NCBI RefSeq assembly: GCF_002951615.1
Contig: NZ_CP019062.1
Location: forward strand, 1,488,001 to 1,552,000
Length of the DNA stretch: 64,000 bases
Direction of reading: 5' to 3'
Origin: Rahnella sikkimica
GTDB taxonomy: Bacteria; Pseudomonadota; Gammaproteobacteria; Enterobacterales; Enterobacteriaceae
Shown: in pieces, positions 1 through 64,000 of the stretch
Numbering within the stretch: position 1 is the stretch's first letter
Layout: every line of letters starts with the position of its first letter
Notes under the pieces: generated by a model
Told to the model about the DNA's origin: nothing
Databases searched by the model: none
Seen by the model: only the letters and a program-made list of their open reading frames with translations
Position numbers and translations under genes: made by a program

Positions 1-624
1 CTCGACTTTTTGCCCCTGCGCGGCTTTCGCCATCAGGTCGATAAACGCCGGATGCACCAGGATCCCGGCAATCGCAATCGCCAGCGACATGTTGGTTTTG
101 AATTTCACCGCTGCCGACGCGGCCACCATCACCGGCAGGAAGAAGAATGCGCCGTCGCCGATGGTGTTGAGGATCACCAGCGTCGATGCACCCTTTTCAA
201 ACACGCCGGTCATATCCAGGATCATCGCCAGCAGTTTGACCATCGAACCGCCAATAATCGCCGGGATCAGCGGCGACATGGTGCCAATCAGCGCATCCAG
301 AATGCCTGCGCCAATCCGTTTGAGCGTAATTTTGTTTTTAGCGGGGGTATCACCGCTGGCCGCCGCAAAGCCTTCCGGCAGCAGTTTCAGCACTTCGGCG
401 TAAGCCTGCGACACGTTATTGCCGATGATCACCTGACACTGTTTTTCATTGCGCACCACGCCCATCACGCCGGTGATGGATTTCAGCGTCGCGGCGTCCA
501 CGACGGATTCGTCGTTCAGCACGAAGCGCAGGCGCGTCATGCAATGCGTGACTGCCACCACGTTGCCCGCGCCGCCGATGGCGTCGACAATTGACCTGGA
601 AATTGCTGCAAAATTCTTAGCCAT
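1..624 (-). CDS. ascF: PTS beta-glucoside (arbutin/cellobiose/salicin) transporter subunit IIBC, 5' part only
   Basis: Inner-membrane phosphotransferase permease that imports and phosphorylates aryl-beta-glucosides. Only the first ~208 residues are in the window; the gene runs off the left edge. It begins MAKNFAAISRSIVDAIGG. The EIIB phosphorylation cysteine is Cys28 in THCMTRLRF, followed by the start of the EIIC membrane domain (GILDALIGTMSPLIPAIIGG). The sequence closely follows E. coli AscF as I remember it. It is divergent from ascG, the same arrangement as in E. coli, so repression by AscG is expected. BglF/TreB-type permeases are the alternatives, but the AscG neighbour argues for AscF. 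Confidence 0.88.
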   Translation of the reverse strand, partial: MAKNFAAISRSIVDAIGGAGNVVAVTHCMTRLRFVLNDESVVDAATLKSITGVMGVVRNEKQCQVIIGNNVSQAYAEVLKLLPEGFAAASGDTPAKNKITLKRIGAGILDALIGTMSPLIPAIIGGSMVKLLAMILDMTGVFEKGASTLVILNTIGDGAFFFLPVMVAASAAVKFKTNMSLAIAIAGILVHPAFIDLMAKAAQGQKVE

Positions 625-717
625 GAGTGATAACTCTCTCGGATTCATAGGGTTATGAATAATATTTTTCCGGGAAGCCATTTTTATGAAACGTAACGGG
701 CTTTTTCCGAAACAGTA

Positions 718-731
718 GGTAACCGGTTTCA
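718..731. promoter_or_regulatory. Candidate AscG operator
   Basis: The 14-mer GGTAACCGGTTTCA lies in the ascF-ascG divergent region and matches 12 of 14 positions of the AscG consensus TGAAACCGGTTTCA as I recall it. A weaker imperfect site (TGATAACGCTGTTTCA) lies near 771-786. The position upstream of ascF fits repression of the operon. Confidence 0.55.
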
Positions 732-883
732 CACGAGAATGTGCAGTTCTCTTTCTGACTTCAACAGAAATTGATAACGCTGTTTCATTTTTGTGATGAC
801 GATCTCCCTGCGCAGTGAAATCCTCTCAACTCGCGTGGAATGTGTAGAATGACGAATAATTTTTCTCATCCGGAAGGTGCCTG

Positions 884-1906
884 ATGTCGACAATGCAGGA
901 AGTGGCAGCCAAAGCGGGCGTCTCGAAAGCCACGGTTTCCCGTGTGCTTTCCGGCAAAGGTTATGTGAGCCAGGAAACCAAAGATCAGGTCTTCAAAGCC
1001 ATTGAGGAAGCGGGATACCGGCCCAATTTGCTGGCGAGAAATCTGGCGACCAGCAAGTCGATGTGCATCGGGCTGGTGGTGACGAATACGTTATATAACG
1101 GGCATTATTTCAGCGAGCTGATTTCACAGGCCGCGAAAAAACTCGACGCTAACGGACGCCAGCTGATTCTGGTCGATGGCAAACACAGCGCCGAAGAAGA
1201 ACAGGACGCCATTCAGTTTCTGCACGATTTACGCTGTGACGGCATTATTATTTACCCGCGTTTTTTATCGGTCGATGAAATGGATTTGCTGATCGACAAA
1301 TATAAAAAGCCGGTGATGGTCGTGAACCGCAAATTACGCAAACACCAGAGTCACTGTATTTATTGTGACCACAAAGGGTCGAGTTTTAACGCCACGCAGG
1401 CGCTTATTGAACGCGGGCATCGGGATATTGCGTTTATTACCGGTTCTATGGATTCCCCGACTGCGATTGAGCGCCTTTCCGGTTACCGCGACGCGCTGAC
1501 GGCCTCAGGAATACCGGTGAAAGAATCGCTGATCGTGCCGGGAAAATGGTCACCGGCCAGTGGTGCCGCGGCCGTTGAAACGCTGCTGGCGTCCGGTCAA
1601 CCGTTCAGCGCCCTGCTTGCCAGTAACGATGAAATGGCGATCGGCGCGATGAAACAGCTCAACACCGCCGGAATTGGCGTGCCTGCGCAGGTTTCGGTGA
1701 TCGGGTTTGATAATATTCCGACAGCGCCGTTTCTTATTCCGGCGCTGTCGAGCGTGAAAGATCCGGTCAGCGATATGATCAGTGAAGTGATTAATCAGAT
1801 TATCGCCATGCTCGATGGCGGTTATTTGTCCGAACAGAATCACTTCTCTTCTGACCTTATTCTTCGTGATTCTGTCATCGACGGCCCTTATAAAACTCGC
1901 CAATAA
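884..1906 (+). CDS. ascG: LacI-family transcriptional repressor AscG
   Basis: DNA-binding repressor of the asc beta-glucoside operon. 340 aa. The N-terminal LacI helix-turn-helix (MQEVAAKAGVSKATVSRVLS, residues ~4-23) is followed by the hinge helix (RPNLLARNLA) and a periplasmic-binding-protein-like effector domain to ~330. Diagnostic AscG stretches are visible, such as GLVVTNTLYNGHYFSEL, DGKHSAEEEQDAIQFL and IYPRFLSVDEMD. The ATG at 884 has AAGG six bases upstream. It is transcribed away from ascF and ends at a clear hairpin terminator. Confidence 0.92.
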   Translation: MSTMQEVAAKAGVSKATVSRVLSGKGYVSQETKDQVFKAIEEAGYRPNLLARNLATSKSMCIGLVVTNTLYNGHYFSELISQAAKKLDANGRQLILVDGKHSAEEEQDAIQFLHDLRCDGIIIYPRFLSVDEMDLLIDKYKKPVMVVNRKLRKHQSHCIYCDHKGSSFNATQALIERGHRDIAFITGSMDSPTAIERLSGYRDALTASGIPVKESLIVPGKWSPASGAAAVETLLASGQPFSALLASNDEMAIGAMKQLNTAGIGVPAQVSVIGFDNIPTAPFLIPALSSVKDPVSDMISEVINQIIAMLDGGYLSEQNHFSSDLILRDSVIDGPYKTRQ

Positions 1907-1956
1907 TTCCCGGTAATACACCGGCACGCGGTTGCCCCGGAACCAAAACTTTACAG

Positions 1957-1981
1957 GCCGCATTAATTTGCGGCTTTTTTA
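1957..1981 (+). terminator. Rho-independent terminator of ascG
   Basis: GCCGCA...TGCGGC stem followed by a run of six T, about 50 bp after the ascG stop. Confidence 0.8.
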
Positions 1982-2307
1982 TTTACCTGAACAGATTGAA
2001 CACGTTAGATCCCTTCACATTTGCCTTAGCTTTTCATGTCATTCCACTCAAGCTTTTTCCCATTATGCCGATAACGTATTTGCTCACTAAAACCCAAATG
2101 TACAATTTCACTTAAGTCCGATCTTTTTGCTAAAAATGCTTAATTTTAAGCATGTTAGACGCAAAATTTGGCGAACTAAGAATTATCTTATGCTAACGTT
2201 TCGCGAGCACATCACAGCAAAAATGCGCCGGGACAGGCGCACTATTTCGCCGGACTCTGATTTGGACGGACCCCGCGCAGAGGCGGCAGGCTACCAGGCA
2301 AAATAAA
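1982..2307. other. AT-rich intergenic region upstream of the GGDEF-EAL gene
   Basis: 326 bp without a credible gene. It must hold the promoter of the downstream GGDEF-EAL gene. The only marked structure is the 18-bp perfect inverted repeat at 2136-2153, listed separately. Confidence 0.5.
2136..2153. promoter_or_regulatory. Perfect palindrome, candidate operator
   Basis: ATGCTTAA-TT-TTAAGCAT is a perfect 8-2-8 inverted repeat 155 bp upstream of the GGDEF-EAL start. It is too AT-rich for a terminator and has no T tract, so a protein-binding site is more likely. The binding regulator is unknown. Confidence 0.4.
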
Positions 2308-4392
2308 ATGAGCGAAGATTCTGATGTACTGTATCGGTTGCTGGTCCAACGCGTAGAAGACTACGCGATCTATATGCTGACTCCGGACGGCACGATTGCG
2401 AACTGGAACGCCGGGGCGCAGCGGGCGAAAGGCTATACGCCTGAAGAAGTGGTGGGTAAGCATTTTTCATGTTTTTACACCGAAGAAGACAAAAAAAGTG
2501 GCTGGCCGCAGCACGGTCTGGAGACCGCGCGCTCAACGGGCCGCTATGAATCTGAGGGGTGGCGTCAGCGCAAGGACGGTTCGCGTTTCTGGGCACACAT
2601 CATTATTGAAGCCCTGCGCGAAGCGGGTGAAATCATTGGTTTTGCCAAGATTACCCGTGACGTCACCGAAAGACGTGAAACTGAAAGGGAGTTGCTGAAA
2701 GCCAAAGAACTGGCCGAAACCAACAGCGAACAGCTTTCTTCTTTGTCGCAATTTCTGAATACGGTGATCGCGAATATTCCCTCTTCCGTTATTGTCGAAA
2801 ATGCCGTTTCACGGGAAATTCTGCTGGTTAACCGTCAGGCAGAACGTCTGCTGGGGATTTCACGTGAGAAAATGCTCGGCATGCGCCCGCAGGATTGTAT
2901 GGGGCTCGGGTTGAGCAACTTTATTAATAAGCAGTCAGACGAATGTCTGCGCGCTGAAGGTGTGCACAAAAGCGAGCAACAGTTGCTCACGGCACTCGGC
3001 GACCGGACGCTGCAAACCACCAGTTCGGTGATCCGCGGACACGATCCGCAGACCAGTTATGTGATGATGATTGCTGACGACGTCACCGATCAGCAGGCAG
3101 CGCATGCCCGCATTCACCACATGGCGCACCACGATAATCTGACCAGCCTGCCTAACCGCATTCTTTTCAGCCAGCGGCTTAACGAAGCGTTGCAGCGCGA
3201 CAGCTATACGCACAGCCACACCGCCACATTGTGTCTGGATCTGGATAATTTCAAAAACGTGAACGACGCACTCGGTCATCAGGTCGGCGATGAGCTGCTG
3301 CGGGCGATTTCCAAGCGTCTGCGCATGACGTTGCGGGACGACGACACGCTGGCGCGCATTGGTGGCGATGAATTTGCCGTGGTGCTGCCGGGTCTGAAAG
3401 ACATGTCTGCCGCGCATCAGATTTCAAAACGTCTGATCGAAGCCGTGCGTCCGCCGGTCATTATCGACGGTCACTCGCTGTCGGTGGGGTTGAGTATCGG
3501 GATTGCGCTGGCGGACTCTGTCGAAAATACGCCGGATCAGTTACTGCGTTGTGCGGATATGGCGCTGTACGAAGCCAAACGCAATGGCCGCAACCGGTAT
3601 GAAGATTTCCGGATTGAAATGGACGCCGCCGCCCGTAAACGCCGCGTGGTCGAGATGGATTTGCGCGACGCCATTACCTGCAATCAGTTACGCCTTTATT
3701 ACCAGCCGATTACCGACGCCAAACATGATTCGGTGATCGGCTATGAGGCGCTGATGCGCTGGCATCACCCGCAAAACGGGCTGATTATGCCGGTGGATTT
3801 CATCCCCATCGCCGAAGAAACGGGTCTGATTCACAGCCTGGGTTCGTTTGCGCTGCACGAAGCCTGCCGCGAAGCCACGACCTGGAACGGTTCGCAGACG
3901 GTCGCCGTGAATCTGTCACCGATTCAGTTTAAAAACAGCGGGCTGGTTTCTGTGGTGGAATCCGCACTGGAAGCGTCCGGGTTGGATCCGTCGCGTCTGG
4001 AAGTGGAAATTACCGAGTCCGTGCTGCTCGACAATACGCTGGGCAATATCGATACTTTGCGGAAACTGAAAGCGCTGGGCGTACGTATTGCGCTGGATGA
4101 TTTCGGCACCGGTTATTCGTCCCTGAGTTATCTGCGATCGTTCCCGTTCGACAAAATCAAAATCGACCGGTCATTCATCAACGATATGCAGGACAGCCGC
4201 GAAGCGCTGGCGATCATCCGCGCCATCACCGGCATGAGCCGCAGTCTGGATATTCAGACCACCGCAGAAGGCGTCGAAACCCCCGAGCAGTTCAAACGTC
4301 TGAAAGAAGAAGGTTGTAGTTTGTTCCAGGGATATTATTTTGGACGGCCTCAGCCCTCAGAATCCCGTTTGACTGGGTTTACACCTGTCTGA
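2308..4392 (+). CDS. PAS-PAS-GGDEF-EAL cyclic-di-GMP turnover protein
   Basis: 694 aa. Order: PAS (~10-120, ending DVTERRETE), short coiled linker, second PAS (~150-260), GGDEF (~270-430), EAL (~440-690). GGDEF is intact (residues 352-356) with an RDDD I-site (343-346), so cyclase activity and product inhibition are possible. EAL is intact (480-482), with EITES, DDFGTGYSS and the KID Lys, so phosphodiesterase activity is also plausible. No membrane segment or signal peptide is visible, so it should be cytosolic and sense through its PAS domains. Net activity cannot be decided from sequence. It is a single-gene unit. Confidence 0.9.
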   Translation: MSEDSDVLYRLLVQRVEDYAIYMLTPDGTIANWNAGAQRAKGYTPEEVVGKHFSCFYTEEDKKSGWPQHGLETARSTGRYESEGWRQRKDGSRFWAHIIIEALREAGEIIGFAKITRDVTERRETERELLKAKELAETNSEQLSSLSQFLNTVIANIPSSVIVENAVSREILLVNRQAERLLGISREKMLGMRPQDCMGLGLSNFINKQSDECLRAEGVHKSEQQLLTALGDRTLQTTSSVIRGHDPQTSYVMMIADDVTDQQAAHARIHHMAHHDNLTSLPNRILFSQRLNEALQRDSYTHSHTATLCLDLDNFKNVNDALGHQVGDELLRAISKRLRMTLRDDDTLARIGGDEFAVVLPGLKDMSAAHQISKRLIEAVRPPVIIDGHSLSVGLSIGIALADSVENTPDQLLRCADMALYEAKRNGRNRYEDFRIEMDAAARKRRVVEMDLRDAITCNQLRLYYQPITDAKHDSVIGYEALMRWHHPQNGLIMPVDFIPIAEETGLIHSLGSFALHEACREATTWNGSQTVAVNLSPIQFKNSGLVSVVESALEASGLDPSRLEVEITESVLLDNTLGNIDTLRKLKALGVRIALDDFGTGYSSLSYLRSFPFDKIKIDRSFINDMQDSREALAIIRAITGMSRSLDIQTTAEGVETPEQFKRLKEEGCSLFQGYYFGRPQPSESRLTGFTPV

Positions 4393-4462
4393 TGATAGGT
4401 ATTAGACACTAACCGTGCGGGGAGTCATCGGGGGATAAGGGTTTCATTATTGGGCTAATTCT

Positions 4463-4545
4463 GGCGATGGGTTTTTCACTTGCCGTGAGGGCTGACATCT
4501 GACCGAGAATATTTCGGTTTCTCAGTTGCAGTGATCGCTCAGCGG
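4463..4545 (+). repeat. Short tandem units with mini-hairpins (two copies)
   Basis: Two units of the type TTTCGGTTTYTCACTTGCNGTGA follow the stop of the GGDEF-EAL gene. The same units precede the long palindromic elements at 6510-6590, 13255-13375 and 29207-29325. Each unit can form a small CTCAC/GTGAG hairpin. Here no long palindrome follows. Confidence 0.6.
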
Positions 4546-4551
4546 CTGTTT

Positions 4552-4661
4552 TGCTCCTCCCCCTGCGAAGGGGGAGGTTGGGAGGGGGTTTTGCAAGCCA
4601 CTATGCCGCTAAAACCAACACCCCATCCCGGCCTTCCCCTCGTGAAAGGGGAAGGAGCAAA
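4552..4661. repeat. Paired G/C-rich hairpin element (BIME-like), copy a
   Basis: Two hairpins (CTCCCCCTGCGAAGGGGGAG and CTTCCCCTCGTGAAAGGGGAAG) are separated by ~40 bp with ACCAACACCCCATCCCGGC. The same composite, reverse-complemented, is at 57794-57905, and related hairpins are at 18680-18871. It resembles REP/BIME-type intergenic repeats. Confidence 0.75.
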
Positions 4662-4857
4662 CCAAATTAGCCTGCACGATTCTCCCTAACATCTTTCTTT
4701 TTATTTGGCATACGTATTCAACTCCCCGTGCTGGCAAACGCATCCCATTTTTTGAATTTGACAAAGACATTCCCAAATGTTCCAAATGTCTAAATTCGTT
4801 CAAAAACGCCAGAGGTTTCGAGGGCGTACTGCATTCACCGCTTCTTAAGGAACAGAG

Positions 4858-6465
4858 ATGTCTGAGAATTACGATTTTAACGTCGCTTATCCTACCCTGC
4901 GCCCGACGATGATGGGCGCGAATGCGGTCTGCGCTTCCCAGCCGCTGGCCGCACAGGCCGGGATGAAAATGCTGATGCTCGGCGGAAATGCGGCCGATGC
5001 GGCCATCGCCACCGCCATCGCGCTGACCGTGCTGGAACCCAGTGGTAACGGCGTGGGCAGTGACGCTTTTGCGATAATCTGGGACGGCAAAAAAGCCCAC
5101 GGTCTGAACGCATCGGGCCGCTCACCCGCGGCGTGGACGCCAGAATATTTCGCCTCCAAAGGCCATGACGCCGTGCCGACCTATGGCTGGGACGCCGTTA
5201 CCGTACCCGGCGCGGTTTCCGGCTGGGTAGCGGTGGCAAAACGTTTTGGCACCCTGCCGCTGACCACGCTGGCGCAACCGGCCATCGATTACGCCCGCAA
5301 CGGTTTCCCGGTGTCGCCGCTGATTGGCCGTCTGTGGGAAATCGCGGTGAAAAAATTGAGCAACCAGCCGGGTTTCAGCGAGTGTTTCGCGCCTGAAGGC
5401 CGCGCGCCAAAAATCGGCGAAATCTTCCGTAATACGCAGCTGGCCGATACGCTGGAGCTGATTGCCAAAACCGAAGGCGAAGCGTTTTACCGGGGCGAAC
5501 TGGCCGATAAAATGATCGCCCACAGCCGGGAATTTGGCGGTGCGATGACGCACGATGACCTGGCGAATCACAAAGCCGACTGGGTAGAAACCCTGCAACA
5601 ATCCTTCGCGGGCGGTTCCGTTCACGAACTGCCGCCAAATGGTCAGGGCATTGCCACGCTGATTGCGCTGGGCATTCTCGATAAGCTAAACATCGGCGAT
5701 AAACCGGTGGATTCGGTTGAAACCACGCATCTGTGCATCGAAGCAATGAAACTGGCGCTGGCCGATTTGGATCAGCACGTCACCGACAACGACCATATGC
5801 TGTTCGACCCGCAACTGTTCCTCAATGATGCGTATCTGGAAGAACGTGCGCACCTGATTGACCGCACCAAAGCCAGCGACGTCACCTACGGCGCACCGCG
5901 TCCGGGCGGCACGGTCTACCTCACCACCGCCGATTCCAGCGGCATGATGGTGTCGTTTATTCAGTCTAATTACATGGGGTTCGGTTCCGGCGTTGTCGTA
6001 CCGGGAACCGGTATCAGTATGCAAAACCGGGGTTGCGGCTTCACGCTCGATCCGCAGCATGCCAACTGCGTCGCGCCCAATAAACGCACGCTGCACACTA
6101 TTATTCCGGCGTTTGCGCAGGACGGCGAAGGCAAACCGCTGATGTCCTTCGGCCTGATGGGCGGCCCGATGCAGGCGCAGGGGCATTTGCAACTGGCGCT
6201 GCGCATTATGTTGTACAAACAGAATCCGCAGGCCGCCATTGATGCGCCGCGCTGGCGGATTAACGGTGGCCGTCAGGTGGCGATGGAAGCCACTTATGAC
6301 CACAATACGCTGGCGGCGCTGCGCGCAATGGGGCATGACCTGATTGTCGAAGATCCGCTTGGCGGCCATTCGTTCGGCGGCGCGCAGGTGATTGTGGTGA
6401 ATCCGGCAGGCGGGTATCTGGCGGGGACAGAATCAAGGAAAGATGGACAAGCATTGGTGATGTAA
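4858..6465 (+). CDS. Gamma-glutamyltransferase family protein (YwrD-like)
   Basis: Ntn-hydrolase of the gamma-glutamyltranspeptidase family, 535 aa. GGT signatures include GGNAADAAIATAIALTVLEP, the auto-processing Thr in GGTVYLTTADSSGMM (~residue 350), and SGVVVPGTGISMQNRG in the small subunit. There is no signal peptide, unlike periplasmic Ggt, so it is probably cytoplasmic like the YwrD/acylase-type members. The ATG follows AAGGAACAGAG. It is monocistronic with its own terminator at 6475. The substrate could be a gamma-glutamyl compound or another amide; family membership is firm, substrate is not. Confidence 0.85.
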   Translation: MSENYDFNVAYPTLRPTMMGANAVCASQPLAAQAGMKMLMLGGNAADAAIATAIALTVLEPSGNGVGSDAFAIIWDGKKAHGLNASGRSPAAWTPEYFASKGHDAVPTYGWDAVTVPGAVSGWVAVAKRFGTLPLTTLAQPAIDYARNGFPVSPLIGRLWEIAVKKLSNQPGFSECFAPEGRAPKIGEIFRNTQLADTLELIAKTEGEAFYRGELADKMIAHSREFGGAMTHDDLANHKADWVETLQQSFAGGSVHELPPNGQGIATLIALGILDKLNIGDKPVDSVETTHLCIEAMKLALADLDQHVTDNDHMLFDPQLFLNDAYLEERAHLIDRTKASDVTYGAPRPGGTVYLTTADSSGMMVSFIQSNYMGFGSGVVVPGTGISMQNRGCGFTLDPQHANCVAPNKRTLHTIIPAFAQDGEGKPLMSFGLMGGPMQAQGHLQLALRIMLYKQNPQAAIDAPRWRINGGRQVAMEATYDHNTLAALRAMGHDLIVEDPLGGHSFGGAQVIVVNPAGGYLAGTESRKDGQALVM

Positions 6466-6474
6466 TTTGCAGGA

Positions 6475-6498
6475 AGCCGCTGCAAACAGGCGGCTTTT
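6475..6498 (+). terminator. Terminator after the GGT-family gene
   Basis: AGCCGC/GCGGCT stem with a 9-nt loop followed by TTTT, 10 bp after the stop codon. Confidence 0.6.
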
Positions 6499-6509
6499 GA
6501 GGCGAGCTT

Positions 6510-6590
6510 GGTGATTTTAGTTTTTCACTTGCAGTGAAGCGCCAGAAAGATGATCGAGAAAATTTCGGTTTTTCAATAACTGTGATCGCC
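6510..6590 (+). repeat. Short mini-hairpin tandem units before palindromic element R1
   Basis: Two diverged copies of the ~46-58 bp unit (TTTTTCACTTGCAGTGA... and TTTCGGTTTTTCAATAACTGTGA) run directly up to R1 at 6600. Confidence 0.5.
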
Positions 6591-6599
6591 TAACTCTCC

Positions 6600-7119
6600 G
6601 CGCCGAAACCGACCAGAGAGGCCCAGGACGGGGCCTCTCTGGGCTCTCCACGTCTTTTACAACACGCGCTATCGCTGGCTGGCTAAGTTTCAGCAGCCAC
6701 AGCTATTGCCGCGAAAACTTGCCGCTACGCGGTGCCTTCATTTCGGTGTTCGAGCCTTGGGTCTCGAAACGCTCACTCAGCAAGCTTTCTGAAAGCGGCC
6801 GGAGGCTTATCTAAATTCAAAGGCATTTTGAATAACAATTAGTGGTGAGGTTGCGAATTAGAAAGTTATTGGCCGCTATCAAAACGACGTTGAGAGAGTG
6901 GTGAGAAACAGCGAGAGTCTTTTTTCGAGCAGGTTCGAACCCGAAGCGAAAATACCGCGCAGCGGCGGCGTTTGCGGCACTAACCGGCGTTGCTGAAACA
7001 GTGCCAGCCAGCGACAGCTCGCAGTTAAAAAAGCGCAGAGTCCAGAGACCCGCGCGTTACCGGGTCTTTGGTCGGTGTGGGCCGATGCCCACGACCTTGA
7101 AGTTGAAGTTGAAGTTGAA
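6600..7119 (+). repeat. Long palindromic intergenic element R1 (~520 bp)
   Basis: First of three copies (others 13381-13900 and 29336-29858). The left end starts GCGCCGAAACCGACCAGAGA. The right end, read on the other strand, gives CACACCGACCAAAGACCC, and the two ~230-bp arms stay alignable inward (…TCTCTGGACTCT…TTTTT…GTTTCAG…). It is therefore one large imperfect inverted repeat. It ends in four TTGAAG-type hexamers (7096-7119). It lies between two + strand genes. The open frames inside it are not conserved among copies, so it is non-coding. Confidence 0.75.
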
Positions 7120-7267
7120 TTTCCCCCTTCGTCCCACCTCCTCTGTGACACCCCTTCCAAATTTCACCTAAAAAAATGTAATTCGATGCAGGTCGTTTAA
7201 ATATTTGAAACGCCGTTCTATAAATGGAGTGTAGCGTTTTTTGCACTTTCATATGGAGAACAAATCT

Positions 7268-8176
7268 ATGAGCTGTCCACTGTTTCATGGCGTGATCCCG
7301 CCGGTTTCTACCATCCTGAATGAGAATGAGCAGCTTGATCGCCAGGGAATGGCGCGTCTGATTGATTTCACCATTGAAGGCGGCGTTAACGGTCTGTTTT
7401 TCCTCGGCAGCGCGGGGGAATTTGCGCATATGTCCCGCGAACTGCGGCATGAAGTCGCCGAATTCTGCACCAGACACGTCGCCGGACGCGTGCCGGTGCT
7501 GATCGGCGCGGCGCATCCCGGCACGGCGGAAACGCTGGCGTTTGCACAGCACGCCAGACGTGTCGGCGCGGACGGCGTGGTGGTGGTGAATCCGTATTAC
7601 AACCCGATCACGGAAGAAGCGCTGTATCTGCATTACAAAACCATTGCCGAAAACGCCGGATTGCCGGTGGTGATGTACAACTATCCGGGGCTGACCGGCC
7701 AGTCGATTCCCGTGAGTCTGATTAAACGCCTGGCGCTGGAATGCCCGAATATTGTCGGCCTGAAAGATACCGTCGACAGCCTGAACCATATCCGCGAAAC
7801 GCTGGCGGCAGTGAAACCGGTGCGCCCGGATTTCGCGGTATTTTCCGGCTATGACGAATACCTGTTCGGTACGCTGATCCTCGGCGGTGACGGCGCCATT
7901 CCCGCCAGCGCTAACTTTGCGCCACAGCTCACCTGCGGCATTTACCGCGCGTTCAGGGAGAACGATTTCGCCACCGCCGTTGAACTGCAACAGCGCCTGT
8001 CGTTCCTGCCGCCGCTGTATTCTCTGGATACGCCGATTTACAACGTCATCAAATACGCCATCTCGCAGGCCGGTGTCGACGTGCCTGTGTATTCGCTGAA
8101 ACCGGCGTTACCGCTGAGCAATGACAAGCAGAAAATCGTCCGTGAAATCCTCAGGCAGGCAGGCGTTTTAAACTGA
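7268..8176 (+). CDS. Dihydrodipicolinate synthase/KDG-aldolase family protein, YagE-like
   Basis: Class I (Schiff-base) aldolase/lyase of the DapA superfamily, 302 aa, the size of E. coli YagE, which it follows throughout (GIIPPVST-like start, FFLGSAGEF, CGYDDHLF-like SGYDEYLF). Catalytic Tyr137 (MYNYPGLTGQ) and Schiff-base Lys166 (VGLKDT) are present. By family it would cleave a 2-keto-3-deoxy sugar acid or similar to pyruvate plus an aldehyde. The ATG at 7268 was chosen because GGAG lies 9 bases before it. In-frame ATG 7253 and TTG 7241 lack a site. It is isolated, downstream of repeat R1. Confidence 0.82.
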   Translation: MSCPLFHGVIPPVSTILNENEQLDRQGMARLIDFTIEGGVNGLFFLGSAGEFAHMSRELRHEVAEFCTRHVAGRVPVLIGAAHPGTAETLAFAQHARRVGADGVVVVNPYYNPITEEALYLHYKTIAENAGLPVVMYNYPGLTGQSIPVSLIKRLALECPNIVGLKDTVDSLNHIRETLAAVKPVRPDFAVFSGYDEYLFGTLILGGDGAIPASANFAPQLTCGIYRAFRENDFATAVELQQRLSFLPPLYSLDTPIYNVIKYAISQAGVDVPVYSLKPALPLSNDKQKIVREILRQAGVLN

Positions 8177-8190
8177 TTGCACGCCCCGCC

Positions 8191-8216
8191 ATCCTCCCTG
8201 CGCGACGAGGGAGGAT
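8191..8216 (+). terminator. Candidate terminator hairpin after the aldolase gene
   Basis: ATCCTCCCT/AGGGAGGAT stem with an 8-nt loop 15 bp past the stop. Only a short T-rich tail follows. The stem resembles the G/C-rich hairpin repeats elsewhere in the window. Confidence 0.45.
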
Positions 8217-8235
8217 ATTTCCTGGCAGATCTAAA

Positions 8236-8250
8236 TCGAAATCATTACTA
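8236..8250 (+). promoter_or_regulatory. Possible Fur box upstream of the fhuF-like gene
   Basis: TCGAAATCATTACTA agrees with 9 of 14 informative positions of the 7-1-7 Fur motif and lies 64 bp before the start codon. It is weak alone, but iron control is expected for an FhuF reductase. Confidence 0.4.
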
Positions 8251-8314
8251 TTCCGCTTTAATATTCGCTACTCTATCCGCATGATTTATCGAACCGAATC
8301 TCTTTCATAACGTC

Positions 8315-9079
8315 ATGATGCAAACACTTCTCGACAGTTTCCGCGATACGCCTGTGAGCTGGGTGGCCGATACGTTTAAGCCGCTGACGCCGCTGGTCAC
8401 CAACGCGGTGCCGATGTCACAGCTGACCACCGCCGAAGGCTGTGGTCTCGTGCTGAAACGCTATCTGGATGCAAATGCCGCCGACGCCGCGCAGTGCGAC
8501 AAACGCCGCGCGCGCATTTCGATGTGGTCGCAGTGGTATTTCGCCACCCTGCTTCCGGCCTGGGTGATTGTGTCGTTACGCCACGGCTGGCAGTTGCCGA
8601 TTGCGGCTGAAAACGTCTACCTGTGCATGCAGGAAGAAGGCTTACCGGCGCAGATTTATCTGGATGGCGAAGGCGAGTCGCTGATTTCGCAGGAACCGAT
8701 GGCGCGGTTTGACGTGATGATTGAGCAGCAGTTGCGCCCGATTTGCGAAGCACTGGCAGAATTCTCCGGCCTGAAACCGGGCATTTACTGGAGCAATGCG
8801 GCCATCCGCGTCGGCTGGGGCGTTAAGCAGGCCGAACTGGTTGATGCTGATATTTCTGACGGCATGACGCTGATGGAATCTCGCGAGCTGCGCTGCGGTG
8901 GCAAAAATCCGTTATTTCAGCCGCTGCGCGCGGAAAACCCTGCCGACCCCGACAGCCCGCAATACCGTAAACAGTGCTGCCTGCGCTACGATCTGGAAGA
9001 CCACGCCATGTGCCCTTCCTGCCCGTTATTGCTAGCAGAGCGTAAATCCGGCAAAAGACGTAAATCCTTAGCGGAGTAA
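8315..9079 (+). CDS. fhuF: Siderophore-iron reductase FhuF
   Basis: Cytoplasmic ferric-siderophore reductase that releases iron from imported hydroxamate siderophores. 254 aa versus 262 in E. coli. The C-terminal [2Fe-2S] motif C-C-x10-C-x2-C is intact (Cys221, Cys222, Cys233, Cys236 in QCCLRYDLEDHAMCPSC). The N-terminal FhuF-like region is recognisable. ATG at 8315. It is a single-gene unit and no fhuABCD is nearby. Family assignment rests mainly on the cysteine motif and length. Confidence 0.82.
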   Translation: MMQTLLDSFRDTPVSWVADTFKPLTPLVTNAVPMSQLTTAEGCGLVLKRYLDANAADAAQCDKRRARISMWSQWYFATLLPAWVIVSLRHGWQLPIAAENVYLCMQEEGLPAQIYLDGEGESLISQEPMARFDVMIEQQLRPICEALAEFSGLKPGIYWSNAAIRVGWGVKQAELVDADISDGMTLMESRELRCGGKNPLFQPLRAENPADPDSPQYRKQCCLRYDLEDHAMCPSCPLLLAERKSGKRRKSLAE

Positions 9080-9170
9080 TTTGCTGATGCGCCAGCCACT
9101 TACCAAACGGTAATAAGTTAAGCGTAAAAAATGATTGGATCTTAGTCTCATATAATTATAAGAATTACGT

Positions 9171-9300
9171 TATAAGCAAAATCATTCGAGTTGCAGGAAG
9201 GCGGCAAACGAACGAATCCCGATGAGCTTACTTGAGTAAGTGATTCGGGTAAGTGAGAGTAGCCAACGCATCTGCGGCTCGAAGGATGAAGGTTATATAT
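9171..9300. repeat. ERIC element (intergenic repeat unit), copy 1
   Basis: Close match to the ~127-bp enterobacterial ERIC palindrome: TTCGAGTTGCAGGAAGGCGG at the left, central GAGCTTACTTGAGTAAGTGA, and a right arm ending in GCTCGAAGGATGAAGGTTAT. It ends about 20 bp before the next start codon, so it forms part of that gene's leader or promoter. Confidence 0.85.
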
Positions 9301-9320
9301 AGACCAACGAGGCATTCATC

Positions 9321-9659
9321 ATGACAATGAAAAAACCTAAGAGCTGGCCATCCGCTCTTAACTCGCTGGCCTCAGAGGTGATTGATACTCTGGCGCAACC
9401 CGTTAACCGCGTATGGAACACGTTAACCGGCAATCAGCAGCCGCTCAGAGCAAGGATTGTTCATCGTTATGCGATTCCGTCTACCCGCACCATCAGCGTG
9501 ACGGAAGGGTTCTTCGGGTTTATTCCGGTGGAATCTTATGAAAACGAACGTTTTATTCTGGAAGTCGCCTACGCCGACAAACAGTATCAGGTAGAAGTCC
9601 CGCGGGCTTATTACCAGAAAAGTAACATCGGCGACGGTATCGATATCCACACGCTGTAA
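9321..9659 (+). CDS. Conserved hypothetical protein, 112 aa
   Basis: I do not recognise the family. The protein is basic at the N-terminus, has no membrane segment or signal peptide, and has a C-terminal half rich in beta-type residues (VESYENERFILEVAYADKQ). The ATG at 9321 has GAGG 8 bases upstream, and a good terminator follows, which supports a real gene. An ERIC element immediately upstream probably sits in its promoter or leader. Confidence 0.65.
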   Translation: MTMKKPKSWPSALNSLASEVIDTLAQPVNRVWNTLTGNQQPLRARIVHRYAIPSTRTISVTEGFFGFIPVESYENERFILEVAYADKQYQVEVPRAYYQKSNIGDGIDIHTL

Positions 9660-9678
9660 CGCCCTCTTCTTTAAACAG

Positions 9679-9707
9679 GCTGCACCTTCACGGGCGCAGC
9701 TTTTTTT
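9679..9707 (+). terminator. Terminator of the 112-aa gene
   Basis: GCTGC...GCAGC-based stem (GCTGCACC TTCAC GGGCGCAGC) followed by seven T, 20 bp after the stop. Confidence 0.75.
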
Positions 9708-9868
9708 ATGCCCTTAACCTCCCCTTTCTGCCTGAAAATCTGCCTTACCCCACAGATTTCGCTTTTATTTTGTTCAAAACATGAAAATTATTGACATAAT
9801 AATCACCAGAATTTAGAAAATTATTTACATTTAATTCCCGCCGTTTCTTTCCTTTTATGAGGTTAATG

Positions 9869-11188
9869 ATGACCCGCACCGGACCGCTTTCCCCAGCCTC
9901 TGCCAGCCAGTCTCGCCGCGCGTTAGTCGCCGGTTCGGTGGGCAACTTTATCGAATGGTACGAATTTGGCGTTTACGGTTATCTGGCGACCCTGATCGCC
10001 GGTAACTTTTTCACGCTCGAAGGCCAGACCGGCATGACCGGTTTGCTTCTGACGTATGCGTCGTTTGCACTGGCCTTTTTTTGCCGCCCGATTGGCGCGA
10101 TTATTTTTGGCCGCATCGGCGACCGCATTGGCCGTAAGCCGACGCTGATCGCCGTGGTGTTACTGATGACGCTCGCCACCGCCATCATCGGTATCCTGCC
10201 GACTTACGCGCAGATTGGCGTCGCCGCGCCGTTATTGCTCACGCTGATGCGCATGTTCCAGGGCTTATTTGCAGGCGGTGAATTCGGTGGCGCGGTGTCG
10301 CTGATGACGGAATTCGCCCCGAAAGGCAAACGCGGAATTTACGGCGCGTGGCAGTCGTTTACCGTGTCACTCGGTTTACTGACTGGCGTGGCGCTGGTGG
10401 CCATTCTGGTGCAGTGGTTACCTGAAGCCGAAATGAAAGCCTGGGGCTGGCGCATTCCGTTCCTGCTGGCCCTGCCGATGGGGCTGGTGGCGCTTTATCT
10501 GCGTCTGAAACTCGACGAAACGCCGACCTTTATTGCCAGCCAGAAACCGGACAAGAACGCACCGCGCACGGCGGAAGAAAAAGCCTCAACGCTGGCGACA
10601 GCCAAAGCTATCGCGCTGGGCATTGGCCGCATGATGGGCTGGTCGGCGGGCGGTTACACCTTCCTGGTGGTGATGCCGTCTTATCTGCAAACCTCGCTTC
10701 ACGCCACGTTTTTACAGGCGCTGGTGGCGACGGTGCTGGCGAACATCGGTTTTGCGATTGCGATCCTGCCATCGGGCTGGCTGAGTGACAAAATCGGCCG
10801 TAAAAAAGTGATGATGATTGCCGTATTAGCGGTGATTATTCTCAGTTTCCCGCTGCTGCATTTGCTGCAAAACCCGGACAGCAGCCTGCTGGCAAAAGGC
10901 GTCGCCGTGCTGATTGCCGGCGCAACCATCGGCATGATCGCAGGCCCCGGCCCGGCGATGCTGGCGGAAATGTTCCCGACCCGCGTGCGCTATACCGGTC
11001 TGGGGCTGTCGTATTCATTGTCAAACGCCGTGTTCTCCGGCTGCGCAGGGCTGATTATCACCGGCCTGATTAAAGAAACCGGCAATCTGGATATTCCGGC
11101 CTATTACGTGGTGGCGACCTGCGTGGTCAGCCTGTTTGCGCTGATGACGCTGCGCAAAGACGACCATCTTCGCGAACTGGAAAAATAA
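9869..11188 (+). CDS. MFS transporter, metabolite:H+ symporter (MHS) subfamily
   Basis: Inner-membrane proton symporter, about 12 membrane segments, ~439 aa. MHS hallmarks are FIEWYEFGVYGYLA near the start, GRIGDRIGRKPTL in the first intracellular loop, MRMFQGLFAGGEFGGA, and the second loop motif GWLSDKIGRKKVM. Relatives carry alpha-ketoglutarate, citrate, proline/betaine or shikimate; the substrate here is unknown. Of clustered ATGs at 9857, 9866 and 9869, the last has GAGG at the best spacing. The RpiR regulator follows after 3 bp, so the two are co-transcribed. Confidence 0.85.
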   Translation: MTRTGPLSPASASQSRRALVAGSVGNFIEWYEFGVYGYLATLIAGNFFTLEGQTGMTGLLLTYASFALAFFCRPIGAIIFGRIGDRIGRKPTLIAVVLLMTLATAIIGILPTYAQIGVAAPLLLTLMRMFQGLFAGGEFGGAVSLMTEFAPKGKRGIYGAWQSFTVSLGLLTGVALVAILVQWLPEAEMKAWGWRIPFLLALPMGLVALYLRLKLDETPTFIASQKPDKNAPRTAEEKASTLATAKAIALGIGRMMGWSAGGYTFLVVMPSYLQTSLHATFLQALVATVLANIGFAIAILPSGWLSDKIGRKKVMMIAVLAVIILSFPLLHLLQNPDSSLLAKGVAVLIAGATIGMIAGPGPAMLAEMFPTRVRYTGLGLSYSLSNAVFSGCAGLIITGLIKETGNLDIPAYYVVATCVVSLFALMTLRKDDHLRELEK

Positions 11189-11191
11189 CCG

Positions 11192-12040
11192 ATGAATCTG
11201 CAATCGCGTTTACAGGCTTTGCAGGGCAGCTTTTCACCGGCTGAACAGCGGATTATTACCCTCATCATGCTGAGCCCGCCGGATATTGCGAAATTGAGCG
11301 TGACAGCGCTGGCAAAGCTCGCCGAAACCAGCACTGCCACGGTGGTGAGAACCAGCAAGCGGTTAGGGTTTGAGGGGTATCCCGCGATGCGGCTGGCGCT
11401 GGCGGCAGAATTGCCCCATACGCTGCCGCCTCTCGAATCGCCGCTGGCGGCGGACATTAATGAAACCGATTCCCCGAAGCAAATCCTGCATAAACTGCTG
11501 GCGTTTGAGGTGGAAGGCGCGACCGCCACGGCGCAGTTGCTGAAAGGCGAATCGCTGGAACAGGCAGTTGCGGCGCTGGCACAGGCGCGGCGGATTGACG
11601 TCTACGGCGCAGGCGCATCTTCGCTGGTGGCACAGGATTTTTGCCAGAAACTGCGCCGCATCGGCCTTATCGCCCAGACGTTTGGCAGCACCGATGAAAG
11701 TCTGGTCAGCGCCTGTCAGTTAACGGCGGCGGATGTGGCGCTGGCGATTTCCCATTCAGGCGAAACGGCGGGCGTTCTGGACGCCCTTCTGCACGCGAAA
11801 AACGCCGGCGCGATGACGCTCGCCATCACCGCCAGTGGCCGGTCACCGCTGGCGCGCAAGGCTGACGTGGTGCTGCCCACCAGCAGCCGTGAACTGGGTT
11901 TTCGCGCCGCCGCGATGGCGAGCCGCACCAGCCAGCTGCTGATTATCGATTGCCTGTATATCGGCGTCGCGCAGCGTTTACCCGGTGCGCGGGACGCCTT
12001 ACGCAAAACCCATGATGCCGTGCGCCAGCGCCGTCGCTGA
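11192..12040 (+). CDS. MurR/RpiR-family transcriptional regulator (HTH-SIS)
   Basis: 282 aa: N-terminal HTH_6 (~1-75, LSVTALAKLAETSTATVVRTSKRLGF) and C-terminal SIS sugar-phosphate-binding domain (~120-250, VYGAGASSLVAQDF, ISHSGETAGVLDAL). RpiR proteins respond to sugar phosphates or related acids. The gene starts 3 bp after the MHS transporter and is 74 bp before the dehydrogenase, so it probably controls this three-gene cluster. Confidence 0.85.
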   Translation: MNLQSRLQALQGSFSPAEQRIITLIMLSPPDIAKLSVTALAKLAETSTATVVRTSKRLGFEGYPAMRLALAAELPHTLPPLESPLAADINETDSPKQILHKLLAFEVEGATATAQLLKGESLEQAVAALAQARRIDVYGAGASSLVAQDFCQKLRRIGLIAQTFGSTDESLVSACQLTAADVALAISHSGETAGVLDALLHAKNAGAMTLAITASGRSPLARKADVVLPTSSRELGFRAAAMASRTSQLLIIDCLYIGVAQRLPGARDALRKTHDAVRQRRR

Positions 12041-12074
12041 TATTCCGGCACTTCACAACGCGCCTTCTATACTT

Positions 12075-12095
12075 CATAAAACACTTCGTTTTATG
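12075..12095. promoter_or_regulatory. Inverted repeat, candidate RpiR-type operator
   Basis: CATAAAAC-ACTTC-GTTTTATG is a perfect 8-bp inverted repeat between the RpiR gene and the dehydrogenase, 20 bp before the dehydrogenase ATG. It has no T tract. It could be the regulator's site or a small RNA hairpin. Confidence 0.4.
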
Positions 12096-12114
12096 CGTTT
12101 ATCTGAGGGCAGCC

Positions 12115-13203
12115 ATGTTCACCCACCGTTTGGTTTTTCCTGCCAGCGTGCTTCGCGGACGCGGAGCGATTAAACATTTAGGCGCAATGTGCGGACGTCT
12201 CGGCCAGCGCGCCCTGTTAGTCGGCGGCAAACGCGCGATTGCCAGCGTGGAAGCCAACGTCGCCGAACAGCTCGAACAACAGATGGTCAGTTATCTGGGC
12301 AGCGAAGTGTTCAACGGCGAATGTTGCCAGCAGGAAATCAACCGGCTGGCGGACGTTTTCCGCACGCAGGGCGTTGAAGTGATTATCGCCACCGGCGGCG
12401 GTAAGGCGCTGGACACCGCCAAAGCGGCGGGCGTCGCCTGCAACATTCCGGTCGTGACGTTGCCGAGCATTGCGGGCACCTGCTCCGCCGTCACCTCGCT
12501 GGCGTTTCGTTATCATGAGGACGGCGAATTCCGTGACATGGTTCCGCTCCCCTGCGGCCCGGCGGCAGCGGTAATCGACGCAGATTTACTGGCGGCCTCC
12601 CCGCTGGCGTGGCTTTCAGCCGGTATCGGCGACACGCTGGCAAAGTGGTACGAATACCGCGCCATCAGTGACCTGAACCAGCTCACCGGCCTTGCCGGTG
12701 TCGCGAGAACCAACAGTGAACTTTGCTATACGCTGATCGAACACTTCGCCGCCGACGCCTGTTTCGCGGTGCAGGATGGCAAAGCCAGCAACGCGCTCGA
12801 ACAGGTGCTCGATGCGATTTTCCTCTACGCCGGGTTAACGTCAATTATGAGCAACGGCGCACACACCGGCGCTTCTCATGCGTTATACGAAGGTTTCACC
12901 GCCTGCGCTAAAACCCGCCACGTCGCCCACGGTTTACTGGTCGGTTACGGGAATTTGTGCCTGCTGGCGCTCGAAGGCCGCAGCGATGAAGAGCTGCACA
13001 TCGCGTTAGCCCTTGCGCGTGCCAGCGCGATCCCGACACAGCTTTCGCACATCGCGGAAGGCCTGACGGAGCAGGATCTGGCGGTGATTATCGACCGGAG
13101 TCTGAGTACGCCGGATATGGCAAACATGCCGGGGGATGTCTGCTTCGCAGATGTGAGGGGGGCGATTGAGAGAGTCGAAGGGCTCGCCGCCCAAACGGGC
13201 TGA
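12115..13203 (+). CDS. Iron/zinc-containing alcohol dehydrogenase, GldA/YbdH-like
   Basis: NAD(P)-dependent dehydrogenase of the glycerol-dehydrogenase-like family, 362 aa. Nucleotide-binding GGGKALDTAK (residues 94-103). Metal ligands Asp173 (GIGDTLAKWYEY), His255 (GASHALYEGF) and His272 (VAHGLLVGYG) are present. Closest in style to E. coli YbdH/HcxA (2-hydroxyacid or aldehyde oxidoreductase); the substrate is unknown. It probably works with the MHS transporter and RpiR regulator upstream. The last ~7 codons (GLAAQTG) lie in a sequence repeated downstream of another gene at 29169, so the C-terminus looks altered by an intergenic repeat. Confidence 0.82.
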   Translation: MFTHRLVFPASVLRGRGAIKHLGAMCGRLGQRALLVGGKRAIASVEANVAEQLEQQMVSYLGSEVFNGECCQQEINRLADVFRTQGVEVIIATGGGKALDTAKAAGVACNIPVVTLPSIAGTCSAVTSLAFRYHEDGEFRDMVPLPCGPAAAVIDADLLAASPLAWLSAGIGDTLAKWYEYRAISDLNQLTGLAGVARTNSELCYTLIEHFAADACFAVQDGKASNALEQVLDAIFLYAGLTSIMSNGAHTGASHALYEGFTACAKTRHVAHGLLVGYGNLCLLALEGRSDEELHIALALARASAIPTQLSHIAEGLTEQDLAVIIDRSLSTPDMANMPGDVCFADVRGAIERVEGLAAQTG

Positions 13204-13254
13204 TAAATTTTGGGTTGCCACCCAAACGGGACTTTGGTTTTAAATAACCAAGCA

Positions 13255-13375
13255 AGCTTCGGTTTTTCACTTGCAGTGAGACGCTGTCGGCGGACCGCGA
13301 AAGTTTCGGTTTGTCACTTGCCGTGAGGGCTGGATCGAGAATATTTCGGTTTTTCAATAACAGCTATCACTCGGC
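13255..13375 (+). repeat. Short mini-hairpin tandem units before palindromic element R2
   Basis: Three units starting TTTCGGTTT(T/G)TCAC with CACTTGCAGTGAG-type hairpins, directly upstream of R2. Confidence 0.6.
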
Positions 13376-13380
13376 GGCTG

Positions 13381-13900
13381 GCGCCGAAACCGACCAGAGA
13401 GGGCCAGGACGGGCCCTCTCTGGACTCTCCGCGTCTTTTTACAACACGCGCTGTCGCTGGCTGGCTATGTTTCAGGTGCCACAGCTATTGCCGCGAAACC
13501 TTGCCGCTGCGCGGTTCCCTTACTCGGTTTCGAGCCACAGGTCTCGAAACACTTCGCTCGGCAAGCTTTCTGAAAGCGGCCGGAGGCTTTTTCAATTCAA
13601 CAATCAGCCTGCATCTATCTTCCGAATTACATAGCTATTGGCCGCTTTCAAAACGACGTTGAGTGAGGAGTGAGAAACAGCGAGAGTCTTTTTTCGAGCG
13701 GGTTCGAACCCGAGGCGAAAGGACCGCGCAGCGGCGGCGTTTGCGGCACTAGCCTGAGTGGCTGAAACATGGCCAGCAAGCGACAGCGCGCAGTTAAAAA
13801 AGCGCAGAGTCCAGAGACCCGCGCGTTACCGGGTCTTTGGTCGGTGTGGGCCGACGCCCACGACCTTGAATTTGAATTTGAATTTGAATTTGAATTTGAA
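13381..13900 (+). repeat. Long palindromic intergenic element R2 (~520 bp)
   Basis: Best-preserved copy. Left arm and the reverse complement of the right arm align over ~230 bp; for example GACTCTCCGCGTCTTTTT pairs with GACTCTGCGCTTTTTT, and both arms carry CGCGCTGTCGCT, ATGTTTCAG, CGCTGCGCGGT and GAAAGCGGCC. It ends with five exact TTTGAA hexamers (13871-13900) 12 bp from the LysR stop codon. It lies between convergent genes. Confidence 0.8.
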
Positions 13901-13912
13901 GGCAGTCCCGAA

Positions 13913-14818
13913 TCAAGGATTCAAAAAGCCCCCTTTTTCCTCCCCCAACTCCCATAGTTTCCTCCGAATCAGCTGTTTAAGCTTTAACGCCGCCTGCGAA
14001 GCAGGCTGATCCCTCCGGCTCAGCAGGATCACCTCAAACGGCAGTGCCTCCACGACAGGCACTATCTTAAGCTGATCGACATACCGCCTCGCGGTAAACG
14101 TATCGACAACGCCGACACCCCCGCCCGCCAGCACCATGTCGGCAATCACCGAATAGGTTTTGATGAACAAGGTCGAAGCCGGCATCAGACTGTTTTCACG
14201 CAAAACACGGTTGAGCACCTGCCCGAGCGGATCCTGTTGCTGGAGCATCAGCAAATCGTTGTCACACAGCCACGCCAGCGACACCGGGCCTTCGACCGGG
14301 GAATCCTTCGGTAATAACGCCACCATGTTAGCCTGATAAATCGACTCGGCGACCAGTTCCTGCGTGGCCTGCTCGCCGAAGGCCAGCGCGAAATCCATTT
14401 TGTATTGCAGCAGATCCTGACTCAGCGTGTTGAAATGCCCGGTCACCAGTTCGACGCTGCCGCCGGGCGTCTGGCGGCGAAAATCCACCAGCACCGGAGC
14501 CATGACGCTGTGCCCCAGCGCGTGCGCCGAGCCGATGCGCACATGCTGGCCTTCGCCCTGACGCAGTTGTTCCGCCAGTTCACCAATCGCCTGAATATGG
14601 CTGAACAGCGCCTCGACTTCCGGCATCAGACGGCGGCCTTCGGGCGTGACGATCAAGCCCTGCGGCGTGCGGTCAAACAGCGTAAAACCCAGCTGCTGTT
14701 CCGCGTGGTTCAATACGCGGCTGACGTTGGGCTGCGAAACGTTGAGCAATCGCGCCGCGCCGCTGACGCTGCCCGCCTGTAAAACCGCCTGAAAGACTTC
14801 AATGTGGCGTAAGCGCAT
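13913..14818 (-). CDS. LysR-family regulator, last gene of the D-peptide operon
   Basis: 301 aa. N-terminal winged HTH (MRLRHIEVFQAVLQAGSVSGAARLLNVSQPNVSRVL) plus a LysR substrate-binding domain (~90-295). Its ATG abuts the stop codon of the D-aminopeptidase gene with no gap, so it is translated from the same operon transcript and likely senses a D-amino acid or peptide. A candidate T-N11-A site lies before dgcN at 24460. It resembles the OccR/NocR-type LysR group in style, but that is not certain. Confidence 0.85.
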   Translation of the reverse strand: MRLRHIEVFQAVLQAGSVSGAARLLNVSQPNVSRVLNHAEQQLGFTLFDRTPQGLIVTPEGRRLMPEVEALFSHIQAIGELAEQLRQGEGQHVRIGSAHALGHSVMAPVLVDFRRQTPGGSVELVTGHFNTLSQDLLQYKMDFALAFGEQATQELVAESIYQANMVALLPKDSPVEGPVSLAWLCDNDLLMLQQQDPLGQVLNRVLRENSLMPASTLFIKTYSVIADMVLAGGGVGVVDTFTARRYVDQLKIVPVVEALPFEVILLSRRDQPASQAALKLKQLIRRKLWELGEEKGGFLNP

Positions 14819-15640
14819 TTATTTCTGCGTCGTCGCAAGGTAAGAAAATGCGCTTAACAGGCTGATAATATTGGCGACGTTCGGGCTGTGATAGCCGACG
14901 GTGACGGCGTCGATGCGCTCAACGCCGGGGATCAGACTGAACAAGTCGGCCAGAACCGGTTTCGCCGCCATCAGTTCAAGGTGGTATGGCGCACTGAATC
15001 TTCCTGCGGTCAGCGGCGCGGGTTTGCTGACGGCAATCGTCGCCTGTTTGCGGATTTTGGCGCAGGCAATTGACGGGCTGTCGGATTCAGCGGCGTTAGC
15101 GGAAATCGCGCGTTTCACGCAGACGTACTGGGATTCCGGGTAATGGCGGCGGATCCAGGTTTCGAGATGATCGTCGCCGGTTACCAGCCACAGCGGAACG
15201 TTCAGTTCGGCACCGGCGGCGGCGTACAAATCGCTTTCGCCGACCACGTTGCCGTTGAGTTTGACGCGGTAAAAGGCGCGGCCATTAATGGTATGCGCCA
15301 GCACGCCGTTTTCTCCGGCGGCGGTGTGATAACCGACAAACATCAGGCCGTCGTATTGCTGCTGTTGCAGGCCTTCGACCATCGATAATCCGCGCGGTTT
15401 GCCCTGCACCAGACGGGCGCGCGGGTCGATTTTGTCCGCACGCAGGTTCTGCATCATCGCGTGGCTGTCGGCGACCGTCACTTCCATCGCGCCACCGGCA
15501 AATGCGCCGTCAATGGCGGCATTCACTTCGCCTTCCATCAGCGCCCGCGCGGCGTCGTAATCCGCATTGCCGGGGCTGCATTGCTCGGGGCGCATCACGC
15601 CCGCAATACCTTCGATGTCAGCAGAGATAAAGACTTTCAT
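14819..15640 (-). CDS. M55-family D-aminopeptidase (DppA type)
   Basis: Zinc aminopeptidase of the B. subtilis DppA family, which removes N-terminal D-residues such as D-Ala from peptides. 273 aa. Metal and active-site residues match the family: Asp8 and Glu10 (ISADIEG), His60 (VADSHAM), His105 (GYHTAAG), His116 and Glu135. No signal peptide, so cytoplasmic, acting on imported peptides. AAGGGA lies 9 bases before the ATG. The start overlaps the stop of the S58 peptidase by 4 bp. Confidence 0.88.
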   Translation of the reverse strand: MKVFISADIEGIAGVMRPEQCSPGNADYDAARALMEGEVNAAIDGAFAGGAMEVTVADSHAMMQNLRADKIDPRARLVQGKPRGLSMVEGLQQQQYDGLMFVGYHTAAGENGVLAHTINGRAFYRVKLNGNVVGESDLYAAAGAELNVPLWLVTGDDHLETWIRRHYPESQYVCVKRAISANAAESDSPSIACAKIRKQATIAVSKPAPLTAGRFSAPYHLELMAAKPVLADLFSLIPGVERIDAVTVGYHSPNVANIISLLSAFSYLATTQK

Positions 15641-16719
15641 AATGGTTTCCCTTTTAAATTTGCGAGGTTGTCCAGAATTTCAGTCAACCCCAGCCGGTAA
15701 TGCCCGTCGAATCCGCAGACGGTTTCTGCACTCAGTAAGGCATCAATAATAGCGTGTTCTGTGGCATCTGCCGCGAGCGCCAGCAGCGGTTCCAGTTTTG
15801 CCTCGGCCAACGTGACACTGTCACGCTTTGTGGAAAATGCCAGCGCGATATCACCGGAACCGTGGCCCCAGTAGCTGCCCAGACGCCCTAACCCTGCACC
15901 GGCGCGTTTAGCGATCCGCCCGAGCTGACGGCTGTCGAGATAACGGTCGCAGGCCATGATGATAATGATGGACCCGGCGTCCACCTGCGGAGCAAGCTGT
16001 GGCTGGATTTTCGCGATGGCGTCGCCGACGCGCACGCCGTCGAGCGTCAGTTCGGACAACTTGCCGAAATTCGCCAGCACCAGCACGCCGAGCGTTGCGC
16101 TAAGTTCTTCACACCAGCGCGACGCCGTGCCGATCCCGCCTTTCAGGCCGAAACTGCTCATGCCCCGCCCGGCTCCCACGCTGCCACGGGCAAACGCTTT
16201 TGTCGCGCCGTCGAGTGCGGTCAGCGCGTCGTCTTCACTGACCGCCATCGCCTGAATGTCGTTAAGATAGAAGTCATTACATTCGAGGATCACCGGATTA
16301 ATCGTCGCGTCCGGTCTGCCCATTTGCGGAAATTGTTGGCAACTGCGTTTCACCAGTGCGTTAAATAACGTGCCGGTCGCAAAAGTATTGCTGAGCAGAA
16401 CGGGCGTTTGCAGTTCGCCCAGTTCCATTATCTGGATCAGCCCCATCGGTTTGGCAAAACCATTCAGCACCGCCGCACCGCACGGCAACGGGGTTTCATA
16501 AAGGTTATCGCCCGGCGGCACAATCGCGGTGACGCCGGTCTGGATATCCCCCGCTGCCAGCGTGCTGTGGCCGACGGTCACGCCCGCGACGTCGGTGATG
16601 GAATTGGACGGCCCGCTTGGAAAACGCGGGTGAAAAATCTGACGCGTTTTGCGCCAGCGTTGCAGCAAGGCCGCCAGCGTCTGCTGCGTGAATTCGTCTT
16701 GATTATCTTGCGGGAGCAT
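15637..16719 (-). CDS. P1/S58-family aminopeptidase (DmpA/BapA type)
   Basis: Self-processing Ntn-type aminopeptidase, 360 aa. DmpA relatives release L- or D-N-terminal residues or beta-amino acids. Motifs: NSITDVAGVTVGHSTL near the start, GAGRGMSSFGLKGGIGTASR, and the cleavage/nucleophile segment GHGSGDIALAFST with Ser288 as expected nucleophile. No signal peptide. GGAAG precedes the ATG. It sits between the importer permease genes and the D-aminopeptidase, which suggests hydrolysis of the imported peptides. Confidence 0.85.
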   Translation of the reverse strand: MLPQDNQDEFTQQTLAALLQRWRKTRQIFHPRFPSGPSNSITDVAGVTVGHSTLAAGDIQTGVTAIVPPGDNLYETPLPCGAAVLNGFAKPMGLIQIMELGELQTPVLLSNTFATGTLFNALVKRSCQQFPQMGRPDATINPVILECNDFYLNDIQAMAVSEDDALTALDGATKAFARGSVGAGRGMSSFGLKGGIGTASRWCEELSATLGVLVLANFGKLSELTLDGVRVGDAIAKIQPQLAPQVDAGSIIIIMACDRYLDSRQLGRIAKRAGAGLGRLGSYWGHGSGDIALAFSTKRDSVTLAEAKLEPLLALAADATEHAIIDALLSAETVCGFDGHYRLGLTEILDNLANLKGKPL

Positions 16720-16755
16720 CAGTCTTCCGTTTCATGTCATGAGTTCAGAGCGTAA

Positions 16756-17667
16756 TTACTTTTTCAGTTTAGGATCGAGCGTGTCACGCAGCGCGTCGCC
16801 GAGCAAATTAAACGCCAGAACCGTGAGGAATATCGCCAGTCCGGGGAAAACACTGACGTTCCATTTGCCCGCCATCATCATGTTACGGCTCATCGCCAGA
16901 ATATTGCCCCACTCCGGCACGTCCGGTTCCGGGCCAAGACCGATAAAACTCAGGCTGGCGGCGGTCAGAATGCTGGTACCGATGCGCATGGTGAAATAGA
17001 CAATCACGTTCGAGAGCGTGCCCGGCAGGATGTGACGCAAAATCACCACGCGGTCAGGCGCACCGACGCAGCGCACCGCTTCCACGTAGGCACTTTGTTT
17101 GATGGATAACGTCGCCGCGCGGACGATGCGGGCGAAAACCGGCACGCTGAACACTGCCACGGCGATAATCACGTTATTCAGGCCGGGACCGAGGATGGCG
17201 ACGACGGCAATCGCCAGCAACATACCGGGAAACGCAAACAGAACGTCGGATCCGCGCATGATCAGCATGTCCGCCCAGCGACCATAATAGCCCGCCAGTA
17301 ATCCGAGCAAAACACCGGCAATCATGCCCAGCGTGACCGAGAAAATGCCGACGTAGAGCGAAATCCGCGCGCCATAAATAATACGACTGAGCACGTCGCG
17401 GCCCAGATCATCGGTACCAAACCAGTGTTCCGGCGTCGGGCCAACGCCCAGCGCCATCCAGTCGGGTGTCATCGGATCATAAGGCGCGAGCCACGGCGCA
17501 AAAATGGCCACCAGGATCAGCAGCAGAATAAATCCGCCGGACACCAGCGCCATCGGATGGCGCATAAACGTCTGGAAAAAGTCGTACCACGGCGAGCGGA
17601 TATCATCACTGTGCGGGGCAACCGCTGCCGGTTGAGTTTCCACCGGTGGAGAAACAGGATCGGTCAT
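16756..17667 (-). CDS. Peptide ABC transporter permease, DppC/GsiD type
   Basis: Inner-membrane permease, 303 aa, with an OppC-type N-terminal segment and the EAA-type loop ([21 protein letters not shown]). [21 protein letters not shown] is characteristic of DppC/GsiD. It pairs with the DppB-type permease 9 bp upstream. Part of the operon importing the peptides handled by the two adjoining peptidases. Confidence 0.88.
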
Positions 17668-17676
17668 ATACAGCTC

Positions 17677-18597
17677 CTAGCGCAGACGAATCGCCGGATT
17701 GACCACGGCGTAAAGCACGTCAACCAGCAAATTAATCAGAATAAATTCAAACACAAACAGCATAACCAGCGCCTGAATGACCGGCTGATCCTGCGTTTTG
17801 ATGGATTCGATGAGTAACCAGCCCAGTCCCGGCCAGCTGAAGACGCTTTCGACGATAATCGAACCGCCCAGCAGGAAACCAAACTGCAAGCCCAGCATGG
17901 TGATAATCGGGATCAGCGCGTTGCGCATGATGTGTTTCCAGGTCACCAGCCGCGCCCGTAAGCCTTTGGCGTTAGCGGTGCGCACGTAATCTTCCTGCGC
18001 CACGTCGAGAAACGCCGAACGGGTGAAACGCGCCATCACCGCCGCCACCGAAGAACCGAGCGTAATCGCCGGCAGAATGATGTCGGTCGGCTGGTTAAAT
18101 CCGCTGACGGCAAATATCCCAAACGGCATCGCAACAAACTGAATCAAGAGCAACCCGAGCCAGAACGGCGGCATGGAAATCCCGCCGACCGCCATGCTCA
18201 TTAATGTCCAGTCCTGCCATTTTCCGCGTTTAAGCGCTGAGACCACGCCAATCACCAGCCCCAGGACCACTGACCAGGCGAAACCGGCCAGCGCCAGCAG
18301 CAACGTGGGCATAAATCCGCTTTCTATTACGCTTAACACCGGCTGACGCGTGCGGTACGTCGTGCCCAGATCGCCATGCACCATGCCGTTTAGCCAGTGC
18401 CCGTACTGCGCCGGAAGCGGATCATTCAGACCAAGCAGTTGCCGCGCTGACTCAACCGCCTCAATCGTCGCATCCTGACCGGCGTAAATACGCGCCGGGT
18501 CACCCGGCAGCAGCTTGATAAATCCAAATACCAGTAAGGACACCACCAGTAAAACCGGGATCATCTCCAGTAACCGGCGGATTAAATAGGTCAGCAT
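17677..18597 (-). CDS. Peptide ABC transporter permease, DppB/GsiC type
   Basis: Inner-membrane permease, 306 aa, six predicted membrane spans. Starts MLTYLIRRLLEMIPVLLVVSLLVF; EAA loop region RTANAKGLRARLVTWKHIMRNALIP. First permease of the pair. It is separated from the binding-protein gene upstream by a ~300-bp spacer filled with hairpin repeats, which may tune relative expression. Confidence 0.88.
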   Translation of the reverse strand: MLTYLIRRLLEMIPVLLVVSLLVFGFIKLLPGDPARIYAGQDATIEAVESARQLLGLNDPLPAQYGHWLNGMVHGDLGTTYRTRQPVLSVIESGFMPTLLLALAGFAWSVVLGLVIGVVSALKRGKWQDWTLMSMAVGGISMPPFWLGLLLIQFVAMPFGIFAVSGFNQPTDIILPAITLGSSVAAVMARFTRSAFLDVAQEDYVRTANAKGLRARLVTWKHIMRNALIPIITMLGLQFGFLLGGSIIVESVFSWPGLGWLLIESIKTQDQPVIQALVMLFVFEFILINLLVDVLYAVVNPAIRLR

Positions 18598-18679
18598 AAA
18601 TGTGTTTCCCTGAGCCTGTATATTGATGACGGTTTACTCATCCCCGGCGCAGAAGAGAGAGCTGACCGAAGGTCTGGCC

Positions 18680-18871
18680 TTTGCTCCCCCCCTGCGCAGG
18701 GGAGGGAGTAAACCACAACATAATTTGTTCTGGCCTTTGCTCCTCCCCCTGCGAAGGGGGAGGTTGGGAGGGGGTTTAGCAGACATGTACCTTGCCAAAG
18801 CACACTTCAACCAGAGTTTTTAACCTTAATACCCCACCCCAACCCTCCCCTTCGCAGGGGAGGGAGTAAAC
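18680..18871. repeat. G/C-rich hairpin repeats inside the operon (three units)
   Basis: Three hairpin units at ~18680-18714, 18735-18778 and 18831-18871 (for example CTCCCCCTGCGAAGGGGGAG), related to the elements at 4552 and 57794. They occupy the spacer between the binding-protein and permease genes. The arrangement resembles REP sequences in malE-malF-type operons that stabilise the upstream message. Confidence 0.7.
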
Positions 18872-18894
18872 CGCATACACGTTCTGGCAATCAA

Positions 18895-20439
18895 TTACTT
18901 AAACTGTGCCTGATTGAAAATCAGAGAACCGTCGGCCAGCATGTAGACGCCGGACAAGGCTTTGCTCTTACCGACCAGATTGTCCGGGACGCCCAGATAG
19001 GCCATCGGCGCATCGGCCCACAGCACTTTCTGCGCATCGGCATACGCCGCTTTACGTTTTTCAACGTCGGCGGTTTGCAGCCCGGCGGTGATCGCCGCAT
19101 CAACCTGTTTATTGCTGTAATACGATACGTTGTAGGCCGACGGGATCCAGGATTCGGTGGCGAACAGCGGGCGCAACGCCCAGTCAGCGTCACCCGTTGA
19201 AGCCGACCATGCGCCGTAATACATTTCGACTTTCGCATCCGCCGGTTTCGCCGTGCTCCACAGGCGCTGCGTCAGGGTTCCGGCGTCCATCGGTACCAGT
19301 TTCACGCGCACGCCAATCAGTGAGAGTTGCTGTTTCAGGAACTGCGCGCTGCGGATACGGTCGGTTTTGTTGGAACTCCACATTTCCACGTCGAAGCCCT
19401 TCTCATACCCGGCTTCTTTCATCAGCTCTTTCGCTTTGGCGATGTTGTAGCTGTAATCCGGCGCGGTTTGCTTCTGGTAGAACTGGACGTTTTTCGGCAG
19501 CGGCGACGTGGACGGCGAACCTAAACCGCCGAAACCGACTTTCAGCCAGAGATTACGGTCAATGGCGTAGTTGATTGCCTGACGGACGCGCACGTCAGAG
19601 AACTCTTTTTTCTGCGTGTTGAACGCGATGTAATACAGATAAATGCTCGGGTTCTGAGCGATATCGAGTTTCGGATCGCTTTTCACGGTTTCCACCAGAT
19701 CAGACGGCAGCGGATACACCGCATCCACGCCGCCGGATTTCAGTTTTGCCACCTGCGTGGAATCTTCCGGCGTTGGATACAGCGTCACGGAATCGACTTT
19801 CGGCCAGCCTTTCTGCCAGTAGTTGTCGTATTTCACCAGTTTGACGTCCTTGCCCTGCTGCCATTCGACGAATTTAAACGGACCGGTGCCGACAGGATGC
19901 ACACTCAGATCCTGTTCATTCGGATACTGTTTCAGCGACGCCGGGCTGTGCATGACCGCAGACGGGTGCGCCAGCGTGTTGATCATCGCGCCAAACGGTT
20001 TGTTCAGCGTGATTTTGACCTGATACGGGCTGACCACGTCTACCGATTTAATCATGCTGAACAGTGAGTTACGTTTCAGATGATTGGCCGGATCCGCCAG
20101 ACGGCCGAGGTTTGCTTTTACCGCATCGGCGTTAAACGGCGTGCCGTCCTGGAAGGTCACGTCGTGGCGCAGGTTGATAGTAAATTCAGTGGCGTCGCTG
20201 TTGCTGGTGTAATCAGTTGCCAGCACCGGCACGACGGCCATTTTGCTGTCGAACTGGAACAGGCGTTCAAAAATCCCGCTCTGGATGGAATAACTCAGGG
20301 TGTCCGTGGTGTCGTGCGGATCAAAACCGGTCACGTCGGCATACATGGAAATGCGCAGATCTTTCGCCTGTGCAGAAGCGGCAAAACAGAGCGCCAGCCC
20401 TGCTGCCAGCAGGCTTTTACGTAGAAACGTCGAGTGCAT
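18895..20439 (-). CDS. Periplasmic peptide-binding protein (SBP family 5, GsiB-like)
   Basis: 514 aa with a clear signal peptide ending ASAQA (residue 25). Family-5 features: DVTGFDPHDTTDTLSYSIQSGIFERLF, FQDGTPFNADAVKANLGRLADPANHLKR, VRQAINYAIDRNLWLKVGFGG. Resembles GsiB (glutathione) most among those I know, but operon context points to peptides containing D-residues. It binds substrate in the periplasm for the permeases downstream. Confidence 0.87.
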   Translation of the reverse strand: MHSTFLRKSLLAAGLALCFAASAQAKDLRISMYADVTGFDPHDTTDTLSYSIQSGIFERLFQFDSKMAVVPVLATDYTSNSDATEFTINLRHDVTFQDGTPFNADAVKANLGRLADPANHLKRNSLFSMIKSVDVVSPYQVKITLNKPFGAMINTLAHPSAVMHSPASLKQYPNEQDLSVHPVGTGPFKFVEWQQGKDVKLVKYDNYWQKGWPKVDSVTLYPTPEDSTQVAKLKSGGVDAVYPLPSDLVETVKSDPKLDIAQNPSIYLYYIAFNTQKKEFSDVRVRQAINYAIDRNLWLKVGFGGLGSPSTSPLPKNVQFYQKQTAPDYSYNIAKAKELMKEAGYEKGFDVEMWSSNKTDRIRSAQFLKQQLSLIGVRVKLVPMDAGTLTQRLWSTAKPADAKVEMYYGAWSASTGDADWALRPLFATESWIPSAYNVSYYSNKQVDAAITAGLQTADVEKRKAAYADAQKVLWADAPMAYLGVPDNLVGKSKALSGVYMLADGSLIFNQAQFK

Positions 20440-20475
20440 GAACTTCTCCTGTGTGTTCCAAAAAAGAAATATGAT

Positions 20476-22347
20476 TTATCCCTGCGCGACCCAGTGGTGC
20501 TCGCTGACGCGGGAATATTTGAGTTTTTCTATCTGTACACCTGCCGGATGCACCGGCGACTTCACTTCCACATCATCAAAATTACGCAACGCACGCTGCG
20601 TTGGATCCGCCACCGGCACTGAACTGAGCAGGCGACGGGTGTAAGTGTGTTGAGGATTGCTAAACACGGCGTCGCGCGGACCAATTTCCACAATCTGCCC
20701 GCTGTACATCACCGCGACGCGGTTGGCGATGCGTTCCACCACCGCCATATCGTGCGAGATAAACAGCCACGCCACGCCGGTGTCGCGCTGTAAATCCATC
20801 ATCAGATTCACCACCTGCGCCTGAATAGAAACATCCAGCGCCGACACCGCTTCGTCGGCAATAATCACCTGCGGCTGCAACGCCATCGCGCGCGCAATCG
20901 CGATTCGCTGACGCTGGCCGCCGGAGAATTCATGGGGATAACGCCGCGCAAAAGAGGGATCCAGCCCGACGCTTTTCAGCAACTGGTTCACCACCGGCGT
21001 GGCATCCGCCAGTGATTTTTTCAGGCCGTGCAGTAATAAAGGTTCGGCGATTGAAAAACCGACGGTCAGACGCGGGTTCAGCGAGGCATACGGATCCTGA
21101 AACACCATCTGGATCTGACGTCGCACCGCCTGAAACGGCGTGTCGCGCATCAGCGTAATTTCTTTGCCTTCCAGATGAATGCTTTCGGATTCACTGCCGA
21201 CCAGACGTAAAATCGCGCGCCCGGTGGTGGATTTCCCGCAGCCACTTTCCCCGACCAGCGCCAGCGTTTCGCCCGGCCAGATTGAAAAATCAATTTGCTC
21301 AACGGCGTGAACTTCTTTGGTCACGCGTGACAAAACACCGGAGCGGATCGGGTAACAGACGCGTAATCCGCGCACGTCAAGCAGCGGCGGCGCGTCGTAA
21401 TTCGCGGTTTTCTGATCGCCGTCTGCCGCAGAAATGTGAGGCTCATCACCTGCAACCGATTGCTTATTTGCACCATTTATAGCCGCACTGAGCAGCGGAA
21501 AACGGCGTGGCCATTTCAGCCCTTGCATGTCGCCCAGTTTCGGTACGGCGGCCAGCAATGCGCGGGTATAAGGGTGCTGCGCGTGGGCAAAAATGTCGGT
21601 CACGCTGCCCTGTTCCACCACGTTGCCCTGATACATCACCACCACGCGGTCGGCAATTTCAGCGACAACGCCCATATCGTGGGTAATAAAGAGCACGGAC
21701 ATGTCTGTGCCTTTTTGGAGGTCCCGCAGAATTTGCAGAATGCGCGCCTGCACGGTGACATCCAGCGCGGTAGTCGGCTCATCGGCAATCAGCAATGCCG
21801 GATCACAGGCCAGCGCCTGCGCAATCATGACGCGCTGACGCATACCGCCGGAAAGTTCGTGGGGATAACATTTGAGAATGCGTTCAACGTCGGGGATACG
21901 CACCTGTTTGAGCAGATCACGGGCAATATTGAGCGCGGTGGCTTTGTTCGCCATGCCGTGGTCAATCAGCCCTTCCGTGAGCTGATCGCCAACCCGCAAC
22001 ACCGGGTTCAGCGACGTCATCGGTTCCTGGAAGATCATCGACATTTCGCGGCCACGCAATTTGCGTCGCGCGTCTGCCGGAAGCGAATTAAGCGCGTGCC
22101 GCGTGCCATCGCGCCCGAAAAAATTGATGCTGCCACCGTCGATATGGGCGGAATCCGGCAGCAGGCCCATCACGCTCAGGGACGTGACGGATTTACCGGA
22201 GCCGCTTTCGCCGACCACCGCCACCACTTCACCTTTATTAATAGAAAAGGAAACGCCCTTCAGCGCCTGAGTTTTGCCCTGACGGCCGGAAAACGTGACC
22301 GACAAATCGTTAATCTGCAAGATTGGCGATGGCTGTTCATTTATCAA
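20476..22347 (-). CDS. Peptide ABC transporter fused dual ATPase (GsiA-like)
   Basis: 623 aa, the same length as E. coli GsiA. Two complete ATPase halves: first Walker A GESGSGKS (46-53), signature LSGGMRQR, Walker B LLIADEPT; second Walker A GESGCGKST (~370), signature FSGGQRQR, Walker B VIIADE. It energises the importer encoded by the three following genes. Separated from dgcA upstream by 33 bp. Confidence 0.9.
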   Translation of the reverse strand: MINEQPSPILQINDLSVTFSGRQGKTQALKGVSFSINKGEVVAVVGESGSGKSVTSLSVMGLLPDSAHIDGGSINFFGRDGTRHALNSLPADARRKLRGREMSMIFQEPMTSLNPVLRVGDQLTEGLIDHGMANKATALNIARDLLKQVRIPDVERILKCYPHELSGGMRQRVMIAQALACDPALLIADEPTTALDVTVQARILQILRDLQKGTDMSVLFITHDMGVVAEIADRVVVMYQGNVVEQGSVTDIFAHAQHPYTRALLAAVPKLGDMQGLKWPRRFPLLSAAINGANKQSVAGDEPHISAADGDQKTANYDAPPLLDVRGLRVCYPIRSGVLSRVTKEVHAVEQIDFSIWPGETLALVGESGCGKSTTGRAILRLVGSESESIHLEGKEITLMRDTPFQAVRRQIQMVFQDPYASLNPRLTVGFSIAEPLLLHGLKKSLADATPVVNQLLKSVGLDPSFARRYPHEFSGGQRQRIAIARAMALQPQVIIADEAVSALDVSIQAQVVNLMMDLQRDTGVAWLFISHDMAVVERIANRVAVMYSGQIVEIGPRDAVFSNPQHTYTRRLLSSVPVADPTQRALRNFDDVEVKSPVHPAGVQIEKLKYSRVSEHHWVAQG

Positions 22348-22380
22348 AAAAACGTCCCCTTTAGAGATAACAGTTAAAAA

Positions 22381-23346
22381 TCAGAGCCAGACTTCGCCGT
22401 TCTGGTAGCGCAACGCCGGTTCAGCGTCCTGCGCCAGCCAGATCGGGCCATCAAGATCGACACGTTCGGCCTGAACCGCCACCGGCAGCGCGGCTTCCAT
22501 GGCAATGGAAGAACCGAGCATACAACCGACCATGATCCGCAGCCCCAGACGGCGGGCTTCTTCGGTCATCGCCAGCGCTTCGGTCAGCCCGCCGCACTTA
22601 TCGAGCTTGATGTTGATCATCTCGTAACGGTCGCGCAGACCGGCGATATCCGAACGTTCGTGACAGCTTTCGTCGGCGCAGACAGGAATGGGATGCAAAC
22701 ACCGCACCAGATCGTGGTCATTACCTGCCGGAAGCGGTTGTTCAATCATCGCCACGTTAAATTCATGCAGCGCCTGGAACAGGCTGCCGAGATCGAGGCC
22801 CTGCCAGGCTTCGTTGGCATCCACGACCAGCGTCGCCAGCGGTGCCGCTGCGCGGATAGCCGCAACCTTCTCGATAATCTGCTCGCGGTCGAGTTTGATT
22901 TTCAGCAACTGCGCGCCACCGGCCACGGCAATGCCGGCTGCTTTCGCCATGTTTTCCACGGAATCCAGGCTCAGGGTTTCTGCGGTAATCACCGAAACAG
23001 GTTTCGGCATATCAAGCAGTTGCCACAAGGTTTTGCCCTGTTTTGCCGCATCCAGACGCCACAGTGCACAGTCGAGGGCATTGCGCGCCGAACCGATCGG
23101 CATCACGTCCTGCAACGCTTCACGGGTCAGCCCCTCTTCGACCCGCGTTCGGATCACATCCAGCTGCTCGCAAACGCTTTGCGGCGATTCCTGATAATGC
23201 GCGGTGGGCGTGCATTCGCCGGTGGCGGTAAATTCACCGTCGGTTAGGGTCACTCGCACCACGGTGACGGCGGTGCGCGTTCCGCGTGAAATCGCAAAGG
23301 GCTTCGCCAGCGGCAGTTCGGCTGACAGGAAAGTCATCTGAATCAT
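22381..23346 (-). CDS. dgcA: N-acetyl-D-glutamate racemase / dipeptide-epimerase family (DgcA)
   Basis: Enolase-superfamily enzyme of the muconate-lactonising subgroup, 321 aa. Catalytic KxK (Lys149, Lys151), metal ligands Asp176 (VVDANEAW), Glu202 (IEQPLP) and Asp225 (CADESC), and Lys247 (INIKLDKCGG). Alone it would read as an L-Ala-D/L-Glu epimerase (YcjG/YkfB). Its translational coupling to a DgcN-type gene (1-bp overlap) favours the DgcA role, converting N-acetyl-D-Glu to N-acetyl-L-Glu. Epimerase action on imported dipeptides remains the alternative. Confidence 0.8.
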   Translation of the reverse strand: MIQMTFLSAELPLAKPFAISRGTRTAVTVVRVTLTDGEFTATGECTPTAHYQESPQSVCEQLDVIRTRVEEGLTREALQDVMPIGSARNALDCALWRLDAAKQGKTLWQLLDMPKPVSVITAETLSLDSVENMAKAAGIAVAGGAQLLKIKLDREQIIEKVAAIRAAAPLATLVVDANEAWQGLDLGSLFQALHEFNVAMIEQPLPAGNDHDLVRCLHPIPVCADESCHERSDIAGLRDRYEMINIKLDKCGGLTEALAMTEEARRLGLRIMVGCMLGSSIAMEAALPVAVQAERVDLDGPIWLAQDAEPALRYQNGEVWL

Positions 23347-24356
23347 CAGCCGTTATCCCTGATCCATTGCGCGATATTTTTGATGCCGAAACGCACCGGA
23401 TCGGTCGCCGGAACGCCGAATTCTTCACTGATTTCCGCCAGCGCGATTTTGGCTTCTTCTTCACTCACGGCAGAGGTGTTCAGCGAGAAACCAGCGAGTT
23501 TAACGTCCGGGCTGGTGAGACTGGCCGCCGCCAGATTGGTATCCAGGCATTGGCGCAGCGTCGGCATAAACTGATGCGGCAGATGGCGCATATGCGGGCG
23601 GCCAAGTTCATGACACATCACCAGCAAATGCGCCTGCGCGCCGTGGATCAGGCCCATGCTGACGCCTGCAAATGACGGATGATAAAGCGAACCCTGCCCT
23701 TCGATAATGTCCCAGTGGTCATCGTCGTTAGCCGGTGACAGCGCCTCAACTGCGCCGGAAATAAAGTCAGCAATCACAGCATCAATCGCGATACCGGCAC
23801 CGGCCACCAGCACGCCGGTCTGGCCGGTGGCGCGGAAATCAGCTTTCAAATCCAGTTCGCGCATGGCAGATTCCAGCGCCAGCGAGGTGTACATTTTGCC
23901 GACGGAACAGTCGGTGCCGACGGTCAGAATGCGTTTGCCGCTGCGCTTCTTGCCAGTGCCGGTATCCAGCTCCGGCTGCATATGGCGCACATCGAACAGC
24001 TGCACGTTATGTTCAGCGGCCAGCGCCACCAGCTCAGGAATATCGTTCAGCCCCTGATGTAAACCGTTCGCCACGTTCAGCCCGGCGCGGATCGCCGTTT
24101 TGATCGAATCAAGCCAGTGACGGGGTAATTTGCCGCCCGAATTCGCCGTGCCCAGCACCATGGTTTTTGCGCCCTGCGCAATCGCGGTGTCGATATCCAG
24201 ATCCGGTAATCCCAGAGACACCGAATCCGTCGCCAGACGAATTTGCCCGACGCAGGCTTCAGGACGCCAGACGTGTATCCCGCGCGCGGTTTTGGCCGCC
24301 AGCGGATCCATCACATCGCCCAGGAATAACAGGTACGGCTTGGGTATTTGCTGCAT
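23346..24356 (-). CDS. dgcN: D-glutamate N-acetyltransferase DgcN (DUF1611 family)
   Basis: 336 aa, DUF1611-type. N-terminal Rossmann-like half (YLLFLGDVMDPLAAKTARGI) and a C-terminal P-loop-like half with GTDCSVGKMYTS (147-158). DgcN proteins acetylate D-Glu in the DgcN-DgcA catabolic route described in marine bacteria; that assignment is family knowledge. GGAG lies 8 bases before the ATG. First gene of the operon, overlapping dgcA by one base. Confidence 0.82.
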   Translation of the reverse strand: MQQIPKPYLLFLGDVMDPLAAKTARGIHVWRPEACVGQIRLATDSVSLGLPDLDIDTAIAQGAKTMVLGTANSGGKLPRHWLDSIKTAIRAGLNVANGLHQGLNDIPELVALAAEHNVQLFDVRHMQPELDTGTGKKRSGKRILTVGTDCSVGKMYTSLALESAMRELDLKADFRATGQTGVLVAGAGIAIDAVIADFISGAVEALSPANDDDHWDIIEGQGSLYHPSFAGVSMGLIHGAQAHLLVMCHELGRPHMRHLPHQFMPTLRQCLDTNLAAASLTSPDVKLAGFSLNTSAVSEEEAKIALAEISEEFGVPATDPVRFGIKNIAQWIRDNG

Positions 24357-24459
24357 GTCAGTTTCTCCGGAAATGAATTTTAGAATGTGTTTTAAGTCAG
24401 ACCGGAGTTCACTATTCCACGGGCGACACGCCCCGGCGAATACTTGTTTAGCGCTGGGG

Positions 24460-24476
24460 TATAACCTCAGGCTATA
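24460..24476. promoter_or_regulatory. Candidate LysR-type operator before dgcN
   Basis: TATAACCTCAGGCTATA, with the LysR T-N11-A form (T24462 to A24474), about 105 bp upstream of the dgcN start. It is the only clear dyad in this spacer. It could serve the LysR regulator encoded at the operon end. Confidence 0.35.
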
Positions 24477-24560
24477 GGGTTTAGCGTATTGAATTTGAGG
24501 GATTATTTAAGGTAGCGGGACATAGCGTGAGGCGGGGGAACCTCGGGGGAAAACAGCAAT

Positions 24561-24592
24561 AAAAAAAGGCAGAGCCAATGAACTCTGCCTTT
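24561..24592 (-). terminator. Terminator of the porin gene
   Basis: Perfect 7-bp stem GGCAGAG/CTCTGCC; read on the minus strand it is followed by a T7 run. It lies ~50 bp after the porin stop. Confidence 0.85.
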
Positions 24593-24642
24593 GCGATTAC
24601 CTTTTTCAGACACAGAATGGGGTAATAATTTCGTCCACTAAC

Positions 24643-25767
24643 TTAGAAGCGGTAAGTCAGCGCAACAGCGACAACGTCATCAGAGCTCACGCCCAGTTTG
24701 TTGTTGTCATCGATCAGGTTGATCTCGTAGTCAACATAGGTGTACATGTTTTTGTTGAAGTAGTAAGTCGCACCGATTTCAACGTATTTGACCAGATCCT
24801 GATCGCCAATGCCGTTTTCAACGTCTTTCGCTTTAGACTGAACATAACCGACTGAAGGACGCAGACCGTTTTCGAACTGGTACTGAGCAACAAACTCGTA
24901 ACCCTGAGTTTTGTTCGCGAAACCGCTTGTACCAGAAACTTTGATTGGTGCCTGATTGCGGGTTTCATTATACATAGCAGCCAGGTAAACCTGGTGTGCA
25001 TCATATTTCAGACCGGTTGCCCATGCAGAAGCTTTGTCGCCTTTACCGTAAGTCCCGTTGGTTTGTGCATTAGTACGGTCTGAAGAAGAACCCGCGATAA
25101 CAGCACCGATACCGGAACCTGCAATATCTTCATAATCCAGTGACGCACCGTAACCGTCGCCGTTGCCTTTAGACGTTGCACGACCGTCATTTTCGTTTTT
25201 ACCCTGATATTGGAGGGCAACGTTCAGACCTTCGACCAAACCATAGAAATCTTTGTTACGGTAAGTGGCCAGACCATTAGAACGGCCCACCATGTAGTTG
25301 TCGGAGTTAGCGGTATCACCACCAAACTCTGGCAGCATATCGGTGAAGCCCAGTGCGTCATATACCACACCGTAGTTACGGCCGTAGTCGATTGAACCGA
25401 AGTTTTTGATTTTCAGACCCGCAAAGCCCAGACGAGTTTTAGTCCCTTCAGTCCCGCCATAGCTGCTGGTTGAACCATCTTTATTAAGCACAGTTGAGGT
25501 GCTTTCAGTGTGGTTAGCCTGAATGTTGTATTCCCACTGACCATAACCCGTCAATGTGTCGTTAATTTGAGTTTCACCCTTAAAGCCCAGACGCGCATAA
25601 GTTTTGTCGCCGTCTGAACTGGTGTCATCAGAGAAATAATGCTTAGCGGTTACGCGACCGTAAAGGTCCAGTTTATTGCCATCTTTGTTATAAATTTCGG
25701 CTGCATTTGCGGTAGAACCCACTGCAATTAAAGAGACCGCTAAGGCCAGCACACTGCGCTTCATCAT
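24643..25767 (-). CDS. OmpC/OmpF-type outer-membrane porin
   Basis: General trimeric diffusion porin, 374 aa with a 22-residue signal peptide (…[23 protein letters not shown]). Typical loop 3 motif MLPEFGGD, 16 beta strands expected, C-terminal Phe (VAVALTYRF) for Bam recognition. Two ATGs in tandem (25767 and 25764) follow AAGGAAAC; either may be used. Preceded by a long AT-rich control region and followed by a strong terminator. OmpC versus OmpF cannot be settled from sequence alone. Confidence 0.93.
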
Positions 25768-26507
25768 TATTTAAGTTTCCTTGATTTTTTATAAAGGATT
25801 TCTCATGCCCGCTTTCTTTTAGGTATCGGGAATATCGGGCTGTGAGTATTTGTATATGTTTTTAAATGCGTCTGTCTGTAAAGCGATTTGAACCTTAACA
25901 CTGAGCACGAAAAGTTAAAATGGAAAAGTTCGCCTCGCTAAGTCTTTTTTGCGTAAAGAGTTGTAACTTTATGTTTCAATCATAAGTCTCTAACCCCCTG
26001 ATTATATGCGGTTTTCGCATAACGTTTTGCACCATAATGGTGCTTAGCATTATTTTGGTGCAACTGAGGTTTACTTTTGTAAAGCAGTTGCAAGCGGGAT
26101 CACCTTTCTCAAAAGGTTTTTATCTGTTAACAATCGTTAATGAATTCACAACTGGAAAAAGCGTAATGCCTTTTAATAGTGCATAGCAGGGTAATTATTT
26201 TGAGGGTAAGTTCATTAGCAAATAAATAGAAAATGCGACCATAAGATTTTTGTACTACGCAATTTCATTCGGATTCGGATTTTTAATAAAAGCCCTCAAT
26301 AAAATAAAGCCAAATTTAATCCAAAAATAATTTCCCACGTGATTAGATTGTACAAAAAATGATATTCACATATTTCCTGATTGGTTTTTATTTATTCAAA
26401 ACGGGCTTTATGGTTTTTGAAAGTACTTCAGTGAAGAAAAAAAACGGTCAGCGCAGGGGAGAGATTTGCCGATTTTTACAGCGAGGAAGGTTTATGAATC
26501 ATCAAAA
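25768..26507. other. Long AT-rich control region upstream of the porin gene
   Basis: About 740 bp without a credible gene. It should hold the porin promoter and OmpR sites (see 25961-25980). I looked for a micF-like divergent RNA and could not recognise one. The remainder is AT-rich with no repeat that I can see. Confidence 0.5.
25961..25980 (-). promoter_or_regulatory. Candidate OmpR-binding site
   Basis: On the minus strand ATTGAAACATAAAGTTACAA contains two 10-bp half-sites (TGAAACAT and GTTACA types) like those upstream of E. coli ompC/ompF, ~195 bp before the porin start. Confidence 0.4.
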
Positions 26508-26529
26508 CCCTCCTCAGTATTGAGGAGGG
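26508..26529 (-). terminator. Terminator of the ABC exporter gene
   Basis: Perfect 9-bp stem CCCTCCTCA/TGAGGAGGG with a 4-nt loop; on the minus strand TTTTGATG follows. Lies 9 bp after the exporter stop. Confidence 0.8.
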
Positions 26530-26538
26530 TGATAAAAA

Positions 26539-28251
26539 TTAACGAAACTGTGCGGCGTGAAGTTGTGCGTAGCGCCCCTGAAGGGCCAGCAGAGAGTCGT
26601 GGGTTCCCTGCTCGACGATGCCTTCTTTGTCGACCACGATAATGCGGTCAGCGTTTTGAATCGTCGCAAGACGGTGCGCGATAACCAGTGTGGTTCGTCC
26701 TTCTGAAAGCTCGGCCAGCGATTGCTGAATGGCCTGTTCGGTAGCGGTATCCAGTGCGGAGGTCGCTTCATCGAGGATCAGGATCGGCGGATTTTTGAGG
26801 AAGATGCGGGCAATGGAAAGCCGCTGTTTCTGGCCACCGGAGAGTTTAACGCCCCGCTCACCAATGACCGTGTCCATTCCCAGCGGCAGCGCGTCAATCA
26901 CATCATCCAGACGTGCACGGCTGGCGGCCAGACGGATTTCCTCTTCGCTGGCATCCAGCTTGCCATAAGCAATGTTCTCGCGGATTGTGCCGCCAAACAG
27001 GAAGACGTCCTGCTGCACAATCCCGATGTTGTGGCGCAGCGAGGTTTGCGTCATATCACGGATATCAATGCCATCGATGGAAATACTGCCGCTGTCAATC
27101 TCATAGAAACGGGGCAGCAGCGAGCACAGCGTGGTTTTCCCGGCACCGGACGGCCCGACAAACGCCAGCGTTTCACCGGCATTAATCGACAGCGTGATCC
27201 CGTTCAGAATTTTGCTGGCAGGCGTATAGCCGAACACCACATTGTCGTAATGAATGTCGCCGCGCAGATGGCTGACGACCTGTGCGCCCGGACGATCCAC
27301 GATATCCGGTGCGGTGTCGATCAGCTGCGTGAAACGTTTAAAACCGGCGATGCCTTTCGGATAACTTTCCAGCACCGAGCTGATTTTCGCCACCGGACGG
27401 AAGAACACTTCCACCAGCAGCAGAAAACCGACGAAGCCGCCGTAGGTCAGCTGGTCATTAATCACATACCAGGTGCCCGCCACCATCACGATCAGCTGAA
27501 CCAGGCGCGTGCTCAGATAGCTCAGCGTCAGGCTGGCGGTCATGATCTGATAGGCTTTCAGTTTGGTGGTGCGGTATTTATCGTTGTCATACGCAAAGAG
27601 CTTCTGCTCATGCTCTTCGTTGGCGAACGCTTTGACCACGCGGATCCCGCCGATGCTTTCTTCTATACGTGCGTTGAAATTCCCCACCTGCCCGAACAGC
27701 CGTCGCCAGGTTTCGGTCATTTGCGCCCCGTAGCGGCTCACCATCCAGGTCATGGCCGGCACAATAATGATGGTCATCAGCGCCAGCTGCATATGCACGG
27801 TTGCCATCAGAATAAAGGCACCAATAAAGGTCATCACCGCGATAAACACATCTTCCGGCCCGTGGTGCGCGACTTCCCCGACCTCTTCCAGATCTTTGGT
27901 CACATGCGTAATGATATGGCCGGTTTTGGTATTGTCGTAATAACGGAAAGAGAGTTTCTGTAAATGGCTGAAAGCCTGACGACGCATGTCAGTTTCAATG
28001 CCGACGCCCAGCGCGTGGCCCCAGTAGTTCACAATCGCCATCAGCGCGGTGTTAAACAGGTAGATCAGCAGCAACCCGACCGTCGCGCCGATGATCAGCA
28101 CCCAGTCATGGGCAGGCAGAAGCTTGTCGATGAAGGTTTTGATCGCCATCGGAAAACCCAGTTCCAGCAATCCGGCGAGGATCGCGCATCCGAAGTCGAG
28201 GAAGAACAGTTTTTTATAAGGCGCGTAATAAGCGAAAAAACGGCGGAGCAT
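26539..28251 (-). CDS. ABC exporter, fused membrane-ATPase subunit (MsbA-like fold)
   Basis: 570 aa half-transporter that would act as a homodimer. Six-span membrane domain (~1-310), then ATPase: Walker A GPSGAGKTT (~365), Q-loop QQDVFLFGGTI, signature LSGGQKQR, Walker B ILILDEATSALD, His switch AHRLAT. Single-gene unit with a good Fur-like box upstream, suggesting iron-responsive expression, so a siderophore or iron-related substrate is possible. Generic multidrug or lipid export is the alternative. Confidence 0.85.
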   Translation of the reverse strand: MLRRFFAYYAPYKKLFFLDFGCAILAGLLELGFPMAIKTFIDKLLPAHDWVLIIGATVGLLLIYLFNTALMAIVNYWGHALGVGIETDMRRQAFSHLQKLSFRYYDNTKTGHIITHVTKDLEEVGEVAHHGPEDVFIAVMTFIGAFILMATVHMQLALMTIIIVPAMTWMVSRYGAQMTETWRRLFGQVGNFNARIEESIGGIRVVKAFANEEHEQKLFAYDNDKYRTTKLKAYQIMTASLTLSYLSTRLVQLIVMVAGTWYVINDQLTYGGFVGFLLLVEVFFRPVAKISSVLESYPKGIAGFKRFTQLIDTAPDIVDRPGAQVVSHLRGDIHYDNVVFGYTPASKILNGITLSINAGETLAFVGPSGAGKTTLCSLLPRFYEIDSGSISIDGIDIRDMTQTSLRHNIGIVQQDVFLFGGTIRENIAYGKLDASEEEIRLAASRARLDDVIDALPLGMDTVIGERGVKLSGGQKQRLSIARIFLKNPPILILDEATSALDTATEQAIQQSLAELSEGRTTLVIAHRLATIQNADRIIVVDKEGIVEQGTHDSLLALQGRYAQLHAAQFR

Positions 28252-28306
28252 CGTGCATCCTCTGATTAAGATTACCGGCCTGTAAAGGCGAAGCGATCAG
28301 TCTAGA

Positions 28307-28321
28307 TGAAAATTGTTATCA
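28307..28321 (-). promoter_or_regulatory. Probable Fur box upstream of the ABC exporter
   Basis: TGAAAATTGTTATCA differs at only two positions from the 7-1-7 Fur motif TGATAAT-N-ATTATCA. It is centred ~63 bp upstream of the exporter start codon, a promoter position. Confidence 0.6.
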
Positions 28322-28456
28322 ATCAGAGAATTTTATCTGCCTGCCTGTGACACGCATTCCACGCAAACCGGCATTCTCTTTTGATCTGGTTAAAAAAATC
28401 GGGGATACTGTTTAAATACACAGTAAGCCATATTAGCGACAGAATAAGGGGGTGTC

Positions 28457-29161
28457 ATGGGAGAATTTACCGGTTTCACGCAGTCTGGCCTGAATTTCCT
28501 GCAGGCGCTGCGTCAGAACAACAATAAAGAGTGGTTCGACGAAAATCGTGAGATTTATCAGGAACATCTTCTCGAGCCGATGCGCAAGCTGGTCGAAGAT
28601 CTGAGTCAGGATATGGTGATCATCGACGATTTGTTCGAAACGCGTCCGGCGATTGGCAAAACCATTTCCAGAATGCACCGCGATACGCGGTTTTCACACG
28701 ATAAGTCGATCTACCGCTGCAATCTGTGGCTGACCTTCAAACGTTCCCGTAAAAACTGGACCGATGCGCCGGTGTACTTCTTTGAATTCGGTCAGGACTG
28801 GTGGCGTTACGGGTTGGGATATTACAGCGCGTCAAAAACCACGATGGATCTTTTCCGCCAGCAACTGCTGAAAAAGCCCGCAGAGTTTCTGAAAATGGCG
28901 AAATGCATTGAACCGAATTTCACCATCGAGGGCGACAGCTATAAACGCCCGCTGATTAAAGATCAGGATCCGGCGCTGGCGGCCTGGTACAACAAAAAAT
29001 CCTTCGCGCTGATGAGTTCCCACAGGGATATGGAGCCGGTTTTGAGCAGTGAAGTGGTGGGGATTCTACGTCGTGATTTTCAGCGGATTGCGCCGTTGTA
29101 TCAGATGCTGATCGGGATCGAGGGAATGAAGAAAAATCAACTGCCGTTAGGGGAAGAGTGA
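28457..29161 (+). CDS. DUF2461-domain protein (TIGR02453 type)
   Basis: 234 aa, soluble. Typical DUF2461 features: FTQSGLNFLQALRQNNNKEWFDENR at the start, RMHRDTRFSHDKSIYRCNLWLTF, then YFFEFG and WRYGLGYY. The molecular function of the family is unknown. Monocistronic; followed by the third long repeat region. Confidence 0.85.
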   Translation: MGEFTGFTQSGLNFLQALRQNNNKEWFDENREIYQEHLLEPMRKLVEDLSQDMVIIDDLFETRPAIGKTISRMHRDTRFSHDKSIYRCNLWLTFKRSRKNWTDAPVYFFEFGQDWWRYGLGYYSASKTTMDLFRQQLLKKPAEFLKMAKCIEPNFTIEGDSYKRPLIKDQDPALAAWYNKKSFALMSSHRDMEPVLSSEVVGILRRDFQRIAPLYQMLIGIEGMKKNQLPLGEE

Positions 29162-29206
29162 TGTTCATGGGCTCGCCGCCCAAACGGGCCCAACTGCCCG
29201 AGAGCG

Positions 29207-29325
29207 TTTCGGTTTCTCACTCGCCGTGGGGGCTTAATCGGGATCGAGAACATTTCGGTTTCTCACGAGCGGTGGGAGCTTAATAAGGATCGAGGAGATT
29301 TCGGTTTCTCACGAGCGGTGACCAC
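29207..29325 (+). repeat. 46-bp tandem mini-hairpin units before palindromic element R3
   Basis: Three units beginning TTTCGGTTTCTCAC at 29207, 29253 and 29300, period ~46 bp, each with a CTCAC...GTG mini-hairpin and GATCGAG spacer. This is the most regular copy of the array seen at four places in the window. Confidence 0.7.
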
Positions 29326-29335
29326 ATGACTTTTC

Positions 29336-29858
29336 GCGCCGAAACCGACCAGAGAGGGCCAGGACGGGCCCTCTCTGGACTCTCTGCGTCTTTTTCACTG
29401 CGCGCTGCCGCTCGTAGGCTATGTTTCAGCAGCCACAGCTATTGCCGCGAAAACTTGCCGCTGCGCGGTTCCCTTTCTCGGTTTCGAGCCACAGGTCTCG
29501 AAACGCTTCGCGCGGCAAGCTTTCTGAAAGCGGCCACTGGCTATGTAATTCAGCATGCTTTTTGAAAGCGGCTGGAGGCTTATCTAGATTCAAAAGCAGA
29601 CGAGTTTTAATCTTTTTAGATAAGTGGGCTGGCGCGCTCAAAATCCAGCTGAACAGAGCGGCTTCGAGACCTATGGCTCGAAGACCGAGTGAAGGCAGCA
29701 CGAAGTGCCTGGATTTACGCCACATGCTGGAGTAACAGAACACGTCCGTCGACCCAGCGATAGCGCGCAGTTAAAAAAGCGCAGAGTCCAGAGACCCGCG
29801 CGTTACCGGGTCTTTGGTCGGTGTGGGCCGACGCCCACGACCTTGAACTTGAAGTTAA
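29336..29858 (+). repeat. Long palindromic intergenic element R3 (~520 bp, chimeric right arm)
   Basis: The left arm matches R1 and R2 closely. The inner part of the right arm (~29625-29755) is a different but related sequence (GGCGCGCTCAAAATCCAGCT…, GGCTTCGAGACCTATGGCTCG), then the shared right end returns at 29760. It ends in two CTTGAA hexamers next to the dat stop codon. A fragment like the replaced segment is at 56003-56034, so arms appear to have been exchanged within a family. Confidence 0.7.
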
Positions 29859-30727
29859 CTCCCAACTCCCCCGGTTGCCTCAACCGCCATCGCCACATAT
29901 ATCTCCCGCAATTTCCCGGTCATCACCCCCGATTTCCCATCGCCGATCAGCTTCCCGTTCAGGCTCACCACCGGCCAGATAAAGGTTGTGGCGGAACTGA
30001 TGAAAATCTCCCGTGCATTCTGCGCCTCTTCCAGCGTGAACGGACGTTCCTCAAAACGCAGGTCGTTTTGTTTCGCCAGTTCGAGCAGCGCCTGACGCGT
30101 GATCCCGTGCAGGATATGCGTACTCAGCGGACGGGTGATCAGCGTGCCGTCGGCATCGACGATCCAGGCATTGCTGGAACTGGCTTCGGTGATCAGGCCA
30201 TTTTCAACCAGCAGCGCGTCATCCGCATCGTGTTTATGCGCGTACTCTTTGGCGAGGCATGGCGCTAACAGACCGACGGTTTTGATATCGCGACGCTGCC
30301 AGCGGATGTCATCCACGGAAACCATCCGGATGCCGGTTTTGGATTTCGGATGATCAATCAGCGGCCGGGCCTGCGTGAACATCAGGAATGTCGGGCTGAC
30401 GTTTTCGCCGGGAAAATCAAAGTCACGGTCGCCGCTGTTGCCCCGGCTGATTTGCAGATAAACCGCCCCTTCGTGCAAATTGTTTTCGGCAATAAGGCGG
30501 TTTTGCAGGATCTCAATGTCCCCCAGCGCACAAGGCAACCGCAGATCCAGCGACTGACACGAACGCGCCAGCCGGGCCAGATGGGCGGCGTTATCCAGTA
30601 AACGACCGTTCAGAACGGCACTCACTTCATACACCGCATCCGCGAATAAGAAACCGCGGTCAAACACCGACACCTTCGCATCCTGCTCGGCAACAAACTC
30701 CCCGTTGAGGTATACCGTTCTGGTCAT
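29855..30727 (-). CDS. dat: D-amino-acid transaminase (branched-chain aminotransferase fold, class IV)
   Basis: PLP enzyme converting D-Ala, D-Glu or D-Asp and 2-oxo acids. 290 aa from the ATG at 30727, chosen because AGGAA precedes it; an upstream in-frame TTG adds six residues. Schiff-base Lys149 (DIKTVGLL) and the Glu in GLITEASSSNAWIV are visible, with VFDRGFLFADAVYE near the start. Together with the dgc operon it suggests a D-amino-acid salvage theme here. BCAT/ADC-lyase relatives are less likely given GLITEASSSN. Confidence 0.85.
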   Translation of the reverse strand: MTRTVYLNGEFVAEQDAKVSVFDRGFLFADAVYEVSAVLNGRLLDNAAHLARLARSCQSLDLRLPCALGDIEILQNRLIAENNLHEGAVYLQISRGNSGDRDFDFPGENVSPTFLMFTQARPLIDHPKSKTGIRMVSVDDIRWQRRDIKTVGLLAPCLAKEYAHKHDADDALLVENGLITEASSSNAWIVDADGTLITRPLSTHILHGITRQALLELAKQNDLRFEERPFTLEEAQNAREIFISSATTFIWPVVSLNGKLIGDGKSGVMTGKLREIYVAMAVEATGGVGS

Positions 30728-30853
30728 GTCATTTTTCCTGGCCAAATTGAAATAGGATTTTTATTAGCTTATCTGAGTCACAGGAATAAACTGCGTGAAA
30801 AATGAGCGGGCGATGTTGACGTAACGCAGGTTTCTGGTTCCCTGCAAATAAAA

Positions 30854-30873
30854 AAGCGCTCCGGTGAGCGCTT
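30854..30873. repeat. Left copy of 20-bp target duplication (terminator hairpin)
   Basis: AAGCGCTCCGGTGAGCGCTT, identical to 32457-32476, flanks the IS element. On the minus strand this copy keeps the TTTTTTATTTG tail and so can terminate transcription leaving the transposase gene. Confidence 0.75.
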
Positions 30874-32378
30874 CAGATTGCTGACGAACCCCACATTTTC
30901 GGTGGGGTTCTTCTTTTTGAGCGACCGAAGGTCGCGATCGCGATATTTTTTCTACCTGCTTCATCGATGACTTCCTGAACCCGCATAAGCACTCTCATCA
31001 ACGCCGATAACTCACTGTATAGCCCCAATAAAAGACAAAAATGCGCCAGCAGCGCTATCTTTTTCATATTCTGCGCCGCTGCTGCCAGCAGGCACTGCAT
31101 CTGCACTTTCATCAGCCCGCGGAACCGCGCGTAACGGTGCCCGTGATGCTGTTTGGCATCCGCGAAGCTTCTTTCCACCGTCTCTTTTCGCCATTGGTAC
31201 ACCTTCTTGCCCCACGCCGTCAGCCACATCTCATTCGCCCGCTCCTTGCTCGCTTCCCACACGTGTCGCGTCACCACTTTTTGCGTGTTTTGGCTCTGCG
31301 TACACGTCTTTAGTCTGGGGCATTTCGCGCACACTTCCGGCGAACTGTGATAATGGCGATACCCCTCGCGGCTCGTGGTTTTATAAATCAGTAGTGCCTT
31401 TTCGGGGCAGCGATAGGCATCGATTTTAGGGTCATAGACGAAGTCTTTTTTCTGCAGTTTATTCTGCCCTCTGTTCGGCCTGCGATAGCCCAGAACCGGG
31501 ATGATTTGCATCTCTTCCACCAGATGGCAGACGGCTGCGTTGAAGTAGCCCGCATCCAGCCCGACGGCAACCGGGTTCAGCGGGAACCGCGCCAGCTGGC
31601 GCTCCAGGCGCGCGATATAAGGCTGGGCGTCGTTGACGTTGCCCGGCGTGGTGTGTGTATCGGTGATGATACCGTGCTTGCCGTCGACGGTGCGGTGGTC
31701 GAGCCAGAAGAAGCCTTTCGGCTTGTTATCCCGGTGCATGAAGCCGCTTTCCGGGTCAGTTTTGCTGACCTTGGTGTTCTTCATTTTCACGGTCGTCGAC
31801 GGCGCTAACGGCTTTTTTCCGGCGGCCTCCCGGTCTTCATCGATGGCCGCATTCAGGGTATCAATATAGGCGCTGGCCTTCACCGGGCGGGGTTCGTTGA
31901 CCGCCTTATGCGGATTGGCGTTGGCTTTAAGATGCGTGCTGTCAGTGTAGAGCACGCGGCCGTTCACCATACCTTTGGCGATGGCCTGCTCAACGACATT
32001 GTCGAACACGCGCTGGAACACGTCCGTGCCGTTGAAGCGGCGGATGCGGTTCTGGCTGAGGGTTGAGGCATCGGGAATTTTGTCGGTCAGGCCGAGGCGC
32101 AGGAACCAGCGGTAGGCGACGTTGACCTGAATTTCCTGCACGAGGCGGCGTTCGCTGGGGACGCCAAAGAGGTAGCCAAGCAGCATCATTTTAAACAGGA
32201 CCACGGGGTCAATGGCGGGACGGCCGTTGTCGTGACAATAAAGATGGGCGACTTCGTCGCGGATAAACTCGAAATCGATGGCGGCGTCGACTTTACGCAC
32301 GAGATGATTTTTGGGCACCAGCTCTTCGAGGGTGACCATTTCGATTTGATATTGCTGAGGGGCGGATTCTTTAAGCAT
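30873..32378 (-). CDS. IS1182-family transposase
   Basis: DDE transposase, 501 aa, apparently intact. IS1182 features: N-terminal QIEMVTLEELVPKNHLVRKVD, GRPAIDPVVLFKMMLLGYLFG, YTDSTHLKANANPHK with the first acidic residue, GLDAGYFNA with the second, and the C-terminal ETVERSFADAKQHHGHRYARFRG holding the catalytic Glu. The frame reads to the very end of the element: the final A of its TGA stop is supplied by base 30873, which belongs to the duplicated target. Confidence 0.92.
   Translation of the reverse strand: MLKESAPQQYQIEMVTLEELVPKNHLVRKVDAAIDFEFIRDEVAHLYCHDNGRPAIDPVVLFKMMLLGYLFGVPSERRLVQEIQVNVAYRWFLRLGLTDKIPDASTLSQNRIRRFNGTDVFQRVFDNVVEQAIAKGMVNGRVLYTDSTHLKANANPHKAVNEPRPVKASAYIDTLNAAIDEDREAAGKKPLAPSTTVKMKNTKVSKTDPESGFMHRDNKPKGFFWLDHRTVDGKHGIITDTHTTPGNVNDAQPYIARLERQLARFPLNPVAVGLDAGYFNAAVCHLVEEMQIIPVLGYRRPNRGQNKLQKKDFVYDPKIDAYRCPEKALLIYKTTSREGYRHYHSSPEVCAKCPRLKTCTQSQNTQKVVTRHVWEASKERANEMWLTAWGKKVYQWRKETVERSFADAKQHHGHRYARFRGLMKVQMQCLLAAAAQNMKKIALLAHFCLLLGLYSELSALMRVLMRVQEVIDEAGRKNIAIATFGRSKRRTPPKMWGSSAI
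30886..30910. repeat. Subterminal hairpin, left IS end
   Basis: GAACCCCAC/GTGGGGTTC perfect 9-bp stem with 7-nt loop just inside the left inverted repeat, followed on the plus strand by TTCTTTTT. It could stop transcription entering from the left. Confidence 0.55.
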
Positions 32379-32415
32379 GGGTGTTAGCTCATAAATTAGG
32401 CTAACCCTATTAGAT

Positions 32416-32445
32416 CAAAGTCCTGGCCATGAGGCCAGGACTTTG
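32416..32445. repeat. Subterminal hairpin, right IS end
   Basis: CAAAGTCCTGGCC/GGCCAGGACTTTG perfect 13-bp stem with a 4-nt loop between the right end and the transposase start. In a read-through transcript it would form upstream of the transposase message and could limit translation or transcription from outside. Confidence 0.55.
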
Positions 32446-32456
32446 TCAGCAATCTG

Positions 32457-32476
32457 AAGCGCTCCGGTGAGCGCTT
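32457..32476. repeat. Right copy of 20-bp target duplication
   Basis: Same 20 bp as 30854-30873, 21 bp beyond the stop of the small membrane-protein gene. It keeps the hairpin and A-tract but has lost the downstream U-tract, which now lies 1.6 kb away beyond the IS. Confidence 0.75.
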
Positions 32477-32497
32477 TTCGTGAGAATTGCCAGACGA

Positions 32498-32737
32498 TCA
32501 GAGCTGGCCTTTCTTCTTTTTATTACGGATGACCAGCCAGCTGATCAGCGCCATTACCGCACCCATAAAAATAAACCAGATGCCAAGCATCAGCTGGGGT
32601 GCCATTTCACCCGGCGGGGTCTCAGGGCTGCCGACGATCAGGCCGTGAAGTGCGGCGACAATGCCGATTACCAGTAAAATCAGGCTGTTGCGTAATAAAC
32701 GACGGGCAACAGTCATAGGTTGTCTTGGAGTGGCCAT
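32498..32737 (-). CDS. Small two-span membrane protein downstream of narI
   Basis: 79 aa from the ATG at 32737, which has AAGGA seven bases before it; a longer TTG start is possible. Two hydrophobic segments (SLILLVIGIVAALHGLIVG and MLGIWFIFMGAVMALISWLVI), basic C-terminus KKKKGQL. I do not recognise a named family. Separated from narI by a hairpin, so it may have its own promoter. Its terminator was split by the IS insertion. Confidence 0.7.
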   Translation of the reverse strand: MATPRQPMTVARRLLRNSLILLVIGIVAALHGLIVGSPETPPGEMAPQLMLGIWFIFMGAVMALISWLVIRNKKKKGQL

Positions 32738-32768
32738 CAGTACGTCCTTGAGCAAAAAAATAAAGATA

Positions 32769-32788
32769 AGGGCGCATAATAGCGCCCC
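32769..32788 (-). terminator. Likely terminator of narGHJI
   Basis: GGGCGC/GCGCCC stem; on the minus strand it is followed by TTATCTTTATTTTTTT. Lies ~45 bp after the narI stop. Confidence 0.6.
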
Positions 32789-32832
32789 TGATTTTTATGT
32801 CAAAACAGACTGTTCACAACGTTCGCCAATTC

Positions 32833-33513
32833 TCAGCGACGGTTGCGCACCAGTTGGTAGCGACGGGTGAGATATTCCACCGGCGCGCTCCAGACATGCA
32901 CCAGACGGCAGAACGGGAACAGCAGGAATAACGTCATCCCGAGCACCAGATGCACGCGGAAAATAAACGCCACGCCGTCCAGATGCTCAGCCGCACCGCC
33001 GTGGAACGTCACCACAGACTGCGCCCAGCCGACCAGTTTCATCATTTCGCTGCCGTCCATATGTTGGGCGGAGAACGGAATGGTGCCAAGGCCGAGCGCG
33101 CACTGAATCACCAGCAGCGCAATGATCATGATATCGCCGAAGCTTGACGTGGCACGCACGCGCGCGTTACTCAGACGACGCCAGAGCAACATGCCGCCAC
33201 CGACCAGCGTCATCACGCCACACGCGCCACCGGCATACATGGCCATCTGCTGTTTCACCGGCACCGGCAGGAAGGATTCGTACATCCAGTGCGGTGTCAG
33301 CATCCCGAAGGCGTGACCGGCAATAATGCCGAGAATACCGACGTGGAACAGCGGGGAAGCAATGCGTAAGATTTTTTTCTCCAGTAACTGGCTTGAGCCC
33401 GCGCGCCAGCTGTACTGGCCGTAGTCATAACGCAACCAGCTGCCGACGAGAAAAACCGTGCCGCACAGGTACGGGTAAATGTTGAAGAAAAAGTTGTTGA
33501 GGAAGTCAGTCAT
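32833..33513 (-). CDS. narI: Respiratory nitrate reductase A gamma subunit (cytochrome b)
   Basis: Di-haem membrane anchor that oxidises quinol and passes electrons to NarH. 226 aa (E. coli 225), five membrane spans. Haem-ligand histidines are visible in [15 protein letters not shown] and [21 protein letters not shown]. Start overlaps the narJ stop by 4 bp. Confidence 0.96.
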
Positions 33514-34232
33514 TTGCGTGGTTCCCCCGCATTCGTGTCATCAAGGTTCAGATACTGCGGCGCGACCGCCCCGGCAAAACGTTTCTGGTGCGCGGCTTCC
33601 TCGCCGGTCGAACAGCTTTGTTCACCGAGAAACTTGATCTGCTCCTCTTCCCAGACGGCGTCCAGCGCAGCAGGCGTGTCATCGCGCGCTTCCTGTTTGA
33701 TCCCTTCGCGCACCTTTTCCGTGGCGATGTCGCTGCCGGAAATCGCCAGCAGCAGATCAAACAGCTCCGCATAATGGCTGTCGCGTTCCTGCAAACGGGC
33801 ACTCAGCAAAGCCAGAATCGGTGCGATATCACGCAGGCCGTCGCGAGCTTCCTGACTGTCACGGGTGGTCAGATATTCCAGATAAAGCGGCAGGTAATCC
33901 GGCAGTTCGCGGCTGTCGATTTCCAGACCGGCTTCACGGTATTGCCCCATCAGATCGACCATCGCCTGGCCCCGGTCACGGGATTCGCCGTGAACGTGTT
34001 CAAACAGCAGCAGCGAGGTGGCGCGGCCACGATCAAACAAACCGGTGTACGCCGACTGCGCGTCGAGTAAATCTTTCTGGCAGAAATCCGTGATGTACAG
34101 CGCCAGATCCAGGCGCTGCTCTGCATTCAGTTCCGCAGACGTGGTCACGGCTTCAAGCAGTTCCATTTTGTGCGTCCAGAGATCTTCCGACGGATAATCC
34201 AGCAATAAGCCAATCAGTCGTAAACTGTTCAT
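33510..34232 (-). CDS. narJ: Nitrate reductase molybdenum-cofactor assembly chaperone
   Basis: Cytoplasmic chaperone that binds NarG during Mo-cofactor insertion and membrane attachment. 240 aa (E. coli 236). [14 protein letters not shown] near the start and LPLYLEYL are typical. Start overlaps the narH stop by one base. Confidence 0.95.
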
Positions 34233-35767
34233 TAGCTTTTCCTTTCAGTTTTCGCGCCAATGTCGATGGCATCGATGCGTTTGCTGTTAAACAGGTTGAA
34301 TTTGGTATCGCTGCCGTGGCAACCGTCGCCAAAGCTGAAACCACAGCCTTTCGCTTCCGGGAACGCTTCGCGCGCCTGTTCGCGATGGCTCGATGGCACA
34401 ACGAAACGGTCTTCATAGTTAGCAATCGCCAGGTAACGGTACATTTCTTCCGCCTGTGCCGCCGTCAGCCCGACCTGCTCCAATGCGCTGGTATCCACCA
34501 CACCGTCCACACTTTCTGCGCGTTTAAAATGGCGCATCGCCAGCATCCGTTTCAGGGCGCGCAGCACCGGCGCGGTGTCGCCCGCGGTCAGCAGGTTCGC
34601 CAGATATTCCACCGGAATACGCAGGCTTTCGACGTCCGGCAACACACCGCTGTGCGGCAATGCGCCCGCGTCGGCAGCGGACTGAATCGGTGACAGCGGC
34701 GGTACGTACCAGACCATCGGCAGCGTGCGGTATTCCGGGTGCAGCGGCAGCGCCAGCTTCCACTCAATCGCCATTTTGTAAACCGGCGACTGACGCGCGG
34801 CGTCCATCACGGACAGCGGAATGCCGTCGATCTCAGCCTGCGCCATCACTTCCGGATCGTTCGGATCCAGGAAGATGCTTATCTGGCTTTCGTACAGGTC
34901 TTTCTCGTTTTCAACCGAGGCGGCTTCTGCAATACGGTCGGCGTCATACAACACCACGCCGAGGTAGCGGATACGGCCGACGCAGGTTTCGGAACAGACC
35001 GTGGGCTGACCGGCTTCGATGCGCGGATAACAGAAAATACATTTTTCTGATTTGCCGCTTTTCCAGTTGAAGTAGATTTTTTTGTACGGGCAGCCGGTCA
35101 GGCACATACGCCAGCCGCGGCATTTGTCCTGATCAATCAGTACGATGCCGTCTTCGCCGCGTTTATAAATCGCGCCGCTCGGACAGGTCGCTACGCACGC
35201 CGGGTTCAGGCAGTGTTCACACAAACGTGGCAGGTACGCCATGAAGGTGTTTTCGAATTCGCCATACATTTCTTTCTGCATGTTGGCAAAGTTCTGGTCG
35301 GCAGAACGCTTGCTGAACTCGGTGCCTAAATCGTCTTCCCAGTTCGGGCCGCCGGTGATTTTCTTCATGCGTTTGCCGGTCAGCAGGGAACGCGGACGCG
35401 CCACCGGCTGATGTTTACCGTCTTTCGCGGTGTGCAGATGCTGATAATCGAAATCAAACGGTTCGTAGTAATCGTCAATTTCCGGCATATGCGGGTTGGC
35501 GAAAATTTTATGCAGCAGGTTGGCTTTGTTGCCCATACGCGGCTGCAATTTGCCGTTGATTTTGCGGATCCAGCCGCCCTTCCATTTTTCCTGATTTTCC
35601 CAGTCGTGCGGATAACCCAGGCCCGGTTTGGTTTCAACGTTATTGAACCACGCGTATTCCATCCCTTCGCGGCTGGTCCAGACGTTTTTACAGGTCACGG
35701 AACAGGTGTGGCAGCCAATGCATTTGTCGAGGTTCAGCACCATGCCGACTTGTGAACGAATTTTCAT
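34232..35767 (-). CDS. narH: Respiratory nitrate reductase A beta subunit (iron-sulfur)
   Basis: Electron-transfer subunit, 511 aa (E. coli 512). Four Fe-S cysteine groups: CIGCHTCSVTCKNVW, CEHCLNPACVATCP, CRGWRMCLTGCPY (Trp in place of one Cys gives the [3Fe-4S] cluster, as in E. coli), and CIFCYPR…CSETCVGR. Overlaps narG by 4 bp. Confidence 0.97.
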   Translation of the reverse strand: MKIRSQVGMVLNLDKCIGCHTCSVTCKNVWTSREGMEYAWFNNVETKPGLGYPHDWENQEKWKGGWIRKINGKLQPRMGNKANLLHKIFANPHMPEIDDYYEPFDFDYQHLHTAKDGKHQPVARPRSLLTGKRMKKITGGPNWEDDLGTEFSKRSADQNFANMQKEMYGEFENTFMAYLPRLCEHCLNPACVATCPSGAIYKRGEDGIVLIDQDKCRGWRMCLTGCPYKKIYFNWKSGKSEKCIFCYPRIEAGQPTVCSETCVGRIRYLGVVLYDADRIAEAASVENEKDLYESQISIFLDPNDPEVMAQAEIDGIPLSVMDAARQSPVYKMAIEWKLALPLHPEYRTLPMVWYVPPLSPIQSAADAGALPHSGVLPDVESLRIPVEYLANLLTAGDTAPVLRALKRMLAMRHFKRAESVDGVVDTSALEQVGLTAAQAEEMYRYLAIANYEDRFVVPSSHREQAREAFPEAKGCGFSFGDGCHGSDTKFNLFNSKRIDAIDIGAKTERKS

Positions 35768-38700
35768 TTGGCTTTCTCCTGTCCTTTTTTAGGGAGTACG
35801 GCGGCCTGCACGTAATCGTTGCCCTCATCGTCTAACCAGTCGATGCGGTTCATTTTGCGGACAATCACGAACTCATCGCGGTTAGAACCGACGGTGCCGT
35901 AATAGTTGAAACCGTAAGACAGCTGCGCGTAACCGCCGATCATGTGCGTCGGTTTCGGGCAAACGCGTGTCACGGAGTTGTGAATACCGCCGCGCTGCTG
36001 GCTGATTTCGGAGCCCGGAATGTTCACGATACGTTCCTGCGCGTGATACATCATGGTCATCCCCGCCGGTACGCGCTGGCTGACCACCGCACGGGCGCTC
36101 AGTGAGCCGTTGGCGTTGAAGGCTTCAATCCAGTCGTTGTCTTCGATACCCAGTTTTGTCGCATCGTCTTCACTGAGCCAGACAATAGGGCCGCCGCGAC
36201 CCAAGGTCAGCATCAGCAGGTTGTCGCTGTAAGTGGAGTGAATGCCCCATTTCTGGTGCGGCGTCAGGAAGTTCAGCGCCATTTCCGGATTACCGTTCGG
36301 TTTCGCATTCAGCAACGGCTGCGCCGCGCGGGTGTCGATAGGCGGACGGTAAACCAGCAGGCTTTCACCGAACGCACGCATCCATTCGTGATCCTGATAA
36401 ATCTGCTGACGGCCGGACAGCGTGCGCCACGGGATCAGCTCATGCACGTTGGTGTAACAGGCGTTGTAAGAAACGTGTTCGTCTTCCAGACCCGACCAGG
36501 TCGGGCTGGAGATGATTTTGCGCGGTTGTGCCTGAATATCGCGGAAGCGGATTTTTTCGTCTTCTTTATTCAGCGCCAGATGCGTGTGGTCGCGGCCGGT
36601 GTTGGCACTCAGCGCCGCCCAGGCTTTCACGGCAACCTGGCCGTTGGTTTCCGGTGCCAGCGTCAGGATCACTTCGGCGGCGTCGATGGCCGTTTCGATG
36701 CACGGACGCCCTTTCGCTGCGCCATCAGCCTTGGTGTAGTTCAGTTTTTTCAGCAGTTCGACTTCGCTGTCAGTGTTCCAGCTGATGCCTTTACCGCCGT
36801 TTCCGAGTTTTTCCAGCAAGGGGCCGACTGAGGTGAAACGCTCATACGTATTCGGGTAATCGCGTTCAACGGTCATCAGATGCGGCGCGGTGCGTCCCGG
36901 TATCAGGTCGCATTCGCCTTTTTTCCAGTCTTCCACGCCCAGCGGCTGCGCCAGTTCGGCGGCAGAATCGTGCTGGATGGGCAGCGTGACCACGTCGGTT
37001 TCCACGCCCAGATGCCCGACACAAACCCGTGAGAATTCTTTGGCGATGCCTTTGTAGATTTCCCAGTCACTTTTGGAATCCCACGCCGGATCAACAGCAG
37101 CAGACAGCGGATGAATAAACGGATGCATATCCGAGGTATTCATGTCGTCTTTTTCGTACCAGGTGGCGGTCGGCAGAACGATGTCGGAATACAGACAGGT
37201 GCTGGACATACGGAAATCGAGTGTCACCACCAGATCCAGTTTGCCTTCACCGCCCTGCGCCTGCCATTCGACTTCTTCCGGCATCACGCCGCCCTGAATG
37301 CCCAAATCATCTCCCTGAATACCGTGTTCGGTGCCCAGCAGATATTTCAGCATGTACTCGTGGCCTTTACCGGAAGACCCCAGCAGGTTGGAGCGCCAGA
37401 CGAACAGGTTGCGCGGGAAGTTCTGCGGATTGTCCGGTTGTTCCGCGGCAAAACGCACGCTGCCATCTTTGAGGGCTGCGACGGTGAAATCAGCCGGAGA
37501 CTGACCGGCGGCTTTCGCCTGTGCCGCGATGTGCAGCGGGTTAACGTTGAGCTGCGGCGCAGAGGGCAACCAGCCCATCCGCTCGGCGCGCACGTTGAAA
37601 TCAATCATGCTGCCGGTGAATTTCGATTTATCCGCCAGCGGGGATAGCAGTTCCTGCGGCGCGACGGTTTCATAACGCCACTGGCTGGAGTGGTTATAGA
37701 AGAACGAGGTGCTGTTCATCTGGCGTGGCGGGCGCTGCCAGTCGAGGCCAAATGCCAGCGGCTGCCAGCCGGTTTGCGGACGCAGTTTTTCCTGGCCGAC
37801 GTAGTGAGCCCAGCCGCCACCGCTCTGACCGACGCAACCGCAGAAGACTAGCATGTTGATCAGGCCGCGGTAGTTCATGTCGAGGTGATACCAGTGGTTC
37901 ATCCCGGCACCCACGATGATCATCGAACGACCGTGGGTTTTGTTGGCGTTATCGGCAAATTCGTGGGCGATACGCGCAATATTTTGCTGCGACACGCCGG
38001 TGATTTTTTCGGCCCAGGCTGGCGTGTAGGCTTTAATTTCGTCAAAGCTCTGCGCGCAGTTTTCGTCATTCAGGCCACGTTCGATGCCGTAGTTCGCCAG
38101 TGTCAGGTCATAAACGCTCGCCACCAGACCGGTAGTCCCGTCGGCCAGTTGCAGGCGTTTCACCGGCAGTTTGTGCATCAGAATTTCATCCAGCGCTACG
38201 CTGTTGAAATGTTCGCTGACCGCGCCACCAAAGTACGGATAGCCGACGTTCACGACGTCATCGTGATTATCCAGCAGGCTCAGTTGCAGGCTGACCTCTT
38301 TGTGTTCTTTGCCTTCGCGTGATTCCAGATTCCACTGGCCTTTTTCGCCCCAGCGGTAACCGATGGAACCCAGCGGAGAAACCAGCTCGCCGGTGTTTTC
38401 ATCAAAGGCGATGGTTTTCCACTGCGGGTTATTTTCCTGCCCGAGGTTGTCCACCAGATCGGACGCACGCAGCATACGGCCTGCGGCATAAGAGCCGTCT
38501 TCCCGCGGTTCGAGCATGACCAGCATCGGCATGTCGGTGTAACGGCGCACATAGTCAGTGAAGTACTGGCTTGGATTGTCGATATGGAAGTTTTTGAGGA
38601 TCACATGGCCCATTGCCAGCGCCAGTGCGCTGTCGGTGCCTTGTTTCGGCGCTAACCAGTGGTCGCACAGTTTGGCGACTTCAGCGTAATCCGGGGTGAT

Positions 38701-39540
38701 CGCCACCGTTTTGGTGCCTTTGTAGCGCACTTCGGTGAAGAAGTGGGCGTCCGGCGTACGGGTCTGCGGAACGTTCGAACCCCAGGCAATAATATAAGAA
38801 GAGTTGTACCAGTCGGCGGATTCCGGCACGTCAGTCTGCTCGCCCCAGGTCTGCGGAGAAGCCGGAGGCAAATCGCAATACCAGTCGTAGAAACTCAGAC
38901 ACACGCCGCCGATCAGCGACAGATAACGCGCGCCGGAGGCATAAGACACCATCGACATCGCCGGAATGGGCGAGAAACCGATAATGCGGTCAGGGCCGAA
39001 GGTTTTGGCGGTATAGACGTTGGACGCCGCAATCAGCTCATTCACTTCCTGCCAGCTCGAACGGACAAAACCCCCACGTCCGCGCGCCGCTTTGTATTCT
39101 TTGGCTTTTTCAGGCTGGTTAACAATCGAACCCCAGGCATCCACCGGATCGCTGTAGGTCAGCTTGGCTTCGCGCCACAGCTGGATCAGCTTTTTGCGCA
39201 TCAGCGGATATTTCAGGCGGTTGGCGCTGTAGAGATACCAGGAATAGCTGGCACCGCGCGGGCAGCCACGCGGTTCGTGGTTCGGGAGGTCCGGACGGGT
39301 TCGCGGATAATCGGTCTGCTGGGTTTCCCAGGTGACCAGGCCGTTTTTGACGTAAATCTTCCAGCTGCATGAACCGGTGCAGTTCACACCGTGCGTGGAA
39401 CGGACCACTTTGTCATGCTGCCAGCGGCTGCGGTAGCCGTCTTCCCAGTCACGATTGGTATTCAGCGTCTGGCCGTGGCCGTCAGCGAAAGGTTCAGCTA
39501 ACTGTTTGAAATAGCGAAACCGGTCAAGAAACTTGCTCAT
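35764..39540 (-). CDS. narG: Respiratory nitrate reductase A alpha subunit (Mo-bisMGD)
   Basis: Catalytic subunit reducing nitrate to nitrite on the cytoplasmic face. 1258 aa (E. coli 1247). FS0 cluster ligands His50, Cys54 and Cys58 in STHGVNCTGSCSWK. No Tat cleavage site, as expected for NarG. GGAGAG lies six bases before the ATG. First gene of narGHJI. No narK or narXL is adjacent within the window, unlike E. coli. Confidence 0.97.
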   Translation of the reverse strand: MSKFLDRFRYFKQLAEPFADGHGQTLNTNRDWEDGYRSRWQHDKVVRSTHGVNCTGSCSWKIYVKNGLVTWETQQTDYPRTRPDLPNHEPRGCPRGASYSWYLYSANRLKYPLMRKKLIQLWREAKLTYSDPVDAWGSIVNQPEKAKEYKAARGRGGFVRSSWQEVNELIAASNVYTAKTFGPDRIIGFSPIPAMSMVSYASGARYLSLIGGVCLSFYDWYCDLPPASPQTWGEQTDVPESADWYNSSYIIAWGSNVPQTRTPDAHFFTEVRYKGTKTVAITPDYAEVAKLCDHWLAPKQGTDSALALAMGHVILKNFHIDNPSQYFTDYVRRYTDMPMLVMLEPREDGSYAAGRMLRASDLVDNLGQENNPQWKTIAFDENTGELVSPLGSIGYRWGEKGQWNLESREGKEHKEVSLQLSLLDNHDDVVNVGYPYFGGAVSEHFNSVALDEILMHKLPVKRLQLADGTTGLVASVYDLTLANYGIERGLNDENCAQSFDEIKAYTPAWAEKITGVSQQNIARIAHEFADNANKTHGRSMIIVGAGMNHWYHLDMNYRGLINMLVFCGCVGQSGGGWAHYVGQEKLRPQTGWQPLAFGLDWQRPPRQMNSTSFFYNHSSQWRYETVAPQELLSPLADKSKFTGSMIDFNVRAERMGWLPSAPQLNVNPLHIAAQAKAAGQSPADFTVAALKDGSVRFAAEQPDNPQNFPRNLFVWRSNLLGSSGKGHEYMLKYLLGTEHGIQGDDLGIQGGVMPEEVEWQAQGGEGKLDLVVTLDFRMSSTCLYSDIVLPTATWYEKDDMNTSDMHPFIHPLSAAVDPAWDSKSDWEIYKGIAKEFSRVCVGHLGVETDVVTLPIQHDSAAELAQPLGVEDWKKGECDLIPGRTAPHLMTVERDYPNTYERFTSVGPLLEKLGNGGKGISWNTDSEVELLKKLNYTKADGAAKGRPCIETAIDAAEVILTLAPETNGQVAVKAWAALSANTGRDHTHLALNKEDEKIRFRDIQAQPRKIISSPTWSGLEDEHVSYNACYTNVHELIPWRTLSGRQQIYQDHEWMRAFGESLLVYRPPIDTRAAQPLLNAKPNGNPEMALNFLTPHQKWGIHSTYSDNLLMLTLGRGGPIVWLSEDDATKLGIEDNDWIEAFNANGSLSARAVVSQRVPAGMTMMYHAQERIVNIPGSEISQQRGGIHNSVTRVCPKPTHMIGGYAQLSYGFNYYGTVGSNRDEFVIVRKMNRIDWLDDEGNDYVQAAVLPKKGQEKAK

Positions 39541-39604
39541 CCGGAACTCTCCTGTGCAAAGGCCTGAGGCGCTTTGTCATTATGTGAATGGCGGGGAATA
39601 CAAC

Positions 39605-39728
39605 TTCATTGCTCGTAGCCCGAAGTAATTGGAATTGCAGCAAGGCAGCAAACGAATGAATCCCGATGAGCTGACATAAGTCAGTGATTCGGGTGACTGA
39701 GTGCCGCTAACGCCGCTGCTATTTCAAG
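39605..39728. repeat. ERIC element, copy 2, in the narG leader
   Basis: Diverged ERIC: GCAGCAAGGCAGCAAACGAA, central GAGCTGACATAAGTCAGTGA with compensating changes that keep the dyad, right arm CTAACGCCGCTGCTATTTCA. It lies between the inferred narG transcription start (~39744) and the start codon, so it is transcribed as 5' UTR. Confidence 0.75.
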
Positions 39729-39750
39729 TACAAAGGGAAAATGTGGCCTC

Positions 39751-39792
39751 AGGGTATTCACGCGCGGAGACGTGCTACTTGATTGCGATCAA
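39751..39792 (-). promoter_or_regulatory. narG promoter: FNR site and -10
   Basis: A perfect FNR dyad TTGATCGCAATCAA (39779-39792, minus strand) is followed after exactly 22 bp by TACCCT (39756-39751), the spacing between FNR site and -10 in the E. coli narG promoter. An FNR centre at -41.5 puts transcription start near 39744, about 200 nt before narG. Confidence 0.85.
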
Positions 39793-39811
39793 CGCCCCGC
39801 CGTCATGTAAA

Positions 39812-39845
39812 TACTTATACAACGAGAAATACCCCCAAAGAGGTA
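39812..39845. promoter_or_regulatory. NarL/NarP-type heptamers upstream of the narG promoter
   Basis: TACTTAT (39812-39818) and a 7-2-7 inverted pair TACCCCC-AA-AGAGGTA (39830-39845) fit the NarL heptamer TACYYMT, the pair with one mismatch. A further exact heptamer on the opposite strand (AGGGGTA) is at 39937-39943. Placement upstream of the FNR site matches nitrate activation of narG. Confidence 0.65.
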
Positions 39846-39987
39846 CAAAAATGAGTTCTCTTAACACTATGATTATTAATGAGAAAAAATGAATTTTTAT
39901 GCGTTTTTCATCAAGTGTTTCAAAAAGTGGAAAATGAGGGGTATTGGGAAAACGTCACTCTGATGGGCAGGGTATCGCCTGATTGAA

Positions 39988-40008
39988 GCCACCTTCTCAG
40001 AAGGTGGC
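39988..40008. repeat. Perfect hairpin between the narG promoter and the HvnA-like gene
   Basis: GCCACCTTC-TCA-GAAGGTGGC, 9-bp perfect stem. There is no good T tract on the minus strand. It may be a weak terminator or insulator between the HvnA-like gene and narG. Confidence 0.5.
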
Positions 40009-40110
40009 CGGTACAACGAAAGATAAAACCGGACAGCGTTCTCTTAGTGCGTAGCGTTCAATGTTGCCTTATGGATTTCACTGACCACCTGGTCACTGGC
40101 GGAATACGTA

Positions 40111-40139
40111 AAACGGGAGCACTGTTTCCTGCACTCCCG
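40111..40139 (-). terminator. Candidate terminator of the HvnA-like gene
   Basis: CGGGAG/CTCCCG stem followed on the minus strand by TTTTACG, ~20 bp after the stop codon. Confidence 0.5.
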
Positions 40140-40157
40140 AAATTCGTCACTTACATT

Positions 40158-41114
40158 TTATCTTGAAGGTTCAGGAATGAGCTGATCGGCAGGAAGGTAT
40201 TCAAACCTGGCCTGGTCATTTTCCGATGCGGGCAATATCATCTCTATAACCGGCACCCATACTGCATTCGTTGTACTGTTATAATAATCTTTTTGATTTT
40301 GCTGCGCGTTGTTTAATCCGTCTGTCCCGCTCAGGTAGAAAAAGGCGTTAATAGGTAATGAGTCCTGCTTTCCCTGAGCCCAGGTTGCGAGCCTGAGTTC
40401 GTTCTGAGTTTCGAAAGATTGGTCGGCAATTGTTGCCATACTCAGAATACTTTGATAGAACCCGTCCGCCGTATTATATCCGCTGTCATCGTCGGTGGTA
40501 AACCCGCACTGGTAGCTTGTATTATTACCTCCCTGAACAAATTGGGTATGCCATTGCGCGGCAGTTGTTATACCTTGATCCTGACAGGGACCGCTATGGC
40601 TCGGTTGACTGGAGGATGCACCACACCCCTTGTCACTGCGCGCATTGGTTCCTGCATCAATCGGGAATGAACACATGACATCTATATTGGTGTCGATGCC
40701 TTCACCGTCTGGCGCATAGAAGTAGGGAAAGAAAATAAAACCATTATTATAATCATAGGCCAGTTTTGTAAATTTAGAATCAGCCCGTAAATATGAAAAT
40801 GACACCCCACCATTTGACTGAGATGCCGGGCTTGGATCCCAAGAATGGAATGATGTTGAAAATACATCCGTTCCTCTGAACAATACGCCAGAACACAAAA
40901 ATGCTGGCGTACTATCCGTATCGCACGTTGATACTGTAGATAAATAATCTTCATTTAAATACTCAGCAGTTTTAATACCACTCTGCCGCACATCACTGCG
41001 TAACAGATGTGATTTAAGATAGGCTTCTTTCTCCTGAGAATAATCATGGGAAAAAACATGAGGCGAAAACATAATCGCCGCGATTGAAATGGGAAGTAAA
41101 ATTTTACTGTTCAT
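40158..41114 (-). CDS. Secreted halovibrin (HvnA)-like protein
   Basis: 318 aa with a signal peptide (MNSKILLPISIAAIMFSPHVFS). The mature region has the pattern I associate with proteins annotated halovibrin HvnA: PAFLCSGVLFRGT, HSWDPSPASQSNGGVSFSYLR, CSFPIDAGTNARSDKGCG, CQDQGITTAAQWHTQF and QNELRLATWAQG. Several paired cysteines suggest an exported, disulfide-bonded protein. Vibrio HvnA/HvnB were reported as secreted NAD-processing enzymes; activity here is inference only. It stands alone between narG and the Ig-like cluster. Confidence 0.6.
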   Translation of the reverse strand: MNSKILLPISIAAIMFSPHVFSHDYSQEKEAYLKSHLLRSDVRQSGIKTAEYLNEDYLSTVSTCDTDSTPAFLCSGVLFRGTDVFSTSFHSWDPSPASQSNGGVSFSYLRADSKFTKLAYDYNNGFIFFPYFYAPDGEGIDTNIDVMCSFPIDAGTNARSDKGCGASSSQPSHSGPCQDQGITTAAQWHTQFVQGGNNTSYQCGFTTDDDSGYNTADGFYQSILSMATIADQSFETQNELRLATWAQGKQDSLPINAFFYLSGTDGLNNAQQNQKDYYNSTTNAVWVPVIEMILPASENDQARFEYLPADQLIPEPSR

Positions 41115-41234
41115 ATATCACCTATGTGAGTTAATTGATTAATATCGTTCAACACCATAGTAAGATGCAGATACAGTTTGAATTATCTTTTTACACTTCA
41201 ATTTTATGCAAAAATGAAACACATTCTGAAATAA

Positions 41235-41265
41235 TAAAAAAGAAACCCACTTCTCAGTGAGTTTC
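41235..41265 (-). terminator. Terminator of the Ig-like/RCC1 cluster
   Basis: GAAAC..CACT/AGTG..GTTTC stem; on the minus strand it is followed by TTTTTTATT. Lies just after the last RCC1 fragment, supporting the view that the whole cluster was one transcription unit. Confidence 0.7.
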
Positions 41266-41308
41266 TCTTAAGTGTATCTGTCAGATTTATTGTACATCGC
41301 ACCAATAA

Positions 41309-41611
41309 TTACTGACTGATGTAGGAAATATTTCCATTTAAACCTGAGGGGAAGTCATTAACGCCCGACGATGGATCACCCCAAACGATCACGTTATTAT
41401 CACTTCTTAATGCAGCAAAGGCGTGAGTATTGGAATAAATAGCACAGATATCGTTTAACTCTGCTGCGCAGGAAGAATCATCCCCGCCGGTATTGGTGTC
41501 TCCCCATGTCACTACACTCCCCTGAGACGTCAGCGCCGCAAAACTCCCCGACGTGGCACTGATCGCGACAATATTATTTAAACGAGAACTGACGGACAAA
41601 CTATTCCCCCA
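41309..41611 (-). pseudogene. C-terminal fragment of the RCC1-repeat protein (third reading frame)
   Basis: Encodes two further RCC1-type repeats (…GSFAALTSQGSVVTWGDTNTGG…, AFAALRSDNNVIVWGDPSSG) and a stop. It continues the previous fragment if one G is added to the G5 tract at 41606-41610: the preceding frame then reads NYGGNSLSVSSRLNN. No ribosome-binding site of its own. Confidence 0.7.
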
Positions 41612-41991
41612 TAGTTACTGTTACCCCAGGTGATCACACTGCCATTTGCACGTAATGCCGCAAACGCGCCATAGGTACTTTTCACATCAATAATATCGGT
41701 GAGTACTTTATAACTTTCCGGTAAATCATTCCCGTAAGTAGAGTTACCCCAGCAGACAATTTTCCCGCCAGACAATATTGCCGTATAGGCAGACTCAGTA
41801 GCAATAAGCCGGCTGGCATTGGTGACACCAGAGACAGACTGTGCATTACTGCCATAATCACTGTCGCCCCAGGCCTTAATTCTGCCATTTGCAATGATGG
41901 CAAAGGCCCTGCGTGAAGCACAGCATGTGGTAATTCCTGTCAGGGCTTTCACTTCACTGCTTACCGTCCCCCGGAAGTGGCTTCCCCCCAC
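41578..41991 (-). pseudogene. Middle fragment of the RCC1-repeat protein (second reading frame)
   Basis: Encodes about three RCC1-like repeats (RAFAIIANGRIKAWGDSDYG, AYTAILSGGKIVCWGNSTYG, AFAALRANGSVITWGNSNYG). Homologous reading starts at GTVSSEVKALTGI after the G5 tract at 41968-41972. One added G there joins it to the upstream gene (EATSGGTVSSEV). The apparent GTG start lies inside the upstream frame and lacks a ribosome-binding site. Confidence 0.7.
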
Positions 41992-43643
41992 GCATAAACC
42001 CTTCCACTGGTATCCAGAACAGCAAAGGCGTTATCGTTGGAAATTAATGTTGTAATACTACTCATACCTGCAATATCAGACGGCACTGACATATCGGTTT
42101 CGCGAAACCCTTTCGTGCCCCATCCCCAGGTCAGGACGTAAGGATTGTTTGCCGAGAGTGCCGCAAACGTTCCGTTACTCCCGCGGACGTTTTTAATACT
42201 GTTTAGTGCGCTAATATCTTCGGGTAAATCTGCACCTTCCTCACGGTTTCCCCAGCAGAACACTGAATTGTCGGCCCGCAAACCTGTAAAAGCAGAAAAC
42301 GTTGCGGATACGGACCTGATGCCATCACTCCCTTGCCCGGTGGGTGTAACCCCTCCGGACGCGGCAACACCCCATGCCAGACATTCGCCGTTATTCAACG
42401 TCGCAACAAAGGCGCCTGCAGACGTTGAGGTATCCGTCCATTCACCATTGCCCGTCAAATTTGACGCATTCAGTGTCACACCCGCATAGCCACTTGCCGA
42501 AACCTTCAGGAGATCGGAGGGCTCGGTATCGAGGAAAGAGGTTCCACTGCGGCTGCTGCCGACGTTTTGGTACTGCCAAGTCGCGTCAACCACTTCAAAT
42601 GACTGGCCGTCCAGAGCAACCAGACAACCCAACGTCTGCTGGCCTGATGCTTTCTGGCAGGATCTGGCTCCGCGGACAATCAGCGCAGAAGAGCTTGCCA
42701 CCTGGATATCCACCGATACACCCGCTTCTGAGCCCAGTGACGCGGTCACTGTTGCGGTCCCGGTATCACCGGTGTCCGTCAGCGTCGCGACTGACTGACC
42801 TTTACTGTCGGTGTACTGCGTGACCACAACAATTTCCCCCAGCGTGGTGCTCCAGTTTACCGCCTGATTGGGCACCGGCAGCATTGTGATGCTGTCTGTG
42901 ACTACGGCAGTGAGGGTGGCGGTGTCACTCCCATTATTAGCAATATTCTGCTTATCGGATGTCAGGTCGCTGATTATGTTCACTGAAGGACTGCCGCCAG
43001 TAAGTGTCACTACCCAGGAGCCATCTCCCTGTAACTGGGGGACTGAGAATGTCCAGCCCTGAGGAAAACCGGTAGCGCTGGTAATTTTGACAGCACCCGC
43101 AGTAAATACCAATTCCAGCCCCCCGCTTCCGGTCCAGGAGACCGCTCCGGTCGCCGTATTGTAGCTGCCGTAAGGGCAGGTGGCTGACACAGCGCCCCCC
43201 TCAGTTAATGAGACAAACCCCAGCGCACCAGGACGACCCGGCAGACTTAACGTGGTGACCGTCGTACTGCTGCCTCCCACTATCGCCTGAGAGGCCACGG
43301 CATTCGGGACAACTTGCGATGGGTCAATTTTTAGCCAGACCAGTGCGGCGACGGTGGGGTCAAGCCCCAGATAGTGAAGCGGGAATTGGTCTGATGACGC
43401 GTAGACCTGGGTCAGATCCGGGATCCCGGTGCTAATCACGTCTTCCACATGGCTGAGATAGCTTAACGCAACGTCAGTATTCACCTCGCTAAACACAAAC
43501 GATTGCATAGCCGATACGGCAACGGAGCGGTAAGTCCAGTGATCATATCCGCTGGCAATGTCACCCGTTTGGCCGTGAGCGATACTCACACCGGCCCCGG
43601 CGTAATTTTCGGTTGGGTAATAAATCAGGCTCTTGATGGACAT
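41961..43643 (-). CDS. Ig-like (Big-1) and RCC1-repeat protein, N-terminal part, frameshifted
   Basis: 560 aa as read. N-terminal novel domain, a Big-1/invasin-type Ig domain (~220-320, NIANNGSDTATLTAVVTD), a short module with QTLGCLVALDGQSF, then RCC1-type repeats with WG motifs (AWGVAASGG, CWGNREEG, TWGWGTKG, AWGEATSGG). It stops at a frameshift. With one G restored at each of two G5 tracts the gene would run to 41309 and encode 778 aa with about eight WG repeats, enough for a complete propeller. AAGGAG lies six bases before the ATG. No signal peptide. Overlaps the upstream gene by 19 bp. Confidence 0.75.
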   Translation of the reverse strand: MSIKSLIYYPTENYAGAGVSIAHGQTGDIASGYDHWTYRSVAVSAMQSFVFSEVNTDVALSYLSHVEDVISTGIPDLTQVYASSDQFPLHYLGLDPTVAALVWLKIDPSQVVPNAVASQAIVGGSSTTVTTLSLPGRPGALGFVSLTEGGAVSATCPYGSYNTATGAVSWTGSGGLELVFTAGAVKITSATGFPQGWTFSVPQLQGDGSWVVTLTGGSPSVNIISDLTSDKQNIANNGSDTATLTAVVTDSITMLPVPNQAVNWSTTLGEIVVVTQYTDSKGQSVATLTDTGDTGTATVTASLGSEAGVSVDIQVASSSALIVRGARSCQKASGQQTLGCLVALDGQSFEVVDATWQYQNVGSSRSGTSFLDTEPSDLLKVSASGYAGVTLNASNLTGNGEWTDTSTSAGAFVATLNNGECLAWGVAASGGVTPTGQGSDGIRSVSATFSAFTGLRADNSVFCWGNREEGADLPEDISALNSIKNVRGSNGTFAALSANNPYVLTWGWGTKGFRETDMSVPSDIAGMSSITTLISNDNAFAVLDTSGRVYAWGEATSGGR

Positions 43644-45748
43644 ACAAAACTCCTTTTTGATGGGATCTCATCGGAATTAATAAGCGACGCAGCAAGAAAC
43701 AGCAGTGAATCGGTGATGTAAAAACTGCTTCCTACCAGGGAAAGGGTAAAATCCACCGTCTGGCCTGACACATCTGTGACATCAAATTCACCGCAATAGT
43801 GATTTCCCATATCAAGGATGGCGGTTGTTGTGCCAGAAATGGGGATAATGGCACTGGTGGGGGTTGTCAGCGCCAGCTTGGCCAGCGGAAACAGGGACGA
43901 ATCAGAGGTTTTTACATACACACTACAAACTTGTTTTCCGCCTGCCATTGCCCCGTTTGACATGCCGTAATAGGCCAGATCGCCTTCTCCGTAGAGCCAG
44001 TCTGTAAATAACATTTCTTTCGTCACATTCTGGTCAGGACTGTCTGAGACGTACGCGTTGAGAGTTACATTGCCTACGCTGAAACTGTAAACCTCTGCGA
44101 TAGCGCTACCCGACGAATCAAGAGACAGACTCAGTATTTTAGAGCCACTGGGATAAAAGAATGCGCTTGAGTCGGTGGGTAACGAGATTTCAATTTCTGC
44201 ACCTGCCGGACCGGTCAGGAGGGCAGTATTCAGGGGCCGAACTAATATGTTTTGGTCAAATATCGGTGCCCCGGTGGTACAGTTCATCTGCAATCCCGAG
44301 GTTGAGTTGGTTGACACGATGACTTCCTTTGTGTCCGAAGAGGCAATGCCCCCGCTGCTAAAATTGACCTGATATTTCCCCTCCCCATATCCGTTGCCGA
44401 CGGGCGTTATATTTTCAGCGGGGATATGGAATTCGGCCTGTTGTAATTGTGCTTCATTCTGAGTCAGAGTCCGCGTTTCCATCCAGCGGGTAAGCGGGAG
44501 GGGTGAATCCGGCGTCGTCCGATACGCGAACCAGTAAGCCGTGACGATATCGCCCAATGCCATTCCGGTCCAGGTGACAAACATGTCCGTGCCGTTATCT
44601 TCGACAACTTCATCTCCACTGATTGTGTTGTCATCACTCGCCGCCGGAAAAACAGGCGCAGGCAGCAACACACAGTGTTCAGCATCGACCTGGCTCATGG
44701 CTCGGGCAGAAATCCCCGCAGGGGACAGTGTTTTGACTTCATACCAGGCTTGCGCGTAGCCGATGCCTATCGGGGTAATAAACGAGACGGGTACGGTAAT
44801 ACTGAACCCCGCGGTGACATCATTTTGATCCAACACGCGTGTAGAAACATAATACGTGCCGGGAACGGGACTGCCGGAGGAAATATACCCCTGCCAGCAA
44901 ACGTCAACGCTGGCATTGACCACGAATTGAGTATTCGCTGGAATATCTATTTCAATGCCTGCAATAGTGATTTCACTGCAGTCAATCCAGCCATCAATCC
45001 CCGCAGGTATAATGGGCGCAGGGTAAGTCCCCGTACCCGACATATCAATATTCACCTCGCCTGTCTGAGAACTTTGCGCTACGCCGGTATTAGGAATAAC
45101 CGAATACCAGGCTTGCGCTACACCGGTTGTTTTCACCGCACTGACAAAGGAGGACGCGATCAGGACATCAAAACCCACATTCAGGTCACTGGCTATTACA
45201 CTGTGCATTACGCTGGTATTGCTATTGGCGACCGCAGTGCCCATGGAGTCCAGTTCACGCCAATAAACGTAAACCGTGTCACCTGCATTGAATGCACCGT
45301 CGCTCCAGGGAACGTGAACGTAGGTACCGCTATTCTGAACGACTGAATCGTAGGTAATAACCTGGTTATTGTCCGCATCAGGGAACGTCGGGGGTAAGAG
45401 TCCCGTACTGTGTGCCCTGTCGACAATCGCCGTCGTCACAGGCGAGGCTGAAGGGTTCTGCGCTGCATCCGTGACGGTATACCAAACCTGGTGCGGGCCA
45501 TCAGGAGCCCCCGCTTGCGCGATAGTGACAATCCATGGCCATGCATACGTTGCCGGACTGTCTATTTGAAGCGTTGCACAAAGAATACCATCCCAATATA
45601 GACCTAAATAATCGCCATGTTCTGCCGAAGTATATTCATCAACATTAATCACTACACCTTTATCGCTATCCAATTCAACTTCAGTGATATTACCATCATT
45701 TTCCATTTGAGGTAATAACGCCGTTGGCAGTACGGAATAATTCCGCAT
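43625..45748 (-). CDS. Large repeat protein with Ig-like beta-sandwich modules
   Basis: 707 aa. About four modules of ~110-130 residues recur, each with a pattern like LPAPVFPAASDDNTISGDEVVEDNG…VTWTGMALGD…YW (starting near residues 20, 120, 240 and 370), followed by a C-terminal region with Ig-like features. No signal peptide or membrane segment is visible. AAGGGG precedes the ATG by eight bases. Middle gene of the minus-strand cluster, with coupled translation to the RCC1 gene. I do not recognise a named family. Likely a surface or secreted structural protein by architecture, but its export route is unclear. Confidence 0.7.
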   Translation of the reverse strand: MRNYSVLPTALLPQMENDGNITEVELDSDKGVVINVDEYTSAEHGDYLGLYWDGILCATLQIDSPATYAWPWIVTIAQAGAPDGPHQVWYTVTDAAQNPSASPVTTAIVDRAHSTGLLPPTFPDADNNQVITYDSVVQNSGTYVHVPWSDGAFNAGDTVYVYWRELDSMGTAVANSNTSVMHSVIASDLNVGFDVLIASSFVSAVKTTGVAQAWYSVIPNTGVAQSSQTGEVNIDMSGTGTYPAPIIPAGIDGWIDCSEITIAGIEIDIPANTQFVVNASVDVCWQGYISSGSPVPGTYYVSTRVLDQNDVTAGFSITVPVSFITPIGIGYAQAWYEVKTLSPAGISARAMSQVDAEHCVLLPAPVFPAASDDNTISGDEVVEDNGTDMFVTWTGMALGDIVTAYWFAYRTTPDSPLPLTRWMETRTLTQNEAQLQQAEFHIPAENITPVGNGYGEGKYQVNFSSGGIASSDTKEVIVSTNSTSGLQMNCTTGAPIFDQNILVRPLNTALLTGPAGAEIEISLPTDSSAFFYPSGSKILSLSLDSSGSAIAEVYSFSVGNVTLNAYVSDSPDQNVTKEMLFTDWLYGEGDLAYYGMSNGAMAGGKQVCSVYVKTSDSSLFPLAKLALTTPTSAIIPISGTTTAILDMGNHYCGEFDVTDVSGQTVDFTLSLVGSSFYITDSLLFLAASLINSDEIPSKRSFVCPSRA

Positions 45749-45825
45749 CGTTTCATCCCCTTCTTTATCGTTACGTAAAAATTCTGCCGGAATAATTACC
45801 GGCAGAATGATTTCAAAGACTCAAA

Positions 45826-46833
45826 TTAATTACTGCCTGGTGGCACGGTGTCCACTTGAAGCGTGAGAGAAATAGATTTTTGATCAGCTTCGCTCCCCGG
45901 CACATGGACAGTATAACTGGTGACTGCCTGCCCTTCGTATCCCAGACCATTTGGATAAAATAAAGCGTTATCAAAAGTAAACGTATGGCTGACGTCACCG
46001 TCAACGACGGTATAAGTTTGTGAGGTGGTTGCAGCCTCAATTTTAATACCCTGGGCATCTTGGCCCTCCCAGAACAGGGTAATATAATCTCCGGCAGCCA
46101 TGGAATTATATGCAACATCCACGTCAACACCGTCAGCCGCAATCTCAACATTAATGACACCACGCGTCGCCTCAGGTACGGTGGGTTCAGGTAATGTCGC
46201 AGGAGTACTCCCCGTTGAGACTTTAATACTCAGCGCAACAGAATCCGTTGGGTTTTGACTCGCATCAACGGCCGTATAACTGACGGAATAAGTGCCTTCC
46301 TGCAGACACTCTGGTGGCAGCTGATTTGTGACATCAATGTCTTTTGGCAGGTCAGCCGTGACATCAGTAATCGGGAACGTGGTGCTGCCCACATCGCCCC
46401 AGTAGAAGGTTACCTGATCTTTGACTTTGGCTCCTTTATAACGTGGGATCGTTGCCCAAACACCAAAATTCAGATCACTATCGCTGAGGGTGTAGTCATC
46501 TTCAACACTGGCATTCAGCACGTCAGGGCTATACAACAGGTTAGCCGCTGCAACACTGACCGACATGCCGGTCGCGTCATCAGAGGTGGTTGCCGAAACA
46601 CTGATTGTGCCAATGGCCGACGCTGTTAACGCCGTCGTCGCCAGGCCTGTTGCATCAGTAACAGAGGTTAAAGGAGACACTGTGCCCGGACCGCCGCTTG
46701 CAACGGCCCACGTTACCGTAATACCGGGAGTCGCAGAGTCAATCAGGGCACTGAGCGTGGCGCTCTGAGAGCCATCTGATGGAAGGGTATCGATGTCTGA
46801 AGTGACAGAAGAAATCATATTTAAAGTTAGCAT
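45826..46833 (-). CDS. Big-1 (invasin-type Ig) domain protein, 335 aa
   Basis: N-terminal Big-1 domain (~5-95: DTLPSDGSQSATLSALIDS, VTDATGLATTALTASAIGTISVSAT) followed by two modules of the kind found in the 707-aa protein next to it (VAYNSMAAGDYITLFWEG). No signal peptide. AAGG lies eight bases before the ATG. First gene of the cluster; divergent from the inverse autotransporter gene and likely expressed with it. Function unknown. Confidence 0.72.
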   Translation of the reverse strand: MLTLNMISSVTSDIDTLPSDGSQSATLSALIDSATPGITVTWAVASGGPGTVSPLTSVTDATGLATTALTASAIGTISVSATTSDDATGMSVSVAAANLLYSPDVLNASVEDDYTLSDSDLNFGVWATIPRYKGAKVKDQVTFYWGDVGSTTFPITDVTADLPKDIDVTNQLPPECLQEGTYSVSYTAVDASQNPTDSVALSIKVSTGSTPATLPEPTVPEATRGVINVEIAADGVDVDVAYNSMAAGDYITLFWEGQDAQGIKIEAATTSQTYTVVDGDVSHTFTFDNALFYPNGLGYEGQAVTSYTVHVPGSEADQKSISLTLQVDTVPPGSN

Positions 46834-47339
46834 TTTTAAAACCTTTTAGAGTGATTAAATTTTACCAGCCAGTATCTCAACACCTGACTGCCAAATAATT
46901 CTGCGCCATAAAATGAGCATTAAATTGCGTAAAAAAAATGACTCGTGATTAATTTTTAGGTTTTTAAAAATGGAAAAGAAGAGATGTGTTTTTTGACAAT
47001 AAGATTAACAAATTACATGAAACACTAAGTCATTCGAGTAAGCACGTTAATGAAATAATAAAATAAATATGAAATTACGTATTTTTTTCGCATACTGAAA
47101 CAAGATGTAATTAATGCAAGCGAATGTGTACTTGCGAGTGGAATAAAATATTTTATTTAAAAAAAAACAGCGGCACAACTGGAATGCTGAAGAAAAAATT
47201 AGCACATAGAAATCATATTCATTGAAATGATGAATGTTCCATGATTTAAAAAATATAATATCAATGAATAAATATTTATATTGTTTACACGTCAACGGTT
47301 TATTTGCAAATATCACCCCCCCCTTACAATGCTTAATAA
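46834..47339. other. AT-rich divergent promoter region
   Basis: 506 bp between the divergent Ig-like cluster and the inverse autotransporter, markedly AT-rich with runs of A and T. No repeat or gene that I trust. Such composition is typical of H-NS-silenced horizontally acquired loci; that is inference. Confidence 0.5.
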
Positions 47340-50225
47340 ATGATATTTATGACAAACCTACCCCTTTCTAACCTGAAAGAGATAACCCTTTCTTCTTTCA
47401 AGTCCCGTATTCGTTTTGCTCTAACATGGATGCAAATTTATCTTCAGGCACTTTTGCCGCTTATGTTTTTCTTCACACCTATGGTGCAAGCGCAGGGTCA
47501 ACCGCAGCCCCCCCTGTCTTCACCCTCGCTTTCGAATTCACCAGCTCAACCCACCTCACCGCCAGCGGATATGAGCACAATTACAGCGCTTTCCCAGGGG
47601 CTATCGACGAATACGTCGGGTGGCGTCGTGAATCAGGGAATATCTGAAGCGTCCGGATATGCCTCTTCTGCTGCCAGCCAATGGCTCAGTCAGTTTGGTA
47701 CGGCCCGAATCAATCTTAATATCGATAACGACGGCAACTGGGACGACAGCTCCTTCGATTTTCTGGCCCCTCTTTATGATAATAAAAAATCTGTACTCTT
47801 TACGCAGGTTGGGCTCCGGGCTCCCGACGGAAGAACCACAGGAAATCTCGGTATGGGCATTCGTACCTTCGATGTGAAGGACTGGATGTTTGGCGGCAAC
47901 GTTTTTCTTGATGATGATTTTACGGGTAAAAACCGCCGGGTCGGCATAGGTGCAGAAGCCTGGACGAATTATCTGAAGCTGGCCACCAATACGTATTTTG
48001 GCACCACCGACTGGCACAGCTCCCGCGATTTTGATGATTACAACGAAAAACCGGCTGACGGGTATGATGTCCGTGCAGAAGGCTACCTCCCTGCTTACCC
48101 GCAGCTGGGCGCAAAAGTCATGTACGAACAGTATTATGGTGACGATGTAGCCCTGTTCGATAAAGATCACCTGCAAAATAACCCGTCAGCCATAACGCTT
48201 GGGGTAAATTATACGCCCGTGTCGTTAGTCACAGTGGGGGTCGATTACAAACGTGGACAAGATTCTATGGATGAAACCACGTTTAGCCTGAATTTCCGCT
48301 ACACGCTGGGACAATCTCTGGCGTCACAACTGTCGGGAGATGACGTTGCGTTAAGCCGCAGTCTGGCAGGCAGTCGCTACGATCTGGTTGATCGTAACAA
48401 TGAGATCGTTTTGCAATATAAGAAGAAAGAAACGTCAGCTGCCCTGGCGGATTTGACGTTAACCAGCGTCATAAACAACAGTCCTGCCGATGGCGCTACA
48501 ACAAACACTCTCACCACGCATGCAATAACCTCTGATGGCAAGTCCGCAGCAGGGGCGGCGATTGTCTGGAGCGTGACCGGCGGCGCAAAACTCAGCGCAA
48601 CGAACGCTGTGACCGATAAGAACGGAGATGCCTCTGTCAATATTACCGATATCAGCGCAGAGCAGGTCAATGTTACCGCCACCTCCGGATCCATTACCCG
48701 TTCAACGGCAAGTTCTTTTGCTCAGTACCTTGCGTCCCTTAATCTCAAAGTGATCAAAAATAACAGTCAGGCAAACGGTACAGAACAAAATACCGGCCAG
48801 GTGACAGTAACTGATGCCAGTGGAAAGGTCTTACAGGGCATCGCTTTAACCTGGCAAGTCGACAACAACGCCGTCATCGTCGCCAGCGATAAAACAACAG
48901 ACAGTCAGGGTCAGGCAACCGTTCAGTTTACAAACAGTAATGCGGGCCCCGTAAAACTCATGGTAACCGCAGAAGGCAAGACGGAATCCGTTGATTCTTC
49001 CTTCGTAAGCCAAAATGTCTCAACGATCGGCGTCAGCATGATCGTTAACAACTCTCTGGCTGACGGCACCACCGCCAACGTGGCGCAGGCCAAAGTGACC
49101 GATGCATCAGGCAAAGCGATGCCCAACGTCAGTGTCACCTGGGCACTCAGCGGCGGCAGTGCTCTGGTAGCATCCGCAAACCCGGTCATCACCGATGGCA
49201 ACGGCGTGGCGAAACTGAATCTGACCGATACCTCGCCAGATCAGGCCATTACGGTGACGGGAAGTGTCGGAGGTGTTTCAGGAAACACAACCGCCACTTT
49301 CACTGCCGTTCCGGTCGATAAAGTCTCAGTGAGCATGATAACGAATAGCTCACCCGCTGACGGCACCACCGCCAACGTCGCGCAGGCCAAAGTGACCGAT
49401 GCATCAGGCAAAGCGATGCCCAACGTCAGTGTCACCTGGGCACTCAGCGGCGGCAGTGCTCTGGTAGCATCCGCAAACCCGGTCATCACCGATGGCAACG
49501 GCGTGGCGAAACTGAATCTGACTGATACCTCGCCAGATCAGGCCATTACGGTGACGGGAAGTGTCGGAGGTGTTTCAGGAAACACAACCGCCACTTTCAC
49601 TGCCGTTCCGGTCGATAAAGTCTCAGTGAGCATGATAACGAATAGCTCACCGGCTGACGGCACCACCGCCAACGTGGTGCAGGCCAAAGTGACCGATGCA
49701 TCAGGCAAAGCGATGCCCAACGTCAGTGTCACCTGGGCACTCAGCGGCGGCAGTGCTCTGGTAGCATCCGCAAACCCGGTCATCACCGATGGCAACGGCG
49801 TGGCGAAACTGAATCTGACCGATACCTCGCCAGACAAGACCCTCACGGTTGTTGCTACTGCAGGGCAAAAAAGTGGGCAAACCACAGCAAGTTTTATCGC
49901 ACCCAAAGTGGCTTCAATTAGCTACACCTCGGCGGGTGTCGGGAGTAAAACAGATCCGGGCATTATTACCGTCCGTGTTGTCGATATCAATGGCAAACCG
50001 GTCTCTGGTGCTGGATTAACCTGGGATAACTCCCCAAATCCAATGCTGTACTGCGCTGCGGGAGACGGAGTATCAGACGCTAACGGGGAAGCACAAAAAT
50101 CGTGCTACGCCTCCGGGGGCAGTATTGAGGGTGAGAAGTTAGTCGTGACGGTTAATCAAGCTTATATTCAGGATCCGAATTCACCTGTCACCATTACCAT
50201 ATTTCGGGATTATGCCCCGCACTGA
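47340..50225 (+). CDS. Inverse autotransporter adhesin (intimin/invasin family)
   Basis: 961 aa outer-membrane adhesin. Long N-terminal signal region ending near FTPMVQA (~residue 50); beta-barrel domain ~95-345 (GLRAPDGRTTGNLGMGIRTFD, GVDYKRGQDSMDETTFSLNFRYTLG); then Big-1 Ig domains at about 371-463, 464-559, 560-658, 659-757 and 758-855, and a C-terminal domain with two cysteines (MLYCAAGDGVS, QKSCYASGG). Three Big-1 copies are almost identical in DNA. No LysM was noticed. No clear ribosome-binding site precedes ATG 47340 or 47349. Related to invasin, intimin and YeeJ-type proteins. Confidence 0.88.
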   Translation: MIFMTNLPLSNLKEITLSSFKSRIRFALTWMQIYLQALLPLMFFFTPMVQAQGQPQPPLSSPSLSNSPAQPTSPPADMSTITALSQGLSTNTSGGVVNQGISEASGYASSAASQWLSQFGTARINLNIDNDGNWDDSSFDFLAPLYDNKKSVLFTQVGLRAPDGRTTGNLGMGIRTFDVKDWMFGGNVFLDDDFTGKNRRVGIGAEAWTNYLKLATNTYFGTTDWHSSRDFDDYNEKPADGYDVRAEGYLPAYPQLGAKVMYEQYYGDDVALFDKDHLQNNPSAITLGVNYTPVSLVTVGVDYKRGQDSMDETTFSLNFRYTLGQSLASQLSGDDVALSRSLAGSRYDLVDRNNEIVLQYKKKETSAALADLTLTSVINNSPADGATTNTLTTHAITSDGKSAAGAAIVWSVTGGAKLSATNAVTDKNGDASVNITDISAEQVNVTATSGSITRSTASSFAQYLASLNLKVIKNNSQANGTEQNTGQVTVTDASGKVLQGIALTWQVDNNAVIVASDKTTDSQGQATVQFTNSNAGPVKLMVTAEGKTESVDSSFVSQNVSTIGVSMIVNNSLADGTTANVAQAKVTDASGKAMPNVSVTWALSGGSALVASANPVITDGNGVAKLNLTDTSPDQAITVTGSVGGVSGNTTATFTAVPVDKVSVSMITNSSPADGTTANVAQAKVTDASGKAMPNVSVTWALSGGSALVASANPVITDGNGVAKLNLTDTSPDQAITVTGSVGGVSGNTTATFTAVPVDKVSVSMITNSSPADGTTANVVQAKVTDASGKAMPNVSVTWALSGGSALVASANPVITDGNGVAKLNLTDTSPDKTLTVVATAGQKSGQTTASFIAPKVASISYTSAGVGSKTDPGIITVRVVDINGKPVSGAGLTWDNSPNPMLYCAAGDGVSDANGEAQKSCYASGGSIEGEKLVVTVNQAYIQDPNSPVTITIFRDYAPH
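49022..49912 (+). repeat. Tandem 297-bp repeats within the adhesin gene (three copies)
   Basis: The same positions (TGACGGCACCACCGCCAACG) recur at 49061, 49358 and 49655, exactly 297 bp (99 codons) apart. Long stretches are identical at DNA level. The third copy diverges at its 3' end. Copy-number change by recombination is expected. Confidence 0.85.
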
Positions 50226-50649
50226 GATATGACCTTCAGGTGATATAAACTTCAACCTGGGGTTGTGTAACCGCCCCAGGAATTTATATCCACCCGAATT
50301 TTTTAGCTGCCCCCGGTTGTCGTAAGCACGTATTCGCCTGCTGCCAGAGAAATCAATCCATCTATTTAACTCTGCCGCACCGAAATTTTCTCAGCACGGC
50401 CTCAGAATGAATCGTCTTAACAATGACACTATGTCCACGAAAAAAGAAACGCAGTTAATAATGGCATCCCAATATCCATGCGGACTGTATCATGGCGGCA
50501 CCTCTTTATTTACATGTGAATGTAACTTTAAAAAAATCATAAAAACTGCGCATCCATAAAAAAAGATGACGAAAAACATCGAAAAGCCGGCCACACTGCA
50601 TGACACGTTTCATTCTTCAGATTAAAAAATACCATCATCATAAGTATGT
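50226..50649. other. Intergenic region between the adhesin and LysR-like genes
   Basis: 424 bp between convergent genes. A CCTGGGG/CCCCAGG hairpin at 50256-50280 may end the adhesin transcript. Nothing else recognisable. Confidence 0.45.
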
Positions 50650-51516
50650 TCAAAAGAATGTTTTGAAAATACTTAAAACTTTGTTGATTGAATTTGTTAC
50701 CTCCCCCTTAGCATTATGATAGATGTAACTTGTTATTAAGACATTTTTTATCACGATTTTATCAACGCCTGACACATGATAATTAAGCGCTGAGTTCTCG
50801 GGAAGAATAAGCATCGCGTGTCCTTTAGATACAGCAATAACCATGGACATAATATCCATTTCGCAAGTCTTAAACTGCAAATTAGAATACTTTTCCCGCA
50901 AAGCATAAGTTAGCCACTTTTGAATATCTTCAGAAAATTCGCATGCATACATTAAAATGGGAATGTCGGGTAACGAACCATTGACGAGTTCGCCAGTATT
51001 CATTTTGGTTGGTAAAAGTAAACACAGATTGCTTTCTGTTATTTTATGCCTGTTTGTATGATCGTTGGAGATATTTCCTCTCAAGGAAAGAAATACTTTC
51101 GTGCTGCTGCCGGATAATTCTTTTATACATGACTCATTGACCAACTGCCTTTGACTTGTGAAATTAATCCCTTCTATTTTCATTATTGAAATAATTTGCT
51201 TAACGAGGCCTAATGGAAAACTAATGTCAAAAATAAACTGTAATCTTGAAGAAGATAATTCGTTTTTAAGATCACGCTCTATTGCTTTCGACATATCATA
51301 TAACGGCATTAACTTTCCGTATAACATCCCAGCGATTTCTGTAGGCTCTAGCACATTATAATTCCTGATAAATAACTTTTCTCCTATGGAGTATTCGATA
51401 TCGCTGATGGTTTTAATTAGCGGAGACCTTGTTATACATAACTCTTCGGCTGCTTTATTAAAATTACCGAATTTCATACAATGAATAAAGTATTTAACTT
51501 TTTTTGACATAAACAT
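50650..51516 (-). CDS. LysR-like transcriptional regulator of the island
   Basis: About 288 aa. N-terminal HTH of LysR type (YFIHCMKFGNFNKAAEELCITRSPLIKTISDIEYSIGEKLFIR) and a diverged effector domain. The second of three clustered ATGs was chosen because AAGGA is eight bases upstream. Codon use is AT-rich compared with the flanking core genes, fitting the island. It is divergent from the holin-like gene, so it may control that gene and perhaps the adhesin cluster. Confidence 0.72.
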   Translation of the reverse strand: MFMSKKVKYFIHCMKFGNFNKAAEELCITRSPLIKTISDIEYSIGEKLFIRNYNVLEPTEIAGMLYGKLMPLYDMSKAIERDLKNELSSSRLQFIFDISFPLGLVKQIISIMKIEGINFTSQRQLVNESCIKELSGSSTKVFLSLRGNISNDHTNRHKITESNLCLLLPTKMNTGELVNGSLPDIPILMYACEFSEDIQKWLTYALREKYSNLQFKTCEMDIMSMVIAVSKGHAMLILPENSALNYHVSGVDKIVIKNVLITSYIYHNAKGEVTNSINKVLSIFKTFF

Positions 51517-51737
51517 ATCCATGTTCCTTTGCCTTTTAGCATCATTTAAATGTTAATATTTATACAAATCGATAAGTTAAACAATGCCCCGACAAAGGGC
51601 AAGGACTGATTTTTTTTTGCCTAACTGTGTGTGAATTTTAGTCATCACTTATAGTTATGTACGATTAGGATGCTATTAATGAGTAAAAATGGTCAACCTA
51701 ATATGACGCAATATCAATTTACTTATCGGGAGATAAG

Positions 51738-52139
51738 ATGATGAACGACAGCTTTTATGTTGATGTTCTACTGAAAACAAAACAATGGGGGATAATACTT
51801 AGTCATTCTCTTGCACTCTTCGAATATCAAAATAACTCTGACTCAAATGTGATGATGGGCGCTTTCTCCGGAGCCGTCGTATTTGTTTTTTCTGCCGTTG
51901 AGTTCTCTGTCTGGAAACGTTTTTTTTTGTTTCAGGTCTCATTTTTAGTGGGCGTTATGGCATCAGATCTCACCGCGGAAGTGATTAGCAATATTTTACC
52001 TCAGCACTTATTCGTGGGGAAACCGATTGGCGCGATGGTTGCCTCGGCGTCTGCTGTAAGGGTTTTAATGGTATTTACAGCCCGGACTAAAGAACAAAAA
52101 TCTTTAATAGAACAACTAAAAAAAATAAAGTGGAAATAA
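51738..52139 (+). CDS. Putative holin (LydA / phage holin superfamily III type)
   Basis: 133 aa. Three hydrophobic stretches: MMGAFSGAVVFVFSAVEF, FFLFQVSFLVGVMASDLTAEVI and PIGAMVASASAVRVLMVF, with a basic tail EQLKKIKWK. This pattern (gA.vFv.sa.e…R..lF..Sf.vGv..a…….GA..aSA..Vr.L) is the one I associate with LydA-type holins. GGGAG precedes the ATG pair at 51738/51741. No lysin or phage genes are adjacent, so a secretion role for neighbouring proteins is possible but unproven. Confidence 0.6.
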   Translation: MMNDSFYVDVLLKTKQWGIILSHSLALFEYQNNSDSNVMMGAFSGAVVFVFSAVEFSVWKRFFLFQVSFLVGVMASDLTAEVISNILPQHLFVGKPIGAMVASASAVRVLMVFTARTKEQKSLIEQLKKIKWK

Positions 52140-52471
52140 CTACCTCTGACCTTAAAACCTATTTAACGAACAAAACCCAGTGGGTTCTGAGAACAATACA
52201 TCATTTCACACCATCGCCTTAGTCACATCTGCCCTGTCGATAGTCGTACACCCCTCCCGAAGAGACACTGGCATATCTGATATAAATCATTGATTATTAT
52301 CAATTAAAATAAAAAACTTTAAGAAACCAGTCAGATTTAAGGCCGGGCGGGTAAATGGGGGATAAGGCGCGGGGAATATGACAGAATTGTGAAATTAGCA
52401 GTCTGGTTATTGTATTTATCCGGATTGCTGGCGTAATGGGGACACCTGTTTTTAGCCACCAGAATCTCTTC

Positions 52472-53491
52472 ATGCAGACAGAAAAACCCGCCGTACTAAA
52501 TTTCAACGATGAAGTAACCGGTATGATTTACGGCTTCGTTTTTCGCCCCGACAGGCAACCCGAACGCGTTTCTTCCAAACAGGTACAGGAGGCCTATCAG
52601 GAGATCTGTCACGAAAAAGGATTTGTCTGGATCCACGTCAATCTCAACCACGCCATGTCCGAAAAGTGGCTGAAGAAACACTTTGCCGTCGGCGAGGTTT
52701 TCTTTGAGGAAATCCGCGAAGGGTCGCGCAGTACGCGCATCGAACGGCTTGATGACACCCTGCTCGCCGTGCTCAACGACGTGATTTTTCACCCCAACGA
52801 AACCAGCGATGAAACGTCTACGCTGTGGCTCAGTTGCCATCAGCAACTGGTGGTGACGGCGCGGCACAAACCGGTCAGGCTGATCGAGCGTTTGTTTAAG
52901 CGGCTGGAAACGCTGAACATTGGTTCACCGACCGCGCTGCTGGTGCATCTGCTGGAAGAACAGGAAGATTTACTGGAACAAATCGTGCGCCGCGCCAATC
53001 AGTACGTGGACACCATCGAAGAACGCCTGCTCAGTCATCACGTGAAAAAGAACCGCGCCAATCTGGGGCGGTTGCGGCGGATGCTTTTGCGCTTTCAGCG
53101 TTTACTCGCCCCGGAACCGACGGCGCTTTTTCGTCTGCTCAACCGCCCGCCGGGCTGGATTGCGCCCGGCGTGGTGCAGGATTTACGTCAGTTTGCCGAA
53201 GAGTTTTCCGTTGTGCTCAATGACCTGATTGCGCTGACCGAACGTATCCGACTGCTTCAGGAAGAGATCACCTCGCGCCAGATGGAACAAAGTAACCGGA
53301 CGCTCTACGTGCTGACCGTCATTACCGTGCTGGCGTTGCCCATCAATATTGTGGCGGGTTTTTTCGGCATGAACGTGGGGGGAATTCCGCTCGCCAGCAA
53401 TCACCACGGTTTTATCCTTCTGGTGGTGATTGTCGGGTTATTCACCCTGCTGGCGGGCTGGTACGCGTTTAAGCGCCGCGACGACGGTTAG
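52472..53491 (+). CDS. CorA/ZntB-family divalent cation transporter
   Basis: Pentameric inner-membrane metal transporter, 339 aa from ATG 52472 (an in-frame ATG at 52436 would add 12 residues; neither has a strong ribosome site). Large cytoplasmic alpha/beta and helical domain, then two C-terminal spans. The pore signature GMN is in VAGFFGMNVGGIP, and the GGIP extension is typical of ZntB (zinc). Substrate zinc by analogy; magnesium or cobalt not excluded. Confidence 0.82.
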   Translation: MQTEKPAVLNFNDEVTGMIYGFVFRPDRQPERVSSKQVQEAYQEICHEKGFVWIHVNLNHAMSEKWLKKHFAVGEVFFEEIREGSRSTRIERLDDTLLAVLNDVIFHPNETSDETSTLWLSCHQQLVVTARHKPVRLIERLFKRLETLNIGSPTALLVHLLEEQEDLLEQIVRRANQYVDTIEERLLSHHVKKNRANLGRLRRMLLRFQRLLAPEPTALFRLLNRPPGWIAPGVVQDLRQFAEEFSVVLNDLIALTERIRLLQEEITSRQMEQSNRTLYVLTVITVLALPINIVAGFFGMNVGGIPLASNHHGFILLVVIVGLFTLLAGWYAFKRRDDG

Positions 53492-53506
53492 TTTGCGGCG
53501 CGGCGC

Positions 53507-55210
53507 TTACAGGAAGTCTTTGGCTTTATTAAGCAATGCAGCTTTGGTGATCACGCCCAGCAAGCGGCGTGATTCAGCGTTTTCCAGCACCGGCAGGCGT
53601 TCGAGCGGCGAATTGCTGAACATCGCCCAGGCCTGTTCGTAGCTGGCGTGCTGAAAGAGCGTGGTGAATTCCTGTTCAATGAACGGGTCAATTACGCTGT
53701 CGGCTTTCAGGCTGCCGTCAATGATCCCGCTGGCAACCACGTTAGTCGGCACCACGCCGAGAAAACGCTCCTCTCTGTCTACCACGTACACATACCGCGT
53801 GCGCTGTTTCAGCCCCTCACTCACCACTTGCGAAAGCGTGGCGTCGACGTACATTTTTGAGCACGGCGTAATCAGCGAGGCCACCGTGCTGTATTCAAAC
53901 GCATTTTTGGCGGCGAAGCGCGCGTTGTGCCGCGCCAGCACCGGATAGGTTCCGCCGACTTTCAGCCGTGATGCGACCACGTAAGAAATAGCCGTCGCCA
54001 GCATCAGCGGGAACAACAGCGAACTGTTGAGCGTCATTTCAAACGCCATCATGATCGACATCAGCGGCGCATGGCTGGTTGCCGCCAGCAGCGCGCTCAT
54101 GCCGATGGCGGCATACAGACCGACCGGACCGGGATCAAACCCCAGCCATTGCAGGAAAGTACACACCAGCGCCCCGCCCGCCGCGCCGATCAGCAGCGAC
54201 GGCGTAAACAAACCGCCGACCGCACCGGAACCGATGGTGATCGCCGTCGCCACGATTTTCAGCACCAGCAACATCAGCAGCGGCGTCTGTAAATCGCCGT
54301 TATTGAGGATTAAATCAATCACTTCAAAACCGTTGCCCAGCACCAGCGGCGAGACCATCGCCACCAGCCCGACGCCCAGACCACCCAGCCCGAGGCGCAG
54401 CGCCGGATGGGAAACAGGTTTCATCCATTCACGGACTTTATCGATAGATGAAATGAATAACGGCCCGAGAATGCCCGTCGCCACACCGATAAACAGCACG
54501 GTGAAAATCGCGCCAAACGACGGGCTGAACGACACGGAAGAATACAGATAGAGCGGCGCGTAATCGGTCAGGGAACGCACGGTCAGTACCGCCACCGACG
54601 CGGAAATGAACAGCGGGATCAGCCGCTGAACGGCGGTCACGCCAAACGCGATTTCAGCCACAAACAACGCACCGGCGAAAGGCGCGTGATACACCGCCGC
54701 CAGCCCGCCCGCGGCGGCCATCGCGATAATGTCGGACTGATGCACGCCCTGAAAACGCGAGAAACGCCCGAGTAAACTGCCGCTCAGAGCGGAAAGCTGC
54801 ACCATCGCGCCTTCGCGTCCGATAGAACCGCCGCTGGCAATACTCGCCAGCGACGACAACCCGCGCAGCAACGTACTGACCACCGGGATCCCCGGTAAAC
54901 GCTGGTCAATCACATCGAGATAATCCGGCATCTTGCCGTGTTTGCTTTCATGGCGCAGCGCCCACAGCAAAATGAATCCGGCGATCACGCCGCCCGCCGT
55001 GGTAATCAGCGGCCAGACTATGCGCGGATATTCGCTGAACGCCTTGGTGATATCGCTGCCGTCGGTAAACATCAGACCGTTGATGCCCGAAATCGCCCCA
55101 CGAAACGCAATAGTGACCAGCGCGGCGACAATCCCGGCGGGAATGGCAATCAGCAAATTAATCAGGTCGCTCTTTTGCAGGGATTCAAGATTGAGGGCTT
55201 TCAGGCTCAT
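53507..55210 (-). CDS. ClC-family chloride channel/antiporter with CBS domains (ClcB-like)
   Basis: 567 aa. ClC membrane domain (~15-430) with SGGSIGREGAMVQLSAL holding the gating Glu, and GGLFTPSLLIGAAGG. Two CBS domains at the C-terminus (~450-560), unlike E. coli ClcA/ClcB, which lack them. GREGAMVQ is ClcB-like. It ends convergently 16 bp from the CorA/ZntB-type gene. Confidence 0.85.
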   Translation of the reverse strand: MSLKALNLESLQKSDLINLLIAIPAGIVAALVTIAFRGAISGINGLMFTDGSDITKAFSEYPRIVWPLITTAGGVIAGFILLWALRHESKHGKMPDYLDVIDQRLPGIPVVSTLLRGLSSLASIASGGSIGREGAMVQLSALSGSLLGRFSRFQGVHQSDIIAMAAAGGLAAVYHAPFAGALFVAEIAFGVTAVQRLIPLFISASVAVLTVRSLTDYAPLYLYSSVSFSPSFGAIFTVLFIGVATGILGPLFISSIDKVREWMKPVSHPALRLGLGGLGVGLVAMVSPLVLGNGFEVIDLILNNGDLQTPLLMLLVLKIVATAITIGSGAVGGLFTPSLLIGAAGGALVCTFLQWLGFDPGPVGLYAAIGMSALLAATSHAPLMSIMMAFEMTLNSSLLFPLMLATAISYVVASRLKVGGTYPVLARHNARFAAKNAFEYSTVASLITPCSKMYVDATLSQVVSEGLKQRTRYVYVVDREERFLGVVPTNVVASGIIDGSLKADSVIDPFIEQEFTTLFQHASYEQAWAMFSNSPLERLPVLENAESRRLLGVITKAALLNKAKDFL

Positions 55211-55282
55211 AGGGTCTCAGTGGTCTGAACATTGGCGGGGTAAGAGTATCAATTTACAACGAAACGGTGAAATTTTTGGTTT

Positions 55283-55930
55283 TTACGCGCGTTGCGTTCT
55301 GAACGTCAGGATCCAGAGTCCGGTGAATATCTGCCATAACGTGATGGGATAAACGGACATCCGCTCGATAAAACCAGTAGGCAGAAGGTCGAACGAAATC
55401 GTCACCATACTGACCAGCCCGAGGCAGCCCAAAATCAGGCTGAAAAGTGAAAACTTCCACCATCCTGTGCTGCGACGTTTCATCCAGCCCGCCGACAGCA
55501 AACATACATTGCCGCCCGCAATCGCCAGCACCGCGCCTGCCTGATGGAGCGTCACGCCACCCGTGCTGCCACCGCTGTGGAACAGCGCAATCAGCACGCC
55601 GCCAATGCCATGCAGCAGGCCGGAAAAGAGAAATACGTGTCGACCCGCACCGTTAAATATTGGGCGTAACAGCCAGCAGGCCATAAAGAACAGGATCCCT
55701 TCCACCGCAAAACCGGCGTTCATCACGTTATGCAGCGGCGAGCAAATATTCCTGCCGTCGGGCGTTATGCCGCACGAGGCAATGCCCAAATCACTGATGT
55801 AATTTTGCAGATAAGAATAGACAGGATCGCGCCAGCCCGTGGAACTGATTTTTTCCGCCAGTAAATACAGAATACCGCCGAGGGCAAAACACACCGCGCC
55901 GGTTTTTTGCCATATCAGGTTGATTTGCAT
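55283..55930 (-). CDS. DUF998-domain membrane protein
   Basis: About 215 aa from ATG 55930 (MQINLIWQKTGAVCF); longer in-frame starts upstream lack support. Six hydrophobic segments; YSYLQNYISDLGIASCG, HNVMNAGFAVEGILFF and LHGIGGVLIALFH are typical of DUF998. Function unknown. Apparently monocistronic. Confidence 0.75.
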   Translation of the reverse strand: MQINLIWQKTGAVCFALGGILYLLAEKISSTGWRDPVYSYLQNYISDLGIASCGITPDGRNICSPLHNVMNAGFAVEGILFFMACWLLRPIFNGAGRHVFLFSGLLHGIGGVLIALFHSGGSTGGVTLHQAGAVLAIAGGNVCLLSAGWMKRRSTGWWKFSLFSLILGCLGLVSMVTISFDLLPTGFIERMSVYPITLWQIFTGLWILTFRTQRA

Positions 55931-56002
55931 TGAAGCCTTAAGACTTTCGGGGAATGAGATAATACTAGGACAAAATAACTTCAGGCTTCGCATTTTTAAC
56001 GC

Positions 56003-56034
56003 TGAATGGCGCGCTCAAAATCCTGCTGAACGGG
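56003..56034 (+). repeat. Fragment of the long-repeat family
   Basis: GGCGCGCTCAAAATCCTGCT followed by GAACGG matches the replaced right-arm segment of R3 (29631-29660, one base different in the part quoted). An isolated remnant next to the stop of the second binding-protein gene. Confidence 0.5.
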
Positions 56035-56064
56035 GATAACAACCGGTGTTATCCCCTGGCGATC

Positions 56065-57642
56065 TTATTCCTTCGTCACCGTATCCAGATACAACTGGCT
56101 GCCCGCCACGTTCTGGCTTGTGCCTTTCACGTTATCGCGGATGGCCACCAGCAATTTACTTTGCAGCGCCACTACAAACGGCGAGTTCTTTTGCAGTTCG
56201 CGTTGTAAATCGGCGTACAGCGCTTTGCGTTTGGTCGGATCCGATTCCGCCGCCGCCGCACGTGTTTGTTTGCTGATTTCCGGGATCACCCACTGAATAC
56301 GTTGCGCCAGCGTTTTCGGGCCGTTTGGCACGTTATAAGCGAAGGTGCTGGCGTTGGTGTTGGGGTCGAGGTAATCCGCGGCCCAGTAGGTGAAGATCGA
56401 CTGGAATTTATGCGCACGCATACGGGTCAGCACGTCGCTTTCCACCAGCGGATGCACCACTAAATTGATATCCGCTTTGGCAAAGCTGGCCTGCAAGGCC
56501 TGCGCAATATCAGAATACGGCGGCTGGTTGATCACGATTAAATCGATTTTGGTACCCGGTGCAATCCCGCCCTTGCTCAGGATCGCTTTGGCTTTGGCGA
56601 CATCGTATTTAAACGGCTGATCGTCAATTGCGCCCGCCAGACCGTCCGGCAGGAAGGTCTGATGAATTCCGTACTGGCCTTTCAGCAGGTCAGTAGAAAT
56701 CCCCTGATAATCCACCAGCCAGCGCGCCGCTTCCCACAGCGCAGGGTTTGCCAGCGCCGGTTGCGTGGTATCGCCGACGTTAAACGCCAGATAGAACACT
56801 TTGGCCGCCGGGAACTGTGCGACGTGAACGCCCTTCTCTTTTTGCAGCGAGCTGAACTGGTCAGCGCCCAAATCGTAAGCCACGTCCGCATCGCCATTCA
56901 CAACCAGCAGACGGCGTGTGGACGGATCGCCCACGTTTTTAAACAGCACATTTTCCAGCTTCGCCAGCGGCCTGGCGTTCGGGTTACGTTTGAGAATCAG
57001 CGCTTCGTGCGGTACATAGCTGCGGACTTCAAATGCGCCGCTGCCTGCTGAACGTGAACGCAGCCAGCTGTTACCGAAATCGTTCTGATCGACGTGCTCT
57101 TTCAGCAGTTTGCTGTCCACAATGCCTGCGACCGGCGCGGAAAGAATGCTCAGCACCAGCCCGCTGCCGATATCGGCCGGCCAGCTGAGCTGGACTTTAT
57201 CGTCAGCGATTTTTTTCAGATTGCCTTCAACGTTTTCCGGCGTCCAGCCCAGTTCACCAAGAATAAACGACGGACTTTTATTGAGTTTCACCACGCGGGT
57301 AAACGAATAAATCACATCGTCGGCCGTCACCGGATTGCCGCTGGCAAATTTCTGGCCCGGTTTGAGGGTGAAGATCAGACTGTGCGCGTCCGGCCCCGGC
57401 TGCCAGCTCGCAGCGGCGTCCGGGTCGAGCTTATCGGGATGCTGCCGGTCAGACTGCACCAGTTGCTGATAAAGGTTAACCAGATTGCCGGAACTGACGG
57501 TTTCAAAACTTTCCGCCGGATCGAGGCTGATAATGCCTTCAAGCGAACCCGCGACGACCAGCGTATCTTTTGGCGTCGCCGCATCCACGCGGGTCACGGC
57601 CATCATCAGCAGGAATAACAGGGAAGGAACACGTACTTTCAT
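56065..57642 (-). CDS. Second peptide/nickel-type ABC binding protein (SBP family 5)
   Basis: 525 aa with signal peptide (MKVRVPSLLFLLMMAVTRVDA). Paralogue of the binding protein at 61500-63071: both share ITSxDPAxxFE-like starts, VKLN(K/L)xPSFIL, SAGSG…EV and PPY(S/L)DIAQALQASFA. It lies after the ATPase genes behind a 355-bp repeat-containing spacer, so it probably has its own promoter and feeds the same permease with a different substrate range. Confidence 0.82.
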   Translation of the reverse strand: MKVRVPSLLFLLMMAVTRVDAATPKDTLVVAGSLEGIISLDPAESFETVSSGNLVNLYQQLVQSDRQHPDKLDPDAAASWQPGPDAHSLIFTLKPGQKFASGNPVTADDVIYSFTRVVKLNKSPSFILGELGWTPENVEGNLKKIADDKVQLSWPADIGSGLVLSILSAPVAGIVDSKLLKEHVDQNDFGNSWLRSRSAGSGAFEVRSYVPHEALILKRNPNARPLAKLENVLFKNVGDPSTRRLLVVNGDADVAYDLGADQFSSLQKEKGVHVAQFPAAKVFYLAFNVGDTTQPALANPALWEAARWLVDYQGISTDLLKGQYGIHQTFLPDGLAGAIDDQPFKYDVAKAKAILSKGGIAPGTKIDLIVINQPPYSDIAQALQASFAKADINLVVHPLVESDVLTRMRAHKFQSIFTYWAADYLDPNTNASTFAYNVPNGPKTLAQRIQWVIPEISKQTRAAAAESDPTKRKALYADLQRELQKNSPFVVALQSKLLVAIRDNVKGTSQNVAGSQLYLDTVTKE

Positions 57643-57793
57643 TGAGGTCGATCTCCACAGGTGAAAAGACAGTTTTTTTTCGAGTGTAGAGGTGCAGCAG
57701 CAAGGCCAGAACCATGAAATAAAGCTATGTATTTTAATAAAATAGATTAAGAAGACTTAAACAGACTTGATGAGAAAAAACAGCAGGACGGAT

Positions 57794-57905
57794 TTTGCTC
57801 CTTCCCCTCTCACGAGGGGAAGGCCGGGATGGGGTGTTGGTTATAGCTGCTCAGTTGCCTGCTAAACCCCCTCCCGACCTCCCCCTTCGCAGGGGGAGGA
57901 GCAAG
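57794..57905. repeat. Paired G/C-rich hairpin element (BIME-like), copy c
   Basis: Reverse complement of the composite at 4552-4661, with the same two hairpins and the same GTTGG/CCAAC-containing linker ends. Lies between the ATPase gene and the second binding-protein gene. Confidence 0.75.
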
Positions 57906-57938
57906 GCGGCTCAGTGTTGATCTGAAAAATGACCTTAT

Positions 57939-57978
57939 GCCGACGCCCACGGTTTTGAATTTGACCTTGAATTTAAAC
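57939..57978 (+). repeat. Isolated terminal motif of the long palindromic elements
   Basis: GCCGACGCCCACGG followed by TTTTGAATTTGACCTTGAA is the right-end motif of R1-R3 (GTGGGC-CGAC-GCCCAC hairpin plus TTGAAN hexamers) without the palindromic arms. As in R2 and R3 it lies just beyond the stop codon of a minus-strand gene. Confidence 0.55.
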
Positions 57979-57997
57979 AAGCACGGCGGCTCAAGCT

Positions 57998-58675
57998 TCA
58001 GCTCAACACGTACCCTTTCGCCATATGCACCGCGCGATCACACATATGATCAATCACATCCGCATCGTGGCTCACCAGAATCATGGTCAGATCGCTGGTC
58101 GCTTTCAGGTCATTCAGAAGGTTGAGAATTTCCGCCTGTACCGACATATCCAGCGCGGAGGTCGGTTCATCGAGCAACAGCAGTTTGGGTTTGAGCAAAA
58201 GCGCGCGAACAATCGCCACGCGCTGGCGCTGGCCGCCGGAAAGCTGGTGCGGATAGCGGTTCATCATCGCCGGATCCAGCCCGACCTGACGGAAACCTTC
58301 GGCAATTTTCTGTTCGATATCCTGCTCTTTGAGGATTTTCAACGGCTCCGCCAGTGTGCGCAGCAACTTGTGTTTCGGGTGCAGCGAGGCATACGGATCC
58401 TGAAACACCATCTGCACGTCGCGGCGCAGGCTACCGGTAAACGGTTTGCCCGGTTTCACGTTGTGATCCAGCAGCGTCAGGCTGCCGTCCCAGGTTCCGT
58501 TCAGCCCGGCGAGCACCCACAATAATGAGGATTTACCGCAACCTGACGGCCCGACCAGACCGAAACATTCGCCTTTGTTGATCGTCAGGCTGACGTTATG
58601 CACCACGGTACGGACGTCGTGGCCCTGACGGTGCGAAACGCTCAGTTTGTCCAGTTTCGCAACGATTTCACTCAT
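57998..58675 (-). CDS. Peptide/nickel ABC transporter ATPase, DppF/OppF type
   Basis: 225 aa. Walker A GPSGCGKSS (~41-49), Q-loop MVFQDPYASLHPKHK, signature LSGGQRQR, Walker B LLLLDEPTSALD. Shorter than usual OppF (about 300) because the C-terminal oligopeptide-binding extension is missing, as in NikE/DdpF-like proteins. Overlaps the other ATPase gene by 8 bp. Confidence 0.87.
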   Translation of the reverse strand: MSEIVAKLDKLSVSHRQGHDVRTVVHNVSLTINKGECFGLVGPSGCGKSSLLWVLAGLNGTWDGSLTLLDHNVKPGKPFTGSLRRDVQMVFQDPYASLHPKHKLLRTLAEPLKILKEQDIEQKIAEGFRQVGLDPAMMNRYPHQLSGGQRQRVAIVRALLLKPKLLLLDEPTSALDMSVQAEILNLLNDLKATSDLTMILVSHDADVIDHMCDRAVHMAKGYVLS

Positions 58676-59573
58676 GGCGAGGCTCCTTTTTCAGTGACGC
58701 CAGCAGTGCGCGATCCAGCACCGGCAGGCGCTCTCCGTGCGTAAACTTGCTCGGACGGCATGACCACAGCGTGTGCGTGTACGGATGCGTGGCCTGCGCC
58801 AGCTGGTCTGCCGGCAGTTCATCCAGCAACTCGCCTTTGTACATCACCAGTACACGCTCGCAATAGTGTGCAACCTGTTGCAGGTCGTGGCTGATCAGAA
58901 TCAGTCCCATGTTGCGCTGTTCCACCAGCCGTTCAATCAGCCCGAGCACCTGTTCGCGCATGTCGAAATCCAGCGCGGACGTAGGTTCGTCGGCAATCAG
59001 CCATTGCGGATCGTTGATCAGCGCAATCGCCAGCATCACGCGCTGCCCCATCCCGCCGGAAAGCTGATGCGGATATTGCTGTTGCAGGAAAGCCGGATTT
59101 GGCAGGCCGACGGCGTTGAGCATATCGGCGACTTTTTCCTGCCGCTCTTTGCGGCCCAGACGCGTGTGCAGACGCAGCGGTTCTTCCACCTGTTTGCCGA
59201 TTTTCTGCGTCGGATTCAGCGCGTGTTTCGGATCCTGCATCACCATCGACACGCGGTTGCCGCGTAGCTTGCTCCACTCGCGTTCTTTCAGCCGGGTCAG
59301 ATCGTGTTCGCCCAGCGTCAGCTGTGAGGCGCGCAGTTCGCACGGGTGTGGCAGTAAACCCATCAAAGCACGCGCAGTGAGGGATTTACCGGAACCCGAT
59401 TCTCCCACCAGCGCCACACGTTCCTGCCCGACGCTCAGGGAAAGCGATTTCACCAGCTCGAGCGGGCGTTCACCCGGCAGATAAATGGTGAGATCTTTCG
59501 CCGTCAGCCGGTCGGTGTGCTGCGTTTTTTGATGATTGTGTTGCTGATGAAGCGTTTGAGCATCAGTTGCCAT
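58668..59573 (-). CDS. Peptide/nickel ABC transporter ATPase, DppD/OppD type
   Basis: About 301 aa from ATG 59573, chosen because the His/Gln-rich start MATDAQTLHQQHNHQ directly precedes the domain and overlaps the permease stop by only 11 bp; the longer frame reads antisense-like into the permease gene. Walker A GESGSGKS, signature LSGGMGQR (variant of GGMRQR), Walker B WLIADEPTSALD. Confidence 0.85.
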   Translation of the reverse strand: MATDAQTLHQQHNHQKTQHTDRLTAKDLTIYLPGERPLELVKSLSLSVGQERVALVGESGSGKSLTARALMGLLPHPCELRASQLTLGEHDLTRLKEREWSKLRGNRVSMVMQDPKHALNPTQKIGKQVEEPLRLHTRLGRKERQEKVADMLNAVGLPNPAFLQQQYPHQLSGGMGQRVMLAIALINDPQWLIADEPTSALDFDMREQVLGLIERLVEQRNMGLILISHDLQQVAHYCERVLVMYKGELLDELPADQLAQATHPYTHTLWSCRPSKFTHGERLPVLDRALLASLKKEPRHE

Positions 59574-60438
59574 GTCGTGGATCCATTTTGTCACGCAGGC
59601 CGTCGCCCAGCAGGTTGAAAGCCAGGCTGGCAAACAGAATTGCGCCACCGGGCGCAGCCGCTACCCACCACTGGTCGAAAATCACTTTACTGCCTTCGGC
59701 AACCATCGAGCCCCATTCGGCAGTCGGTGGCTGAATGCCCATGCCAAGGAAACCCAGACCGGCAGACGCCAGAATGATGCCGCCGAGGCTGAGCGCCGCA
59801 CGCACGACCGCGCTGGGCAGACACAGCGGCAGAATATGGCCGAACATCAGGCGCAAACCGCCGATGCCCTGCATTCTCGCCGCCGCCAGATAATCACTGC
59901 GGCGCAGCGCCAGCGTTTCCGCCCGCGCCTGACGCGCAAACGGCGGCCAGCTGGTAAAGGCCAGCGCCAGCGCGCCGTTCATCAGCCCCGGCCCCATAAT
60001 AGCAACCAGCGCCAGCGCCATGACCAGACTCGGCAATGACATTACGATGTCGGTCAGACGCATCAGAATACGCTCGTACCAGCCGCCGATATAACCGGCG
60101 CTGATGCCGATGAGAAGCCCCACCGGAATGGTCAGGATCAGGATCAGCGACACCAGCAGCAGCGTCGGACGCGCGCCGTAAATCACACGGGAAAGCAGGT
60201 CGCGGCCAAAGCCGTCCGTGCCCAGCCAGTGCGCGCCGGACGGCGGCAGCAGGCGTAATTCGATGTGCTGAATATTCGGGTCAAACGGCGCAAGCAGCGG
60301 GGCGAGCAGCGCGGTCAGCACCAGAATCGCCACCAGCACCAGGCCGATGGAGAGCGCGGTGATGCGGCGCGCGGGCTTCCAGACGTTCGTCTCGGCCTCA
60401 ACCTGCGTCGGTTGTTCGGGGATCATGTGTTGTGTCAT
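59563..60438 (-). CDS. Peptide/nickel ABC transporter permease, DppC type
   Basis: 291 aa inner-membrane permease. GTDGFGRDLLSRVIYGARPTL is the DppC signature; EAA-loop region AARMQGIGGLRLMFGHILPLCLP. Starts 9 bp after the preceding permease and overlaps the ATPase gene. Confidence 0.88.
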   Translation of the reverse strand: MTQHMIPEQPTQVEAETNVWKPARRITALSIGLVLVAILVLTALLAPLLAPFDPNIQHIELRLLPPSGAHWLGTDGFGRDLLSRVIYGARPTLLLVSLILILTIPVGLLIGISAGYIGGWYERILMRLTDIVMSLPSLVMALALVAIMGPGLMNGALALAFTSWPPFARQARAETLALRRSDYLAAARMQGIGGLRLMFGHILPLCLPSAVVRAALSLGGIILASAGLGFLGMGIQPPTAEWGSMVAEGSKVIFDQWWVAAAPGGAILFASLAFNLLGDGLRDKMDPRHGN

Positions 60439-60447
60439 AAGCTAAAA

Positions 60448-61500
60448 CTACCGGGTTCGCGGATCGAGCAAATAAGTTAGGGCATCAGCCAGCGCATTGA
60501 GCAGCACGAAACAGGTGCCGATCAGCAATGTTGCGCCGAGAATGGCCGGGGTATCCGCCGCAAACAGCGCAGTGGTCAGGTAACGTCCGACGCCCGGCCA
60601 GGCAAACACCGTTTCCGTCAGTACCGCCCCTTCCAGCAGGCTGGCGTAAGACAAGGTGAGCACGGTAATCAGCGTGCCCAGCACGTTCGGGAAGACGTGG
60701 CACAGCAATACGCGCACCCTGCCCGCACCTTTTGAGCGCGCCAGAATCACGTATTCTTTGTTCATTTCGCCCAGCATGGATGCACGCAAAAGACGCGTAA
60801 TTCCCGCCATCGACAGCATCGCCAGCACCGTCACCGGTAACCATAAATGGCTGATCGCGTTGTAGAACATGTCACGGTCGCCGGACAACCAGGTATCAAT
60901 CAGCACAAAACCGGTGCGCGGCGTCATGGTGTACATGTACAAATCGTCGAGCCGTCCGGGGCCGCCCGCCCAGTGCAGCACGGCGTAAAACAGCAGCAGG
61001 CCGAGCAAACTTAACCAGAAAATCGGCACGGAATAGCCGAGCAGCGAGACGAGCCGGGCGATGTTGTCCAGCCAGCTTCCGGGTTTCCACACCGCCAGCA
61101 GCGCCAGCAAAATCCCCAGCGTGCCGCCCAGTAAAATGGAACAGGTCGCCAGTTCTACCGTCGCCGGAAACGTGCGCATCAAATCGCTGGCGACCGGCTG
61201 AGCAGTGATACGGGAAATCCCCATATCCCCATGCGCGAGGTGATCCAGATATCTGGCGAACTGCACGGGAACCGACTGATCCAGCCCCAGATCGCGCCGC
61301 ACCTGCGCGTAGGTGGCTTCACTGGCGTGATCGCCCGCTACCTGCAACGTCGGGTCTATCGGGGCAAGATGGGAAAGCGTAAAGGTGAACGCCAGTAAAC
61401 CGAGCAACGTCAGCGCCAGCGAAATCACGCCGGTCAGCAAACGGCCTGACCAGCGCCAACCCTGCCGGACGAATCCGGCGGGCGTTGAACTGTCTGTCAT
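60448..61500 (-). CDS. Peptide/nickel ABC transporter permease, DppB type
   Basis: 350 aa inner-membrane permease; begins with a first membrane span and HLAPIDPTLQVAGDHASEATYAQVRRDLGLDQ. EAA-loop region ILARSKGAGRVRVLLCHVFPN. Its ATG overlaps the binding-protein stop (TAATG). Confidence 0.88.
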   Translation of the reverse strand: MTDSSTPAGFVRQGWRWSGRLLTGVISLALTLLGLLAFTFTLSHLAPIDPTLQVAGDHASEATYAQVRRDLGLDQSVPVQFARYLDHLAHGDMGISRITAQPVASDLMRTFPATVELATCSILLGGTLGILLALLAVWKPGSWLDNIARLVSLLGYSVPIFWLSLLGLLLFYAVLHWAGGPGRLDDLYMYTMTPRTGFVLIDTWLSGDRDMFYNAISHLWLPVTVLAMLSMAGITRLLRASMLGEMNKEYVILARSKGAGRVRVLLCHVFPNVLGTLITVLTLSYASLLEGAVLTETVFAWPGVGRYLTTALFAADTPAILGATLLIGTCFVLLNALADALTYLLDPRTR

Positions 61501-63071
61501 TACTTAGTGACCTTGCTGTAGAAGACCATGTCCGGGTTGATGCCCTGAACATATCCTTTAATGTTGTCACGCACGGCAATCAGGCTTTTGGCCTGCAAAC
61601 CGACGACAAACGGTGAGTTTTTCTGCACTTCAAGTTGCAGCTGACGGTAATCCGCCACGCGTTTCGCCTGATCCGGCTCTGCAATAGCGGCCAGCGTCAG
61701 TTTGTTCAGCGCAGGAATTGACCAGTTGGCACGCCATGCCAGCGTTTTGCTGCCGTCTTCCGGGTTAAACGCAAACGCAGAGGCGTTGGTGTTCGGGTCA
61801 AAGTAATCCGGGCCCCACGAAGACATGTACGCGTCGTAATCGTGTGATTTCACTTTGGTGGAGATCTGCTGGCTTAAACCCGGATCCAGTTTCACGGTCA
61901 CGCCGCCCTGTGCAAAGCTGGCCTGCAAGGCCTGCGCGATGTCCAGATACGGTGGCTGGTTCGACGTGGAGAGCGTGAAGCTGACGTTTGTCAGGCCCGC
62001 TTTGGCCAGAATCGCTTTGGCTTTGGCCGGATCATAGGTGTACGGCGTGTCATTCACCGCGCCCAGATAGCCTTCAGGCAGGAAGGCCTGATGCACCTGG
62101 AACTGATTTTTCATCAGATCATGCGCGATGTGGTTGTAGTCGAACAGGTAACGCGCCGCTTCCCAGAAGGCCGGGTTGCCCAGCGCCGGAGAGGCTTTGG
62201 CGTTGAATTGCAGGAAATACAGTGACGCATAAGGCACCGCCAGCGGCTTCACGCCTTTTTTGCCTTCGAGCGCCGCCATCTGGTCGGAACCGAGATTACG
62301 CGCAATATCCGCATCGCCCTGCTCAATCAGCAGACGACGTGCAGCCGGATCCGGCACGTTTTTAATCAGAATGGTTTTCAGCTTCGGCGCGCCTTCCGGT
62401 GAGGTCGGGTTCGCGGAAAGAATCACCACTTCATGCGGGATATAGTTACGGATCTGGTACGGACCGGAACCGGCAGAATGGTTGCTCAGCCACTGATGGC
62501 CCAGATCGTCAGCGGTGGCATTGGCTTTCACCAGTTTGCTGTCAACGATGGAAGACACCGGTGCAGACAGCAGACTCAGCACGAATGACGGGCTGACATC
62601 GGCGCTCCAGCTGATTTTGACGTGATGATCATCAATTTTGGTCAGGAAAGTATCGACGTTTTTGTCGGTCCATCCCAGTTGCGTCAGAATGAACGACGGC
62701 TCGAGGTTCAGTTTCACCACGCGCGACAGCGAGAAAATCACGTCATCCGCGCTCAGCGGATTACCGCTGGCGAAAACGGCTTTCGGAGACAACGTGAACG
62801 TCAGGCTGCGGTTATCTTTGCCCGCTTCCCAGGAGGTCGCCAGCGTCGGTTTTAAATCGATAGGATTTTTCGGGTCTGACTGCACCAGACGCTGATAAAG
62901 GTTGTTGAACGCCTGAACCGTCGTCAGCTCAAAACCCTGCGCCGGGTCAAAGCTGGAGGTGTCATCAATGGATTGCGCGATAACCAGGGTATCCGGCGGC
63001 GTCGCAGCCTGCACAGAGAAAGTAGCCGCAATAGCCGTAAACAGGACGGACGGTAATAAAGCTTTCATCAA
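61500..63071 (-). CDS. Peptide/nickel-type ABC binding protein (SBP family 5)
   Basis: 523 aa with signal peptide (MMKALLPSVLFTAIAATFSVQA). Family-5 features: SFDPAQGFELTTVQAFNNLYQRLV, FASGNPLSADDVIFSLSRVVKLN, FDPNTNASAF. First gene of the operon for the following permeases and ATPases. Substrate unknown; dipeptides or related amides are likely. The DYFDPNTNASAFAFN segment is shared with the second binding protein downstream. Confidence 0.87.
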   Translation of the reverse strand: MMKALLPSVLFTAIAATFSVQAATPPDTLVIAQSIDDTSSFDPAQGFELTTVQAFNNLYQRLVQSDPKNPIDLKPTLATSWEAGKDNRSLTFTLSPKAVFASGNPLSADDVIFSLSRVVKLNLEPSFILTQLGWTDKNVDTFLTKIDDHHVKISWSADVSPSFVLSLLSAPVSSIVDSKLVKANATADDLGHQWLSNHSAGSGPYQIRNYIPHEVVILSANPTSPEGAPKLKTILIKNVPDPAARRLLIEQGDADIARNLGSDQMAALEGKKGVKPLAVPYASLYFLQFNAKASPALGNPAFWEAARYLFDYNHIAHDLMKNQFQVHQAFLPEGYLGAVNDTPYTYDPAKAKAILAKAGLTNVSFTLSTSNQPPYLDIAQALQASFAQGGVTVKLDPGLSQQISTKVKSHDYDAYMSSWGPDYFDPNTNASAFAFNPEDGSKTLAWRANWSIPALNKLTLAAIAEPDQAKRVADYRQLQLEVQKNSPFVVGLQAKSLIAVRDNIKGYVQGINPDMVFYSKVTK

Positions 63072-63326
63072 GACAGACTCTCCAAAGTAGCGAAATTGCT
63101 AACGTTGCATCAGTGTAAAGTTTCTTCAAGCTACCAGAAAGTCTGATAAATACTATCGTTATGCATATTTTGCATAACGTTATCTGTTAGGTTATTAAAG
63201 CGCCGGAACGGGGGCTGGCGGGGAATGTTACTGGACAAAAAGCGTTAAAATACTCCCTTTGTGTGTATGGGTAAGGAAGAAGGGTAAAATCAGAGGTTAC
63301 CAGGGAGAGGGTTGCAGAAAAGACGC
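63072..63326. other. Promoter region of the ABC operon
   Basis: About 255 bp upstream of the binding-protein gene. TATGCATATTTTGCATAACG near 63159-63178 is a partial dyad (TGCATA…) that may be part of the control region; no regulator can be named. Confidence 0.4.
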
Positions 63327-63351
63327 AAAAAAAAGGCTGCGCAGTGCAGCC
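63327..63351 (-). terminator. Terminator of chaC
   Basis: GGCTGC/GCAGCC stem; on the minus strand it is followed by eight T. Lies 20 bp after the chaC stop. Confidence 0.85.
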
Positions 63352-63371
63352 CGTCGTCATGTATTGGTTTT

Positions 63372-63995
63372 TTAACTCAGGCCGGGGACATCAAAACCGG
63401 GTGAAACCGACAGCAGCATTCTGACCTGTTTAACCAGTTCACTCATGCAGTCGTCGCGCATACCGTAATTGTTCAGCTCTTTTTCCAGGGCAAACAGATA
63501 TTGCGCGTTGGTCCCGAGCGGCCCGCTGGCCTGGGCAATCAGCGGCGCGATGACCTGATAATCGGTATCGGCTTCATACTGCGGATGCGACGGATCCATG
63601 ATAAACACCAGCGCGGTGACTTTGCGGCCATCATCGAGATCAAGCCCGCACCACGTCGGGCGATAGCAGCCGGTCACCATTTCGCGTTTCCACAGCAGCT
63701 CAAGTTCTTCATGCAGTTTTTCTTCCGGCAGACGGAATGCCAGACCGGTGGTCCTGCCACCGTCACGCAGCGCCAGCATACGCCCCGGCTGCGCATGAGT
63801 GCCGCGCCCGGATGTCAGACGTAAACAGAATGCGCGGTGATAGCCGTGCAACGTGGCTGGATGCGCCTCATCGGAATCAAAGACCGGGTTCCACATCAGG
63901 GAACCGTAGCCGAAAATCCACACCGGACTGTTGTCAGGGCGTCGCGCCAGAGTACAACTCAGGGAGGCAGCGCGCTGTTCAGGGGTCAGTAGCAT
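63372..63995 (-). CDS. chaC: Glutathione-specific gamma-glutamylcyclotransferase ChaC
   Basis: Cytoplasmic enzyme cleaving glutathione to 5-oxoproline and Cys-Gly. 207 aa from ATG 63995. VWIFGYGSLMWNP holds the YGSL substrate loop; LLWKREMVTGCYRPTWC and ASGPLGTNAQYLF follow E. coli ChaC closely. E. coli ChaC has about 20 more N-terminal residues (…ESLLWSAEQRAASL), so the true start may lie just beyond the right edge of the window. Confidence 0.9.
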   Translation of the reverse strand: MLLTPEQRAASLSCTLARRPDNSPVWIFGYGSLMWNPVFDSDEAHPATLHGYHRAFCLRLTSGRGTHAQPGRMLALRDGGRTTGLAFRLPEEKLHEELELLWKREMVTGCYRPTWCGLDLDDGRKVTALVFIMDPSHPQYEADTDYQVIAPLIAQASGPLGTNAQYLFALEKELNNYGMRDDCMSELVKQVRMLLSVSPGFDVPGLS

Positions 63996-64000
63996 CGATT

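Follow-up and report, generated by a model that had tools for sequence, protein, structure and literature searches.

A nine-gene operon of Rahnella sikkimica that joins a Gsi-type importer and two aminopeptidases to dgcN-dgcA, probably for peptides carrying D-glutamate

The window analyzed here, a stretch of 64,000 nucleotides of Rahnella sikkimica, carries on its minus strand a conserved unit in which dgcN and dgcA stand together with a Gsi-type ABC importer, an S58 and an M55 aminopeptidase and a LysR-type regulator. We read it as a regulated operon for the catabolism of short peptides that contain D-glutamate (or a different acidic D-residue, or the amide of one), a reading to which we give, on sequence evidence, a probability of somewhat under 60%. 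The importer, specialized away from glutathione, would take the peptides in, and the two aminopeptidases, of families acting on unusual or D-residues, would free the amino acids. Free D-Glu would then be acetylated by DgcN and the N-acetyl-D-Glu racemized by DgcA to N-acetyl-L-Glu, which could be deacetylated to L-Glu or fed into arginine synthesis, with the LysR regulating the whole unit. In this scheme we infer every substrate, the order of the steps and the inducer. The peptides may come from peptidoglycan, as originally predicted, or from elsewhere. If true, the scheme would connect the uptake of peptides, and peptidases for D-residues, with a D-glutamate pathway described for free D-Glu, and would extend that pathway to Enterobacterales, plasmid-borne copies included.

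Layout and limits of the operon

As originally predicted, nine minus-strand open reading frames occupy positions 13913-24356, and the junctions claimed for them were found, i.e., an overlap of 1 bp between dgcN and dgcA, one of 4 bp between the S58 and M55 genes and a zero gap between M55 and lysR. Packing was not tight throughout, given a spacer of 297 bp between the binding protein and the first permease; in the 44 full operons described below this spacing, measured between hits, ranges from 20 to 337 bp (median 86). The families were matched as named: DUF1611/DgcN, enolase-superfamily DgcA, a fused double ABC ATPase, SBP_bac_5, two BPD permeases, Peptidase_S58, Peptidase_M55 and LysR. The features are as follows, with scores in bits.

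24565..24592, minus: terminator-like hairpin after the porin gene (pattern match only), likely upstream limit of the operon
23346..24356, minus: dgcN, D-glutamate N-acetyltransferase family (DUF1611); NCBIfam DgcN 524, cut-off 480
22381..23346, minus: dgcA, enolase-superfamily racemase/epimerase of a distinct operon-type clade; NCBIfam DgcA 431 (cut-off 400), YcjG 383 (cut-off 343)
20476..22347, minus: fused two-domain ABC ATPase, GsiA paralogue, TTG start; GsiA model 815, below cut-off 1077
18895..20439, minus: periplasmic peptide-binding protein, GsiB paralogue; GsiB model 481, below cut-off 594; nearest solved chain 1uqw YliB
18598..18894, no strand: 297-bp spacer with G/C-rich inverted-repeat elements, between binding protein and first permease
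17677..18597, minus: GsiC-like permease; Pfam BPD_transp_1; GsiC model 391, below cut-off 463
16756..17667, minus: GsiD-like permease; Pfam BPD_transp_1; GsiD model 413, below cut-off 484
15637..16719, minus: S58 (P1) aminopeptidase; Pfam S58 333; best solved match archaeal 2drh
14819..15640, minus: metallopeptidase of the M55 D-aminopeptidase family; Pfam M55 308; DppA equivalog 151, below cut-off 430
13913..14818, minus: LysR-type regulator; 144 to DgcR of Pseudoalteromonas sp. CF6-2

The upstream neighbor of dgcN is an OmpF-like porin gene, and the hairpin lies between the two (24592-24565 on the minus strand). The hairpin fits dgcN as the first gene of the operon; it is a pattern match only, in a region with 24 terminator-like sites against 14.5 expected. 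Promoter patterns, with 3 sites where 5.2 are expected, were uninformative. The LysR of the window scores 144 bits with DgcR of CF6-2 and at most 62.5 with nine further LysRs from the loci compared; both it and DgcR match PRK11013 below the cut-off, and their kinship may be merely that of a shared PRK11013-like subfamily.

Conservation, linkage and mobility

Co-occurrence across genomes, a check named beforehand, was borne out: of the best 80 of 516 M55 loci, 44 carry the eight structural genes in a single order, and a matching LysR lies within the fetched flank in 41 of these 44. The operon is common to many Rahnella relatives. For gene order, the genes on the M55 strand alone were counted. 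The 80 loci are the best by M55 similarity, so the frequencies given for them are not population frequencies, and several are short or ended by a contig edge (e.g., L116, L131, L132, L164, and L179). In the order, 247 genomes were surveyed, and M55 was over its cut-off in nine, with S58 adjoining it in eight, while DgcN and a full-length M55 were both present in six and lay no more than 10 kb apart in all six. As a reference, about 0.4% per genome is expected by chance for such linkage (20 kb in 5 Mb). Linkage of dgcN and M55 within Enterobacterales is thus more than chance. As a general rule it is ruled out beyond that order by the class and phylum surveys. In the class (274 genomes, that of the window included) M55 was found in four and DgcN in 16, both together in the window's genome alone; in the phylum both were over the cut-off in 3 of 299, linked in two (the window's genome and G097), while in the third, G731, they lie on separate contigs.

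The two halves of the operon also occur apart. Other Pseudomonadota have the importer-S58-M55 block but no dgcNA with it, in some cases together with an isoaspartyl peptidase, which we count against the D-Glu reading, and 11 of 12 other mapped dgcN loci have dgcN-dgcA without comparable importer or peptidase genes (dgcA is split in one of the 11, and the twelfth is dgcN alone). Because of this separate occurrence, the single pathway originally predicted is better described as a composite; a conserved unit, near-identical copies of the whole unit on different replicons, the link between dgcN and an arginine of DgcA (see below) and an importer other than the genome's own Gsi set remain in its favor. 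It looks like the older unit was the Gsi-type importer-S58-M55, frequently with an isoaspartyl peptidase next to it, and dgcN-dgcA joined later, in Enterobacterales. Among the same best 80 of 516 loci, 16 keep everything except dgcN, a further point against the D-Glu reading, and 18 retain DgcA without dgcN. Absence of dgcN from the whole genome was checked for G126 and G198 only, and neither has a DgcN match anywhere. Some Symbiopectobacterium loci have split genes (L170, L185).

Near-identical copies of the operon are found on 23 Klebsiella/Enterobacter plasmids and on 5 of 5,426 E. coli chromosomes; with near-identical whole units on different replicons, the operon is mobile. Among the papers searched we found none discussing the combination of importer, peptidases and dgcNA, although the NCBI annotation of the plasmids already lists the set in a row (dgcN, dgcA, “glutathione ABC transporter substrate-binding protein,” P1 peptidase and M55). 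If the D-Glu reading is true, these binding proteins annotated as glutathione-binding may be misnamed. We considered whether the operon could be the “glutathione ABC-transport system” reported from pKPN-307 plasmids (PMC5506382) and rejected this; KY271404, which represents that case, bears DdpA and GsiC annotations instead and is missing from the 50 plasmid records that match the operon.

DgcN, DgcA and the loss of dgcN

DgcN meets its equivalog cut-off and is 54% identical to DgcN of CF6-2. The 26 stand-alone DgcNs have 103 columns at 95% conservation, of which the 46 operon DgcNs conserve 90 to the same degree and differ in 13, and the P-loop stretch 150–157 is identical in all 46 with the exception of one Ser151 replaced by Ala. 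The dN/dS of dgcN was between 0.038 and 0.047, indicating strong purifying selection. Judging from family membership, acetylation of D-Glu is the predicted activity of the operon DgcN.

The case of DgcA is less direct. It passes both the DgcA and the YcjG equivalog cut-offs, and the DgcA model accepts the genome's own YcjG too (417 against a cut-off of 400), so that the name leaves the activity unsettled and we rejected it as proof. R21, N178, E179, and H229 are invariant in the 45 operon DgcAs accompanied by dgcN, and also in 28 stand-alone rows (26 distinct genes; locus L009 gave none) and four YcjGs; another stand-alone DgcA outside the 28 rows, L099, has Tyr in place of H229. After dgcN loss, R21, the Arg of the 20s loop, is kept in only one of 16 readable rows (18 rows, two gapped), while D176, E202, D225, K247, D297, and D299 are kept in 63/63 operon rows, the dgcN-less DgcAs retaining their catalytic residues. 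That Arg21 goes with the presence of dgcN, a correlation resting on one dgcN-loss clade, is the best support for a Glu-type substrate of the operon DgcA; since the Arg is invariant in YcjG as well, it does not speak for N-acetyl-D-Glu. Against the D-Glu reading we count that Tyr48 of all aligned stand-alone DgcAs and YcjGs is Thr in 45/45 operon DgcAs.

In the tree (28 of the 63 operon DgcAs in the locus set, the window's own, ten stand-alone and six others) the operon DgcAs form a clade of their own (100/100), outside the YcjG clade. This clade lies on the YcjG side (100/99 branch, midpoint root), apart from nine stand-alone DgcAs; the tenth, on a long branch that calls for caution, falls with the operon side. 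L099 and L100, two of the six others, were entered as YcjG but fall with the stand-alone DgcAs. By identity the operon DgcA is no nearer to either group (48% to the genome's own YcjG, 41–54% to stand-alone rows); it is 40% identical to DgcA of CF6-2.

The dN/dS of dgcA was 0.059 in 11 dgcN-less Pectobacterium loci, indicating that the gene is not decaying there and ruling out decay as the cause of the change in DgcA; in dgcN-less Brenneria (0.108, three loci) the argument is less clear. We tentatively entertain, as possible rather than probable, a joint reading of three parts: a mobile and self-sufficient module would supply the DgcN-DgcA pathway from peptides instead of free D-Glu; a new Thr48 subfamily of DgcA would have evolved alongside the Gsi-type importer; and the DgcA of dgcN-less Pectobacterium and Brenneria would have been repurposed, shedding its Glu-recognition residues under selection for a different epimerization of imported peptides. 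The lineage that lost dgcN is a natural test of how a racemase/epimerase changes once its partner enzyme is gone.

Importer, peptidases and comparison with known systems

Both peptidases had been predicted to keep their catalytic residues. In S58, Gly249-Ser250 and Asn217 are found in 73 of 74 aligned rows (one gapped) and Glu146 in all 74, and in M55 D8, E10, H60, H105, H116, and E135 are found in 72/72 rows scoring above 280 bits; we take all of these to be catalytic. One S58 position differs, with Asn148 in place of Tyr146 of DmpA, a difference shared by archaeal 2drh; in DmpA the Gly-Ser is presumably the cleavage site and nucleophile, with Asn, Glu, and Tyr as further functional residues. 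No deacetylase was found among the operon genes of the window with Pfam and NCBIfam profiles, which we count against the D-Glu reading.

The aminopeptidases also suggest another use for the operon, namely the degradation of peptides with abnormal N-termini (isoaspartyl, D-aspartyl or beta-linked) from aged or damaged protein, in which IaaA-, S58-, and M55-type enzymes would remove residues that ordinary aminopeptidases cannot and dgcN-dgcA would have been added for the released acidic D-residue. In 24 of the best 80 of 516 loci, no more than 0.5 kb separates the end of M55 from the start of a gene resembling the isoaspartyl-peptidase homologue of Dickeya (Pectobacterium, Brenneria, Dickeya, Celerinatantimonas, Limobrevibacterium, and a Rhodospirillales MAG among them). 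Pfam PF01112 was confirmed in L152, L143, L181, and L139, the genes of L152 and L143 missing the IaaA equivalog cut-off. In L193 a PF01112 gene immediately precedes the GsiA-like gene, and M19 dipeptidase genes are close to several importer-peptidase loci. In an excerpt of PMC5357869, the regulator, isoaspartyl peptidase, GsiC and D-aminopeptidase of Ralstonia solanacearum (RSc1377, 1378, 1381, and 1384) are all lowered together. However, in the 80-locus set no such gene lies beside M55 in Rahnella, Ewingella, Rouxiella or Pantoea, and DgcN falls in the D-Glu family; we regard this as the main role of the operon only as an unlikely alternative.

Slightly less likely still is that the operon DgcA is a YcjG-like L-Ala-D/L-Glu-type epimerase acting directly on imported dipeptides, with a different role for DgcN. 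Its passing the YcjG model, the nearest solved chain (YcjG 1jpd), the side of the tree on which it falls, the shared Trp303 and the retention of DgcA without dgcN, even in the two genomes lacking any DgcN match, all point that way. D297 and D299, presumably the ammonium-binding positions of dipeptide epimerases, do so too, but we rejected the DxD motif as a marker since stand-alone DgcAs also carry it. In addition, the operon DgcAs are a separate clade, loss of dgcN is accompanied by loss of the Arg, and the genome has a separate, better YcjG (571 bits, adjoining an OppA-like binding protein), so that the ordinary L-Ala-D-Glu route can do without the operon. A second importer operon for glutathione or gamma-glutamyl peptides, as annotated, with dgcNA as passengers, is very improbable. 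Of the NCBIfam models, those of Gsi score best for each of the four transporter parts, and the binding protein is annotated as glutathione-binding, but no part reaches its cut-off, whereas a second, full gsiABCD set in the genome meets all four (GsiA 1085 vs. 1077, GsiB 996 vs. 594, GsiC 614 vs. 463, GsiD 595 vs. 484; its IaaA-like protein, 463 vs. 567, does not). The purifying selection on dgcN also argues against passengers. By these scores the genome has its own Gsi glutathione importer and, in the operon, a distinct paralogue of it.

Among known systems, the operon resembles the iaaA-gsiABCD glutathione import operon in its transporter order (fused ATPase, binding protein, two permeases) and in the isoaspartyl-peptidase-type gene that adjoins the block in some relatives; it differs in having no iaaA, in missing the Gsi cut-offs and in adding dgcNA, S58, and M55. 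The M55 D-aminopeptidase DppA of Bacillus belongs to the dpp peptide operon; here too M55 is encoded with a peptide ABC importer and the aligned D/E/H residues are equal, although the DppA equivalog cut-off is missed (151 vs. 430). With YcjG, the L-Ala-D/L-Glu epimerase of peptidoglycan recycling, the operon DgcA shares superfamily, a passed model and side of the tree, and differs in its separate clade, in the replaced Tyr48 and in the presence of a higher-scoring YcjG copy elsewhere in the genome. The DgcN-DgcA pathway was reportedly described for free D-Glu in a 2023 ISME J paper. As in the DgcR-DgcN-DgcA locus of CF6-2, dgcN and dgcA are adjacent and co-directional, with a LysR gene in the unit. 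Unlike in the window, the 13 kb shown for CF6-2 contain neither S58 nor M55 and no importer of the Gsi type, the upstream genes there being those of an NhaC-family antiporter and an M14 carboxypeptidase; and the operon DgcAs form a clade other than that of the stand-alone ones, with Thr48 where those have Tyr. The operon is a variant of the known DgcN-DgcA route.

Structure and conservation of the operon

The nine ORFs of the operon, with the coordinates, strand and tight junctions of the original prediction, were borne out in the window sequence, and the gene families assigned to them were upheld by family profile matches. The sole omission from that description was a spacer between the gene for the periplasmic peptide-binding protein (SBP) and that for the first permease. 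The features are the following.

13913..24356, minus strand: operon dgcN-dgcA-ATPase-SBP-permease-permease-S58-M55-lysR
18598..18894: 297-bp spacer; its G/C-rich inverted repeats recur in part elsewhere within the window
13850..13915: run of short TTCAAA-like repeats, directly past the lysR stop

The operon is real, conserved and mobile. We surveyed 247 genomes of the order by profile matches, and found DgcN in 46 (35 over the cut-off), M55 in 11 (nine over the cut-off) and S58 in 19. S58 was adjacent to M55 in eight of the nine genomes with M55 over the cut-off, and DgcN was found at 10 kb or less from it in six. Two genomes that are Pectobacterium-like by sequence (G126 and G198) had the whole set except dgcN, and another (G060) had M55 without the other operon genes.

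Among the named loci, which were the best 80 of 516 by M55 similarity, and counting genes on the M55 strand only, all eight structural genes, from dgcN to M55, were present in order in 44 of the 80. The only gene missing was dgcN in 16 loci (among them L185, with split genes) and dgcA in one (L138), while the transporter was missing in one MAG (L123). Eight loci had S58-M55 and four had M55 without the rest, two had the importer and S58-M55 with dgcN and dgcA absent, and four had other partial forms. Gene order was identical across all 80. The best named relatives of the window M55 protein within this set were ten Rahnella loci (95–98% identity), which places the window in Rahnella or close to that genus.

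Some individual loci deserve mention. In the Enterobacterales MAG (L123:2993-9232), dgcN-dgcA-S58-M55-lysR follows a gene for an OmpF-like porin; the window operon does so too. The lone S58-M55 pair of Serratia bockelmannii (L133:7129-15019) adjoins TauE-family, molybdopterin and cytochrome c oxidoreductase genes. The S58 of Pantoea ananatis LMG 2665 (L058:7282-8271 and L172:9012-10001) scored 341–342 bits versus at least 457 in the other scored Pantoea copies; the L058 gene is without an internal stretch, and a 1,044-bp P1 peptidase is annotated on another P. ananatis plasmid.

Origin and mobility

Outside the order, a survey of the phylum gave nine M55 genes over the cut-off. In five of them (L193-L197), Gsi-type importer genes and S58 adjoin M55, and neither dgcN nor dgcA was found in the 17–20 kb stretches inspected. 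M55 is on the opposite strand in L197, the ATPase was not separately called in L196, nor was the second permease in L194 and L196. The other four M55 genes had no S58 within the stretch. A gene resembling a Dickeya isoaspartyl-peptidase homologue starts at most 0.5 kb from the M55 end in 24 of the 80 loci, and L193 has a PF01112 gene upstream of the ATPase gene. The simplest history would be that of a block of importer, S58 and M55 genes with kinship to iaaA-gsiABCD, which the dgcN-dgcA pair joined later in the Enterobacterales (in the GTDB sense). Celerinatantimonas (G186, L181) has this operon plus a separate stand-alone dgcN-dgcA pair. Other neighbors found in the 80 loci, as exemplified by the regions L143:11891-19756 and L157:10886-19903, were a downstream SBP gene like that of the second peptide importer of L143 on the opposite strand (22 loci), a downstream M19 dipeptidase-like gene (23 loci) and, close to where M55 ends, a gene resembling those for FAA hydrolases (13 loci). 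L143 also encodes a beta-lactamase-fold protein.

The whole 9,164-bp unit of the Klebsiella pneumoniae plasmid pKPN_CZ, whose nine proteins are 64–85% identical to their window counterparts, was used as a query for mobility. It was found at full length and at least 99.7% identity in 23 plasmid records including the query (20 of Klebsiella and three of Enterobacter), one copy being split in two, with an annotation of an IS5 transposase at that place, and at ca. 88% in 12 P. ananatis plasmids. Five of 5,426 E. coli genomes had it at 99.9% or more, all chromosomal and, judged by coordinates, probably representing two related groups. The one inspected, that of strain AH04 (L211), is located amid transposase genes of IS1, IS5 and IS110 and the genes for type 3 fimbriae (mrk). 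Transfer of the whole gene set together argues for function as one unit.

DgcA, the importer and the regulator

DgcA could be the racemase of a D-glutamate route or a dipeptide epimerase like YcjG (L-Ala-D/L-Glu epimerase). In a midpoint-rooted tree of 45 DgcA and YcjG rows, which gave long-branch warnings, the operon DgcAs formed one clade (support 100/100) on the side of YcjG and one stand-alone DgcA (L070), apart from the other nine stand-alone rows. By identity the window DgcA is no closer to either, with 48% to the YcjG of its own genome and 41–54% (median 48%) to 28 stand-alone rows. Position 48 is Thr in all 45 operon DgcAs and Tyr in all aligned stand-alone DgcAs and YcjGs. The YcjG of the window's genome, encoded by a second gene, scores 571 bits against the YcjG model, versus 382–383 for the operon dgcA product, indicating that the latter is not the housekeeping YcjG; this second gene adjoins an OppA-like binding-protein gene (653 bits, cut-off 947).

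The operon DgcAs keep Arg21, which corresponds to the residue by which the Bacillus L-Ala-D/L-Glu epimerase holds the glutamate side chain. Where dgcN was lost (one clade, support 99/95), 15 of the 16 rows that could be read no longer have Arg21, and most are altered at N178, E179 and H229; the exception is L137 (Brenneria sp. 4F2), with Arg21 retained, and if its placement within Brenneria (90/75) holds, Arg21 was lost at least twice. D176, E202, D225, K247, D297 and D299 were retained in all 63 DgcA rows. The dN/dS of dgcA (Nei-Gojobori, no pair dropped) was 0.059 in 11 dgcN-less Pectobacterium loci, not above the 0.068–0.109 of dgcN-bearing groups, and 0.108 in three dgcN-less Brenneria loci, while that of dgcN was 0.038–0.047. 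The retained catalytic residues and low dN/dS, with Arg21 lost together with dgcN, indicate that the epimerase was kept, and the Glu-type site only alongside dgcN. This is the best sequence evidence in support of a Glu-type substrate chain that would be common to DgcN and DgcA. However, Arg21 does not separate N-acetyl-D-Glu from L-Ala-D-Glu as substrate, since the same Arg is present in the aligned YcjG. A stand-alone DgcA-type gene (L205:8073-10079, 495 bits against the DgcA model) adjoins a class IV aminotransferase gene in Pectobacterium-like G126, and DgcN had no match anywhere in that genome.

The operon importer reached none of the four cut-offs for GsiA, GsiB, GsiC and GsiD, while a second set in the same genome passed each of its own, so that the former is a paralogue of Gsi, and its name does not tell what it carries. 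An IaaA-like gene slightly under its cut-off (463 versus 567) adjoins the second set. The operon LysR scored 144 bits against DgcR of Pseudoalteromonas sp. CF6-2 and 146–163 against seven LysRs adjoining stand-alone dgcN, versus at most 62.5 against nine others of the compared loci. As PRK11013 is the nearest model for both the window LysR and DgcR, below the cut-off, this kinship is suggestive only.

Proposed role and known systems

We infer from sequence a role of the operon in D-glutamate use, and a role in peptide use is supported by the gene families. By paralogy and family, the importer would bring in short peptides, from which S58 and M55, of putative specificity, would release residues. 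DgcN would then acetylate and DgcA racemise, the product presumably going to L-Glu or arginine synthesis. Peptidoglycan is no more than one candidate source of such peptides, along with gamma-polyglutamate, natural products with D-residues and aged proteins.

One report names dgcN as the central gene of a pathway that irreversibly racemises acidic D-amino acids and the corresponding amides (PMC12363236). In another, on root colonisation by Ralstonia solanacearum, the values of RSc1377, RSc1378, RSc1381 and RSc1384, a set annotated as regulator, isoaspartyl peptidase, GsiC and D-aminopeptidase, were lowered together (PMC5357869), which hints at co-regulation of the core block there. We found no paper on this full gene combination among the open-access papers searched. 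The operon unites the known D-glutamate route with a peptide importer and two peptidases, and this variant is new.
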